64,000 nt of DNA from Obelidium mucronatum (taxonomy: Eukaryota; Chytridiomycota; Chytridiomycetes; Chytridiales; Chytriomycetaceae), in NCBI GenBank assembly GCA_025765595.1, contig JAIVFH010000097.1:1-64000 (forward strand). The letters are read 5' to 3'. This document shows, one piece after another, positions 1-64,000 of the stretch. A program made the translations under genes and the position numbers. The notes below the pieces were generated by a model. That model worked only from the letters and a program-made list of their open reading frames with translations, was not told the origin of the DNA and did not search any database. How positions within the stretch are numbered: the stretch's first letter is position 1; each line of letters starts with the position of its first letter.

Positions 1-2141
1 AGGTTTGTTTTCCGTTTGGTATTCGTGGTGAGGTGTCGAGTATGGTGGTTCTTGGTGTTGATGGGTGGGAGGATGGTAATATTCACGTGGATATTCGGAG
101 GGTGGTTGTGGGATGGCTGTGGGACGTTCTGGTGGAGGGTGAGATGCTGGAGGGGGCGGGTATGGGGATCTGTTTGGTTCATTGTAGGGTGGTCGATAGT
201 AATGGTGACTGCTCGGTAGAGTAGATGGAGGAGGACCATGTGATGGCAAAGGACGGTAGGGTGTCGTTGCAGTTGGTGCCGGTGGTGGTGGTGGTGGGTG
301 GTCGGAACCATGATCTGGGTGAGAGTGAGGTGGTGGCGGCTGTGCGTGATCCGGTGAAGGTTGTTCGTGATTCGGCGGCGGTTGTTGATGGTACGATAGT
401 GGGTAGTACGGCCGTGGGGGAGGTCTTTGCCCTGGAAACGCCATTGTTGGGGGAGGTCTTGCGTGTCTCACAGTCGACTCGCCCGCTGTGTACCAAGAAT
501 CGGGTCGTGGACGCGAAGAAGGAGGAGGATGAGGATGAGTTGGAGGGATGAGATTGACTTTGACTTGGGACTTGTGGAACTTGAGATGGGACATAATAGG
601 GCGACGAGGCAGAAGCGTGAGTTTGTGGTTGTGGTTGTGGTTGTGGTTGAGATGGCCGAAAATAGTAGGCATTGTTCTTGGGGTCGTGGCTTGGACTATA
701 GTTTGTCGTTTCGGGTGGGTGCGATTGAGGTGGAGCTGGATACGGGCTGTGAGCCTGTGAGTGATCGAATGGGCCGTGTGGTTCAAATTTGACAGCACTG
801 CTGGGGGATGAAGTTTGGTGTCGTGGTGGTGGTGGCGGCGGATATGGGTACGGTCCTTGTGGAGAATCAAGGGGGGTTGCTGTTTGTGGATGTGAATAAT
901 AAGGTGGTGGTCGAGGATAATGACCCGGTGGAGGTCCATAAGTTGGTCGCCCTGAACTAACGCTTGGAGGTGGTGGTGGCGGTGCTGGTGGCGGGTAATT
1001 TGGATATGGTCTGTAGTGAGCTGGTTGATGGTTTGGCTGTTGTGGATGATAGTATGGAGGTCGATGGTGCGGAGGATACGCATACTGGTGAGATTGGGGA
1101 GGATATTGTGACATTAAGGGCCTAGGTCGATAAAACATTGCTCGGGCGGGAGTGTATTGAGGTGAAATAGACGGCGGCGTCGTCGGACCATTTGCCAAAC
1201 GCGGCCGAGCTGTATCGGGCGGATTGGTACTATGCGATGTTGCTTTGTGTTGCACAAGCTCCTGAGGCCTAATTGATACGGTGAAACAAGTTAAGGCTGG
1301 CATGATGGAAAATTTTGTGGAGATTGGGCGTCAACAACTTACAACTTGAATTTGGCTGCGCACAGTTGGCAACCATAAGGAGTAAAGTCGATATGGGTTT
1401 TAGTGTGTTCAATAAGATCATTGCTGTTTTCAAACTTGGGTGCTTGTTCGCAGTCTTTCCACAGACACTTCAGTGCCTCAGTCCCTGTTTCACCTGCTGT
1501 TGAGGTAGGTCCGACGATTAGCTACACTACAGCGATGACGAAAGCAAAGTGCGGGGGGTAGTGAATGTGATCCAATATAGTACCATGTTCCGAGGAGATG
1601 TGGGCCAGCAACAAATCGGGATCATGGAAGGCCTTGAAGCACGGCTGGCTCGCCTCGGCACTCGTCCACCGACACAGCAGGTCCTCTTTTGCGGCTTCCA
1701 GCAGCGCCTTGCGCTTTGGGTCGTCCGGGTGAGAGTGGCCCTTGCGGATGCAGTGTTTCTTGAGATCATGGGGCCTGTGATCGATGAAGCAGACTGAGAC
1801 GAACAAACAGCACTCAAAAAGCAAAAGACGCACCACTTGAAGGTCTTGTCGCAGTCGCCGCACTCGTACGGCTTGCTCGGCACGTGGGCGCGGCAGTGCG
1901 ACACCAGGTTGTCGCGCTTCTGGAACGGCCGCGGGCCGTGGGCGCAGCGGTGCCAGCGGCAGAAGAGGCCGCGCGCGGGCTTGCGGCCCACGTGCGCGTC
2001 CTGCAGGTGGCGGTACAGCCCCGCGCCGCTGCCAAACTCGGCGCCGCAGCGCGCCCCGCCCGCCGCGACGACCCACTCGCACGCCAGCGGCAAGTCGTCG
2101 AGCACCGGCACCGGCAGCTCGGGCTCGGCGTCATCGTCCAT
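1..2141 (-). CDS. PacC/Rim101-like C2H2 zinc-finger regulator A (3' end outside window)
   Basis: Probable DNA-binding transcription regulator. Exons 2141-1834, 1774-1584, 1496-1343 and 1268 down to the window edge; every junction is GT-AG and phases agree. The ATG at 2141 (MDDDAEPELP) is used because the longer frame starts with TTG. Fingers resemble PacC/Rim101: CEW..C..HLQDAHVGRK, CRW..C..KRDNLVSHCRAHV, then CGDCDKTFKWPHDLKKHC. Unlike its paralogues it carries a second three-finger module (CRW..HISSEH, CLWKDC..HTKTH, CQLCAAKFKLPQELVQH). The rest is a long Pro/Tyr/His/Gln/Ser-rich tail, still open at base 1. Near 548 the good reading frame shifts by one base (SQSQSHP continues as THPHPPPSS), an apparent single-base insertion. 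Family placement is firm from the fingers; target genes are unknown. Confidence 0.8.
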
Positions 2142-2574
2142 CGTGGTTGTCTTTTTGTCTTTCTTTTTCGGAAACAAATTGGGGGGAGACAGGGTGCTGA
2201 GCTACGTGAAAATTTTGCATTCTCGGCATTATTCTGCCTGTTTTGGCACGTCGGTACAAGGTCAACGTGCACTCACTCGCTCTGGCGGGGTGTGAGTTGC
2301 CATAGAGAAGTAGAAGAGAGCGCATGTGGCGTTGATATTCCCTTTGCACAAAAAAGGTTTGAACAATGTCCTGGATGTAATCACATCAAGAAGCCACAGA
2401 GTCCAGGCTCCCTCCCCTATGAAAAACTCTTCAATACAGTTGATTATAATGTTTTTCTTCTTCTTTTCTTCTCTGTTAATTAGTTTTTTTATTTTTTTAT
2501 TTTTGATTTGTTGATTATTGTTCTGTACCTTCCATGAGCTTCCATCCCATCCACCACAAGAAGCAAAAAACCCT
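2142..2574. promoter_or_regulatory. Divergent intergenic promoter region
   Basis: This 433-bp gap separates the start codons of zinc-finger gene A (minus) and the CNBD gene (plus), so it must hold both promoters. A T-rich tract lies at 2450-2515. No recognisable binding site or small ORF was found. Confidence 0.4.
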
Positions 2575-5500
2575 ATGGCCAAAGAAAGCACTGAAGATAT
2601 CGTAGATCTACGAGACACCTATTATTACAAAAACCACTCGTTTGCGTATGCAAACAGGACAGTCATTGCCAAGCCAATCATCCAATCAACAACAACACAC
2701 AATAATGCCACCACCGCTCTCGACGCATCCAAATCATCGAGACTCAATCTTCATCATCAGCATCATCAACTGAAGCATCAGCGAAAGCACATTGTGACGC
2801 CAAACAGCACCAATGTACATAATAATCCGCAAACACAACTAGACCATGCATTGACGCCCAACCAAAGCTTCTATAAAGATATAATGAGAATCAAATCCAT
2901 GCCGATTCATGATTCATCTTCCGCATTGGCGGTGTTGTCTCCTCTCAAACAGACGCCAAGTGTTTCCACTGTTGAAACCCTTGAACCAATCGATTGGAAA
3001 CGATATGGAAAAGATTCCAAGAAAGTGGAATTCTTGAAACCGCCGATTCATTTGCGGTCTCGATACATGAATCCAAAGTGGATTGACGAGAACGGACGTG
3101 AAAAGGTGGTGTTTGGGGCAAGAGTAGAAGCATGGAAACGACGACCCGTGAGAACTCCCATCCAAGAAGACGAAGAAGAAGATTCTAGTTCTAGCATCAG
3201 CAGTGACAATGACGAAGCATTTGAAGATGTCGATTTGAAATCAACTCTTTTGAAAGTGAATCCATCCTTACGTAACTTGAAAACTTTCGAAAAATCAAAC
3301 CAACTCACAATCAAGACTAAAAAGAAGATTGTTCGATACAGCACAGACCTACTTCCAAAAAAGGTATTCATCTTCTCACTTTCTACAAAAGAAAAAAAAG
3401 CGTTACTCACAAACAAAAACATCATAGCCACAAACATCAATCACCCAATCAAAAATCACATTATCCCCACGCGACAACCTATTCACCCCTTCCTTCCAAA
3501 TCCACCACCACCCACGCACCCTCTCCCGCAACACCAACCCAAACAACAACAACAACAACCTCCGCAGAACCTACACAGCCCCACCCCCAACAACATTCCA
3601 CCCCTTCATCCCACCCAAACAAAAAGGCACCGGCACAAAAATCACCGAAATCCTCGCCAACCACGCCGACCACATATCCCTCCTCAAAGCCAAACACAAA
3701 CCCAAACCAAAAGAAATCATCCCAGAGATCCCCGATGAAGTCGCCTACGAAACGCGGCCCCGCAGCGCGCATGTCGCGTTCCGGTTGGAACAGCATGTTA
3801 AGCCGATGACGATGGTGGTTGAGAAGGAACCGGTGGATGATTATGAAAAGAGGATGAGGGGTCTGTTTTTGCCGAGTTTGTTTGCGGGGGATGGGGTGGA
3901 TGATTTTAAAGGGAATAGTGCGAGGGATCGCAGTTTGGTAAAGTTGATGAATGCGAATGGGGGTGTGAAGGGTGGTGGTGGGGTTGCTGGGGTTGTGGGT
4001 ATGTCTCGGTTTATGATGATGGATCGGGGTGGAAAGTCGGTAGGGCTTTTGGAGGCTGGGGCTGGTGGTATTGCGACGGCTGGTGGTGGTGAAAGTAGTA
4101 CCGTTGGGGCTGTTGTTGCGGCTGGGGGTAAGCCTTTGACTCCACCTATCCCAACGCCTACACCAGGCGGTGGTGGAAAATTAAAGACCCCAGAGCAAGA
4201 TTTCATCAAAAGAAAACCTGGAACAGGACCTACAGCAGCAGTAGCAGCAGCAGCAGCCACCAAGCCTGAACCCACGCGGAAAACAAACAGTGCCCGGATC
4301 CGCAGTGCCAAAAACAGAAAACTAAGCACAGCGCTTCATAAAACCCCACAAAAAACCATCTCGCCCGCAAAAGGACGAAAATCTTTGGCAACCATGAACG
4401 ACGCAGACGGAGATATCCCAGACGACATGAACATTAGCACTGTACGATGGAGTCTGGCGATTTACAGTGTCCTCAAACAAATCAGAATCAAGAAATCTGT
4501 GTTGGAAGATTCGATTCGTGGGGAAGATGATTCTGCTATGGGCAAGCTCTTGCGAGCAAAGCAGGATAAATTGGATTTGATTGGTGCTGCGCAAGTCAAG
4601 AGGTTTTACGAAATTAACTTGGGTAGTCGAACTGATAAGGATTTGGATATGTTGGATAGTATTGTTGGAAAGTATCAGTGTTTTAGTAAGCTTTCTCCAG
4701 TTGTACGTATTTTTTTTCATTTTTTTGTTGGGTATTTTGCTTTAACTTTTCAATCATTTAGGTACGATACAAACTTTACAACTGCTGCACCCTTGAATCC
4801 CACCCTCGCGGCAGAGTAATGATCCGCGAAGGCCATCAAGCACGATTCTGGTACATCCTCCTCACAGGAGAATGCCTCAACATTCTCCGCCCCGACACGC
4901 CAATGTCGATTACAACGCGAGTACGAACAGGAGGCAGTGTTGGAGAATTCCAAGCCGTTTTTGGGGCGTCGACAGCAGAGTTGCGGCATGCTCGCGCCAC
5001 CTGTCTCATGCGATGCGATTTTTTGCGTGTTGAGAAGCAAGATTTCTTGGCCATTTCAAGAGAAGCTAGGGGTTTGGATACGATGGTGTTTGAGTACTTT
5101 ACAACTGTTCCGTCTTTTTTTGGTGTTGAAAAGGCAGTGTTGACTCTGATTTGCCAAAGAAGGTTTGTTGAAACCAAAAACCTCGCTCTATCATGTCCAT
5201 TTATTAAAAATAATGCTAAAATAAAAATAAAAATTATAGCATTGTGAGGAAATTCGAAGCCAAACAAGTAATGCTTCGAGCCGGCGAACTCTGCTCGAAC
5301 CTCTATTTCATCATGAAGGGGAAAGTCCGCGCCCTCCACATGGTCACATTCGCCAAAGTCGATTGCGGCGTCTCCAGCACCAATACAAGCGATCGCCGCC
5401 ATAAATACACGCTTGTTCCTTACGGACTCAATCCAATCGCTAAACTCGGTCCAAACGATGAAATCGTACGTGAGTTGGCTACAGTTTTGGATCTGGGTGG

Positions 5501-6044
5501 GGGTATGTCGTTCCCACCAATCAAGCCTTCTAAAGTCGTCCAGGAGCAGCAGGAGGCGATGGATCGTGCGGAAGCGGCGGCAGGGATTCCTCTGTCTGCA
5601 AGGCGGTCCAGCATGAAACCTGCCGTAGGGGCCGATGCGAATGCTCTCCCGTGTCCCTTCCATTTCGTAGTTGTAGACCGTTTAGAAGTCGTGGTAATAA
5701 GCATCCAAGATCTGAAAGAAATCCTCCCCCCCGACACACTCAGAAGAGTCATGGAGCACCGCTCGTTAACCGACGTTGGAAGCCAGGAAATAGAAGAACG
5801 GTACATGTCGGCACTTGGGTGGCGAGATACCGAGAGTTCTGGGTCGCGGACTTTAAGGATCGATTCGTTTAGTAAAGATGGGTCGTGGAGTAATCCGGTG
5901 GTCAAGAATAAGTTTAAGGATAATGTGGATGTGGATCCTTTTGGGATTGGGCAAAAGGAAAAAAGCGAGGGGAATTTGAATTCGCCGCAGGATGCGATGC
6001 AGAGGCGACAAAAGTCGATGGCGGAGTTGATGATTGAAGGTTGA
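2575..6044 (+). CDS. Protein with two cyclic-nucleotide-binding domains
   Basis: Exons 2575-3363, 3428-4702, 4762-5162 and 5240-6044 give 1089 aa; introns are 64, 59 and 77 nt with GT-AG ends and matching phases. The first ATG is at 2575 (MAKESTEDIVDL). The N-terminal 650 or so residues are low-complexity and charged. From about residue 690 a cNMP-binding fold appears (GRVMIREGHQARFWYILLTG, then GGSVGEFQAVFG). A second follows the last intron (MLRAGELCSNLYFIMKGKV). Architecture resembles CNBD2-type proteins, which in animals act in sperm; a role in zoospore signalling would fit but is inference. The phosphate-binding Arg of the cassette is not clear in the first domain, so nucleotide binding is unproven. 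No kinase or channel domain is present. Confidence 0.75.
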
Positions 6045-6069
6045 GGTGTGACACTGCTGTTGTAAAAAA

Positions 6070-6764
6070 ATGTTCCATTGCCAAAAACTCCTTGCAATCC
6101 ATCAGCGACCTTCACAACTCCGTTTCTTTTCTTCAAAGAAATCAGCATCCGTCAAGATCCTAAGCACTTCAAACAAATCGAGTAAACGTGTGGTCCCGCC
6201 ACCAACCAAATCAGCTCTGATTTATAAGGGACCGCTCAACACATTCATCTTCAATGGTCGCTTGTTTGCTGGGTTTTCAATAGCTGCGCACGCAGTCGTT
6301 GTTCCTATCATGTGGAACAGTCTGATTCTACCGACTGAAGTGCTGGCCTTGATGTGTATGTCGCTTTCTCCCTTTCCTTTCATTTTACACACACACAGGC
6401 AGCAGAAGACTAAAGCCCTCTTTTTTTTTTGTAATTATTAGTCTCAAGCACAGCGCTAATGCCGCTACTGGCCGTGGCGTCTGTATCCCGTGGCTACGTG
6501 ACTCGGCTTTGGATTGACAGCACTGACACCACATCCTCCAAAGATGTGAATCTAATGTTTGAAACCGAATCTATCCTTCTTGGAACCCCCAAAGAGCGAG
6601 TTGTGCCCGTGTCTCAATTAGTGTATCGGCCCAGGTGGATTTTTGGAACGTGGCGGGTCAAGACGGATTCATGGTGGAAAACTGGATATTCGATTGACTT
6701 GCAGGCTTTGAAGGATGATCCTATTTTGAAGAGGATTCAGGATCAAATCGTTGACCAGAATTGA
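6070..6764 (+). CDS. TMEM70/TMEM186-like mitochondrial inner-membrane protein
   Basis: Two exons, 6070-6355 and 6442-6764 (intron 86 nt), encode 202 aa. The N terminus (MFHCQKLLAIHQRPSQLRFF) is basic, lacks acidic residues and looks like a mitochondrial presequence. Then comes YKGPLNTFIFNGRLFAGFS leading into the first membrane helix (VVVPIMWNSLIL), a second helix (ALMPLLAVASV) and a soluble C-terminal part. The Y-x-GP-L motif followed by a helical hairpin is typical of TMEM70-family proteins, which assist assembly of ATP synthase and complex I. It starts 26 bp after the CNBD stop, on the same strand. Family assignment rests on motif and topology only. Confidence 0.6.
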
Positions 6765-7578
6765 TGATGCTTTCTTTTTTTTGATGGGGTTTTTTGGCAG
6801 GCTGCTCGCTCTCTTTCAAGGACTGCGGGAATAAAGAAGGAGTCGATTTTGCGTCAAACGTACCATATCCGTCTATCCTTCGATTTTTTTTTATCTTGAA
6901 CCAATATCCCCCCTCATCTCTCTTCCCTATCACATACACCTCCTTCCATTATCCCATCTTGTCAATGAGGTCGAAACAAGATTGGGTCATACTAGGGAGA
7001 ATATCAAACCAACTGATTGAAACTTGGAAAAAGTCAAGTACTTTTTTTTGATATTCATTCTGTTGGGGCAACCCGTGGAACAAAAAATGTCGGATTTTTT
7101 TTTGGATCGGGAATCGGGAAAACCAATTTGTGATTTGTGATTTGGAGAGTTGCGATTCGAAGCTTTGATGCCTCTCGCTCTCTGCAAATCATTTATTGAT
7201 GATAGTTGATTATCACTTTTTTTTCAGATATGGTTATCCGATTTCTTGTCCTTCTTATCTTGACATTTTAAGGGTTGCGTGGATGCCATGAGAGCTTACT
7301 TGTGCTAGATATGAGTGGCGTTGTGGGTTGTAGTGACATCCTACATTCTTTTGGCTTATTATAAAATAAATTGTTTACAAAACACTCATGAGTTCAATGT
7401 GAAGCGTTTCGAATGTGTTTCAGAAAAGTTCATGATTGAAACGAAATTTTTCCAGGGCTGAACCTGCCCCTCCAGTCAATGTGCCTCGAAATTTTTCTTG
7501 TAAACTTGTCTGCTGACAATTGACCTTTTGTTGTTCACGAAAACCGAGATACTCAACCGCTGCCCGCTCTGCCACACA
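6765..7578. other. Intergenic, AT-rich, no gene seen
   Basis: About 810 bp between the TMEM70-like stop and zinc-finger gene B. It contains several T8 runs and short frames without family signatures. It presumably holds the terminator of the first gene and the promoter of the second. No structured repeat or RNA gene was recognised. Confidence 0.4.
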
Positions 7579-8862
7579 ATGCCACCGCCAAACAAATCCT
7601 CAGCTGATATGCCACTTGTCTTTGACTGCCTGTGGACCCTCGAGAAAAGCAAAGCAAGGTGCCCACACACGTTCAACACTGCCGACGAACTCTTTATCCA
7701 CCTCTCCGAAGACCACATTGGCCGCAAGGCTCTCGGAACACTAGTACTTACCTGCGAATGGGCTGGCTGCATCCACAAGACCCGCCTCTTTGCCAAGCGA
7801 GACAATGCCGTTAGTCACGTCAGATCGCATGTCCATTTCCGCGCCAACATCTGCAAGGACTGCGGCTCGCAGTTCAAGTGGCCGCAGGACCTCAAGAAGC
7901 ACTGCGCCAAGAACGGCTGCGAGTACGTCGAGCCGGAGTTCAAGGGAAAGCCGGGCCCGTCGCCAGTGTTTGTTGTCGAAGCCGAGGACGGGTCCGGGCC
8001 GACGCTTGTGCGCTTCGGGCCCAGTCTGACCGGCGGCCGCCAGAAAGCCGTTCAGCGCCGCCCGACGCTCACCGCGCCGCTGAAGTCCGGCGCCGACGCC
8101 ACCCAGCCGGCGCCGACCCTCGCCGCCCCTGGTTTGCACACGCATGAAGCGGCGCAGCCCACGCAGTCGCCGTCGCCGCAGTTGGCGCCGCCGCTTTCGC
8201 CGGCCGCCTCACAAGCCGGCGCAAGCCCGGTACCGGCAACACGCGCCGTGTCGAAATTGCCGGGCGTCCTGTCGCTGCTGGCGGGTGCGCCTGCGTCTCC
8301 GACCCTGTCGCCGGCGCTTGGCGGCTCGGCGGCGGCCGGCGCAGACGCCCAGGCGGTGAGTCGCCATACTCAAAGTGCGTCCTACGTTACACCATCTCCT
8401 GAAGGAGCCACCCGGCACCCGCCTCAACCTCAAGCCAGTCATCGTAATGAGCAGTACCATCAAGAACATTCAACCTGTGTCTATCCTGGTGATGGTGGTT
8501 ACTGCGGCCAATCCCAGCCACCACATTCCCACTTTGTTTCTGAGCCAACCCCTATTTATCCCTCACACCACAATCAAGCCAACCAATTTATTCGTGAACA
8601 TCAACCTCAGCATTTCCATCCTTATCAGAGAAATGTGCCAGTGCGAACCAGTCATCACCAAGTTCAAGAGAGAAATTATCACTCTCATCCATACCACCCA
8701 CCTAACCCGAGTCAAAGCGGTTATTACACGCAGCATCCATCAGTACATCATCAGCCGGGATTTGCTCCACCGCAACACGTTCCGAGCCAACATCATCAAT
8801 ACTACACCATCCACCCGCCATATCACCAAAACAAACCTGAATGGGTTCCTTCCCATTACTAG
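7579..8862 (+). CDS. PacC/Rim101-like C2H2 zinc-finger regulator B (intronless)
   Basis: Single exon, 427 aa, ATG at 7579 (MPPPNKSSADMPLVFDCLW). The upstream TTG-initiated extension was not used. Finger 1 is CLW..C..HLSEDHIGRK, finger 2 CEWAGC..KRDNAVSHVRSHV and finger 3 CKDCGSQFKWPQDLKKHC, the order and spacing of PacC/Rim101. Directly after comes a conserved stretch (GKPGPSPVFVVEAEDG, then LVRFGPSLTGGRQK) shared with C and E. The tail is Ala/Pro-rich, then His/Tyr/Gln-rich (HPPYHQN). GC content is very high from 7900 to 8360, unlike the flanks. It lacks the intron that splits the FKW codon in A, D and E. It is a tandem partner of C, of identical length. Confidence 0.85.
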   Translation: MPPPNKSSADMPLVFDCLWTLEKSKARCPHTFNTADELFIHLSEDHIGRKALGTLVLTCEWAGCIHKTRLFAKRDNAVSHVRSHVHFRANICKDCGSQFKWPQDLKKHCAKNGCEYVEPEFKGKPGPSPVFVVEAEDGSGPTLVRFGPSLTGGRQKAVQRRPTLTAPLKSGADATQPAPTLAAPGLHTHEAAQPTQSPSPQLAPPLSPAASQAGASPVPATRAVSKLPGVLSLLAGAPASPTLSPALGGSAAAGADAQAVSRHTQSASYVTPSPEGATRHPPQPQASHRNEQYHQEHSTCVYPGDGGYCGQSQPPHSHFVSEPTPIYPSHHNQANQFIREHQPQHFHPYQRNVPVRTSHHQVQERNYHSHPYHPPNPSQSGYYTQHPSVHHQPGFAPPQHVPSQHHQYYTIHPPYHQNKPEWVPSHY

Positions 8863-9085
8863 ATGGTTTTTTTTCACCTGCTGACTTTTTTTATTTACGG
8901 GAATTGTTCTTTACTATAATAAAACAATAACTTCTTATTTCTTATTTCCTTAAAAAAACAGTTTTCTTTTCGAAAAAGTGTTCTGTGACACCTCCAAGCA
9001 ATGCCCAGTTTCCAAAAAGGGAAGACGTTAATTTCCTGGAACTGGGCGAAAACCTAGACAACCAACCAAAAAAAAAAAAAAAAAC

Positions 9086-10369
9086 ATGCCACCGTCCAAA
9101 AGCCAAGACGCTACTCGTACGACCTACCCTTGTCAATGGGAAAAACAGTCATCATCTGAAGATGCCACCAACCAACCCAAACAACAGCACTGCCCCCACA
9201 TTTTCAGTGACCCCGATGAGCTTTTTGCCCATATTTCGGAAGACCATATTGGTCGTAAAGAGTTTGGAAATCTTTGCTTGAGCTGCAAGTGGTTGGGATG
9301 TCCACGGCACTCACGAGTTCTTACAAAGCGTGACAATATTGTTAGCCATGTTCGCTCACATGTGCCGCACCGCGCAAGTAAATGCAAAGACTGCCATAAA
9401 GAGTTTAAATGGCCACAGGATCTCAAGAAGCACTGCCTTAAAATGGGATGTACATATGTTGAGCCGAAGGGGAAAGGAAAATCCGGACCATCTGCTGTCA
9501 TTTTTGTGGATGCTAAGGATGGAACTGGTCCAGCCTTGGTTCGATATGGAGCTAGTTTAACGGGTGGAAGACAGAAGTTGATTCAGCGTATCGGCGCTGA
9601 CGGTATTTCTGTATCTCGAACGACACGGCAAGTTGCAAAGAAGGTCGATGACCAAGGGTCAATTGATGATGACTCGACCAAAAAATCTGAGTCCATTGAG
9701 CAATTAAGGGCCCCAAATAAGGAGTCTTTGGACGCCATACGCAGCTCCGATTCTGAAGTAGGGGTGCTACCTGGAATTTCTCAGCTACTTTCCTATGCCA
9801 CCAACTTGAAGCGATTGACTTCGGAGACATCGGATTCGAATTATACAGCGTACGAAAACCAGCAGGAAGTGGAACGATACTATCGCGATACTCCATCCAC
9901 TGTTGCCAGTGTGGGATATTCTGTAGCTCAGCAACATCATCACAGTTATTATCATCATCAAAGACAAAATCAACCTGAATCTACTTCTACTGAGTTCCAA
10001 CCCACTCTCTGTAACCAATCTACGCACAATTTTCAGCCGCCTTATATATCGCCAAGGGAAACCCCATATGAGTCAACAAGCTTTACTCCTTTTCGAAATT
10101 CGAATCACCAAATTCACCAGATATCTCAGTCTTCTCAAAATCATTACAGTCCGCAGAGATTGGCCCCAGAGCGGTACAGGCCCTACCCGACTCCACATCC
10201 AATACAGTACTATCACCACACGGTCCATACCCACCCTTCGTCATGTCACGCCAATATTACCAACGAAGTACATCATATTGATGTAGAATTACATCATCAA
10301 GCTACCAATAACCCATATCCAAATGGATTTTCCTATCCAAGTGATTCAAGTTCCCAGCAAGGAAGCTAG
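9086..10369 (+). CDS. PacC/Rim101-like C2H2 zinc-finger regulator C (intronless)
   Basis: Single exon, 427 aa, ATG at 9086 just after a long A run. Fingers: CQW..C..HISEDHIGRK, CKWLGC..KRDNIVSHVRSHV and CKDCHKEFKWPQDLKKHC. The post-finger motif (GKGKSGPSAVIFVDAKDG, then VRYGASLTGGRQK) matches B closely. The tail is Ser/Thr then His/Tyr/Gln-rich. B and C are clearly a recent pair: adjacent, same strand, same length, both intronless. Codon use here is AT-rich whereas B is GC-rich. It is probably a nuclear regulator; targets are unknown. Confidence 0.85.
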   Translation: MPPSKSQDATRTTYPCQWEKQSSSEDATNQPKQQHCPHIFSDPDELFAHISEDHIGRKEFGNLCLSCKWLGCPRHSRVLTKRDNIVSHVRSHVPHRASKCKDCHKEFKWPQDLKKHCLKMGCTYVEPKGKGKSGPSAVIFVDAKDGTGPALVRYGASLTGGRQKLIQRIGADGISVSRTTRQVAKKVDDQGSIDDDSTKKSESIEQLRAPNKESLDAIRSSDSEVGVLPGISQLLSYATNLKRLTSETSDSNYTAYENQQEVERYYRDTPSTVASVGYSVAQQHHHSYYHHQRQNQPESTSTEFQPTLCNQSTHNFQPPYISPRETPYESTSFTPFRNSNHQIHQISQSSQNHYSPQRLAPERYRPYPTPHPIQYYHHTVHTHPSSCHANITNEVHHIDVELHHQATNNPYPNGFSYPSDSSSQQGS

Positions 10370-10866
10370 ATTTTTTTCTCCTTTTTTGGAGAAATTGCGG
10401 CACGAAAAATTTACAAAAGACATAACTCCCAAGTTGTACTCTTTTTAAAAATAAAACTGGATTAACTAATTTTATTAATGAATAATTAACAGCTTTGGTT
10501 TCGAAACTTGGCTTTTCGCACCTTGTCATCAGGTTTTGCCAAGTATCAGGGTATCCTCGACATTCTCCCATTGTCTAATACTTTCCTTGATGAAAAAAAG
10601 TTCAAAATTCAATTGAGGCAGTGTATGCCAAACTTAAAGTAGTAGCCCTGAGTAGAAGTTGGCAAGTAAAGCCTCTTCAAGTTGCTAAATGAGATCGACA
10701 TACTTTCAAGACGTTCTTCAAAAGTAAAATCATAATGACTTCCAATCACCACATTGAAGAACTTTGGGCAACAGACAACACACAAGCGGCGATTTGGGCT
10801 TGACAGGTGAATGCGAAGCACGAGTTTTTCAAATCTGAATTTTCGTTGCCCAAAAATTTTCAGTCA
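10370..10866. other. Intergenic spacer, no gene seen
   Basis: Roughly 500 bp between zinc-finger genes C and D. A 70-codon minus-strand frame at 10609-10821 starts with GTG and shows no family signature, so it is not called. The spacer must contain the promoter of D. Confidence 0.35.
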
Positions 10867-12414
10867 ATGGAAGATCAACCCGTCGGAGCTCCCTCTTCCC
10901 CTTCCTTCTTAGGAGACTGTTTGTGGCAGAAACCGAACGATGAGATTTGTCGGCTTAAGTTCACCAACCCGGAGGTCTTTTACAAGCATCTCCTCGAAGA
11001 ACATGTTGGCCGAAAGTCTAATAGCCGCTATCCTCTGTCGTTGAACTGTCGTTGGACAGGTTGCTCCCACGCAAAGAAACCCTTTTCCAAGCGGGACCAT
11101 ATTGCCAGTCACTGTCGAGCGCATGTCAATTACAAGGCCTATGTGTGTGGCGATTGCAATTCTCCATTCAAGTGGTATGTAGTTAATGCCCTTATCTGTA
11201 TTCTCGACTATGTGTGCATGTATTAAGTTAAAGTACCCTTGCTTTCTGTATTTTGGATGGTTAGGCCACACGATCTTAAGAAGCATTGCATCGCCAATAA
11301 CCACTCTCTTCCAAATGAAGGCAGTTCCTCTGGCACCTCATCTGGCGTATCATCATCGAAAGCAAGTCCTCGAATGCGAGGTCTCCGTGAAAGCGAAAGA
11401 TCCCGAACTGCCAAAAAGAGGTCTCTCCGCAAAGCATCGACAAACTCATTATCAGTGAAGTCCGAGGATTCACCTTCAGTAGAATCGTCAACTCCCACCA
11501 GCAGCCAGTCAACAACACCCATGCCTTCGAATCAGGAAGCCACTGATCCCGAAGTCTTGAAAATCAACCAAGTGATGGCTGGAACAGGTGGTGCTTTCGA
11601 CTTCGAATTGGATTCAACGTCTGTTGGAAATTTAGACAGCACGCTCGGCTTTGTGAATCAAGGGTCATCTGTCGTTGACTCCATGTTTTCCCAGTCGTTT
11701 GGATCCGACTTTGTCAGCCAAATGAATCAACCATTCGCCTCACCACTGCCGCCACCAGTGACGTCATTCATCCAAACCCCATTGCATATGAATTTCCCCC
11801 AAGATAATCATAACATTTCTTCTTCATTTCTCCTGCCCATGTCGTCTCAAGTTGGAACAACACCAAACTTCAATGTTGACTTGAATTCATTTTCGCAGTA
11901 TACTCCCAACTTTTCGCACCAGAGCCCTGCTTTGGGGTTACCTTCTATTCAACATACCCAATCTCTGCCAATAGCTTTGATGAACCAGCAGCTCAGCACG
12001 CCGACTTTCAGTCCTGTGCAAAATGCTGCTGCCGTGACCGCCATAGACCAACAATCATCAAACTACCGCTATTTCTTGGAGGCCCGTAAAATTCAACTGA
12101 GGATTATGAGACATCGCAGTGAAAATGGAATGGACTCGTCTTCATCCCCTTCCTTCATGAATCTCCTTCCATCTTCTTCAACAATGGTCATGTCGCCTAC
12201 TCAGGGCCTGCCCCAAAGCAATAACTTGAGGATGACATTCCCAAATCAGTTCATGACTGCAAATCAATTTCCGCCGCCGTCGTCCCTTCCTACATTCGCT
12301 TCCAGCTCGCAGTCGTTACTTGTAAAACCACAAATCCCGCTGTCACAACGTGAGCAACAGATGCAGGATACATGGTTTGGTGGGGGTATGACGCAAGACC
12401 CGTCGAACCTTTAG
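10867..12414 (+). CDS. PacC/Rim101-like C2H2 zinc-finger regulator D
   Basis: Exons 10867-11174 and 11265-12414 (intron 90 nt) give 485 aa. The ATG at 10867 (MEDQPVGAPSS) is preferred over an upstream GTG. Fingers: CLWQ..C..HLLEEHVGRK, CRWTGC..KRDHIASHCRAHV and CGDCNSPFKWPHDLKKHC. The intron splits the Trp codon of FKW after TG, exactly as in genes A and E. Downstream is a basic Ser-rich stretch (SERSRTAKKRSLRKAS), then a Gln/Asn/Ser/Pro-rich tail typical of activation regions. The conserved LTGG motif of B, C and E is absent. It is 120 bp upstream of the first seven-helix gene. Confidence 0.85.
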
Positions 12415-12534
12415 ATTAAATTTTTGGGAAGTTTTTTTATGCCTCAAGCTTTCTCTTTCCATTTTTTTTATGGTGTTGTAAATCTTCGATACTCTAAAAA
12501 AGATTCATGCTTATCTTATAAGGTTGATATATAT

Positions 12535-13680
12535 ATGGATATTCAAAATATTTCGACGGGATGGGTCTACTCGTACGTTTGGGACAACAAAGACTATGCC
12601 TCGTGGTTCGTAAATTGTGTCAAATGATCACAATTTCGTTGATTTGTATTTGAATCACACCAGGGCCGCGTATCTCGGCTTCCAACTATTCTATTGCTTA
12701 TATTTGACGTTCGAAATACCTTCAAAGTTCAAACAAACGCTCATATGGTTCACGATCGTCTTTGCGGTGGCCGTGAATATTGGAGCCGCAGTCTCCGCGT
12801 TCTTTTTCTTGGACTGCCTCATGTTCAACACGAATCCAGATCCAGCGACTTGTGGATCGCAGCTTCACGCGTGTTATTTTTTTGAAGCCATCGCGTTCTT
12901 GCTTTCGTATATTTTGCTTTTTTACCGCAAATACGTCTTGATTCCGAGTCAAATCTTCAACCGTACTGGTTTACTTGATTCTCTCGTATTATTACTCTGT
13001 ATCGCGCTCAGTCTCACCTTAAACGTGTCATGTATATACGGCGATATCGATACATGTTTCAATCAAGATATTTATCAAGCAAGCGCAAGCGTTCTTTCGT
13101 TTGTATACTTTGAAATATGGTTTCTGTATTCCGTTTCGATTCAGTCGTTGCAGCAGCAGACAACTTCGTCAAGGAGGATCTCTGGGAAACAGAAGCTGGA
13201 GATTTTCCAGTTGTCTTTGTTGACTGGGACGATGGCTTTCATTTACCTCGTGGGAAGCATCAGTTATCATACGTGGGGAGGCAATTTTTATACGAACGCA
13301 ATGTGGAATATGTGAGTAGAGTGAGGACCTCAAACTTGGAAGTATTTCTTTTGGCGCTAAATTCACTTCATCGAATTAATACTCCCAGGGGATGGTGCAT
13401 TCTTCCCTTGTTATGCATTCAAACGGTTATTTCTAGGCGGTTCTTGGATATTTTTAAGAATACGGGACTGGTTACGAATACTAAAACGGTCAACGGTCGG
13501 GACCAAGAAAGGGAATCCGTCACAACCAAGCCGCTTACGAGGGTCAGCACGGTATCATCGAGGATGTCAATATCAAAAATATCAAGCTCTGCTGGTGTGA
13601 GTTCTCTGAGCAGAGCCCGGGAGCGAAGTAGTATTGTTCGTCAGACAGAGTTTCCCAAATTGCCCGGAGCTCCGTCGTAA
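12535..13680 (+). CDS. Seven-helix GPCR-like membrane protein, copy 1
   Basis: Exons 12535-12605, 12664-13311 and 13389-13680 give 336 aa. The short first exon ends in NKDYASW and is joined at a split TGG codon; its donor is GTTCGT. Seven hydrophobic segments begin near AAYLGFQLFYCLY and end with GWCILPLLCIQTV. Positive charges fall in loops 1, 3 and 5 and in the tail (PSKFKQ, YRKYVLIP, RRISGKQK, SRRFLDIFK), so by the positive-inside rule the N terminus is outside, as in GPCRs. Cysteines sit in extracellular loops 1 (DCLMFNTNPDPATC) and 2 (CIYGDIDTC), suggesting disulfides. The cytosolic tail is Ser/Thr/Arg-rich. I recognise no named family, so ligand and partner are unknown. Confidence 0.75.
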
Positions 13681-13782
13681 GCATCGATGTAAAAAGCAAA
13701 GAATACATTAGTAAATTAAATCACAATTGGCTCAAGTTTTTCTCAATCATTTTTCTTTCTGTCAATCCGTCGTTGTCGATCT

Positions 13783-15046
13783 ATGGTTGTTCCTGCATTC
13801 TTCTCCACACCCAACGCAACGGACGCCGTGACCTCCGGATGGACCTACTCGTACGTGTGGCAGAATAAAGACTTTGCTTCATGGTAAGATTGGTGTCGAG
13901 AAGTTGACAACAAGCGTTGACGTCAATATTCCAAAGGGCCGCATTTTTGGTCTATCAACTCTTCTATTGCCTTATTCTACTCTCTGATTTCTGCCTCAAA
14001 TACAAAAAGAAAACAATTTGGATAGTGATTGGTTCTGCGATACTTGCAAACATGGGCGCGTCCATCTCTGGTCTCTTCTTTATCGATTGCCTCCTCTTCA
14101 ACACGCATCCAGATCCAAACGTTTGCCACCGCCAACTCAACGCGTGCTATGTCTTTGAAGCGCTATGCTATCTCTTTTCGTACTACCTCCTCTTTTTTCG
14201 AAAGTTCATTGTGGTTCCCAGTGAGCTTTTCGATAAACCAGGAGCCCTTGATTTCTTTATAATGCTGATCTGTATGGGGTGTTCACTGGCGCTCAATGTC
14301 CCTTGTATCTATGGAGATATTGTCACTTGTTTCAATCAAGATATTTACCAAGCTGGGGCGTGTTGTCTGTCGTTCCTGTACTTTGAGATCTTGTTTCTAG
14401 TTCAAGTTGCAGGAAAGACTTTCGAGGCGTCCTCAAATAGTCGTAAAAGTACTTCAAGGACTACAGGGCGGCAGAAAATCGAGATTCTTCAGATGTGCGT
14501 CTTGACAGGAAGTATTGCCTTGGTGTACCTGTTTGGGAGTTTGAGGTTTGTAACCATGATGATATTTAAGAAAGGTACTTTGATAATCGTCCGTCTTATG
14601 CACCCTTCATCCATAGTTACAAGAGCTGGGGAGGCAATTTCTACACGAATGCAATGTGGAATATGTAAGTTTGAATTGAAGATAGGGACCAGTTTGATAT
14701 AGACTTTTGCGGTAGGGGCTGGTGTGTTCTTCCGCTGTTTTGCATTCAAACAGTCATGTCTCGGCGGTTTATGGACCTATTCAAAGAAACTGGGTTGGTG
14801 AATCAGGACTCAGCACTTGCAACCAACAACTCCTCAGCTGGAAAGCTAACTATTCGAGCCAGCGTACGCAGCATGAATTCTTTTTCGTCTTCGAGGCGGG
14901 CAAGTAGTTCAGCTGTCAACGGAGCAACCGGACGTGAAAGTACTCGTGAAAGTACTCGAGGGAGGGACATTATTACAAATGCAGTTAAAATAAGTTCGAG
15001 CCATTTGAACGTGGCGGGGATTGGGCGGCGGCATTCAAGTCGCTAA
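13783..15046 (+). CDS. Seven-helix GPCR-like membrane protein, copy 2
   Basis: Four exons, 13783-13883, 13937-14545, 14617-14664 and 14716-15046, encode 362 aa. It is the tandem paralogue of the gene 100 bp upstream: same N-terminal motif (GWTYSYVWQNKDFASW), same Cys-rich first extracellular loop (DCLLFNTHPDPNVC) and the same WGGNFYTNAMWNMGWC block before helix 7. An additional intron of 71 nt splits the block before SYKSWGGN, leaving a 48-nt third exon. Topology and loop charge match copy 1. The tail contains repeated ESTRESTRGR, a possible phosphorylation or basic segment. Function is unknown. Confidence 0.75.
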
Positions 15047-15097
15047 CTTCATTTTGGGTGTGAAAATAAACTGACCCCTGCACTGTACTTCCAGAAA

Positions 15098-17324
15098 ATG
15101 TCCTTGGAACTTGGCACATTGGAACTTGGCACAACCAAAGGCACTCAAAGTCAGGCATCTTCCGATTGTAAGCCGCCGAGCCAACTGCAGGGGCAGCAGG
15201 AGGCTGGGAAGAGTCAGCCATGGAAGGACTCAATAACCTCGCTACCACCACTCAGTGGCTCACTGGTCTCGGCTGAAGCAGGACAGCCTGCAGCTTCTCC
15301 GTTTATTTGCCTGTGGGCGGTCGAGCCTGGAAAGCCCTGTATGCTCAACTTCGCTGATCCAGGTATGGCTAGAGGAAAGCTCCCTCAATTTGCGATTTTG
15401 CTCATTTTCAAATCATCACAGACGTATTCTACGCACATCTCGCAGAGGAACACGTTGGCCGCAAGTCGCATGGAAATCTTACACTCCATTGTGCCTGGAT
15501 GGGCTGCGGTCACGGCGATCGGGCCTTTACTAAGCGAGACCATATCGTGAGCCATTGTCGGGCACATGTTCCTTTCAAGGCGAATGTTTGCGGCGATTGT
15601 AAGGCTCAGTTCAAATGGTATGTACTCAGTTTTTTCTTCTTTTTGTTGTTGCTAGTTTTTTGGGCATGTTGTGCCAAGGTTCGAGGGATGAGTTGAAAAA
15701 AGGAATGAGAATCATTGACGTTTATTGACTGATCCGTTTGATTAGGCCACAGGACTTGAAAAAACATTGTCTGAAACAAGGACATGCATTCATTGAGCCA
15801 TCTGCTCGCGCTGAGAGACCCGGGCCATCGACAGTAGTTGTTGACCATGATACAGGTGCATCGATGGTGAGAGAAGGTCCAAGACTAACGGGAGGGACAA
15901 GGAAGCCAGGGCGGGGTCGTGGTATATCATTGGTTCCCAGGGCGTCGAATGCGCAACAGCAACAACAGCAACAACAGTTGATTCAACAGTTACAGAGACA
16001 ACTTAATCAACAACAGTCACCACAGCGCCAAAACCACGAAGAAGCTACAATCTCCGATCCAACCATTTCGGTGGATCAATCGAATGAATCAATCCTGGCG
16101 GCTCTATTGTCGCTGGGGAAACCGCAACAGACCTTTAAAATTCAGTATCAGCAGAGCCAGCACTATCAGCCACAACATTCCCAATCGAATTCAAATACTC
16201 AGCAGCAACTGCACTTTAATCAGTCACAAGCTGGTTATTCAAACCAAACCTTAGAATCAGATCAAAAGCGTGCCCAAGAACAGCACATTTTGAAGCAGCA
16301 GTATGACCTCAATCAGCAGCGGCAAATGCAGCAACTCCAGAAATCGATTCCAAACCAACAATCACAGCACCAACAGCAGGAATTGGGGTTGCCTCCACAA
16401 TCACCGTCATTCCAAACTTCTACAACTACGCCAATCAATCCCTCAGGAGGCAACCAGCAAGCCAATTCGGTTCAAGCTTTGTTGAACACTCCAATTCCAC
16501 AAGCTACAAAAGGACCAATGTCTGCAAGCCCCGCCTTCTTCAACATGAACCCACACTCTCAAGCAAAATTCAAAAAGCCGGCACCTCCTGGAACGCCTCT
16601 CCATGTCCACAGTATGAATGCCTCCATCATGTCCAACAGCCTAAATAATACCAGTTCTTCGAAACCCAAACGTAATGGTCCTATTCATAGCCTACTGATG
16701 CAGAGTCCAAGTTTCAATCACCCTTCGACGGGATCAAGTGCGTTACTAGGCGGAAAAAGCCCCATGATTGGGCATACTCTGAACAATCGAATGCATCCTT
16801 ACCCACAACTGCAGCAACGACTCAATAACAATAACCAAAATAGCAACCACAGCGACAATAACAACTTTTCCGTCAACAACATGTTTTCTAATAACGCTCT
16901 TTTGGGAATGCCAAGCCCTGTTCCCGCCTATCCTGCAATGACACCAGCTTTTCATAATCAAGGGCAGATGCAAGACTTTTTTGCGATTGGCGGATTGGTT
17001 GGGAATGGAGCTGCAAGTCCGTTTATTAGACACCAAAACGATACATTGTTTTCGATGAATCAGCACCAACAACAGCAATTGCAAGATGGTCAGCTGATGC
17101 AGCAAGGGTTCTTGGGAAATGGTGGCGCCACGCAGTTTCTAATGGGTGGCGGTTCCCAGCTGTTTGCTGATGCTTCTGTATTGAATAGTCCCGCGTTTGG
17201 GCCGATAAGTGGTGTAGGTTTTGGAATGGGAGGTGGCGACGATGATATTTCAGCAATGAACGGTCTACTGTTTGGTAATGGAATGAATAGTGGGGCAGTC
17301 ATTGGAAAGCTCTTTTGGCTCTGA
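15098..17324 (+). CDS. PacC/Rim101-like C2H2 zinc-finger regulator E with poly-Gln tail
   Basis: Exons 15098-15362, 15422-15617 and 15746-17324 (introns 59 and 128 nt) give 679 aa, ATG at 15098. Fingers: CLWAVEPGKPC..HLAEEHVGRK, CAWMGC..KRDHIVSHCRAHV and CGDCKAQFKWPQDLKKHC. A first-finger intron interrupts the DPD/VFYAH region, unique in the family here; the second intron splits the FKW Trp codon as in A and D. The post-finger motif (RPGPSTVVVDHDTG, then VREGPRLTGGTRK) is present. The long tail is Gln/Asn-rich with a Q9 run, like many fungal activators. It begins about 50 bp after seven-helix copy 2. Confidence 0.85.
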
Positions 17325-17554
17325 TACCCAAGAGGCGAATTTTGGATACAGTGGTACAGATGCGCTGTTTTGAAGTACAATTTTTTGCCTTTTGCTTTTG
17401 TATAGTGGTAATGAAATAGAGTTTTTACGTTTCGTATATTTGCAGACCACCAAACCTGGCAAACCAGCACAGGAAAAACAAATGAATTCAGAGTTTATTG
17501 TTGAAGAATGCCAAAATGCAAGTGCAAAAAAGGAGCTGCAAAGGTTAACGCAGC

Positions 17555-18957
17555 TTACAATAAAAGGGACGACAAAACCAACAATACAGCACTCGCTCCA
17601 AAAGCAACCACACCACTATCACTTGGCTCAACTGCTGCCACGCCTCCGCCCGATGCAACAACTTGAGCAACATTCTTTTCCACAGTAACTCCATTCACAA
17701 CAGCCAAAGCATTCAAAATCGCCACAGTCTCCATCTGAGCCCTCACATTTGATCCATCGGGAAGAGTGTATTTGGCAGGAACCGGGGACACTTTGGTGAT
17801 ACAGTTCCAGTCGCTAGTACAAGTCTTGAAGTTTGCAGTTGCACTTGTCCGCAAGATGGTTGCAATCTGAGTTTTAACGTTTTCATCTGGAGTAACAGTG
17901 TAAAGTGTCGCAAGCGCTCTGTACAGAGACCATAGGAATCCAGATGGAGTCTTATCCTCTCCGGCTTGTGGGTCGTAGAGAACTCCTGTTGCGTTGTTTA
18001 CAAAGAAGGAGGCAACATGGTTGAAATGGTTGTGCGCTTCAGTGAGATATTCCGCATTGTTTGTAGCCTTGTACATTACGGCGAGACCGTTGATGAGCTC
18101 AGAAGAATGGTATGAAAACTGGGCTTGATTGATTTCGCAATTACGTGTATCGAGACCATCGTAGACGGAATAAGTGCTTGTAATAAGATTGGACGACTTG
18201 AGCCAGGCGTACACGCGATCGAACCACTCAATAAACTTTTTATCTCCAGTGAGAACATACAACCGAGCACCCAAGTCCAAATGTTGCGCGTTTGAGATTG
18301 TGGATTTATAATAGAGTTGGTTCTCAATGTTGGAGTTCCGGTTTCTTGACCAGTACATTCCACCGTTGCATTTGGACGTGTCCCATTGATCAAGCATCTC
18401 GAGGTAGGTCATGTGTGTGGCATCAATGTATTTTGGGTTCGAGTTTCCGGGGAGAGAGGGGGCAATGATTGCGTCTTTTCCAAAGTGCTCAGCAGCAGTC
18501 ATGGCTGTTGTTGCAATTAGAATTAATGAGTTAGTGAAATATAGATATAGATGTTGAATGGGCTTACTTGCTAACGCCCACCATCCAATATCATCATTCC
18601 ACCGTCCACTCAACCCAAGAATTGACGAATTCCCATTCAGAAAAGTCACCCCCAACAGTCGCAAGGAAGCATTTCGCTATCAATCCAGTCGTTGTACGAA
18701 GAGTCTTTCGAATATGAAGCGTATGCATAAAATAGTTCCCAATAGATCCCAGTCTCGTGCCATTGCATCAAGTTCTGGTCCCAAGCACCATCCTGACCCG
18801 GACTCGAATAGAACTTTTTTAAAAAGGGAATTGCGTTGGTGGCAGCGGTGACTACTGCTTCTTTGGACGTCAAGTCAATTACTGGGGCTTGTGCCACAAC
18901 AACACTGCTTGTTGCTAGGGATAGGCCAACGGCAGTGAGGATAGAGCGAGTAAACAT
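17555..18957 (-). CDS. GH76 alpha-1,6-mannanase family protein 1 (Dfg5/Dcw1-like), probably GPI-anchored
   Basis: Exons 18957-18568 and 18504-17555 (intron 63 nt). The start gives a signal peptide (MFTRSILTAVGLSLATSSVV). Family landmarks: AIPFLKKFY, QWHETGIYWELFY, GRWNDDIGWW with the catalytic Asp pair, CNGGMYWSRNRNSN, then the repeated alpha/alpha-barrel helices and MYKATNNAEYLTEAH. The C terminus ends in a hydrophobic stretch (FGASAVLLVLSSLLL) with no basic cytosolic tail, as for GPI addition. Yeast Dfg5/Dcw1 link GPI proteins into the wall; the same role is inferred. Between 18671 and 18640 the frame moves twice by one base (after EMLL, and within GGDFLNG), an apparent pair of single insertions. 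Corrected length is about 445 aa. Confidence 0.8.
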
Positions 18958-19293
18958 CAATTCTAGGGATTCAGTTTCTATGATCTTTTCGGTTTTGGCA
19001 GCAGGCCTCATAATGAAGTTCTGTTGATATTCATTGTCATTACGCTGTTGTTATGAAATTTTCGTCTGGGATGTTTGTTTGTCTTTTATTGGATAGTCCC
19101 GGCATGTATTGACGTAGACGCTGAGTCTCTGTTGGATTCGAAAGACTGCCGCAGCAGTCCGATGACAATTTGCTGCGTCTTTTGTCGGACACAACTGTGG
19201 CGGTGCAGTGCACTCAAGCTTTGTTTAAGGGGAACGAACTAATATAAATCTCCGCCACCCCAAACCACAATTGGAAAAAACAGCAACAACCAA
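18958..19293. promoter_or_regulatory. Divergent intergenic region
   Basis: 336 bp between the start of GH76-1 (minus) and the small plus-strand ORF. It must contain promoters for both. No repeated element or known site was identified. Confidence 0.35.
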
Positions 19294-19599
19294 ATGACCA
19301 ATAATAGTCTAAATCTCTCTGGCTCCAAACGCCAACGATATTGGCCAAGCCCATATTCAAGTGAAACCAATGCCACAAGCTTAACTGCCGATACCAGCAA
19401 AATAAAAAGGGCAAAGACGCAGCCCGTTTCACCTCTACAAGATGACTTTCTAGCATGTATTTCAGAATTCAGTGCAGTTCGGTATACTACACATCAAAAC
19501 AAGTGCATCGACACCTTAGAAAACATATTTGGTTCATATTCGTCGCGTATTGCAACGGATGAGTTTGGTGGAAAGATTCAACCTGGGGATTTGTTTTGA
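19294..19599 (+). CDS. Small basic hypothetical protein
   Basis: ATG-initiated frame of 101 aa (MTNNSLNLSGSKRQRYW...). It has a basic patch (KRQR, KIKRAKTQPVSP) resembling a nuclear-localisation signal and a possible CDK site (TQPVSPLQ), followed by a more regular C-terminal half (DDFLACISEFSAVRYTT). There are no membrane segments and no recognised domain. It is divergent from GH76-1 and convergent with the CorA gene downstream. It could be a real short gene or a chance frame; codon composition and the lack of overlapping features favour the former slightly. Confidence 0.4.
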   Translation: MTNNSLNLSGSKRQRYWPSPYSSETNATSLTADTSKIKRAKTQPVSPLQDDFLACISEFSAVRYTTHQNKCIDTLENIFGSYSSRIATDEFGGKIQPGDLF

Positions 19600-19742
19600 T
19601 TTGTTTTTGTTTTTGGCATGATGTATTAGTTCTGTATAAAGAAGATTAAAGAGAAAGTTGCAAAATCATGAGATATGATTTTATTTTTAAATGTTTATAC
19701 TTTCTATATGACGTACTTCGTTGAATAAAAACGCGGCGTCCT

Positions 19743-21458
19743 TCAATAAGATCGTAAAAGCCCCAATCGATCCGACACAACCAACGACGCCAGTATCAAA
19801 ATAACCGTCCATATCCAGAAATAATTGACTCCCAAATCCATATGCAACTCTGGAAAGTTCTCAAAGTTCATTCCGTAGTACCCACAGACAAACGTGATGG
19901 GAAGGAATACAAAGGACACAACGGCCAAATATCTCATGCTTTCGTTTGTTTGATGCGCAATTGTGTTGAATGTCTAAATAACTGATATTGAGTTTGTCTT
20001 TCCAACTTCAAAATTATGTTACCAAATCTACGAGTGCGATTGCCGCTTGATCGACTTCGCCAAGTTCCTCCAACACATTCAAACAATGATCCAAAACAGC
20101 TCCGAAGTAGGTCTTTGAAAGATCTGAAATCCGGTTTTCGTTTGTTCCCATCATATTATTCAAGTATTGCCCTTCTTTTAAAGTCAGTAACATCTTTTCA
20201 GTGGGTTGGAACTTCCTCTTTAAGCATAGTGACTTCCTTGAGGATCAAATGAAGTGCTATAATTTGGTTACTTCAAGTCAAGAAAATAAACTGAAAACAA
20301 GAATAACAAACTCTTTGTATATCCTGCTTTCGGTTTAACCAAAATTTCATCTTGAATTAAACTGATTTGTTGATCGTATAATTCAGTGACACTAGTAAAG
20401 CCGTCGACAACTCCATCCATCAGTGAATGGAGCAAAAAACTGGCATCGCAACTTTTTCGCAATAGAGTCAATCGAGATGAATTTGCCGTTTGATGTAAAG
20501 ATTCCACGAATTGAGTCAGCGGTGGTTGTTTTTGATCGTGTTTTTCTTCCTTTCTGTCTTGAAAGACTTTTTGTTCTGCCTTGATTGGAAAAGGCAACGT
20601 GCTTGAACTTAATGTAGATGGCGATCCGAACAGTAGCTCGAGGAGCCTATCAGTGATTTGGCGGCCGGAGAATGGAAAAATTGAAATGAGAACACCTATA
20701 CATGCAGTGTGATTCCGGTTTGAGCCATTAAGTTCAGCCACGAAAATAAGGCCACCCCAGTGACCTCACTCACCATTGTCAAGTAAAAAGAAACTACACT
20801 CTTCCATAAACATATCGGGCCGAATAAGTTGCTCCAAAATCGCAGGTTTCAGTTGTGCAGTTTTTCTCAGTTTCTCATGATGGCCCTTGAAAACACACGA
20901 CAACGATCCATCTTCCTCATAAGCACTACCCTTCCCTGCTTGAGAATTCGCGTCCATCATCATGATGGGCATCACCATATTCGCATACAAGTGTTCTTCG
21001 AAAAAATCGACTTTGGCTCTTTGTGGCAAGTGAAACACGTCTTCTACAGCCAAAGGGTGCAGACCGAACTTAATACCGAGTGTCTTGACGACATCAAATG
21101 AAAGACCCTCAAGGTTGATCCACCGCACCTTCGAGTGATCTGGTCGCGGTTCTTGCAGAAAGGCCTCGATGCTGTCATTGTCGAGGCACTTTGCCGACAC
21201 ATGTTCAGCGTTGTAATCGACAACCACGATATTGACGTGTTTGCAGTGCGCCTCGACAATGTACGCAGGCGGATGGAGCACATCGATGCCTGGCGGTCTG
21301 TTGAGATTCTGTGTCTTTGGGCCAATGCTGCCTCGCCGGTCCGTGTTGGCTGCTGCGGCCTTATGTACCTTGCGCGCATTGGTGACGAGCGACCGAAAGC
21401 GGCGCAGCGGCGACGTTGGAAGTTCCGCTGTTGCAACGGCGAAGTGCGTTGGCGTCAT
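19743..21458 (-). CDS. CorA-type magnesium transporter 1
   Basis: Exons 21458-20774, 20695-20312, 20256-20023 and 19973-19743. Landmarks: IEAFLQEPRPDHSKVRWINLEG, GLHPLAVEDVFHLPQRAKVDFFEEHLY, FFLLDN, LMDGVVDGF, then the last exon with two C-terminal helices around YGMNFENFPEL. That GMN is the signature of the CorA selectivity loop. CorA proteins form pentameric Mg2+ channels; the long N-terminal part is cytosolic. The C terminus (DRLGLLRSY) is basic, as expected at the inner face. One extra A in the LKRKF region (about 20220) breaks the frame of exon 3; removing it restores an uninterrupted 510-aa protein. It lies head to tail with CorA 2. Confidence 0.85.
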
Positions 21459-21593
21459 TTTAATTTTGAGCTGTGGCTGGCTGGATTCCGATTTGGGAAT
21501 TAATAAGGATCATGAGATATGATTATATTTCTTCACATGTTTATGCTATATGATGCACTTGATAGAAAAAACTAGTCTTTCGATGCATCAAGT

Positions 21594-23393
21594 TCAGTAA
21601 GATCTCAATAGCCCCAATCGATCCGACCCCACCAACGACGCCAGTATCAAAAGAACAGTCCAAATCCAAAAATAATTCACCCCCAGATCCATATGCAATT
21701 CCGGGAAGTTATCAAAGTTCATTCCGTAGTACCCACAGACAAACGTGATTGGAAGAAACACAAAAGACACAACGGCCAAAAACTTCATGCTTTCGTTTGT
21801 TTGATGTGCGATTGTATTGAAGGTCTAAAAAATAATGCGCATATTACGTTTTAGTAAGTTGGCAGCCGGTGTTTTCCATTGGAGTTTTACCAAATCGATG
21901 AGCGCAATTGCTGTTTGATCGACACCAGCAAGTTCTTCCAACACTGTCAAACAGTGATCCAAAACATCTCCGAAATATGTCTTTGAAAGAGCCGAAATCC
22001 TCTTTTCGTTCGTTCCAATCACGCTATTCAAATGCTGTTCTTCCTTCAAAGTCAGCAACATCTTTTCCGTAGGTTGGAATTTACGTTTCAGCATATTCAC
22101 TTCCTTGAGAATCAAGTGAAGCGCTACATACAAAAGCGGGTTGGTTAGAGTTTGAATAACAAAAGAATTTAACGAACAAAAACACGAAACTCTTTGTATA
22201 TCCCGCCCTCGGTTTTTCCAAAACAGCATCTTGGATTAAACTGATTTGTTCATCGTAGAATTCAGTGACTGCGAAAAAGCCATCGACAACTCCATCCATC
22301 AGTGAATGGAGCAAAAAGCTGGCATCGCAACTTTTACGCAATAGAGTCAATCGAGATGTATTTGCAGTTTTATGCAACGATTCCACAAATTGGGACAGTG
22401 GTGGTGGCTGTTTTTGATCTTGTTGTTTTTCATCTCCTTTTCCTTCTTGAAATGCTTGTTGTTGAGGCTTGATTGGGAATGGCAATGGCGTTAGAATCGT
22501 GTTTGAACTTAATGTAGAGGGCGATCCGAATAACAGCTCAAGGAGTCTATCAGTGATTTGACGGCCAGAGAATGGGAATATGGAGATGAGGACGCCTAGA
22601 ATAAAAGTTTGGAATGAAAAAGATTGAAACAAAGCCTGACGGTGGTAAGACAGGGAGAAATGATACTGGGAACAGAGGCGGATATCACCACCAACGCCAG
22701 CCACAAAATAGGACCTTACCATTATCAAGTAAAAAGAAACTGCACTCTTCCATATACATATCGGGCCGAATCAATTTATCCAAAATCGCCGGTTTCAGTT
22801 GTGCCGTCTTCCTCAGTTTCTCATGATGGCCCTTAAAAACACACGACAACGATCCATCCTCCACATAGGCACTCTCTGTTCCAGAAGTCGCGTTCATCAT
22901 GATGGGCATCACCATGTTCACGTACAAGTGCTCTTCAAAGAAATCGGCCTTGACTCGTTGCGGCAAATGAAACACGTCTTCCACAGCCAAAGGGTGCAGA
23001 CCAAACTTGATACCGAGTGCCTTGACGACATCGAAAGAGAGGACCCTCAAGGTTGATCCACCGCACCTTCGAGTGATTTGGTCGCGGTTCTTGCAGAAAG
23101 GCCTCGATCGTGTCATTATTAAGGCACTTTGCCGAGACATGTTCTGTATTGTAGTCGACAACAACTATTTCTACGTGTTTGCAGTGTGCCTCGACAATAT
23201 ATGAAGGTGGATGGAGCACATCGATGCCGGGCGGTCTGTTGAGAGTTTGCGTCTTTGGGCCGATGCTGCCACGTCTGTCTACGTTAAGTGTACCCGCTTT
23301 GTGTGCCTGGCGCGCGTGATTAACTACAGACTGGAAGCGGTGGCGCGGCGATGTTGGCGGGTCGGTGGAGACTGCAAAGTGGGTTGAAGTCAT
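21594..23393 (-). CDS. CorA-type magnesium transporter 2
   Basis: Exons 23393-22720, 22595-22191, 22123-21891 and 21824-21594, in the same positions and phases as CorA 1. The ATG at 23393 (MTSTHFAVS) is preferred to an upstream TTG. The CorA signature YGMNFDNFPEL precedes the second helix (FWIWTVLLILASLV). Sequence identity with CorA 1 is very high throughout (HPLAVEDVFHLPQR, LMDGVVDGFF), showing a recent tandem duplication. An extra C after WINLEG (about 23042) shifts the frame; without it the product is 513 aa. Intron 1 (124 nt) differs in length from its neighbour (78 nt). The role is Mg2+ uptake or vacuolar release; the membrane is not determinable. Confidence 0.85.
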
Positions 23394-23439
23394 TTGCTGA
23401 ACAAACAAAACTGTGTAACATCAGGAAAACTGCGGAATG

Positions 23440-23700
23440 CGATTTGTTGCAACGAAATAAATCGAAATGCATCAAAATCTTTCAAATGACTGAAATCATT
23501 CGGCCGGGATTTCACAATGCATTTCAAATATGCAAAATTTCTCAAATGATTTAAAATATAGGGAAATGATTTCGCTCAATCTGAAATCATTTGTTGCATC
23601 ACGAAATAATAGGTAATATTTGGTTTGTATTTTAAAATTATCGGTGTCAATTCCGAATCATCTTAAATTGTTTCGAAATGGGCGAAAATCCACAGCAAAT
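23440..23700. repeat. AT-rich degenerate repeat (GAAATCATTT family)
   Basis: Variants of GAAATCATTT, TTCAAATGA and AAATGCATC recur many times upstream of CorA 2 in both orientations. A related patch lies at 26920-27120. It has no coding potential. It may be decayed remains of a small mobile element; no terminal repeats or target duplications were seen. Confidence 0.4.
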
Positions 23701-23765
23701 CCAAATTAAATCCGTAATAAATAACAGAGAATATATTTTAAGGCCGTGTTTATTTAAAAAAAAAA

Positions 23766-24669
23766 CTACTCTCTTCCACTTTCCACATCACTCTCGCACT
23801 TTTGCTTTTCCACTGCGGTATTCTTGATTTTTGTCTCCAATTCCGAATAAAATCGTCTTGCTTTCGCTTCCATACGTTCTTTTGTTAATGGATTAGCCAG
23901 CATCTCCATGTATTCTGAATAAACCAAAGCAGACGAACAACTTTCATTGAAATTTCCTGTTCTTTGCAAGGCAATACTCTCCAAGAGGTGTCTCGTCTGG
24001 CCAAGGATGAGTTAAGAGGGATTGGTTGCGATGAAAAACACAAGAATAAGCACTCACAATCACGGCACAGGCAAACATGTATTCCGGCCGTTTCGAAAGC
24101 TCCCGAAAGTTGCAGATTTTGCTGACGGAACTATCTCTTGTGATTTCTACTGCAACTTGGAGAAACGCAGGATTGAGGAATTGAGACTGCAGTTTCAACC
24201 GGCCAGTATCCGACTGTTTCGAAATGAATAGGTACCTGATGGAATAAATTGGCAATATTAGACGAATTTAAGAGAACTTAACACACAACGTACCTGCTGT
24301 CTGATGTAATCAATTCGGCAGCAGCTGCAGATGCGGCGTCGGAGCCATCAGGAAGCTTGTACGGGTTGTTGGACTGGAAAATGATGCAGCGGCGAACAGA
24401 ACATCACTTCGATACTTCTGTACCTTTTTTAGGTGTTGGCTGGTGTTGCGTGAGTGAAAATTCCAATAAAGCACAAAACTCACATATTTAAAAAGAGCCA
24501 GTTTTTGAGACGAATACAAGACTTGGGTTTCAGGGACCGAGCGTCCGAGGAGCGTTTTAGATGAATTTTGGGTTAGTAGTTGTACTTACATGGAGTCGGA
24601 TGTCATCAGACCATCGGCAGCGGCAACTCTTCTGGAAGACTGCATGGAAGTCGAGGAAGTTGGCAGCAT
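23766..24669 (-). CDS. Unrecognised three-exon gene
   Basis: Proposed exons 24669-24590, 24235-24058 and 23996-23766 (489 nt, 162 aa) join in phase with canonical GT-AG introns. The product starts MLPTSSTSMQSSRRVAAADG and continues through YLFISKQSDTGRLKLQ, NPAFLQVAVEITRDSS, SKRPEYMFACAVI and a Lys/Glu-rich helical end (KERMEAKARRFYSELETKI). No signal peptide, membrane helix or known domain is evident. The first intron contains a degenerate second copy of exon 1, also 80 nt. Exon 2 and exon 3 boundaries are well supported by phase and splice signals; the choice of first exon is less certain. Function unknown. Confidence 0.4.
24294..24373 (-). repeat. Degenerate duplicate of exon 1 inside the first intron
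   Basis: This 80-nt block ends AAELITSDSR at a GT donor and matches exon 1 (ADGLMTSDSM) in length, phase and 3' end, but has no ATG. It is preceded by an AG acceptor. It could be an alternative or relic exon. Further decayed copies, including short echoes of exon 2 (VFVSKTG, PVFIAK), lie at about 24490-24530 and 24745-24790. Confidence 0.4.
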
Positions 24670-25135
24670 TGTGCAGCATGTTGCTGCGATTTCTGTGTTT
24701 TTTTCATGTGCGTGGTGAGCAAAGACCCAAATAAATAATGCAACTCACAAAGTCAAGTAGCCCGAATTTTCGCGATGAATACAGGTCGAAGATCGCTGAT
24801 TTGTGTCTGTTGATTGGTAGGATTGGGGTCAGGTGGCAGGTGTTAGTCTAATGGAAGGTTTAAGGTAGGGTACTCACTCAGACCATCAAACAAAGCGTAC
24901 CATCAAACAAAGGGCCAGAAAGCGCTGGTGCCATGGATCTCATATTTTCGGTCAGAGTCTGGGAGGTGGTGGCGGCATTGTCGGCCTGGTTGCATGTTGA
25001 GATTGCGTGGCTCTTCGGAACAAATTAACAATGAAAAAACATCTCATTTTTATAAACACGTGCAAAAATGGACACGTGATCTTTGTGTGTAAACGTTTTG
25101 TACCAATAAAATCACTATGTTCAGTAATGTGAGAA

Positions 25136-25172
25136 CCGACGCTCCCGGGAGGAGTCCTCGCGGGAGCGTCGG
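25136..25172. repeat. Perfect 12-bp hairpin
   Basis: CCGACGCTCCCG at 25136-25147 is repeated as its exact complement CGGGAGCGTCGG at 25161-25172 around a 13-nt loop. It is GC-rich in an AT-rich region and sits at the border of the poly-T element. It might be a terminator-like structure or a mobile-element end; neither is proven. Confidence 0.7.
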
Positions 25173-25213
25173 CGGCCTGCACTGAACGGCAGTCCAAACT
25201 TTATTTCTCTTTG

Positions 25214-25259
<46 letters not shown>

Positions 25260-25334
25260 GAATGTTGGTTTGCGGGAACATATGGGTTGCCGCAACAGAT
25301 AAAGTTTGGGTTGCCGTTGAGTGCAGGACGGCGG
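25170..25334. repeat. Inverted repeat flanking a 43-nt T tract
   Basis: Arms of about 35 bp (25170-25205 and 25300-25334), matching at roughly 30 positions and both containing CCAAACTTTAT in inverted orientation, enclose 95 bp that includes T43 at 25216-25258. The pattern could be a foldback element or an inverted pair of retroposed fragments sharing an A tail on the minus strand. It is not coding. Confidence 0.65.
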
Positions 25335-25822
25335 AATAGGGTGGATGAGGGTGGGTCGCTCGAACGAGCTCCGTGGTTTGGAAAAGGGAAAAGTGTCCTA
25401 AATTGGACACCATCCAGCTTGACAAGGCTCGCCTGGTGGGATCTCTCAATATATCGATCCCACACAGCTAACCCTTGAACGCGTATTATACACGTATTGA
25501 AGAAGAAATATTTATTCCAATTGATGAGCAATCCCAAAAGACACACGAACCCTGACCGTCCACCCCTACACAAGTCAAAATTCCCAAGGCACAATTCGAA
25601 ACCTGGGTATATCCTGGTAGTCCAGTTATTCTTCTTATTTACTTAATTTAAAAGTTGTTTTATCTTTACTTCATTTTGAGTTGAGAACCCAGGTTGCAGT
25701 CAACCTGATAACACCTACGGTCACTTCAGGTTCGACTCCTGTTTCAGTATTGGAAATTCCGGGAGCTCTGCTTGGAGAAGAAGGGATTCTTTCCCAGTGT
25801 ACGGTTGTTAGTATGCTCTTTT

Positions 25823-26177
25823 TAAGGTGAGAACAGCGTTTCCCCACATCTTTGGGGGTCGGGGCCAGGATTTCCCCGCACCCCCGGGGCAACCCCAGCA
25901 ACCCCCGGGGCTGTGGCTTACCTCTGGAGTTGTGCGGGTTTTGGCCAAACTGAGCCAAACTGCTGTCCGAAACCATGTAAGCGGCGAAAATTCCACTAAA
26001 TTGCCAGCTAAATTGGCTTTTAATAGATGTTTTCTCTTCCCTTGGGGGTGTGCTGGGGTTCGGGGCAGGGTTTGGGGGTGTGCAGGGTTTGCGGGGCAGG
26101 GTTTGAGCTGACCCTGCCCCGAACCCCAGCACATCGGGGCAGGGGTGGCCGGTGACCCCCGCCCCGTTCTCACCTTA
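25823..26177. mobile_element. hAT-like MITE with 8-bp target-site duplication
   Basis: A 355-bp non-coding element is bounded by perfect 12-bp terminal inverted repeats, TAAGGTGAGAAC at 25823-25834 and GTTCTCACCTTA at 26166-26177. The flanking 8-mers GCTCTTTT at 25815-25822 and 26178-26185 are identical. An 8-bp duplication and TIRs beginning TAAGG fit hAT-superfamily transposons. The inside has GC-rich subterminal repeats (CCCTGCCCCGAACCCC against GGGGTTCGGGGCAGGG) and no transposase frame, so it would depend on an enzyme encoded elsewhere. Intact TIRs and duplications suggest recent insertion. Confidence 0.9.
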
Positions 26178-26670
26178 GCTCTTTTCAATTTCCAGCTTAA
26201 AGCACCTCTGCGTAGTGTAATGACAAAAGCACCCCAATGCAACTACAAAAGCATCCCCACAGGATGGAACAAGAGCAAACCAACACGTAGAAAATCAAAT
26301 CACTCGTTAGTAAAAAATGATAGACCTTCTTGCTGCAATCGACAAGAGAGAGCTGGGAATCAAAGTCCGTAACCTCGAATCGACGTTTTCCAGTCTCTTT
26401 TGGGTGTAAAATGGGGGAGTGGGAGAGCCAATGGTGACACTGCAAGCCCAAGAACCACCCTCCAAATGTTTATTGAGTGAGGAGACAGGATGTACAACTC
26501 GAAATTTTAAAGAAAATAATCATGCGCGCAAGGCAATCCGGTTGCGAGAGGGGCGGGTGTTGATTTTGCAAAAACAGTGTTAGTGTGTGCAGCAGGCTAT
26601 CAACCACCACCCTTACCTGAAGCCAACGGTGAGTTAATGATAGGTTGGTGATGGTAAGGGACCGACAAAG

Positions 26671-26881
26671 CCCTAGGTAGTCCCTTAGAGTCCCTGGGAT
26701 CAATCCCTAGCTTTACCTTATGTGCCTGGGATCAATCCCTAGGAAGTCCCTGAGAGTCCCTGGGATCAACCCCTAGGTTAGCCTTATGTGCCTGGGATCG
26801 AATCCTAGGAAGCCGCTTAGAGTCCCTGGGATCGACCCCTAGCTTTTTGCCTTATGTGCCTGGGATCAATCCCTAGGAGGT
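26671..26881. repeat. 67-bp minisatellite, about 3.3 copies
   Basis: Tandem units contain CCTGGGATCAATCCCTAG twice each, separated by GTCCCTGAGAGT and CCTTATGTG. Each 18-mer has an inner inverted repeat (GGGAT/ATCCC). Unit length is about 67 bp with point differences. There is no coding potential. Confidence 0.75.
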
Positions 26882-27427
26882 CAACTCCTTGCAGAAATTC
26901 AGTTTCACATAGTATGTCCAGAAATCTCAACTCATCTAAATCATCTCAAATTCATCAAAATATCTGTGAGTATTTGAAATGCATCTTTCTGTCTCTGAAA
27001 TAGAAGCAATTATTCCTTATATTTAAAATGCATCTAATTGTATCTAAAATGCAAGGAAATCATTTCTTTTATTTGAAATGCATCACGTTGCATTTGAGAT
27101 CCCTGAAATACAACAAACGCATCAAAATTCATTTCGGCAAAACCCCCTGTTTCCTGATGAAGTCCAGAGTTGAGGACTTAATAATAATATACTGCTCAAT
27201 AAGATGTTTGAAAAATTAAGGGGGTGTGCTATTTTAATGAAGGCGTTATAACGAATCAGAAACGACCTCCACCTGTCGTACATCATCGAATCCTCACAGA
27301 GCCCAACAAGAGGTCCTGACAAGAGTAGGCCGTGATGCCAAATGGAAATGGAAATGTCCCCACCATCTAGGCGATTTTATTGGTAAATCTCGGCACCTTG
27401 TTTGCTGGATCGCCCAGCCAAAATTAA
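26882..27427. other. Intergenic with AT-rich repeat patch
   Basis: From 26920 to 27120 the motif ATTTGAAATGCATC and variants recur, resembling the patch at 23440-23700. From 27120 to 27427 no gene or repeat is seen; it should contain the promoter of seven-helix copy 3. Confidence 0.4.
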
Positions 27428-28783
27428 ATGTCCCGTTCTCATGCATCTGACCAAACAATTACGACCGGATGGACTTACAACTCTGTCTGGAACAATAAGG
27501 ATTACTCAAACTGGTTGGTGATCTCATCAATTGTTTGTTATTGCACTGCAGCGTTTCCCTGCTAAAGCGCCACCTCATTTCCATACCTGGTTGAACCACT
27601 TATCAGGGTGGCGGCTCTAACCTTCAAACTCTTGTACTGCCTTCGTATTGCGTTCGAAATACCACCAAAATTCAAAAACAAGCTGATTTGGCACACAATC
27701 ATTGCTAGTCTTTTGATCAATAGCGGAGCAACCGTTGCGACATTCTTTTTCACGGACTGTCTCCTCTTCGCCCATACCAACAGCTTGAACGATGAAGTAC
27801 CGCCAAGTCACGCAAGCGAATCTTGCTACGGTAAATTACAGCTCCATAGATTATGCTTTCTCTTGGAAACAATCGCATTTCTTGTCTCCTTCTCGCTTCT
27901 GCTTTACAGAAAATACCTCATAATGCCGTCCGTACATACCTATGCATATCGCGGACTTCAAGATTTGATGGTTTTCTTGATTTGCAGTGGGCTCAGCAGT
28001 GTATCCGATTTGGCGTGCTTGCTATGGGGATTCAACAACCAAAGCGGCTGCTTACAATACGCGTTCTATCAGTCCATGGCCTGTCTTATTTCCCATTTCT
28101 ATTTCGAAATTTGGTTTCTCTATTCTGTGGCTGTACAATCGCTTCGGGATTCGTCAAGTAAAGTCTCGTTGAAGCAAAAACTGAAAATACTTCAACTATC
28201 GCTTCCAACCACACTGATGGTGATAATACACCTGATTGGAACACTGTATTGCAAAATTGATGGTGGTGGTAGCGGGAACTTTTATACGAACATGATGTGG
28301 AATATGTGAGTGGTAGTCAGTCATCTTGAAGAACTCAATCTCCTCAAAATGTCTTGGTTTCGCAGGGGCCGTAGCATGATTCCACTTTTGAATATGGAAA
28401 CCATAATGACGCGAAAATTCTTGAGTCTGTTTCAAGATATAGGGCTAGTGGATCAACGGCACTCCCTTCTAGCGGCTGTGAAAGACGCGTGGGCAAAGGA
28501 CAGTAACGTTTCTGCAAAGGCATCAGCGGCAACTCAGGAAAGCTTATCTCCATCGGCAAACGTTTCCACTACATTCGTAACCACAAGTACCCCTGCGATG
28601 GAACCCATGATTGGTTTAAGCAGGAAAAATTCCCTGCAGTCGCCTGTGAGTCCAATATCGTTTCAATCAGATGAAACATTTGCATCGACTCCTGGAAGGA
28701 ATACTACTGGGTCATTGCTTCGTCAAGCAGGAAGGGGCAGGCAGATTCCACCTCACAAAAGCCATGGTGATTCGATTCATTGA
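27428..28783 (+). CDS. Seven-helix GPCR-like membrane protein, copy 3
   Basis: Exons 27428-27513, 27607-28305 and 28366-28783 give 400 aa. The first exon encodes TTGWTYNSVWNNKDYSNW and ends at the same split TGG codon as copies 1 and 2, with donor GTTGGT. Helices and loop charges follow the same pattern (PPKFKNK, YRKYLIMP, SLKQKLK, TRKFLSLF), giving an outside N terminus. The first extracellular loop is longer (DCLLFAHTNSLNDEVPP..C). The GNFYTNMMWNM block precedes the final intron and helix 7. The tail is long and Ser/Thr-rich. It lies 12 kb from the other copies and is more diverged. No named family recognised. Confidence 0.75.
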
Positions 28784-28876
28784 ATTCATGAGAATTGTTG
28801 TTCCAATCCGATGATGCAATAAATAAAAGGGACACGTTGAAATTGTGATAAGGAATTATTTCCATTTTCTATTCGT

Positions 28877-30726
28877 TCATGAACTGCTGAAAAGACCCAA
28901 CCGCCAAGATCCAATCAAAGAAATTAGAACCAATAAGGCACAGAGAAGCCAAAAGTAGTACACTCCTAGACCATAGCCAAGCTCGGGGAAGTAAATGAAA
29001 TTCATTCTGTGTTTTTTTTTACCTGAACAACTTTGTTTAAAAAAGAATTCAAGAACAAACCCAAACACTCCGGCAAGAAAAGTAATCGGCAAAAAAATGA
29101 AAGAGATCACGGCAAGGAATTTCATATTTTCATTTGTTTGATGAGAAATGGTGTTGAAAGTCTTGGGTGTTTGGAAGAATGTTAAGAAGCACTCCCCAAA
29201 AATAATCCCAACTCACCAAATCAATTAATCCGGTAGCAGTCTGATCGATTGATGCCAATTCATCAAGTACAGTCAAGCAATGGTCCAACACATCCACAAA
29301 ATAAGTTTTGGTGAGTTCTGAGATTCGCCGTTTCTGGTGTTGTTGATGTCCACCACCAACTGTCTCAGCCGCATGAACTTTTCCTTAAAAATTGAGAAAC
29401 GAATAAATATTTGAATTTTTTTTGAAGGGAGAAGAAGATTAAATAAACACCAAATGAAAGAATGATTCTTTTACCTTCAAACTGATCATCCTTTAACGTC
29501 TGCAACAACTTTTCCGTTGGTTGCAATCTCCGTCGAAGCATATTAACTTCTTTCAACATCAAGTGAAGCGCTGGTTGTAGAATTTTTAGTTCAAGAATCG
29601 GTTAAGTTGCTACCAAGCAAGGAATACAGAGCATACATACTCTTTGTATAACTCGCTTTCGGCTTATCCAAAACCAAATCCTGAACAACTCCAATCTGTC
29701 GTTCGTAAAACTCTGTCAAATCAAAGTATCGATCTACACAGCTATCCATCAAGGAATGGAGAAGAAAGCTTGGGTCTTGACTCCGTCGCAAAAGAGTGAG
29801 TCGGGTCGGGTCGGCGCGTTGTTTCAAAGATTCCAGGAATTCATGAATTGGTGTCTGTGGAGGCACAAAACAGCACGACGTTGGCGATGTATTCGGGCTG
29901 TGTGCTTGGTGATTCGTTCCCGCGGATATGTCGTGCAGAGGGGTATTTGACGTGGGAGGAGTTCCATAGAGGACTTCAAAGATACGATCAGTGATTTGTC
30001 GCCCGCATGATTGGAATATTGAAAGGATCGTGTTGTTATTCAACAGAAAAAATGAGCATTCTTCAAGATATGCATTTGGTCGTATTAGCTGTGACAGTTC
30101 TATTGCTGTCAAGTTTGTTTTTTTCAGTTTCATGTGGTGGTCCTTGAACAGACATGGCAGTGTTGAATCAAGAGGATCCGAATCTTTTAGAGCCTGACAC
30201 TCTTCTGTAGGAAGTCTCAAGAGCGGCAATAGCATAGACACGTATAAATGGTCTTCGAAAAAGTCGGCTTTGATACGTTGTGGAAGATGAAACACGTCTT
30301 CAACCGCCAATGGATGCAGTTTGAATTCAAGGCCCAGGACCTTCATGGCATTAAAATCGAGACCGCTGAGGTTAATCCATCTGACTCCGGACCACGCAGG
30401 TTTTTCGGTTCTGAGAAAGAATGACGCCAGGTTGTCGTACGCAATAAGCTTTGTTTCAATCTGTGTATCGCTGTAGTCGACAACTGTTACGTGACCGGAT
30501 GCTGATGTCGTCTGAGTGATGTGTTCGGGTGGATGGCGCAGGTCTGTCCGAGTGTGAATTCACAATAACTCTGTTGTTGTTACTTACCGATTCCCGGGGC
30601 AGCGCTGTTTGGCTTACTCAGCCGCCGCAGTGGCGCCGATTGAGCAATCGCAACCGCTGTTTGGACGGCGCGCGCCGCAGTTTGCAGGCGGTGGCGCGGC
30701 TCCAACAGTGGCTCTTCTTCGGACAT
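28877..30726 (-). CDS. CorA-type magnesium transporter 3
   Basis: Six exons: 30726-30588, 30543-29641, 29570-29475, 29383-29217, 29161-29061 and 29006-28877 (511 aa, all phases agree). Landmarks: VRWINLSGLDF, HPLAVEDVFHLPQRIKADFFEDHLY, FFLLNNN, LMDSCVDRYF and TRLTLLRRS. The last intron (54 nt) lies within the CorA signature: joining GG to A restores GMNFIYFPEL, whereas reading through it keeps an open frame but destroys the GMN. It is more diverged than CorA 1 and 2 and lacks their first intron. No frameshift is seen. Probably a Mg2+ channel of another compartment or regulation. Confidence 0.85.
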
Positions 30727-31071
30727 TTTTAAAAAACACAAGCGAAATTGCGGACAAATCAACCAAAGAAGGTCCGCGATTCGAACCTTCTTCGTCTCCG
30801 ACGTCATCTTTCCACAACTCAGAAGAGCCGCAGAAATCAGTCGGAGGTATGAGATGATGTATCCGCAATTTGCACGTTTTACTACCGAAATAGATAAAAA
30901 CTGTACAAGGTGGGCAATCACATCTCTTTAAGAACTCCTCCCCACTAGTTTATTCCCAGACAAAATACCCAAAAACAGCACAGGTAGAAGACAGAGTAGA
31001 CAACATTGAACCAATCAGTAGCCCGAGAGAATGTAACCAAATACTAAAATAAACTATTTGCATAAAATAAT
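30727..31071. other. Intergenic, promoter of CorA 3
   Basis: 345 bp between the CorA 3 start and the eL6 stop. Both genes are on the minus strand, so it holds the eL6 terminator and CorA 3 promoter. No motif was recognised. Confidence 0.4.
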
Positions 31072-31773
31072 TTAGTACTTGATGGCGTGTGGAGACTGTC
31101 CCTTGGAGAGGGAGAAGGAAGCGTTCAAGTAAGCCTTCAACAATGGAGTCTTCTTGATGGCAGCCAAGAGAGCAGTGTCCACGGCCTTTTGGTCAGCAAT
31201 ACGCTCCTCAGAGATTGGGCGCTTGGCGGCAATGTCAAAGAGAGCAGCTTCAGTGGCCTTAGCCTTGGCTTCACGGGTGGCCTTGAAGGTGGCATCAGTG
31301 ATGGAGGCTGGGACAGTGACCTTGGAGATGTCAACCTTGGCAGAGGTGGCAATGACGTAGGCCTGGTTGACACGTCTCAATGGAACACCGTTGATCTTGA
31401 ATGGACCAGAGACAAGGAGGAGTCCAGAGTCCAAAGTCTTCAAGTACACAACACGCTTTCCAGCGAAACGACCAGCCAAGAGGATCAAAATGGTTCCTGG
31501 GGTGATGGAGGCACGGGTAGCAGCTGGGCGGTTGACCTTGCGGGAGAGACGGTTAACTGGAGCGTCTTCAGCTGGGTAGAACTTGGAGGTCTTGGCGACG
31601 TTGACGGTACGGGATCCTCCGTTCTTGGCACCACCAATCTTCTTGACAACAGTGGTTGGCTTTGGGGCGGCCTTAACACCAGCAGCCTTCTTACGGTTGA
31701 AGAGACCCTTGCTCTTGTAAGCAGCAGAGCGGGAAAGAGTAGCGACTCCTGGGATCAACTGTGGGTTGGCCAT
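31072..31773 (-). CDS. RPL6: 60S ribosomal protein eL6 (L6)
   Basis: Single exon, 233 aa. It contains the eL6 core RASITPGTILILLAGRFAGK, RVVYLKTLDSGLLLVSGPFK and NGVPLRRVNQAYVIATS, plus a basic N terminus (YKSKGLFNRKKAAG). It is a structural component of the large cytosolic ribosomal subunit. Codon use is strongly biased, as in highly expressed genes, which also opens a long antisense frame that is not a gene. The sequence directly before the ATG (TTCAATTAG) could be a 3' splice site of a 5'-UTR intron, common in ribosomal protein genes, but no donor was fixed. Confidence 0.95.
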   Translation of the reverse strand: MANPQLIPGVATLSRSAAYKSKGLFNRKKAAGVKAAPKPTTVVKKIGGAKNGGSRTVNVAKTSKFYPAEDAPVNRLSRKVNRPAATRASITPGTILILLAGRFAGKRVVYLKTLDSGLLLVSGPFKINGVPLRRVNQAYVIATSAKVDISKVTVPASITDATFKATREAKAKATEAALFDIAAKRPISEERIADQKAVDTALLAAIKKTPLLKAYLNASFSLSKGQSPHAIKY

Positions 31774-32158
31774 CTAATTGAATAGACAAAGAAGCATTAG
31801 GATCCAGTTTCTAAAAGCAAATCTGAGTGATTCGGTATGAGCACAGCTTCTGCGAATCGCTTCTGTTTCGTTTCGAATCCTGAGTCAGATGGCATCTGCA
31901 AGTCCCGGTCCCCTCACTATTGTTAAATTTCCCAGCGATTCGATCCATCAGTCGGTTCGTCCAGTATTGTAATTCCGTAATTTCATAGTTCGTGCTCGTG
32001 GTGATGGCTCTGATTGGTGGGGATGGAAGGTCTGGTGGCAAACATACTTTGAATTTGATGAAGTTGTGTCCCTTTATTACGCACCCAACGGCTTCTTCTC
32101 ATCAACACACCCTCACATAAGTTAAATCATTTCAGATCCCCCCGATCCGCTTTGAAAT
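31774..32158. promoter_or_regulatory. eL6 promoter/5'-UTR and ZCCHC10 terminator region
   Basis: 385 bp between the eL6 start and the ZCCHC10-like stop, both genes on the minus strand. A possible 5'-UTR intron acceptor abuts the eL6 ATG. No further signal was identified. Confidence 0.35.
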
Positions 32159-32768
32159 TCAGTCTTTTTTGCTTCGCTTTTCCTTCCGTTTCTTCTTTTC
32201 ATCGCGTTCACTCTCACTCTCGCTCGAACTGCTGCTGCTGCTACTGCTGCTGCTGCTGCTACCACTGCCAGAAGATGATCCACTATCAGAATCAGAGTTT
32301 GAATCCGAATCCGAACTTGACGAAGAATCTGAGCTCGAATCAGAACTCGAATTACTGGAGCTCACGCTCTTTCGCCGTTTCTTCAACTTGCGCTCTCTTT
32401 CCTTCTTTTCCAAAATTCTATTCGCGAGACCTTTACTGAGAGTTGGCGAATGTGAGTAAACAATATACGTCTGGGGTTTCAGCTCCAACAACAAACCGGT
32501 CTTCAACTTGGTCTTCTTCGCCTTCATCTTCGTCTCTCCCGCTTCGCTTACTTCCTTTTCCATTCAGTTTGTCCTTGAGGACTTGCGACCTCGACGGCCT
32601 CGATGCGTACAGTTTTGTTCCTTTGCATTCGTACGAATAGTGTCCAAACTGGAGACACTTTTGGCATCGAACTTGAGTCTTATTTGTACTTGATTGGTTG
32701 CTGCTGCCACCAGAGTTGTAGCGTCTGATTTGCGTTAGGGATGTGATTGATGCTGATTCAGAAAACAT
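32159..32768 (-). CDS. ZCCHC10-like zinc-knuckle protein
   Basis: Exons 32768-32552 and 32430-32159 (intron 121 nt, phase 1) give 162 aa. The CCHC knuckle CQKCLQFGHYSYECKG is followed directly by RPSRSQVLKDKL, the arrangement of animal and fungal ZCCHC10. The second exon has a basic helix (ILEKKERERKLKKRRKS) and then a long Ser/Asp/Glu tract ending in KKKRKEKRSKK. Such proteins are nuclear and associated with RNA processing, though their function is poorly defined. The acceptor chosen (TAAAG) is the one that restores the conserved basic helix; another AG 6 nt upstream would shift the frame. Confidence 0.85.
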
Positions 32769-32934
32769 TTTATTTCGAATCTCAACGCCATTTCTCGTTT
32801 CCAGCAGTTTCCTGGTACCCTTTTTGGAATAAGTATCTTACGATATATTTTATTGATCCTTGGTTTATGTCTTGATTCCAAAAGGTGGCAGGGCACACCT
32901 TCATTTTAGAAAATTCAGTAAACCCAAAAATTCA

Positions 32935-35311
32935 ATGGTGATCCTGAAACTGTTGATTGCGACGGCGGCAGCCATAGGAAGCGTTACAGCACAGCAGACT
33001 CTCGATACTACAAATAATGGTGCGTGAGTTGGCCAATCCGTTCGCTTTTGGAGAGATAGGACATAGTGGCGAAGAATCTGGAGATACAAGCGGAGGTCCA
33101 ATTTACAACTCTTTATGGATATGCTGGATCAATCCACACCATTCAAAAGTCCCATACAGCCATATATTTCTTAAAAAGTAGTCTGAGAAGAGTTATAGAG
33201 GAAATGTGAAAGCGGCATTCGGGATGGGCTTGTGGTTCTTCAAATCAAAGAAAGCGAGAGTGTCTTCTCAATTACTCAAAAAAGAGGAGGAGCTAAAACT
33301 ATTATTCCCGTATTCCAGCTGCCGTTCTTGCTGCATGTAAAGCTGCCATGCCAGCCCTGAAGCAATTCTTCCCAGACAATAACTCTGGATTGGGATCATG
33401 GATCGAAACATATACGGACAAACGAGGACTGATTCAATGGCACGAAACTGGTATGTATGCATCGTTCCTTGGAGTTAAAATTAACACGGTTGAAACTTAG
33501 GAATTTATTGGGACTTTTTCTATCAGTACTATGGATTCACTGGAGATGCCACTTACAACGACTGGGTGGATTTACAAATGCAATTAGCTGTTGGACCCAA
33601 CGTTGGATTTCTGGATGCAATGTCTGCAACGGTACGTTTTTCAAATGCCATTTTTTTCTTGGGTGTAAGAGGATTATACAACAATTTTATTCGTCCAGAC
33701 TGGTCGTTGGAATGATGATATCGGATGGTGGGGGCTGGCTGTATTGACAGCGGCAGAGTCTACAAAGAATGGTATCATTGCACCCAAAAACATCATTGAT
33801 GGTGGCAATCCAAAATACATTGACGTCGCAAACAACACATACTTTCAAATGTATGGGGTAAGTTGCCAAACCCAAATCAGTCATTTTTTTGCGCAGCAAC
33901 TCAAGAATATTTTTTTCAGGATTGGGATGATTCTTGTGGTGGAGGCATGTTTTGGTCGCGAAATCGGCATACAAAGAAAATCAACGATGCGTACTACAAA
34001 TCGGCGATTACGAATGCTCAACACGTTGAAATGGGTGCCCGATTGTATGTATACACTGGCGGCGAAATGTACAAGAAGATTGTGGACCGAGTGTATAATT
34101 GGATGAAAACGTCCATGATGATCGATCCAGTCACTTACGCTGTGTACGACGGTCTTGATTCTCAAAGTTGCAGTCTCAGTCCAGATATGGTAAGGAGGTT
34201 CTTTTTTCACCTTTTAAATTACGAAAGCTCACATTCCCCCCGTTTGTTCCAGTACTCATACCACTTGGGAGAGCTTATTGCAGGCCTCTCAATCATGTAT
34301 AAAAAAACTCAAGACCAAACCTACCTCGACGAAGCTCACAAGTTTTTTGCCCACGTGAAATCTTTCTTCACAGTCAACAACGTTCTCTACGACCCATTAG
34401 TTGGCCCCACGCCATCCCGCCCCAATGGATACCTCTGGCCTGTATACAAGAGTCTCGGATACCTGTACGCAATCACTCCCAGCCAAACCGTCAAATCCGA
34501 CATTTCCCTGATTTTCGCCGCAACAGCACAATTCCTGTTCCAAAGTTGCGACTCGAATTGGTACTGTATTCGTAATTTGGATCCCAACACGGACCACACG
34601 CTTTGGAATGGAACTAGTCCAAGAGACCAATTTGATGTCGTTGCGTTATTGAATGCATTGGCGATGGCAACGACACCAACTGTTCAGCGTGTTCAGGATT
34701 TAACGCCGAACCCAGATGCCCAAGGTGGTAGTGGTGCTGGGGACGGGAAGAATGCGGCCTCAGCATCAGCTGGAGCGAGTCCTGCACTCATGTATGGAGG
34801 AATCGCGGGGGGTGTTGCCTTGTTGATTTTGGGTGCCATTGTTGGTGTCGTTATTTTCAGGAAGCAGAAGCAAAAGAAGGTGGAGGCTGCAATGGGCCGT
34901 CGAGGAGGCGGTGGGATTTCCAAGAACGATTATTATAATGGTCGAGGAAATGGTCGCGAAAATGAGAGAGATCGAAGAAATGACGGGTATGACTCTAGAC
35001 AACAGGAACGGGGTGGAGGTGGTGGAGGTCCGAGACCGTCCCCAGGAGCTCCACGAAAAGGACAAGCTGGACCACCAATGAGAAGTCCAGATCCGAGAAA
35101 TGAACGATCAGGGTCGAGAGGAGCTCCTGGCAATGGTGCGAGACAACAATCACAATCCCGGAACGGGGGTAGAAACGGAGGTGGTGGTGGTGGCCCACAA
35201 CGCGGAAATGACAGAGACAGGAGAAACGATGGATATGATTCCGATTCATATGAAAAAGGCCGAGGAGGTCGGGGAGGAGGCGGCGGTGGCCGCGGTAACT
35301 CTCGGCGGTAG
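32935..35311 (+). CDS. GH76 family protein 2 with membrane anchor and RGG-rich cytosolic tail
   Basis: Exons 32935-33019, 33319-33450, 33501-33631, 33699-33857, 33920-34189 and 34253-35311 give 611 aa. Signal peptide MVILKLLIATAAAIGSV. GH76 core: PALKQFFPDNNSG, QWHETGIYWDFFYQYY, GRWNDDIGWW with both catalytic Asp, CGGGMFWSRNR, YSYHLGELIAGLS. After the catalytic domain a helix (GGVALLILGAIVGVVIF) is followed by basic residues and about 130 residues of RGG/RGN-rich, Ser-poor disordered tail (GRGGRGGGGGGRGNSRR). RGG tails usually bind RNA or membranes and are unexpected on a wall enzyme. Intron 1 is unusually long (299 nt). Substrate is inferred as alpha-1,6-linked mannose in wall or GPI glycans. 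Confidence 0.88.
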
Positions 35312-35460
35312 AATCCGAGCTTTCTCTTTTATTTTTAATTACTCCCCCACGCGCGTATATAGAGAGTCTCTGTATGTTACATAAATCAATTTTAACCCTT
35401 CTTTTGATGTTTTGGTGGCTGAAAGAAAAAAGAGATCATGTTGAGAATCAATCAGAAAAA

Positions 35461-37887
35461 ATGGTCAAAATCTCAACAGCTGTTGGGCTCATCCTCGCAA
35501 CGCTGGTGCAAGTAGGACAATGTCTCGACGTCAATAGTCTCGGTGAGCTTCAATCATGATTACTTCATGTTCCTCGCGCGCGAATGCGTTGCACGAGGAT
35601 TTAAAGTGTCTGACGTTTTGAAACGACCCTATTTTACCCCCACCTAGACGATACGAAGGCCGTTGCCAAATCAGCATTGGGCCCACTTCAGCAATACTTT
35701 ACTGGTGCCAACATCGTATCCGGCAAAGGTGATTGGTTTTGCTCTTTTTTTATGTTAGCAATGGTGTCTTATTCCATTACATTCCACCCCGCCCCACCAC
35801 CAATGCAGGTCAATGGATCGAGCAATCATCTTCTGGGAAGTGGGTTGTTCAATGGCACGAGAGCGGTCAATACTTTGACGTGAGTAGTAGACAATGTTCA
35901 CCCTTTTTTTGCACAAAGACACAAGATTAGAGGGTTCTTCATCTCCACATGAAAAAGTATCTAATCAACCAACATAAACACCACCTCTTACTCTTAGCTC
36001 TTTTATCAATACGCTCTCTTTACTGGAGATGGCAGTAGCAGCGGATTTGCCACCAGCAACGTCCAGGCTGCGTCGAACGGTAACGACTTCTTGGGAATTT
36101 ACAAGGCCTCTGACGACCAAGACGAGCGTTGGAACGATGATATCGCTTGGTGGGCCATCAGCAGTATGTTTTCCACGTTTTCTTTTCAGTCCCATGCTTT
36201 TGTTGAAAATGCACGAAACATTTAGGTTTGACGGGTGCCGAGTCTGGTGCTGGTGGAAACTTGAGAAATCTTGCGTCCACTACTTTTGACCAGATATGGC
36301 AAAGCTGGGATGACAAATGCGGTGGTGGTATCTACTGGTAAGTTGTTGTCTTGGCGTTTTTGGTGTAAAATTTTTTTAATTAAGACAAATAAAACCGAAA
36401 AAATTGAACAGGAGCAGAAGCCGTAAACCAAACAGTGCCAACCCATACCTCAAGAGCACAATTACCAACGTTCAAATGATGGACCTCGGTGCACGTCTCG
36501 GTCAAGGCGACAAAGCCAACCAAATCTGGAACTGGCTCAAATCCGCCAACCTGGTTGTTGATGATGGCGATGGTGGATACGTGATTTACGACCGTGTTCT
36601 TACCAATGACTGTGGCACTGTTGCTCGTGAAGTTTACTCCTACGAATACGGAGAGGCGATTGCCGCATTGGCTGTGATGGGTCGTCTTGATGAAGCCACC
36701 AAGGTATTCAACGGTCTCAAGAGTATTTTCGTGGATGGAAACAATGTTCTTGGTCAATGTATGGGAAGTTGTGCACCAAAAAAGAACCCAAGTGGTTACA
36801 ACTGGTCTGTATACAAGGGCTTGGCGTACCTTTACAAATACACTTCCGACCCAAATGTTCGCGCTTCGATTGCTACCATTATTAGAGCTTCTGCTCAAGC
36901 TGTTGTTGTTAACCGTCAAAATGGATTCATGAGTGTTAACCCTGGTGAGTGATCTTTTGTGTCTATATCTGACCCGCAGTGCTTTTTAACCAGATGCAAT
37001 TAATAGGAGGTCAATTTACTTTGGTCGAGCCTGAAGGATTGAATATTCGTGATCAATTCGAAGTTGTTGGTGTTTTGAACGCATTGATCGTTGTGAACGG
37101 TGGATGGGGTGCTCCAGCGGCCCCAGCTGCGGGCTCTTCTCAGATCATTATTAACGGCAGTGGAAATGGGGGCTTGGTGATCAACGCTGGTGGGGGTGGT
37201 AGTGGGTCCAACATTATTGTGACCAACATCGTTGCTCCAGCAGTCACCGTCGTTGAAGCTACAACTACCACCACCACCACCACTACTACTACTAATGCCG
37301 TTGTTGCCGTTGCTACCACTACTAATGCGGTAGCTGTCACCGAAAATTCTGGCCCTGCTTCTCCAATTGCAGTTGTCAAAACTTCCACATCCCCAGCCGC
37401 TATTCCCACTTATATCGTTGTCAATGCAGCAGCAGCTACTTCTTCTGCTGCCGGACCAGCTGCCGCTACTACCGTAGTTGCCCCATCTCCTTCTACAGCT
37501 GTACTTGCCCAAGCTACAACATCTCGATCTGCTACCACATATTCCAGCTACATCCCACCTGCCGTCACCACTGTTGCAGCATCTTCCAAGTACACCACTC
37601 CTGCATACACCACCCCAAGCATTCCAAACTCTAGTGGATCATCTGGAACTAGCTCTATTTCAACTGGTGCAGTTGTAGGTGGAGCGGCTGGTGGAATCTT
37701 CATTGTTGCAGCACTTGCTGCAGGTGCATTCGTTCTCTACAAGAAAAAGACAGCCGCTGCCACTGCTGCTGCCGCGTAAGTTTTTTTTTCGTCTTTTTTT
37801 ATGGATACTATTTTGTGTCAACTAACAATTGGATTTAGTGCTGCTGCCCCACTTGCACCAAACAGTGCCTTTATGACCGCCGTTTAA
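35461..37887 (+). CDS. GH76 family protein 3, type I membrane protein
   Basis: Eight exons (35461-35542, 35648-35728, 35809-35879, 35998-36163, 36226-36337, 36412-36944, 37007-37775, 37839-37887), 620 aa. Signal peptide MVKISTAVGLILATLVQVGQ. Core: QWHESGQYFDLFYQYAL, ERWNDDIAWW with both Asp, CGGGIYWSRSR, SANPYLKSTITNVQMMDLGARLG. The C-terminal half is Ala/Thr/Val-rich and mucin-like, then a helix (AAGGIFIVAALAAGAFVLY), KKK and a final 16-residue exon ending SAFMTAV. That last exon is shared with GH76-4 and -6. First member of a four-gene tandem subgroup (3-6) that has LFxQYA after the HESG motif. Confidence 0.88.
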
Positions 37888-38453
37888 TTTCTCTACGCGC
37901 TTGGTTTTATGCTCCCACTTTTATTTCGCACAAGCTAATGTGCCATGTTTTTTGTTGAGCAATAAGTAAAGTTTGTTTTGTGACGTTGTCCGCAATAGGA
38001 TTCACCAACATGATGTGTTTTCCAGCACGCTCCTCTCGCTATTCGTGTCTCTCACTGAAGCGTGTTAAATGTATTATTCCGTGAAGAGCGCTGGCCCACT
38101 GGTTCGCCACGTGATAAAATCAATTTGTTTGAAGGCAATCCGCCTTGACGCACGGGGTCCTCCCCGCTTTCGTAGTGATTCAATGCGGCACTTTGGTGAT
38201 CCCACAGCGTTATCAAAGACTTTTAGTATGGCTAGTTTTTTTTTGGAAGAGTGTTGCGCCGCAATTCGCATCTACCGGCGTTGAGTCGCACAAGCCCAAC
38301 CACACCGTACACGGAGCGGCACTCTTCCGCTGGACGTGGGATTCCCCTCAGTAGCCTGTGAGTGGACCAAGCTTCTGATACGACTCCAACTCAGTGTATT
38401 TCACCTTCCACATGAAAATGCGCCGCACCGGAAATTGTTCCTGCATCTGTCAT
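37888..38453. other. Intergenic, no gene recognised
   Basis: 566 bp after GH76-3. Short frames on both strands lack signatures. It presumably includes the terminator of GH76-3 and promoter of the small gene at 38454. Confidence 0.35.
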
Positions 38454-38656
38454 GGCCGAGCGATCGAGTTTTGAATCATCGTTGATTGATTATAACAGGT
38501 AAGGCGCGTTTCACCTCAGCCGAACTCCTGAAAAACATCTACACACACAGGAATATACCCGTGCATTCCAATGGCTTTTCAGGATCTCTTCTTGGATCCT
38601 CACAGCAAATCAAAAAAGTACTACAGAACTATATGCTTGACGGCGACAAAACATAA
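38454..38656 (+). CDS. Small two-exon hypothetical protein (50 aa)
   Basis: Exons 38454-38500 and 38551-38656 are joined by a 50-nt intron with GTAAGG donor and CACACAG acceptor, in phase 2. The product begins MAERSSFESSLIDYNRN and ends with an amphipathic helix (SSQQIKKVLQNYMLDGDK). The frame is too short to show in a plain ORF scan because it is split. There is no signal peptide or membrane helix. I do not recognise the family. Support is the ATG context, clean splice sites and a stop soon after the helix. Confidence 0.45.
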
Positions 38657-39198
38657 GAATCGGTCACTGCTTCAGCGCTCGAGCCTCCACCTTCTATAGA
38701 TTCGAAAAACTTCCATTTGGCGACGAATGGAACTTACTTTATGGCATTTGGGATTTGTTGTTATGAGCTTTGGTTATTGTTGGATTAAAGTGTTGGTTTT
38801 TGAGTCGAGTTTCCTGGGGACTTTTTTCAGCTGTCGTTACTGTTGGATCCTTACGCCGCGGACTGCACTTGAAGGCAACAAAAAAAGCTAAAAGTTAATT
38901 CTGTTTATTCTGGAGTGAGAGCAAGGTACTTGAAATGTGATTTGTGTTTTCAATATCAGTAGTGTTGTAGGAAACCGGTTAGGGCGTCGGGCTGCCTGGT
39001 GCGGGTCCCATGAACGAATCCCGTCTCCTTCATATGAAAATTTTCTTTTTCGGCAAATTTTTTTCTGTTAATGATTTGAGTGAGTGGCGCGGTGAACATA
39101 AACAAAATCAGTTGTTTACTTCTTTTGCAGTATGACTCCTTTTTCAACGCGTCCTTAGAAACGTGCACGCTTTTTTTGTTTTGTTGAAAGGAAAAACA
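38657..39198. other. Intergenic, no gene recognised
   Basis: 542 bp. A short tRNA-like or B-box-like stretch at about 38970-39030 was examined and rejected. No repeats are evident. Confidence 0.35.
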
Positions 39199-39921
39199 AT
39201 GTCCACAATCGACCTCAACCATTCACTCAGCACGCGCATCAGCCCTGAAGACCCATGCTGGGCAAACTGGTTTGCTCAAGAGGCTGCTCCACCCTTTTGT
39301 GAAGCGGGCAGATGTGCTGATCACTTCAAAGTGAGGGTCAACTTTGAAGATGTCACAAAAACCGTCAACCAGCCCCTTGAGCGCAAGACACTGACAGCCG
39401 CGCAGATGTGGTGCGCCCTGTTGAATTGCGACCCTGCTGCGGTCACGTCGCAGGGTGTTGTGTGTGGGGTTGTTGTGTTTGATTTGTTCTACGTTTATTT
39501 TGTTTTATGAGGAGAACTGTTGTTGAAACCGAGAATGGGATTGGCGGTGTGGGTGAAAGTGTGGGGGATCAAGAGTTGGGTACAAGAAGGCGCAATTCAA
39601 CATGTTGCTTCTAAACTTAAAGATGCAGCCAGGAAGGAGCGGAGGCAGTTGAATACGAATCCTCGGAATCCAAAGCTTTCGTTTAAGGAGTATGGAGTTG
39701 TTGAGGAACTTTTTGGCGTTGGTCAGCTATGTTGTTTACGTTGTAGCACCAAATGCACTGCTTTTGGCGTCGCATTTGCTGAGGGGTTGTCGTATTTGTT
39801 GTTCTTTTTCAGGATGAAGGTTGACTTGCATGTTGTAAATACGTACCATGAACATAGATATATAGAGATTCTAATATCAAGCCCGATCACGAAGGGGCTT
39901 TCTCAAGACCAGCTTCACTAA
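39199..39921 (+). CDS. Putative two-exon hypothetical protein
   Basis: Proposed exons 39199-39454 and 39515-39921 (60-nt intron, weak GTGTTG donor) encode 220 aa starting MSTIDLNHSLSTRISPED. The first exon contains several Cys and TLTAAQMWCALLNCD; the second has a basic helix (SKLKDAARKERRQLNTN). I recognise no domain. The 3' part after FGVG is less convincing and may belong to another intron, since a pyrimidine-rich stretch ending in CAG is present at 39800-39813. It could be a decayed gene. Low confidence in structure, moderate in the existence of a gene. Confidence 0.3.
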
Positions 39922-39993
39922 TCCAATAGTTTAATTATTTGAATAATTTTTGATTGTTTTCTATTTTTTTTTATTATTTATTTATTTACACAA

Positions 39994-41872
39994 ATGAAAC
40001 TGATTTCAGCCTTGTCACTTCTCTTTGCCGTATCTGTCACCACAGCGCAAAGCTTGGATTTCGGAAATAAAGGTATTCGTACTATCATTTCAAGTTTCGT
40101 CTTGTTCTGAAGCCATTTGTTTTGGCCTTTAGATGCCGTCATTGCAGCCGCTAAAGCAGCAATCGAACCCTTGAAACAATACTATACAGAACCAAACACT
40201 CAAGGCGATGGTGCATGGAAAGAACAATCGGGAGATCGCTGGGTTCTACAATGGCATGAATCCGGGATGTATTACGATGTGAGTTGAACCTAACCCCAAG
40301 CTTCAACATTGAGGACAGGGGGGGAAGGAGTTGTTATTTAAACGGAGAGGTCAATCATTTTGCTCTTGATATCTTAAAAACTGCGATATCTGCGTGGCTG
40401 GTTCTCTCACATTCTAAAATGGATCTTTCAAAACACAAGCTGTTTTTCCAATACGCTTTGGCTACGGGCGACAAAAGCAGCAACAGTTTTGCGACCAGTA
40501 ATGTTCAAGCAGCCGCTTCAAACGGCAGAGACTTTCTGGGTGTGTTTACTCCTGATCAAATGCAGGATGGTCGATGGAACGATGATATTGCATGGTAATA
40601 TGGCCCTTCTTTTCTTTTTTTATGTAACAATGTAGAAAAGGGCTTAAACAAAGTACGTTGTTTTGTGCGTGTGTTTTTACGTTTATTATCAAAGGTGGGC
40701 TGTTTCAAGCATATCAGGCGCAGAAGCTGGAGCAGGCGGGAACTTGAAGGCATTGGCGTCTACTACGTTTGACGATGTATGGCAGAGCTGGGATGATAAA
40801 TGCGGTGGTGGAATCTACTGGTATGTGTGAACTTTTCTTTCTTTGGCTTAACGTTAACACTTGCACAAATGAAAATGACCTTTTTTGCGACTATTTTTGG
40901 CAGGAGCAGAAATCGAAACGCCAATGGCGCCAACCCATACCTCAAGAGCTCCATCACCAACGTCCAAATGATGGACTTGGGCGTCCGTTTAGGCCACACC
41001 GACAAGGCAAACCAGATCTGGAACTGGATGAAAACAGCGGGGTTGGTCGTTGACGATGGAACTGGCGGATACGTGATCCTTGACCGTGTCTATTCGAACG
41101 ACTGTGGCACAGTGTCTCAAGAAGCGTACTCGTACCATGCCGGGGAGGCCATGACTGCACTTTCTTTGATGGGGAAGGTGGATGAAGCTACCAAGTTGTT
41201 TAATGGACTCAAGACTGTTTTTGCGGATTCAACGGGCGCGCTGGGGCCTGCGTCGGGTAAAAAGGATCCAACGGGTTACCTCTGGCCGGTTTACAAGGGG
41301 CTTTCTTATCTCTACCAAGCGTCAAGCGATAAAGCTGTTCGCGATTCGATTGCTTCTACGTTGAAGGCGAATGCTGCGCGGGTGCTTTCGCGTTGCTCGC
41401 CAAGTTGGGACTGTATGCGTGATTTTGGTGCAGGTGCGCAGTTTACGCTGTTGCAACCTGATGGAAAGAATGTTCGCGATCAATTCGAGGCGGTTGCTCT
41501 TTTGACGGCCCTGATTCCAGTTAGTTCTGGGGCTTCGAGTGCTGTCGGCAAGAACTCCACTTCTTCTCCGTCGACAACCGTTGCTGTCAAAACTGGCGGT
41601 GGGAGTGACGCTGCTAATTCAAGCTCGGAGGGATCTTCGTCGGGTTCTAATAATACTGGAGCTATTGCTGGAGGTGTGATTGGCGGATTGGTAGTGTTGG
41701 CGATTATTGCTGCCGTCGTATATAGGCAGCATGGTAAAGCAAAGGCGTAAGTTTCTGTGCATTACTCTGCTTTTTTGTAGGATGTTTTCTCACAGTGTTT
41801 ATTCTTTTCTACAGTGCAAGGACACCTACAGAGGCGAACGAATCTAATTTCATGACCGCTACATCCTCTTAG
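39994..41872 (+). CDS. GH76 family protein 4, type I membrane protein
   Basis: Exons 39994-40072, 40133-40278, 40440-40594, 40695-40820, 40904-41746 and 41815-41872 give 468 aa. Signal peptide MKLISALSLLFAVSVTTA. Core: EPLKQYYTEPNTQGDGAW, QWHESGMYYDLFFQYA, DGRWNDDIAWW with both catalytic Asp, CGGGIYWSRNR, NPYLKSSITNVQMMDLG. After a Ser/Gly-rich linker a helix (GGVIGGLVVLAIIAAVVY) and a short cytosolic end finishing SNFMTATSS. The intron that splits the WW pair is kept, while the next one (after AVSS), present in GH76-5 and -6, is absent. Extracellular mannan-modifying role inferred. Confidence 0.88.
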
Positions 41873-42041
41873 AACTTGTTCTAGCTGTTCTAGCTGGATC
41901 TGGTCCTTTTTTTAGCTTAATTTTGCGTTGTATTTTGTTTTTTTCGGCTAGCTCAGGCGAGAGCCGAAATTTTCTTCTCGCTCTTTTTTTTGTTGCTTGG
42001 GTTCAGCAAGTCATATTAAAGATCACGCAAAATTTTGGACC

Positions 42042-44180
42042 ATGAACTTGATTGCAGCACTCTTGCCGATCCTCGCTTTGACTGCTCAGGCTCAGAACCT
42101 TGATCTTGGAAACAAAGGCATGTTCTTGCACTTTGTGATCAGCAGGCAGCAATGCAAAGGCTGCTCCACAATGCGGCTTTAATTGAATTTGTTGATGTGT
42201 CCCTGCTTTGTTGTTAACAGATGCTGTCACCGGAGCTGCCCGAGCGGCGATCGGACCTTTGAAGCAGTACTTTAATGATCCAAATACTCAGGGTGGCGGT
42301 GCGTGGAGAGAACAATCTGGAGATCGCTGGGTAGTTCAATGGCACGAGTCTGGCATGTATCACGATGTGAGTTTTTTTGCCTTACTGTGTATTGCTTTTC
42401 TTTGAATGTTACTCTGACTCTTTTTCATGTTGGATACTCGTGTTTCGATAGCTCTTTTTCCAATATGCTCTGGCGAGTGGTGATGGCAGCAGCAATGGAT
42501 TTGCGGCGGCCAATGTCCAAGCTGCTTCGAATGGAAGAGACTTTTTAGGTGTTTTTACTCCGGATCAGTCGCAGGATGGACGATGGAACGATGATATTGC
42601 TTGGTTAGCTAAAGAAGGCCTACAGGCTTTGATTTAACTTTTTTTTTCTTTCGCTGTGATGAGACCTAACAACCATGTTCCTAATAGGTGGGCCGTTTCC
42701 AGTAAGATAAATTAATGTATATCTATCGATTATAATCATATAGGCTTACTCGTCCTTCGAAAACAGGTATTTCTGGAGCGGAAGCTGGAGCAGGAGGAAA
42801 CTTGAGGGGATTGGCTTCCACAACTTTCGACGATGTATGGATGAGTTGGGATGATAAATGCGGTGGAGGAATTTACTGGTATGGTTTGTTTACTTGGAAG
42901 CGTCTCCGACAGAATTGATCACCTTTTTGAAAATGAAAACAGGAGTAGAAATCGCAACTCTGATGGAGCCAACCCATACCTCAAGAGTTCCATCACCAAC
43001 GTTCAGATGATGGATCTTGGTGCACGTTTGGGTCACACTGACAAAGCCAACCAGATCTGGAACTGGATGAAATCTGCTGGGTTAGTTGTCGACGATGGAA
43101 AAGGCGGCCTCGTTATCCTCGATCGCGTGTACTCCAACGACTGTAGTAATATCGCCCACGAAGTGTATTCGTACCATGCCGGAGAAGCAATGACTGCGTT
43201 GTCCTTGATGGGAAACATTGACGATGCAACCAAGCTCTTTAACGGACTCCGAAACACGTTCGGCGATGGAAGCGGCGGGATTGGGCCCGCATCAGGCAGA
43301 AAAGACCCCACTGGCTACCTGTGGCCAGTGTACAAGGGCCTCTCGTACCTGTTCCGCGCGACAGGCGATGCGGGCGTCCGCAGCGCGATCGCGGCGACGC
43401 TCAAGGCGAATGCGGGGCGAGTGCTTGCGGCGTGCACGGGCGACTGGGATTGTATGCGCAGCTTTGGCGCCGGTGCCCCCTTCACATTGTTGCAGCCCGA
43501 CGGCAAGAACGTGCGCGACCAGTTCGAGGCGGTCGCGCTGCTGACGGCGCTGATTCCTGTCAGCGGCGGCGCGAGCGGCCTGGGCTCCGTGGCGACGAAA
43601 GGCGGCAGTCCGTCTTCTTCTTCTTCTTCTCGTCTTCTCCGTCTTCTTCTTTGGCCGCAGCCTCGAACGCGACGCGAACGAGTCTTGTCGCAGTCTCGAC
43701 CTCTTCATTCATCTCTTTCAGCCGCTTCCAACTCAACTTCGGCGCCAACCGCGTCAAAGGCGCCAACGGCCGCTGGCGGCGCCGGCGCAGCCGCCAGTCC
43801 AACGGCGCTCAACGGCAGCGCCAATTCGGCGGACGGCGCGGCGGCGGGCGGCAGCAGCAACTCGGGCTTGATTGCCTTTGGCGTTATTGCCGCCGTGGTG
43901 GTGCTCGCGGTGGCCGGATTTGTCGCGTTCCGCCAGCATCAAAAAGCCAAGTCGTGAGTTGTCAATGCTTTGATGCCCACACGTTGTACTAATATACACA
44001 AACAGCGCCAAGCAGACCGAAGTGCCTCTGGCTCCAGTCGAAAGCGGCGAATTCATTCGCTTCCACTGCTTAAATCCATTGCGATTTCGTTGTGATTTCG
44101 TTACGATTTCTACGATTTTACTATTCTTTCTTTGTCCTTATGATTTCTCAAGCTGTTTCTCACCTGTTCTCCGCGTGTGA
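42042..44180 (+). CDS. GH76 family protein 5, type I membrane protein
   Basis: Seven exons: 42042-42117, 42221-42366, 42452-42603, 42688-42701, 42767-42878, 42943-43953 and 44006-44180 (561 aa as read). Signal peptide MNLIAALLPILALTAQA. Catalytic GRWNDDIAWW is intact; exon 4 is only 14 nt. Intron 1 begins GC rather than GT (AAAG|GCATG), a GC-AG intron at a site where paralogues have GT. The 3' half is GC-rich. Between 43615 and 43725 the Ser/Ala/Thr-rich linker reads better in another frame, so a compensating frameshift pair or unrecognised intron is likely. After the helix (IAAVVVLAVAGFVAF) the last exon does not give the FMTA end of its paralogues and runs on for 58 residues, so the C terminus is doubtful. 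Confidence 0.8.
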
Positions 44181-44326
44181 TAATAATCGCTATTTTAGTA
44201 GTACTTCTATTTCACTTTGACTGTTGACATTTATTTTATTGATTTCGATCGAAAACATGTTCGCTGATTTTTCAGTTGTCTCCACGCGCAATGAACTAAC
44301 TAAAAAAAAAAGATCTGAACAACCAA

Positions 44327-46387
44327 ATGAAGTTGATTGCCACTCTCTTGCCAATCATTGCATTGACTGCCAGTGCTCAGAACTTGGATCTGGGAAACAA
44401 GGGTATGTATCTTTGCAACGTTGCCAGTACTGGAGAGCCTGACAGTTCTTTTACTTTACCTTGCGACAACTACTATACCAGATGCTGTGGTCGCTGCTGC
44501 CAGAGCTGCTATTGGTCCATTGAAGCAATATTTTACCGATCCAAACACTCAAGGCGGTGGTGCATGGAGGGAGCAATCTGGAGGCCGTTGGGTTCTTCAA
44601 TGGCATGAATCGGGCATGTACCAAGATGTGAGTCGAAAGACCAAATATCTATATCGCAAAAACTATTTAATAATTTCTTATTGACTCGATTAGCTCTTCT
44701 TCCAATATGCGCTTGCCAGTGGAGATGGCAGCAGCAACGGCTTTGCTGCCAACAATCTCCAAGCCGCTTCGAACGGAAGAGACTTTTTGGGTAGCTTTTC
44801 TCCCGAACAATCGCAAGATGGAAGATGGAACGACGATATTGGCTGGTGAGTTCCAACGTCATTCACATCAAGGCAAATAGTTTGTTTTAAACCTTTTGCT
44901 TCGATTGTCTGCTTCGATAATCTCACAGGTGGGCAGTCTCAAGTATGTTTCTGCATTTATTCTTTTTTTTTTTTTATCATTATTCGGCACTAATCTTGGA
45001 AATTTTCATTTTGTACACGTACAGGTATTTCTGGAGCCGAAGCTGGAGCCGGCGGAAACCTGAGAGGATTGGCTGCGACTACTTTCGATGACATCTGGAT
45101 GAGTTGGGATGACAAGTGTGGCGGAGGAATCTACTGGTATCTTCCAAACCGCCAACATACTTCACCAACCACAGCAGCTAACTGAATCGATAAACAAAAA
45201 CAACAGGAGCAGAAACCGTAACCCAGATGGCGCCAACCCATACCTCAAAAGCTCAATCACCAACGTCCAGATGATGGATCTGGGTGCTCGATTAGGCTAC
45301 ACTGACAAGGCCAATCAAATCTGGAACTGGATGAAGTCATCTGGTTTAGTTGTAGACGATGGAAACGGTGGATACGTCATTCTTGACCGCGTGTATTCCA
45401 ACGATTGCAGCAACATTGCCCACTGAAGGCATACTCTTACCACGCTGGAGAGGCGATCACCGCATTGTCTTTGATGGGCAATTTGGAAGACGCGACCAAG
45501 CTGTTGTATGGTCTTCGTAATACTTTTGGCGACGGTCAGTGGTGGTATTGGACCAGCTTCTGGACAAAAGGACCCTACAGGGATACTTGTGGCCAGTCTA
45601 CAAGGGGCTCTCCTATCTGTTCCGCGCCACTGGAGACGGTGCCGCGAGAAACTTGATTGCAACGATTTTAAAGGCCAATGCTGCCAGAGTTCTTTCTCAC
45701 TGTACAGCTGATTGGGATTGTATGCGCAACTTTGGAGCAGGTGCTGGGTTCACACTTGTTGCAACCGGATGGAAAGAATGTTCGCGATCAGTTTGAGGCT
45801 GTTGCGCTTTTGACGGCTCTTATTCCTGTTAGTGCTGGAGTGGGCGGGCTTGGATCGATTTCAGTGAAGGGAGGTGGTGCCGTTGCTGTGACTACTGTTG
45901 ACGCCAAAACGACGACTGCTCAAGCACCAGCTGTGGCTGCAACAACAACAACTGTTGAAGCGCCAATTGTGTCTCCAACAGTGGTTGTTTCACTAATTGC
46001 TTCAACTACCACAACTACCACTACAACTGCTCCTTCTTCCTCCACAACTACCACGAGATCCACCACTTCTTCCACTTCAAGCAAGACAACCACGGCTCAA
46101 ACAACTTCTGTTGTTGTCGCCGCATCTAATCCATCTCCAACTGTCGCTGCTGCCGCCGCTTCAGATGATTCTTCAAACGGCTCTGCTGTCAATGGTGGCG
46201 CTATTGCTGGAGGTGTTATCGCGGGTCTTGTTGTTGTTGTTGCTGCAATTGCTGGATCCATATTCTACCATCAGCGTTCGCAAGTGTGAGTTATATTGTG
46301 TGGATATACTTGAATGTAACCTTTTGATCTCAATGTTTTAACAGCAGTAAGCCTCCAACCGATAATGGTTTTGTGACTGCTGCATAA
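44327..46387 (+). CDS. GH76 family protein 6, type I membrane protein (frameshifted in this sequence)
   Basis: Exons 44327-44402, 44482-44627, 44694-44845, 44929-44942 (14 nt), 45025-45136, 45207-46285 and 46345-46387. Signal peptide MKLIATLLPIIALTASA; catalytic GRWNDDIGWW is intact. Exon 6 is broken by five single-base insertions relative to its paralogues, near 45424, 45428, 45537, 45581 and 45757. The summed exon length minus five is an exact multiple of three (538 aa), and every intervening stretch is conserved. A Thr-rich mucin-like linker, helix (VIAGLVVVVAAIAGSIFY) and the FVTAA end follow. Sequencing error is more likely than decay because no stop or substitution damage is seen. Confidence 0.82.
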
Positions 46388-46681
46388 GAAGTTTGCTTAC
46401 TTCTTCTGGGATTGGACTTTTTTGTTTTTTATGAGTTATTGAGTATTTAGGAAAATGGGGCTTGCACACCTTCAGCTATGTATCCTTTCATAGTATTCTT
46501 TTGGCAGTGAATAAAATAAAAAGTGTTTTTGTTAACGCGAAGATATTCGCCCGTTACGTTTCACGTTATTATATGTAAGCAAAATCACCCTTGTTTGGGA
46601 GATTGAACACACGCACCTTATTTCCATCCGACAGCCGCCATCAGTCATTGGTTTCCTTAGCTCATCAGTTTGAATTCGATA
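46388..46681. other. Intergenic, terminator of GH76-6 and promoter of mucin-like gene
   Basis: 294 bp, AT-rich, with no recognised motif. Confidence 0.3.
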
Positions 46682-47209
46682 ATGTACCTCATTCGCTTCT
46701 TTGCTCTCATGGTCCTCTCGATCCTAGTGCCATTTTGTGCCGCCCAGTCTGAGTCCTTGACACCACTTACTCAAAGTCTGGATCTCGTAACGTCGACGCA
46801 AGAACCAACCACCACAACCACAACCATTACAACCTCAACGACATCTGATTCAGAAGTATTGCCTACTACAACAACTGCTCTGGTCGTTATCGACGATGTG
46901 CCGCCTCCTGGCACCACAACAACACCTTGGTCAAAGACAAAAGCCTCATTCGAGCAAACCAGCACTTCTGCATACCCAACTACAACCGGAACCTCTTTGA
47001 TTCAATCCACGATAACGAAAGCAATCAGCGCGTCACAAACGGGACTCGCTCTTGGCGAAGGAGGAGCAACTGTATCGCCAGTTCCGGGAGGGAATAAGGG
47101 GTCGACGGATGCGTCTCAACCTTTCACGTGGGATGTTTTATCGATTGCTGGTGTCGTTTCTGTTTCATTCCTGATTGTTTTGTTTATTGTTGTTATATTC
47201 TGTATTTGA
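46682..47209 (+). CDS. Secreted or membrane mucin-like Thr-rich protein
   Basis: Single exon, 175 aa, with ATG at 46682 rather than the upstream TTG. Signal peptide MYLIRFFALMVLSILVPFCA. The body is Thr/Ser-rich (EPTTTTTTITTSTTSDSE) and would be heavily O-mannosylated. It ends in a helix (LIVLFIVVIFCI) with no cytosolic residues, consistent with a membrane anchor or GPI signal. No catalytic domain. It probably acts as a wall stalk or surface coat. Located between GH76-6 and a second mucin-like gene. Confidence 0.65.
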   Translation: MYLIRFFALMVLSILVPFCAAQSESLTPLTQSLDLVTSTQEPTTTTTTITTSTTSDSEVLPTTTTALVVIDDVPPPGTTTTPWSKTKASFEQTSTSAYPTTTGTSLIQSTITKAISASQTGLALGEGGATVSPVPGGNKGSTDASQPFTWDVLSIAGVVSVSFLIVLFIVVIFCI

Positions 47210-47404
47210 AATCAGTATGTGTGTGTGTGTGTTGTACCTCATCCCCCCAAGAAATAAAACCGAAAAACGTAATCGCGACCTTCCCCCTTGTTTCCCTCTT
47301 ATCTCTCTTTTTTGATGATTTTTTTTTGTACTTATTAACTGTTGGCAATTTGACCGAACCAATTAACTTGTCAAAACAGTTTAAAAACGCCTACCTTCAA
47401 AAAT

Positions 47405-48013
47405 ATGCACCTCATCCTGCTCCTTCTAGTGACTCTCATAACAGCAAGTGCTTCTGCTCAACAAAATACCTCATCAGCACGCGCTTCAACCTACCAGAAA
47501 ACAAAGTTGACAACAATTACACCTTTCCCCGCCTCGGCGACCACCATCACTTCCCCAACTATAACTCTGGCAACACCCGCGACAACGACCTCATACCCAA
47601 CAGCAATTTCTCATGATATACTTCCCATGTCTACTTCCATCCCTCTATCCCCTGACAGGCGTTCAGACACATCAGACACAGACACACCTCAATATCATCA
47701 TCACCGTCAGAGACGTGACAAGACTACTACATTGACGTACAGTCAAGGAGGAGTTATCGCAGGAGCCATCGCGGGCGGATCTCTTGTGTTGCTCTTTATC
47801 GGATCATGTCTGTTTTCCCGGTTTGGTGGTGATAAGAATGTTCCGTCGCTGCAAGAACAGACGGTGAGTGGTGGTGGTGGGAAACGGAGTCAGAGAAGTA
47901 AAAGCAGTAGGAGTGTTGGGAGTAGCAGGACTGGATTGTCCAAGAGTAGTAAAGCGTCGAGTACTAGCAAGAGTTCACATGCATCGGATGCTCCTTTTCT
48001 GCGAGCTGCTTGA
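47405..48013 (+). CDS. Mucin-like single-pass membrane protein with basic Ser-rich tail
   Basis: Single exon, 202 aa. Signal peptide MHLILLLLVTLITASASA, a Thr/Ser/Pro-rich ectodomain, a His/Arg patch (HHHRQRRDK), a helix (GAIAGGSLVLLFIGSCLF) and a cytosolic tail very rich in Ser, Lys and Arg (KRSQRSKSSRSVGSSRTG). The layout resembles fungal wall-stress sensors of the Wsc/Mid2 type, which have a mannosylated stalk and a phosphorylatable tail, but no Wsc Cys-rich domain is present. Sensor function is inference. Confidence 0.6.
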   Translation: MHLILLLLVTLITASASAQQNTSSARASTYQKTKLTTITPFPASATTITSPTITLATPATTTSYPTAISHDILPMSTSIPLSPDRRSDTSDTDTPQYHHHRQRRDKTTTLTYSQGGVIAGAIAGGSLVLLFIGSCLFSRFGGDKNVPSLQEQTVSGGGGKRSQRSKSSRSVGSSRTGLSKSSKASSTSKSSHASDAPFLRAA

Positions 48014-48198
48014 AATACCCTCTCAATTGTACTCGTTCATTTTTTTTTGAGGTGTAAATATAAATAAAATGAAGGTTTGGATTTTAATCAGGGTAATATT
48101 GCCGCAAGTTCACAGGGTCGAGACTATATTTTTTTTTTCTTGATCGTGGCGGGGCTTGTCAAATGAGAAAAAGAAACAAAAAAAAAAATTAACAAGAC

Positions 48199-49738
48199 AT
48201 GAACCTCATTCGCGCTGGCGCTTTGCTCCTTGCGATAACTTCCCAAGTCATATGCCAACAAGTAATTGATGTATCCAGCAAAGGTAACAAGCGTGCTCTT
48301 CCTTTTGTTGTTGAAAAGCTTGCTGATTTTCAAAGAGTTCAGATGCCGTCTTGAATGCCTCCACCTCGGCCATGTTCATTCTCCAGCTCTATTATGACGA
48401 AAATAAGGATGGAAAGGGAGCCTGGCTCGATCTGTACGCGGATGCGTCACTGTGGGTTACCTTCGGTCAATGTTCTCGAGTCTTTGACTGACACGACAAC
48501 TTTCGTCCTTAAAACAGGGGCGTCCCATGGCCTGAATCCGGTCAATACTGGAACTTTTACTACGACCACTTTAAGCAAAGCGGAGATCTGACGTGGAAGC
48601 CATTCGCAGACAGCCAGTTGAAACTAAGCGCACAACAAGACTACTCGTTTCGACCGGCCCAAGATCTGCTCTGGTGGGCTCTCGCCAGCATGACCTGCAG
48701 CTGAAAACAATGCTGATTTGTTCCATTTGGGCGTTGCTGAAATCATGTTTGATTGGGTGTGGAACCAGTACTGGGATCCCGCCACGTGTGGCGGCGGCGT
48801 TACGCCTGGGAATCTGACGGCTGCCTTTTCAGTCAAGAATACTCTTTCGAATACGCAAATGTTTGAGTTGGGGTCGCGCTTATTTCGGATGACAAAAAGC
48901 AGCGTGTATAAAGAGAAGGCGGATCAAATTTATGCTTGGTTGAAGAGTTCGGGTATCATTGGACCCAGTTATGTGGTTTACAGGCGGAACTCAAATCAGC
49001 TCCATATTGGCAGGAGGCTGTAGCGTAAACACGGAAATAGTGAGTCCTTGTTCCTTAATACGTTGTATTTTGCACTTTCCACCTTGAACCCAAAACCAAC
49101 AGTTCTCGCATCATGCTGGCGAACTCCTGGCCGGTCTTTCTACCATGTATCAATCTACAAACGATATTTATTACCTCTCGGAAGCACATGAAGTTTTCGC
49201 GGCGATCCAGAATCAATTCACAAGTTCCGAAAGTATCAATATTGAACCCGCTTGTCAGGGAGGAACTCCTCAAGACTCGAAAAAGTGTCCATCTCCTTCA
49301 GGATATTATTGGCCTCTTTACAAGGGCCTCACGATTTTGTATCAGGCAACGTTCAGATCCGATATCCAAAACTCAATTGCTCGATTGATTCAAACATCTG
49401 CTCGCACGAATTTTGCCCTGTGCAGGCCTGATTGGAACTGTATGAGAAATATGGGTCCCTCGTTTGGAAATGTGTTACGCGATGGGACCAATGTTCGTGA
49501 TCAATTCGAGTCTGTTGCGCTTTTGAATGCTCTCGCTGCCCTCAATAACGGACCGAGTGCGACTGTCATGCCGACTCAAACATCTGCAGCCACGCGAACT
49601 GCGGATAAAGGAAATGGATCTGGATTTTCTCCTGTACCACCAACTGTGTACATTGGATCTGCTGTCATTGCGGCCTTGGTGCTTGTTATATTTACTGGTT
49701 TCGCAATCTATGCAAAGCTGAATAAGCCTCCCAACTAG
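48199..49738 (+). CDS. GH76 family protein 7, catalytic motif degenerate (PAQD)
   Basis: Exons 48199-48283, 48343-48451, 48518-49039 and 49103-49738. Signal peptide MNLIRAGALLLAITSQV. The fold is recognisable (PESGQYWNFYYDHF, CGGGVTPGN, QMFELGSRLFRMT, HHAGELLAGLSTMYQ) but the position of GRWNDDIAWW reads FRPAQDLLWW, so the first catalytic Asp is Gln. WSRNR is also missing. Two single-base insertions (about 48694 and 48982) break exon 3; without them the protein is 449 aa and open throughout. A C-terminal helix (AVIAALVLVIFTGFAIY) is followed by KLNKPPN. Likely a catalytically dead member, perhaps a glycan-binding protein. Donor GTGGGT of intron 2 was chosen by phase. Confidence 0.78.
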
Positions 49739-49960
49739 TTAAGTTATTTCTTCGAAGATCAGTAGATTGTGCTTGCTCACGTTGTTCACTTTTTTTTTGT
49801 TACAGTCTGGATGAGTCGTTTGGTTTACCAGATGACCCAACACCCTTCCTCATCAACAGTAAATAGTCTCATATAATTATTCGACGATCTCTTCCCTCCC
49901 CCTTTTTTTTCTCGCTGAAGCTGGTCCCTCAAAGCCTTATCTTTGTCCAATAAAAAAAAA

Positions 49961-50946
49961 ATGAATCAAGGAAAAGGCCAAATACACTTGCTTGGCACAG
50001 AACTTCGCCATCTCACCTTCACATATCCACTGCGCCTATTTTCATCCATCTCCTCACCGAGAATGCAAGAGTCGAACAGTCTTCTTGCTATCTCATGGCG
50101 GCGGATTCGTCAGCGGAGATGCTGTCAATCTCGAGATTGTGGTTGAAGCAGAAGGAGTACTGTCGTTATTAACTCAAGTAAGAAACCCCCTATACCCTGT
50201 GTGCAATCCAGTAGAGTAAAATTAAACCGAAAAAAACGTAAAAAGGGATCAACAAAGATCTTCAAGAAACTCACACCAACCTCAAAAACAAGGTCAACAA
50301 TCTCAGCCCACGTTCACCCACATTCTCTCTTGATTATATTACCTGAACCTGTTGTTCCATTCGCGCAATCACATTTTGAAAGCCTTCAAACGATTGTGTT
50401 GGAGTCGAATGCGTCTCTCGTGTTTTTGGATTGGATGGTCGGAGGACGCGTCAAGATGGGTGGGAGCGCACGACAAGGATGCATGGCTTTTTGATCTCTA
50501 TGAAAGTCGTGTGGATTTGCTGACGCCGTGTTCACATGCAATGGCGATGATCTGGAATACAAAGAGTTTCTGAGAGATGCATGGGTACTGAATGGGGAAC
50601 AGGCAGGGAAAGATTCATTTGGGTATACATGTATGGGTTCTCTTGTTCTCTTGGGGCCAAGAGTTGAAGGACTGGTGCGACGAGGTATTGAGATGTTTGA
50701 TGAGATTTCAATTGGGGGAAGGAATAACAAGAGCCACACTTCGAATGAACTAAGGTGGTCACTATCTCGATTAAAAAGGAAGGATATATGCTTTTGTCGT
50801 GCCACAGATGGACTGGATGTTGTGCGTGGGTGTAGTCATTCGATTCTGCTGCGGTGGAAACATACCAAGCACAGCAACTGCTGAGTAAACTGTTACAGGG
50901 ACTTGGCGAGATAACTGGTTCTGACATTCCTTCAGCATTCCGATGA
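49961..50946 (+). CDS. Urease accessory protein UreD (frameshifted)
   Basis: Exons 49961-50177 and 50246-50946 (68-nt intron falling exactly at LTQ|GSTKIF, phase 0). UreD landmarks: TYPLRLFS, VFLLSHGGGFVSGDAVNLEI, LSLLTQGSTKIFK, VHPHSLLIILPEPVVPFAQS, ASLVFLDWMVGGRVKMGG, WLFDLYESR, MGSLVLLGP, MFDEISIGGRN and a C-terminal GSDIPSAFR. UreD forms the UreDFG chaperone that loads nickel into urease. The frame is interrupted at least four times by apparent single-base insertions (about 50060, 50474, near 50530, 50822-50850), with conserved sequence on either side. No urease gene is in the window. The 3' 520 bp are duplicated at 52030. Confidence 0.75.
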
Positions 50947-50957
50947 ATTGCCTTTTG
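50429..50957 (+). repeat. Direct repeat copy 1 (UreD 3' segment)
   Basis: About 520 bp, from GATTGGATGGTCGGAGG to GCATTCCGATGAATT, nearly identical to 52030-52556. The two copies flank the F-box/LRR gene in direct orientation. Confidence 0.85.
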
Positions 50958-51003
50958 AACTTTACTTGCTTCGTTCGAGTTTGACTTCGCTTTTTGACAA
51001 TAA

Positions 51004-52002
51004 ATGGACAGAATTGACACAGACATCGCGAAACACATCTTCAGTTGGATCGAACCTACAAAAGCGATCAAATTTCAGAGATTGTCAAAATCATTCCAAG
51101 TATGCTTGTCGTCCCGTCACTTTGCTGCTACCAACTTGAGTCGGCATATACAACTTCCAAACTCGTCAGTCAACTCGATCCCAGATCCAGCTTCAAGTCA
51201 TGATATCGACTATTTTTCTTGGCCTGAACCTTATCAGCATGTATACACCGCTGTGTACTGGAAGCATCTGATACATCTTGAGTTTTCATACCAGAGTGTT
51301 TCACCGCCAATGCCCACTCCTTTGCCTCCGGCTCTGTCAAATCTCGTCAATCTAACTCGAATCAATATCCCCATGTTTAACTTGACTGGCATTTTGTCGC
51401 CCGTTACAAATCTCGTCGAATTGGAGCACTTGAATCTTGTGGCCAATAACCTCTCAAACGGAATACCAGAACAAATAAATCGTTTAAGACGCCTTCAATA
51501 TCTTAATCTGAGCTCGAATAAACTTGGAGGTCTTTTGATTCCGGAGATTTGCGAATTATCGCGCCTCCAAGTACTGCTCTTGTCAGGAAATCAACTCCGA
51601 GGCTCTATCCCGCACGAAATATCTCAATTGACGCAGCTTACAAACTTAAACCTTGCAAATAATAATCTCACGGGCTATATTCCGCCTGAAGTCATGCTTC
51701 TCACTTCACTTCAGCATTTGGATCTGTCTTGGAATTTGCTTGAAGGAGAAATACCGAATGGCATCAAAAACCTGTCGTCTCTCTTTCATTGTAATTTGTA
51801 TTGCAACAAATTAAGCGGTGCAATCCCACCTGAAATCGGAGAGCTGCGAGGTTTACGCGTGCTACGGCTGGATGATAATCAATTGACGGGTGTTGTTCCT
51901 GAGACATTACAACAGTTGGTTTTAATTCAAAGCTGTGATTTGAGGTGGAATTCTGGATTAATTTGCGAGTTTACCTTTCGTGGTTTGAGTGTTGGAGAAT
52001 AA
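51004..52002 (+). CDS. F-box/leucine-rich-repeat protein
   Basis: Single exon, 332 aa. The N terminus (DIAKHIFSWIEPTKAIKFQRLSK) resembles an F-box. From about residue 105 there are roughly nine repeats of plant-like type, LxxLxxLxLxxNxLxGxIPxxI (for instance LTNLNLANNNLTGYIPPEV and LQHLDLSWNLLEGEIPNGI). There is no signal peptide, transmembrane segment or kinase, so it is cytosolic, and an SCF-type ubiquitin-ligase substrate receptor is a fair inference. The GxIP LRR subtype is typical of plants and oomycetes and also occurs in chytrids. It sits entirely between the two UreD repeats. Confidence 0.8.
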   Translation: MDRIDTDIAKHIFSWIEPTKAIKFQRLSKSFQVCLSSRHFAATNLSRHIQLPNSSVNSIPDPASSHDIDYFSWPEPYQHVYTAVYWKHLIHLEFSYQSVSPPMPTPLPPALSNLVNLTRINIPMFNLTGILSPVTNLVELEHLNLVANNLSNGIPEQINRLRRLQYLNLSSNKLGGLLIPEICELSRLQVLLLSGNQLRGSIPHEISQLTQLTNLNLANNNLTGYIPPEVMLLTSLQHLDLSWNLLEGEIPNGIKNLSSLFHCNLYCNKLSGAIPPEIGELRGLRVLRLDDNQLTGVVPETLQQLVLIQSCDLRWNSGLICEFTFRGLSVGE

Positions 52003-52029
52003 AAAACTCTTGTCGTTTTTTCTTCGATC

Positions 52030-52556
52030 GATTGGATGGTCGGAGGCCGCGTCAAGATGGGCGGGAGCGCACGAAATGATGCGTGGTGGCTTTTTGATCT
52101 CTATGAAAGTCGTGTGGATTTGCTGACGCCTTGTACATGCACTGGTGATCTGGAATACAAAGAGTTTCTGAGGGATGCATGGGTGCTGAATGGGGAAGAG
52201 GCAGGGAAAGATTCTTTTGGATATACATGCATGGGCTCTCTTGTTCTCTTGGGGCCAAGAGCTGAAGGACTGGTGCGACGAGGTATCGAGATGTTTGATG
52301 AGATTTCAATTGGGGGAAGGAATAACAAGAGTCATACTTCAAATGAATTGAAGTGGTCACTATCTCGATTAAAAAGGAGGGATTTATGCGTTTGTCGTAC
52401 CACTGATGAACTGGATGTTGCCGTGGGTGTAGTCATTCGATTCTGTGCGGTGGAAACGTACCAAGCACAGCAACTGCTGAGTAAACTGTTACAGGGACTT
52501 GGCGAGATAAGCTGGTTCTGACATTCCTTCAGCATTCCGATGAATTCGCCTTTTTC
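52030..52556 (+). pseudogene. UreD 3' fragment, direct repeat copy 2
   Basis: Codes for the last 160 residues or so of UreD (MVGGRVKMGGSARNDAW, YKEFLRDAWVLNGEEAG, MFDEISIGGRNNKSHTS) in one clean frame to a stop at 52521, without the N-terminal half. An extra G near 52510 relative to copy 1 truncates the C terminus. No start or promoter of its own is evident, so it is treated as a duplicated fragment. It begins 28 bp after the LRR stop. Confidence 0.75.
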
Positions 52557-52617
52557 AACTTTTGAGTGATTATGGCTGTGTCAATCAAAAAAACAAAAGT
52601 TGTTCTTTGAAATTGTG

Positions 52618-54327
52618 ATGTTGGTTCTTCCTTTTCTCGGCGCAGTCGCTTTTGCCCAACAAACCATCGATCTGTCGAGCAAAGCAGCCGTAGTATCTGC
52701 AGCTAAGGCTGCAATGGGGCCTCTGAAGCAATTCTTTCCTTCAAACAACGCAAAGAATGGAGCCTGGATTGAACAGTACGATGATGGACACTGGCTAGTT
52801 CAATGGCATGAAAGTGGTTTGTACACTCTTCCAAGGGTAGCCTCTTCTCTGATAAGAAAAACAGGAATCTACTGGGATCTCTTTTACAAATACATGCAGT
52901 ACTCGGGTGATACTACGCACCTCTCATTTGTCGACCAGAACATTCAACTGTCGGCTGGAAGTAGCAGCGACTTCTTAGATGGATTGAATCCGATTCTCGA
53001 GATATCTGGCCGCTGGAATGACGATATTGCGTGGTGGGCTCTGGCAGCAATGACGGCTACGGAAACGTTTGGATCAAATGCGATTGTAGCTAAGGATAAG
53101 ATCCAGGACGGCTTCAATCCAACCTACTTTTCACTTGCGAATAATACATTCTATGAAATCTGGATGAATTGGGACGCGCAGTGTGGTGGTGGGGTATTCT
53201 GGTGAGACCATCTTGAATCTGGTTTTTTTTGGGTTCAACTGGTGGCTGAATGCATGAATATAGGAGCCGAAGTAGAACAACAGGAAGCAATCCCTTTGCT
53301 TAAATCGACAATCACAAATGTTGAAGAGATGGAGCTCGGCGCACGGTTATACGCTATCACAAGGAATCCCGATTACAAATCCAAGTTTGACCAAATTTAC
53401 GAATGGCTCAAGAATTCTGGATTGATTAGCTCCAGCGATTACACTGTGTACGACAGTGTCACCGTTGGAAAGTGCGATCAAGTCTCGGCAGAAGTGGTCA
53501 GAACTCTTCTTTTTTTTTTTGTTAAACCTTTTAAATCTGAATATCATTATTTGACAGTACTCCTACCATTCCGGTGAACTCCTGAGTGCACTTTCCCGTA
53601 TGTATCAAGTCTCTCAAGACCAATCTTACCTCTCCGAAGCCCACAAAGTATTCGCAGCAGTACAACGTCAATTCGTTGACTCAAAAACAAACATCCTATA
53701 TGAACCAGCCTGCCAACTCCCAGGATCCAAATGCAAATCTCCAACAGGTTATTCCTTCCCAGTATTCAAAGGACTCGCAGATCTCCACCAAGCCACTACA
53801 AACGCAACAGTGAAAGCAGCAGTTACACAAATCCTCCACGCGTCGGCAAAAGCAAACTTTGCAGGTTGCGATTCCAACTGGTATTGTATCCGGAATTTGC
53901 CAAAGGATACGTCATTTACGCTACAGAATGGGACGAATCCTCGTGATCAGTTTGAGACAGTCAGTATTCTGAATGCATTGGCTGTTGTGAATGGGGCAAA
54001 GGCAGAGACTGAGAATCCGTCCACTGCTGGAAGTGGAAACTTTTCAGCTGGAGGGAAAGGTTCAAAGGCGACTGGGAGTGAGTCGTCGTCAAATAGCAAT
54101 AGTGTGCCTGTGGGTGCACTCGCTGGGGGTGTTGCCGGTGGACTAGCATTTCTAATATCCACCGCCGCCATTATTTTCTTTTATCGCAGAAATCGCAAGC
54201 AAAGTGCTTTGGAAACGTGAGTCGTGCAATATTTTTTTATCATTGTCGAGGGTTTCGTTGTGCTTATTTATTCATCAGGACTGGCGTTCCGATGGCTGAC
54301 GATGGCTTCCTTGCAAGTTCAAAGTGA
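52618..54327 (+). CDS. GH76 family protein 8, type I membrane protein
   Basis: Exons 52618-52816, 52865-53201, 53264-53496, 53558-54216 and 54279-54327 (491 aa after correction). Start MLVLPFLGAVAFAQQ, signal peptide. Core: GPLKQFFPSNN, QWHESG, IYWDLFYKYMQYSGD, GRWNDDIAWW, CGGGVFWSRSR, YSYHSGELLSALSRMYQ, WYCIRNLPKD. The first intron is 48 nt, a multiple of three without a stop, so its retention would insert 16 residues in frame. An extra T near 53296 (after GSNP) breaks exon 3. The C-terminal helix (GGLAFLISTAAIIFFY) is followed by RRNRK and a tail ending ADDGFLASSK. Closest relatives here are GH76-10 and -2. Confidence 0.87.
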
Positions 54328-54679
54328 GGATAAGTTCGTAATAGTAATAAATAGTTGATGTATTGCTTCGTAAAAACTTTCCTTCCCACACATATCATCC
54401 CTTTGGCGTAGGATCTCTTATGTTCACCATAATAACTGCGGTAGCTACCCCGCTCTAGCTTTTAATAATGGAATTGTTGGTTCATGCAGGTCATGGATTT
54501 GGGGAATATTTGAAAGCATAACTTAATGTAATTTGACAGAGTACATGAAACGTGTATCTTTCGTAGAGTGCCAAAATCCGTGCGAATAATAATTTCTATA
54601 ATTTAAAAGCAACTGTATTTTATATGTATTCCAACCCCTGCCATTATAGTACACACACACACACTGTATCCATCGTATT
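54328..54679. other. Intergenic between convergent genes
   Basis: 352 bp between the stops of GH76-8 (plus) and the MINDY gene (minus). It contains a CA repeat (ACACACACACAC at 54651-54663) and should hold both terminators. Confidence 0.4.
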
Positions 54680-56800
54680 TCATTGAACAACGCAAGCCTC
54701 TTCCTGCCGCTGCTGCTTCTTTTGTGGTGTTGGTGGCACTACAGGTTTCGGTGGCCGTGGAGAGTTATTGGCAGAGTTTGGTGCAATGCGCTGAGGAGCG
54801 CCAGTTATCGCAGCAGGACTTTGTGAATTCTGTTCTGATTGCTGCCGAGAACGCGCCAACCGATCTTCTTCATTCTGAAGCGCCATGGCAAGAGCCATAC
54901 TATATAAGAATACAAGAACTTTGATTAGTTTTGAACACCAAAAAAAATAAATCTCATCGGATTGGCAGTGCAGGCTATGCAACAGAAAGGAAAGAAAAAA
55001 AAAGTAACTCACTCTGCATCTTCCGATTTGCTGCCCACCCGAACCACCACCACCACCACCACCATCAATATCAACAACCTCTCCATCCACAATCGCTTTC
55101 CAAGCCCTCTCCTGTAGACTCACATCCACATCATCCAAATTCACTTGACCACCACCACCATCCAACGCCTGATCACTCGCACTCGCCACATAGAACCCAA
55201 ACTCCGCGTCCACAAACACACAATCTCCATCCACCGTCAACGACTCCCAAACGCATTTCTTTGTGAGGAACCCTTCATCCGTGACGAGTGTGAAGAGTCC
55301 CAATTGCGGGTGATGATGTAACGTGGAGAAATGGTTGTTTCGGAAAAGGATGGCGAGGGAGTTGGGGGCGAGGGTTTTTGTGAGTTGGGTGAGACCTGTG
55401 GGTGTGAGTTGGGTGCTTGTGGAGGAGAGGAAGGATTGGGCGAGGGAGCCGAGGGTCATTCTTTTTTCCAGGGCGGGTGCGTTTTTCTTGTTGTTGTTGT
55501 TGGGTGGTTGGTTGGTTGGTTGAATAGAGTACAGTTTTTCCCTTTTCAGTTGTTGTTGTGGTATAATTGTCGAGACTGAGGGTTTCTGATTCTCGCGTCA
55601 TATCTGATATTGCAGAGTCGTTTAATCCTGATAGTTCTGTTGCAGCGATTTCTGCATCGACCAGCTGTGTGTCAATATTTTAGAGATGAATCATGTTACA
55701 AAATGGAAACATGGTACTATGGGTTACCGCTTTTGCGGCGATGTCTTAAAGAAAGAGCACGAAAACAACATGTCGCCTTCGGCGATGGAATACCGCCTTC
55801 GGCGGTGCAGTTCTGTCTTTGGGTAAGAAAACGAAAGAACATATCGCCTTCGCGACGGATTACCGCCTTCGGCGATTGAATACCGCCTTCGGCGGTGAGA
55901 GAAGATGATATGCATCGCCTTCGGCGATTGAATACCGCCTTCGGCGGGTGCAGTTCTGTGTTTGGGATAGAGCATGAAATAAACATATCGCCTTCGGCGA
56001 TGAATTACCGCCTTCGGCGGTGAGGGAAGATGGGCGGTGCAGAAAACGAAAGAACATATCGCCTTCGGCGATGAATAACCGCCTTCGGCGATGGCACAAA
56101 AAAAAACTCAACTGCCTCCAAAAGCTGATTATACGATCTTAATTCAGAAAACCCACCGATTCCAACAACTTTTCCAACATTTTTTTTGTAGAGTATCCTG
56201 AATACTGCTAGAACCTCCTCCTCCTTCAAGTGATTCAAATTCAACAAGTTGTGTAGCATCAACGGTATCATCGACAGAAGGTATCCAACCATGACAAGCA
56301 TCCACTCCAAAAGCCTTGAAAAGACCCAAAGAAGGAGAATCTTCAACCCAAAAACCGAATCAAACGTGACATTGATATCAAGACCGTCACGGAGAGTGGG
56401 GAGGAGTGTGATGGCCTGCATCAAGTTGAGGTTGCCTCCTCCTTCGCCACCTGGAAGCGACTTTATAAAAATAGATTTGTAAGACCAACAACTCCGATGG
56501 ATTTGAAGAAAAGAAAAAAAGAAAGAGAGGGGTTGGTACTTCTGTAGAGTTATTCTCGCTCTTCAAGTTCTCTGTGCTGCTCTTCCGTACGAGGTAGTCG
56601 CCCAACAGCTCGACGAGTGCATCGAAAGAAATACTCTGTTGTTCTTTGCGAATGACAATGTCGCCTCGAAGCAGCAGAATATTTGCCAGAGCCAGCAGAG
56701 GACACGGCCCGTTCTCGTTCTGAGTCAGGATGCGAGTGGTCTGGCCGACATCTTTGAGTTTGAAGTTACTGTTGGCGGTGTTCTTATTTTCTGAGTTCAT
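54680..56800 (-). CDS. MINDY-type (FAM63) deubiquitinase
   Basis: Exons 56800-56540, 56450-56113, 55664-55013 and 54899-54680. The N terminus has the MINDY catalytic segment TQNENGPCPLLALANILLLRG (Cys in GPCPLL); then LLPTLRDGLDINVTF, ACHGWIP with the expected catalytic His, RSYNQLLEA, and LAILFRNNHFSTLHHHPQL, LVTDEGFL, CVWESL. MINDY enzymes trim K48-linked ubiquitin chains. The last exon carries LAMALQNEEDRLA, like the ubiquitin-binding MIU of the family, then a Pro-rich end. Several one-base indels break the frame: near 56355 (a lost base), in the A8 run at about 56187, near 55500, in a G run near 55032, and one at the first donor. Intron 3 (448 nt) is filled with hairpin repeats. Confidence 0.82.
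55773..56092 (-). repeat. Hairpin repeat array 1 (in MINDY intron)
   Basis: About 11 units of a 13-nt near-palindrome, on the minus (sense) strand CCGCC-GAA-GGCGG or TCGCC-GAA-GGCGA, separated by 5-45 nt of varied sequence. Units with C/G and with T/A outer pairs alternate, so pairing is largely kept. The array lies wholly within the largest MINDY intron. Confidence 0.9.
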
Positions 56801-56839
56801 TTTTTTTCTTACTTTTCAATTTCATTTAATCTGCAAAGG

Positions 56840-59800
56840 ATGCAAGCGCCCCTCTTGCTTCTCCTTGCTCTGCCGCTCGCCCCCGCAGCGCCGGTGTTTG
56901 AGCTCGGCGACACAGCCGGGCTTGTGCGTGCTGGAGCGGCGGGCATGCGGGTGCTTGCAGCAGCTTTTTCGCCGCCAACAGCGGCGCGGGCGGCGCGTGG
57001 ACGGAGACGCTTGCGGGCGGGCGGCGGCTTGTTGCGTGGGCGGAGAGCGGCGAGTGTCTCGGCGCCGCGTTTGCGCGCGCGCGGCTGGGCGGCGACGCGG
57101 GCGCGCGCGCGTTTGCCGATGCGAATGCGCGGCTGTTCGACGCCGCCGGCCGCCGCAGCGACGAGGCCGCGTGGTGGGGCTTGGCGGGTGCGTGTGTGTT
57201 TGATTTCAGTCCATCTGACTAAAAGTCAACTCAGTCGCTACCGCCGCCGAGGCGTACGGCGTCGATGCCGTCATACCGCCAGACAACAGGACTCTGGGCC
57301 TGAATCCAACCTACTTTTCCGTTGCAAACTAAACTTTCCAGGACGTGTGGGCCGGCTGGGATCAATCCACTTGTGCCGGCGGCATCTTTTGGAGCAAGAT
57401 CCGTGATCCAAACTCGGATCAACGTCCGTTCTTTAAGGCTACAATCACGAATGTTCAGGCAATGGAACTTGCCGCTAGATTGTATCGATTGACCAACGAT
57501 TTGAATTTCAAGATTAAGTTTGATGCCATTTTTGCTTGGTTAAAGACTACGGGAATCGTGGCTTTCGATTATACCGTTTATGATGGTCTCAATTCTAATG
57601 AATGTCGTCTTGTATTGCCTCAAGTTGTGAGTTTTGATTTTCACCGCCGAAGGCGGTGGTGTACCGCCGAAGGCGGTTGTATTTCGCCGAAGGCGGTTGT
57701 ATTCCGCCGAAGGCGGTGTGTTTTTTTTCTTTTCTCAGTCACCGCCGTAGGCGGTGGTGTACCGCCGAAGGCGGTGATTTCCCGCCGAAGGCGGGGTGTT
57801 GTTTTTTTTTTCTTTGTTCAGTCACCGCCGTTGGCGGTGGTGTACCGCCGAAGGTGGTTGTATTCCGCCGAAGGCGGTTGTAATCCGCCGAAGGCGGTTG
57901 TATTCCGCCGAAGGCGGTTGTAATCCGCCGAAGGCGGTGTGTTTTTTTTTTTTCTTTCTTAGTCACCGCCGTAGGCGGTGGTGTACCGCCGAAGGCGGTG
58001 ATGTCCCGCCGAAGGCGGTGTGTTGTTGTTTTTTCTTTTCTCAATCACCGCCGAAGGCGGTGTGTTGTTGTTTTTCTTTTCTCAATCAACCGCCGAAGGC
58101 GGTGTGTTGTTTTTTTTCTTGGCTCAGTCACCGCCGTTGGCGGTGGTATACCGCCGAAGGCGGTGTGTTTTTTTTTTTCTTTGCTCAGTCACCGCCATAG
58201 GCGGTGTATCCCATCCTTCTATTATCCTTATCCTTCTCCATCCTCTCTCTTCTTATTCACCCTTCCTTCCACAACTAAAACAAAAACAAAAAACAAAATA
58301 CAGTACTCCTACAACTCTGGCGTACTCCTCTCTGCCCTCTCCATCATGTACAAAGCGACAAACGAAACCTTCTACATCAACGAAGCCTCAAGCATCTTCA
58401 ATGCAATCGTCAGAGACTTTACAACCGCCAACGTTCTCGACCGCGAACCTTCCTGCCTCGCAGGCGTCGCCCTCTGCAAATCCCCCACCGGCTATTACTG
58501 GCCAGTCTACAAAGGAATCGCCGACCTATACACTTCAACGACAAGCAAGCCGATTCAAGTGATTGCTGCCAATGTCTTGACGGAATCTGCAAAAGTGAAT
58601 TTTGCTACTAGATGCGATGACAATTGGTATTGTGTTCGGAATTTGCCTCCTACAACTCAGGACACTATGTTGAATGGAACCAACCCACGTGATCAGTTTG
58701 AGACAATGTTTCTTTTGAATGCTCTCTTGCAAGTCAGTCTTGGGGCAGAGATTGGTGCCGGTATCGGTGCTGGATCTGTGGATACTCCATTGGTCGGAGC
58801 AACTCAAACTATTGAAAACTCCTCCTCTTCTTCTTCATCGTCATCTTCAAATTCTCCTTCTTCAACGACAAACGTGGGTGCTATTGTTGGCGGTGTGATT
58901 GGAGGTATTGCTGCGTTGGGACTGTTGGTTGCTTTCTGTTGCTACAAAAAGAGGAGCACAATGCAAAACGAAACCGGAATCTTAAAGATGCGGAACACGG
59001 ATCTCAATTGCGTCAAGAACTGCGTTGGAGATTCAGATTCATTCTTGGTTAGCAGTAGCATTGTTGCTACAAAGAGTGTAAACTCTGCTGGCTATTCGAA
59101 TTTGGGTTCTGTTCCTCCCTCTGTGCCTGAAAAGGATGTTGTTGCTGCTGCTCCTGTGGTACCGGTTACTGCTGCTGCTGTTCTTGGGGTTGGTGGTATC
59201 GGCGCTACGATTGCTGCTGCTAGATCTGCACCTGTCACTAATGAGAGCGAGGATGTTCCCCATCCTCTTGCCAAATCTTCTGACTCAGTAAACACTCGTT
59301 TGGTCAATGCCGCAGCAGCTGGGATCGCAATCGTCGCAACTGCAGAACCAGAACAAGAACAAGGCAACTCTCAAAACATTGAACCAGAAGATTCCATCGA
59401 TTCCGACATGTACCCACAACCCGAAGTCGAAAGCGATGATGACAATGAAGACGAAGAGAACGAGGCGATGAAATAGACAACACTGCAAACGACGACGGCG
59501 ACGCCTGACGACGAAGAGATTCCAACCTATGAAGAATTCTCGACAATCCGATCCTTCCGATCCAAAAAGTCTGGGAAATCTGTCCGCTTCAATTCCGTAA
59601 TCGAATCGCATTCCCCTGTAATGTCGCAATTGCATCAACAGCAAAGCGCCGAGTCCGTGTATAGCAAGAGTAGCGCAGAGAGACCGGGAGAGGATTTGAT
59701 GCTTGCGTTGGATTCTGTTGGAGTGAGGAAGTCGTTGATGGAGAATGTGGATGTGGCGCATGTGATGATGTATGCAGCGTCTTTGGAAGAAATGCCTGCT

Positions 59801-60408
59801 CTTCCTCCTGTTGCTGCTGCTGCGGCTGCTGCTGCTGCTTCTGCTTCTGCTTCTGCTCTTGAGCCAGACCTTCCACCGTCTTCTCCTGCTAGATGTCGAG
59901 GCTCCAGCGGCAACAGTACCAATAATGGCGCCAGTGTTAGAAAACCGGGCAGAGTCCTATTGGACGTGTCATGAGATATGCGGCATCTCTGGAAGACTTT
60001 CTTCCGCCGCCACCAAAGATGACTCCGAGCCCTGCTCTTGTTTCTGTCGAGAAAAGGTCTGTCGATATACCTCCTGTTGAGGAGCAATCGACCGCGATTG
60101 TGTTGGATACGGCGACAATTCCAGTTATCATTGGGGATGGAACAATAGCTGAAGACCAGCAACGGCAGCAGCAGCAATTAAACGACACGGACGATGAAGC
60201 TTCACCGCCGATAAACGACAATGAAACGGCGGATGAGCAGGAATCGTCTTCTGCGGAAACAGGGCCAGCAAGTGATTCACCGGCCAAGAAAAAGAAAAAG
60301 AAGAACAGGAAGAAGAAGAAGTCGACGGCAGCAGCAGCAGCAGTGGCAGCTGTGGAGACAGTGGTGGCTGTTGAGCAAGTTGTAGTTATCAAGGCAACTG
60401 AATCATAA
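56840..60408 (+). CDS. GH76 family protein 9, altered catalytic motif and long cytosolic tail (broken in this sequence)
   Basis: Exons 56840-57187, 57235-57626 and 58304 to about 60408; intron 2 is 677 nt. Signal peptide MQAPLLLLLALPLAPAAP. Exon 1 is extremely GC-rich and reads through after restoring one T in the run near 56967 (AAFFAANSGAGGAW). The catalytic site is GRRSDEAAWW instead of GRWNDDIAWW. An in-frame TAA at 57330 replaces a residue of the usual ANNTF motif. Downstream, CAGGIFWSKIR, KATITNVQAMELAARLYRL and YNSGVLLSALSIMYK are conserved. A helix (GVIGGIAALGLLVAFCCY) leads to a tail of over 400 residues, acidic then Ser/Ala-rich, with two further indels near 59466-59505 and one near 59955. 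It holds KSVRF, a PP1-docking pattern, and a lysine-rich end. Confidence 0.7.
57644..58205 (+). repeat. Hairpin repeat array 2 (in GH76-9 intron)
   Basis: About 21 units of CCGCC-GAA-GGCGG with loop variants GTA, GTT and ATA, arranged in blocks of 2-6 separated by T-rich spacers containing TTTTCTCAGTCA. The stem is conserved; one unit has GGTGG, keeping a G-U pair. The array occupies most of the 677-nt intron between VLPQV and YSYNSG. Confidence 0.92.
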
Positions 60409-60640
60409 GATTGAACTTTTTTGTTTTTTGTGTTTGTTTTTGTCTCTATTATAACTGGCGTATCGTTATCTCTCCATTATTCTAAGACATTCATCTTTTT
60501 TTCCCCACTTTGAATATCATTAAACTCCGCTCATTATAATAACCGTTATTTTGAACTCGTTCCTTAAAAAAATGACTTTTAAGTGGCGGTGTTCAGGTGT
60601 TCAATCAAAAAAACTTCAATCAAAAACTACAAACACAACC

Positions 60641-62245
60641 ATGATCTTGCAGAACCTCATTGTTCCTGTTCTTGCTGCCGCCGGTGCTCTTGCCCAGCAG
60701 AACATTGATCTTACAAGCAAGAGTAAGCATTCGGATTGTTTTCGTCGTATGGCATGCAAACTGATCATTGGTTTTTTCCTCCCCTCCCCTTCAAAAGCGG
60801 CTGTACTCGCTGCCTGCCAAGGCATCCATGGGTCCGTTGAAGCAATTCTTCCCAGCCAACACTCGCAACAATGGAGCATGGATCGAGCAATACGATAACA
60901 CTCACTGGCTTGTGCAATGGCATGAGAGTGGTAATGTCAAATTAAAAACCGATTAGTAACACCCACCCCCCTACCGAGCACGAGCTTATTTACCATCCAT
61001 TCTTACAGGAATGTACTGGGACCTTTTCTACAAATACATGCAATACTCTGGCGACACGACACACCTCTCCTTCGTGGACTCCAACATCCAACTCGCCACG
61101 TTAGGAAACAATGACTTTTTGGACGGCGCCAATCCGTTTATTGAGCTCGCGGGTCGTTGGAACGATGATATTCTGTGGTGGGCGATTGCTGTGACGACGG
61201 CTGCTGAGACTTTTGGGAAGGATGCGATTGTTGCAAAGGATAATGTTCAGGCGGGGATGAATCCAACGTATTTCACGTTGGCGAATACTACGTTTCATCA
61301 GGCTTGGAATCAGTGGGATAACGCTTGTGGGGGTGGGATTTACTGGTATTTGGCTTTCCTTTTTTTTTTCAAGTTAGTGTTCATGTATTCAACCGGAAAA
61401 AAAGGAGTCGAGCACGATCTTCTGGTAGAGATCCAAACTTGAAATCCACAATCACAAATGTTCAAGAAATGGAAGTCGGTGCGCGTTTGTATGCAATGAC
61501 TAAAGTCGAGGATTACAAGACGAAAGTGGACCAGCTTCTTGCTTGGTTGAAGACTTCTGGGATTATTGCAAAAGACTATACTGTCTATGATGGGGTTCGG
61601 TCCACTTCTTGTGGAACCGTTAGCCCAGAAATTGTAAGCTTTTTGTTTTTTGACCCGGTTATATACACAAGCTAAACAACAGAACATCTACTTTTCTAGT
61701 ACTCTTACCACTATGGAGAACTCTTTGCAGCATTAGCCTCAATGTACCAAACCACAAAAACCCAATCTTACTTGGACGAAGCCAACAAACTCTTCACAGC
61801 CTTCAAACGCCTCTTTGTCGACGCCAACACCAACATCATCTCCATCGAACCCTTCTGCCCAGCTCCATCCTGCAGATCGCCTTCCGGATTCCTTTTCCCA
61901 GTATACCGTGGGTTAGGAGAACTCTACGTTGCTTCCAACGATGAATCTATTCGTACACAAATCGCCGCGATTGTCCGTGCGTCTGCGGCGAATAACTTTA
62001 AGGGCTGCGATTCCAATTGGTATTGCATGAGGAATATGGATCCAAGTGTTGGGAGCACCTTGTTGAATGGTAACAAATGTGAGAGATCAGTTTGAGACTG
62101 TTAGTATTTTGAATTCGCTGGCGGTTATCAATGGGGCCAAGGCTACTATTACTAGTAAGCCGGTGGCGACTACTACTTCGGGAGCGGTTTCTGGTGGTGC
62201 TTTGTCGGTTGTTGGTTTGTTATTCTTGCGGCTCTTTTGCTTTAA
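60641..62245 (+). CDS. GH76 family protein 10, probably GPI-anchored
   Basis: Exons 60641-60722, 60798-60930, 61009-61345, 61405-61633 and 61700 to about 62245. Signal peptide MILQNLIVPVLAAAGALA. Core: QWHESGMYWDLFYKYMQYSGD, GRWNDDILWW with both Asp, CGGGIYWSRAR, YSYHYGELFAALASMYQ, WYCMRNMDPS. Single-base insertions at about 60817 (AACKASMG) and 62072 (LNGTNVRDQ) break the frame. The end ALSVVGL then reads ILAALLL-stop after another one-base change near 62220, giving a short hydrophobic end without basic residues, as in GH76-1; the uncorrected frame instead runs on into the next gene. Role as in GH76-1. Confidence 0.8.
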
Positions 62246-62405
62246 AAAAACGTTTTTAAGATCCATGACAATAAATTTAACTTTTCTAAGGATATTATTA
62301 TGCTGTATTCTTTATGTAAGCCCGTTAGAGAGGTTTTATTGTTTTCCACAAGGGAGGAAAACAAACATCGCAAACAATGAAGCAACGCCAAAACAACAAG
62401 TTCAC

Positions 62406-64000
62406 ATGACATTGCGGCATCATCATCCTTTGGCACTCAACAAGTTAATTTCCACCATACTTTCCAGTGGCGTCGAATCGTCAGTGTCTTCTCCTTGGGT
62501 TAAGTTTGCCCACGAGACGGCACACACTTTCACCTCTCTAGGTGCATCTGCGACACAAACGCAAACGATTTCTGTACAGCAGTTTCCTATCGAAATCACG
62601 AGTAGTACTAGTTTTAATGTTTCTGCTGCAGTACCGACAGAAGGTCCTTGTTTTGAACGCGTCGGGCCAACGTTTGAACCTGGGACTCTTGATTACGAGT
62701 CTCTCATGGCTTGTTGGATCACAACAATCGTATTTACAGTTATTTCTGTTGGAATGACTCTATTCTTGATTGTAAGATTAAACTTGTGCGCTGCCTTTGC
62801 TTCTGCTGAAAAAAAAAAAACAGACTCGCCACTTTCAATATTACTATAAACCAGACCACCAAAGATGGATTGTTCGAATTCTATTCATGATTCCGATTTA
62901 CGCCATCTGCTCTTGTTTATCGTTTCGATTTTTCTGGTATAGCATATATTTTGCTATTATTCGCGATTGTTATGAGGCGTTTGTCATCTTTTCTTTTTTT
63001 GGTTCGTGATAACTTCATTTTGGATCCTTGGTGTCGGCCTGAGTTGAATTCTTTCACATGAACAGCTCTTCTTCAACAATATCTTGGCGGAACGTTGGAA
63101 GAGCAGCATCGATTCATGCAAACGATTCACGCACCCGCAAGAATGACGTATCCGTTTCCTTTGAATTGCTTCACTTTTAATCCACGTGGTCACGCGTTTC
63201 TTGTCAATTCCAAGATTTGCATCTTGCAATATGTGGTTATCCGACCTGTCATGACGATTGTTGCTTATTATCTAGAATGGTATGGATTGCTTTGTCCGAA
63301 TAGTATGGATCCAAAGTATGGAGAGTTCTGGATCAGCTGGATTAATCTGATTAGCGTATGCGTCGCGATGGTAACTTTCTGTTTACTTTCATCGCATCGC
63401 AAGACTGCTCTAAAAAACAGTATCATCCATTCAGTATGCGTTGGTGCTATTTTACCTCGTTATTCATCACGAAATCGCAGAGTATGATCCATTATGGAAG
63501 TTCATTGCTGTGAAGTTTGTAGTCTTTTTCTCATTCTGGCAGTCGATTGTAATCGGTATCCTAGATCAAAATGGAATTATACAGTTTAGAGTGCTCCCCC
63601 CTTTTTTTGGAGTTGTATTTAATGTACTTTCTTTGTTCAGGGGAACTGTCGCATGGTCATCAGACAACACTGCCGATCTCATTGAGTCGTTCTTGATCAG
63701 CTTCGAAATGGTGATTGCCGCATTCATTCATCTCAGGTCTTTCTCGCATCAAGAGTTTGTTCCAATCCACAATAAAGGAGAAGGAGGGACTGCGGGTACG
63801 TTGGCAAGCATCCCAAAGACAAGGATCCTTGCAGGCATGTGGGATTCTCTGTTGATGACGGATATATTACTTGACATTGTCGAGGCGCCAAAGGAGGTAC
63901 GGGAAATTAAGAGAATGAGGAAAGAGCGTCGAGAGAGACGCGCAATCTCCAACTGTAGCTCGTTTGATGTTTTGAATGTGGTGGAGAGCGGTGAAGGAGT
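62406..64000 (+). CDS. TMEM184/organic solute transporter alpha-like membrane protein (3' end outside window)
   Basis: Exons 62406-62771, 62824-63001, 63066-63370, 63435-63583 and 63641 to the window edge. Family landmarks: HYYKP-like YYYKPDHQRWIVRILFMIPIYA, IRDCYEAFVIFSFF, YPFPLNCF, CILQYVVIRPVMTIVAYYLE, YALVLFYLVIHHEIAE, KFVVFFSFWQSIVIGIL and LIESFLISFEMVIAAFIHL. These are the seven-helix Solute_trans_a/TMEM184 (plant LAZ1) proteins. The extended N terminus (about 100 residues, Thr/Ser-rich) precedes helix 1. Acceptors were chosen so that YALVLFYLV and GIIQGTVAW are continuous; the last intron (57 nt) is a stop-free multiple of three. The first exon follows GH76-10 by 160 bp. Confidence 0.85.

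Follow-up and report, generated by a model that had tools for sequence, protein, structure and literature searches.

Sense-oriented hairpin arrays in two Obelidium mucronatum introns, and a family of C-GNA-G hairpins dispersed in the nuclear genome

Two intronic arrays and their host genes

The DNA analyzed was from Obelidium mucronatum (GCA_025765595.1, contig JAIVFH010000097.1, positions 1 to 64,000, forward strand); this whole stretch of 64,000 nucleotides is referred to as the window. Two genes in it, MINDY and GH76-9, each carry an array of short hairpins. The features are listed below by position.

54683..55597, minus: open frame that includes MINDY's downstream exon (MINDY_DUB 163-264)
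55666..56112, minus: array-bearing MINDY intron, approximate, placed by eye; first hairpin 21 or 65 nt past the donor
55773..56091, minus: MINDY array, 10 hairpins (CCGCC/TCGCC-GAA-GGCGG/GGCGA), coding-strand loop GAA, intronic
56116..56478, minus: MINDY open stretch upstream of the array, exon borders approximate; weak MINDY_DUB 81-107 (E 0.0047)
56531..56800, minus: MINDY exon 1, end approximate (MINDY_DUB 12-80); predicted start codon 56800
56798..56842, no strand: compact divergent promoter region, by eye; predicted starts of MINDY (minus) and GH76-9 (plus) about 40 bp apart
57342..57626, plus: GH76-9 exon preceding the array (Glyco_hydro_76 124-209, Pfam profile)
57627..58303, plus: array-bearing GH76-9 intron, 677 nt, GTGAGT...ACAG
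57644..58204, plus: GH76-9 array, 21 hairpins, intronic; coding-strand loops GAA 16, GTA 2, GTT 2, ATA 1
58304..59473, plus: GH76-9 exon following the array (Glyco_hydro_76 207-275, Pfam profile)

The window was searched for CCGCCGAAGGCGG with up to 2 mismatches, and 37 rows were returned; dinucleotide shuffles gave 0.77 rows on average and at most 4, confirming that the repeats are non-random. The rows comprised 10 in the minus array, 21 in the plus array, 5 plus-array sites re-matched on the opposite strand, and a lone match with 2 mismatches at 8191, outside both arrays. An earlier, sequence-only reading of this DNA had counted about 11 copies in MINDY and 21 in GH76-9; the second figure was reproduced, and the first differs from the 10 matched here because of decayed copies. 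That reading had also placed GAA in the coding-strand loop of both genes, which was correct for both, with 5 of the 21 GH76-9 loops departing from it. The exchange of C-G for T-A pairs in the stems, with T-G (U-G) pairs, was observed as it had described.

Since parts of the GH76 and MINDY_DUB profiles flank the arrays on either side, both arrays were assigned to introns, as first proposed. A coding repeat was ruled out by the same position between parts of conserved domains, and a translated array returned no homologue at E 0.001 (8,000 candidates scored). Two GH76 paralogs in the window have an intron at the same site as the array-bearing one.

34190..34252, plus: GH76 paralog intron, same site, without hairpins, 63 nt
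61634..61699, plus: second GH76 paralog intron, same site, without hairpins, 66 nt

The GH76-9 intron is about tenfold longer than these, and in this one gene the array therefore expanded within a pre-existing intron. Introners are likewise repetitive, associated with introns and sense-oriented, but they are whole introns themselves: an introner brings its splice sites with it and makes an intron where it inserts. The hairpins here occupy a site where the paralogs already have an intron. Intron gain by an introner was thus rejected in the one case examined, GH76-9.

The hairpin unit across the genome

The repeats extend far beyond the window. Across the 48.3-Mb genome, 1,752 exact copies of CCGCCGAAGGCGG were counted (reversed-word control, 3), and 2,706 of the core CGCC-GAA-GGCG (control, 41), the pair just outside this core being Watson-Crick in 2,335 of the 2,706. 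The repeat unit forms a hairpin of 6 stem pairs, the 4 inner ones near-fixed and the 2 outer ones covarying, with no covariation further out (242 hairpins from 21 sequences, part of the genome); stem variation is compensated, as the sequence-only reading had proposed. T-G was commoner than C-A at the outermost of the 13-mer's pairs (72 vs. 28 clusters), whereas at the inner pair changes of the two styles were equal (25 vs. 21 clusters).

Loop frequencies genome-wide were GAA (2,706) > GTA (1,078) > GGA (177). Together these GNA loops, with a C-G closing pair, G first and A third as in phage N4 hairpins, made up about 82% of the 4,732 CGCCNNNGGCG in excess of control. Exceptions to the GNA rule were present in the arrays (n = 29; AAA 16, ATA 6). 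The commonest spacing between hairpins was 19-20 nt (82 intervals), longer runs and lone hairpins also occurred, and distant arrays had flank words in common. The hairpins are a nuclear family that has dispersed among the genes of this chytrid. Its members have a 6-bp stem closed by a C-GNA-G triloop, frequently sit about 20 nt from the next copy, and have multiplied in tandem, chiefly in introns. An Rfam search of the window gave 0 matches; on the arrays it gave 2 sub-threshold hits, the better one scoring 26 bits against 52 required, and no family reached its gathering threshold.

Orientation, gene placement and divergent pairing

Genes were placed with a coding model trained on array-masked DNA and a two-strand gene model. 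The fetched DNA, part of the genome, held 32 non-coding clusters, of which 25 were assignable to a gene. The GNA loop lay on the coding strand in all 25, and 23 were in introns; the intron and sense bias expected from the two window arrays was therefore present in this sample. All 10 assignable clusters with 3 copies or fewer were sense, so tandem growth alone is not the source of the bias. Four of the remaining seven may be antisense (L031:5757 and three in L049, by the two-strand gene model). The count of 25 leaves out ten single matches with 2 mismatches, namely 8191 in the window and nine in fetched stretches. At least three of the nine are compensated hairpins (L035:7080, L044:3979 and L047:2430), the first two being outside the count yet members of listed cluster pairs. 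Two matches were dropped as coding coincidences, L036:490 in an IFT52-like exon (domain in the adjacent exon; the exon itself by eye) and L043:5038 in what is presumably a TCTP-like gene (by eye).

The element is not limited to introns. A 24-copy array lies 3' of the KTI12 coding region in L045 (last codons and stop read by eye), in L041 an array is found upstream of a gene with a YHYH domain, and a few clusters look intergenic.

Among 223 listed clusters, neighbors within 5 kb formed 21 divergent and 4 tandem pairs and 0 true convergent pairs. The single apparent convergent pair was rejected on the fetched DNA, which held one minus array (GNA loops 27 minus, 3 plus). The GTA and GGA listings added 4 and 5 further divergent pairs and 0 convergent pairs, three of them overlapping the first set.

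Readings of the family and its nearest relatives

Thousands of copies, mostly intronic and nearly always in the same loop sense, point to a mobile element acting on or through transcribed strands. The reading we favor, at a rough probability of 0.4, is a mobile hairpin recognized as DNA on the exposed coding strand near divergent promoters. The most likely site of action would be the coding (non-template) strand. DNA behind RNA polymerase is negatively supercoiled and has this strand exposed, above all between divergently transcribed genes; such supercoiling would underlie the divergent pairing. A C-GNA-G hairpin is unusually stable as single-stranded DNA, and the GNA-bearing strand alone has it. 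Once extruded, it could be recognized by a strand-specific factor or by slippage in repair or replication, and copies inserted and amplified in this way would end up with GNA as the sense-strand loop; introns would tolerate the growth. The prevalence of GNA loops, the covarying outer pairs, the sense orientation of all assignable clusters, the divergent pairs and the excess of T-G over C-A at the outermost pair speak for this reading. C-GNA-G is described as the rule for hairpins extruded from supercoiled phage N4 DNA (PMC4496689). For DNA minihairpins, GAA is reported to melt 6 C above GTA, with GTT outside the rule (PMC6479982); GAA is also the commonest loop here. Several results count against recognition as DNA: the non-GNA loops, the equal changes at the inner pair, the possibly antisense clusters, the similar relative order of array and other introns (0.61 vs. 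0.59), and arrays far from gene starts (L039) or past a stop codon (L045). Nor did a transposase, a target duplication, an empty site or a direct sign of single-stranded DNA come to light. Energy models also count against this reading, giving equal stability for both strands and all eight loops tried; as they are blind to strand and loop, the strand preference rests on published measurements.

The sequence-only reading had suggested that the element works or spreads as RNA. The intron and sense bias and the covariation behind that view were borne out, but "as RNA" does not follow, because sense bias, covariation and tolerance of U-G/T-G pairs are equally expected of a hairpin on coding-strand DNA. 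Hairpins might be read in pre-mRNA, by a protein on the GNA loop or by a folded chain that shortens a long intron for splicing, or might spread through an RNA intermediate that inserts into transcripts and so leaves sense copies only. We consider this the main rival reading, possible if somewhat unlikely. RNA accounts for the sense orientation (all 25 assignable clusters, 23 of them intronic) and the covarying outer pairs equally well as DNA does, and it is favored by the preference for U-G over C-A at the outermost pair and by a first hairpin mostly 13-26 nt past the donor (by eye). Against it, the inner pair has no wobble excess, Rfam yielded no family at threshold, one array lies past a stop codon and some clusters seem intergenic, and there is no obvious RNA reason for divergent pairing; the C-GNA-G loop and the divergent pairing suit single-stranded DNA at least as well as RNA. 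It is improbable, in our estimation, that the family inserts both ways and that antisense copies are purged because they harm splicing or end transcripts early (e.g. through A-rich spacers), the hairpin being only the means of spread. Sense-strand spacers are often pyrimidine-rich, and possible antisense clusters outside clear introns, of which there are 4, are expected if selection works inside introns only. However, L036:4974 and L048:5038 are single copies that lack a clear pyrimidine tract and are sense all the same, pyrimidine content is much alike on the two sides of hairpin pairs (0.67 before, 0.64 after), and the loop rule and divergent pairing are left unexplained.

Introns that act by intron-mediated enhancement are sense and often near gene starts. 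By analogy, the arrays could be 5'-proximal intronic expression enhancers kept on either side of shared promoters, which we hold to be the least probable of these readings. Divergent pairing would fit, as would the distance of array introns from the predicted start (a median of 958 nt in 16 array introns against 2,339 nt in 198 others, P = 0.02; rough gene models). Only genes whose 5' end was predicted to lie within the stretch contributed introns to that comparison; L031:5757 and the coincidental coding match in L043 are among the 16. The relative intron order, the arrays deep in a gene or past a stop codon, and a strict loop rule that enhancement does not require all speak against it; the arrays also differ from known enhancing introns in being a defined repeated hairpin, known here from its sequence.

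Intron growth is usually credited to transposons without strict sense orientation, and here a 13-nt hairpin has stretched one intron about tenfold relative to its paralogs while sense was kept in every assignable cluster. If the coding-strand DNA reading is true, transcription-driven supercoiling would be linked to repeat insertion in a eukaryote, with a simple sequence marker; if the RNA reading is true, a very abundant, unstudied intronic RNA structure would be at hand. In either case, the rules of orientation and pairing are clear-cut enough for bench experiments. An extended form of the DNA reading, which we put forward as doubtful but possible, is a mobile hairpin of the nucleus that responds to whether DNA is being transcribed. 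Recognition only as C-GNA-G on the exposed coding strand would let supercoiling around divergent promoters decide the sites of insertion and growth, and the copies would be a fossil record of germ-line transcribed genes and their direction.

The nearest known kind is the double-hairpin elements (DHE) described from mitochondrial DNAs, among them that of Allomyces. DHE are likewise short, GC-rich and dispersed; they often come in pairs and are described as apparently mobile (PMC7218506). DHE are mitochondrial, whereas the hairpins here are nuclear and form tandem arrays, with GNA locked on the coding strand, in the spliceosomal introns of protein genes of nuclear type, on contigs as long as 1.1 Mb; our searches found no nuclear, sense-locked form of such elements. 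The repetitive hairpin-forming elements (RHE) of sponge mitochondria resemble the arrays in invading and enlarging a genome, but several are described with a conserved stem and substitutions in the loop (PMC2800124), whereas in the present family it is the loop that is constrained, and covariation is found in the outer stem. Promoter hairpins of the phage N4 virion RNA polymerase share the small stem and C-GNA-G loop, as far as PMC4496689 describes them. The N4 hairpin is a phage promoter with its stable hairpin on the template strand, whereas here it is on the coding strand, a difference that counts against the DNA reading; descent is not claimed, and a search of a phage collection for an origin gave no match. 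Core pairs 6-12 nt apart also occurred in 15 viral and at least 117 prokaryotic stretches and were taken as background, with one core pair per stretch except in one viral and three of the 80 listed prokaryotic stretches.

Hairpin arrays in the window and copies genome-wide

Two arrays of the hairpin CCGCC-GAA-GGCGG and its variants were located in the window, where 0.77 hairpin matches were expected by chance:

55773-56091, minus strand, array of 10 copies in an intron of the MINDY deubiquitinase gene
57644-58204, plus strand, array of 21 copies in an intron of the GH76 glycosyl hydrolase gene (GH76-9)

The sequence-only reading had described about 11 and 21 copies; both arrays, their host introns and the 21 plus-strand copies were borne out, and the minus-strand copies were recounted as 10. 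The two genes are divergent, with predicted start codons ~40 bp apart (by eye), and the GH76 profile breaks off at position 209 ahead of the array, restarting at 207 beyond it. A 66-bp tandem repeat at 26671-26882 (CCCTAGG...GGGATCAAT, ~3 copies) had no relation to the hairpins.

Across the genome of the window (48.3 Mb, 694 contigs), the exact 13-mer occurred 908 + 844 times (reversed control = 3) and the 11-mer core CGCCGAAGGCG 2,706 times (control = 41). A KTI12 protein encoded there shares 98% identity, across 67% of its length, with one from the chytrid Obelidium mucronatum (Chytriomycetaceae); the following hit has 76% identity at full coverage. In three bacterial contigs (L111, L119, L126), 2 or 3 pairs of this core were seen per stretch, perhaps by coincidence or as terminator-like hairpins. 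A full-text search of open-licence papers with six hairpin sequence forms returned matches on other subjects only. Among the open-licence papers listed for chytrid intron hairpins, fungal introners with hairpins, short repeats in sense orientation within nuclear introns of fungi, and Obelidium introns, such a family was absent from titles and abstract openings. The nearest kinds are mitochondrial double-hairpin elements and mitochondrial hairpin-forming elements.

Stem and loop of the hairpin unit

The pair next outside the 11-mer core (n = 2,706) was C-G in 1752 copies, T-A in 317, A-T in 247 and G-C in 19, the remainder being T-G (152), C-A (48) and others (171). Covariation was analyzed in 242 GNA-loop hairpins from 21 sequences of fetched DNA, each state being counted once per locus. 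The first outer pair was paired in 68/93 (shuffle mean 41.4, reached by 0/2000 shuffles) and the second in 45/93 (mean 30.5, 2/2000). In the same test the third was without excess, falling below its shuffles (13 vs. 27.7), and the fourth (17 vs. 22.0) and fifth (25 vs. 20.4, 268/2000) were without clear excess; among shifted controls the top excess was 38 vs. 30.9 (107/2000), with none in the remainder. These results give a stem of six pairs, of which four are almost fixed (CGCC/GGCG) and two covary, and the stem compensation proposed from the window alone was recovered at these two outer pairs. G-U-type pairs were present, as described from the window alone. At the outermost 13-mer pair the single wobble exceeded its mirror mismatch genome-wide (152 vs. 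48 copies) and by cluster (72 vs. 28, p = 1.3e-5, contigs up to C136), but the two were equal at an inner pair (29 vs. 30 copies; 25 vs. 21 clusters), which weakens the outermost excess.

All CGCCNNNGGCG words numbered 5,782 genome-wide (control 1,050). Loop counts (controls) were GAA 2,706 (41), GTA 1,078 (19) and GGA 177 (13), which less controls make up ~82% of the CGCCNNNGGCG excess; GCA stood outside this genome-wide count. Among 29 loop exceptions within arrays, read in the array's sense, AAA (16) and ATA (6) were the commonest. GGA-loop arrays on contigs C13, C42, C44 and C92 of the window's genome formed divergent pairs ~1.1-1.8 kb apart, as GAA arrays do; the middle loop base can thus change with the arrangement kept.

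Orientation relative to genes and divergent pairing

Twenty stretches around listed copies were taken contig by contig, from C1 through part of C7, before gene sense was known, and one was fetched later as an apparent exception. With lone two-mismatch matches left uncounted, clusters numbered 33 in the 20 stretches and the window, 34 with the later stretch, and 32 after two coding coincidences (motif matches inside exons, L036:490 and L043:5038) were dropped. The sense and intron bias held beyond the window: 25/32 clusters were tied to a gene, the GNA loop was on the coding strand in 25/25 (two-sided probability of 24/24 sense = 1.2e-7), and 23 were taken as intronic.

Sense clusters and the basis of their assignment (L numbers, fetched stretches; after the colon, position)
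All 25: window (two), L032, L033, L034 (two), L035, L036:4974, L037, L038, L039, L041 (two), L042 (two), L044, L045, L046, L047 (two), L048:5038, L048:6975, L049:3900, L050, L051
Sense from Pfam domains, flanking coding strand or eye reading (7): window 55773, L033, L041:6607, L045, L047:6789, L048:6975, L051
Pfam domain on the sense strand adjoining the array or flanking both sides (11): MINDY and GH76 (window), PP1-like phosphatase (L032), GH35 (L034, two arrays), muskelin (L036), ABC transporter (L039), protein kinase (L044), Thoc5 (L046), WDR75 (L050), G-alpha (L051)

The two-strand gene model alone placed 18/25 in sense introns. Weaker assignments were L033 and L041:6607, with a single flank each, and L047:6789, antisense by the model but counted as sense after an exon there was judged by eye to run in sense. 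The L045 array lies downstream of the KTI12 coding region and L041:6607 upstream of a YHYH-domain gene, both in sense. L042:6064, also a weak case, has both orientations: two GNA loops with perfect stems are in sense and one AAA loop faces the other way. Majority orientation within arrays of at least 2 was followed by 221/231 hairpins, and clusters of up to 3 copies were sense in 10/10 assignable cases, with 5 more outside the count.

The 7/32 clusters not tied to a gene were L031 (two), L040, L048:5558 and L049 (three). L031:5757 and the three L049 clusters fall in minus-strand introns of the model, are antisense there, and count against a universal sense rule; going by where the ORFs end, their location may be intergenic. 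At L049:5893-6748, three ~420-bp tandem units lie between minus-strand ORFs, with 2 plus-strand GAA hairpins in two of them and 1 in the other; these are the best candidates for copies that are intergenic or antisense.

Among the positions listed, which are part of all copies, 223 clusters were formed, and neighbors within 5 kb were minus-plus in 21 cases, plus-plus in 2, minus-minus in 2, plus-minus in 1 and unclear in 1. The sole plus-minus pair was rejected, being one mostly minus array in the G-alpha gene. Listed GTA- and GGA-loop arrays gave 4 and 5 minus-plus pairs (six new), 1 and 2 tandem pairs, and no plus-minus pairs. Given the sense rule, minus-plus pairs would be gene pairs with arrays flanking a divergent promoter, gene sense being sequence-checked for part of them. 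By a rough gene model, array introns lay nearer the start than others (median 958 vs. 2,339 nt, n = 16 vs. 198, p = 0.02, the 16 including L031:5757 and the coding coincidence L043), but relative intron order was alike (0.61 vs. 0.59).

Proposed strand that is read, and growth inside introns

Sense loops, a covarying stem and the C-GNA-G loop suggest that one single strand is read. Action as RNA had been proposed; single-strand reading agrees with it, but RNA is not singled out, as coding-strand DNA fits the same three features. Divergent transcription is expected to increase negative supercoiling between the two genes. We lean towards a hairpin read as coding-strand DNA over RNA, because C-GNA-G is a published extrusion rule, because of this supercoiling, and because the bias is already present at 1-3 copies. 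A passage of PMC4496689 gives C-GNA-G as the rule for hairpins extruding from negatively supercoiled DNA, the strands differing, and a passage of PMC6479982 cites Yoshizawa 1997 for it likewise. Nearest-neighbor energies, computed here, did not separate the loops.

In GH76-9 the array grew within an older intron, which measures 677 nt, vs. 63 and 66 nt at the same site in two paralogs:

34190-34252, GH76 paralog intron, 63 nt
61634-61699, GH76 paralog intron, 66 nt

A third paralog has the acceptor site in common with GH76-9, at 53557. Arrays mostly start 13-26 nt past the donor, elsewhere up to 52 nt (donors picked by eye), and the MINDY array 21 or 65 nt past alternative donors, also by eye. 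The commonest hairpin interval was 20 nt (64 intervals, 13 loci); 19 nt occurred in 18 intervals of 6 loci. Spacers were unlike between most loci, and flank words such as GATCCCTACCGCCGAA were common to three distant loci (L031, L038, L049). Shared flank words, with regular spacing despite differing spacers, point to a unit that would have been dispersed and then copied locally. GH76 genes and fragments are clustered at 17555-62849 of the window, with a short, an array-filled or no intron at one site (none at 41127 and 43166).
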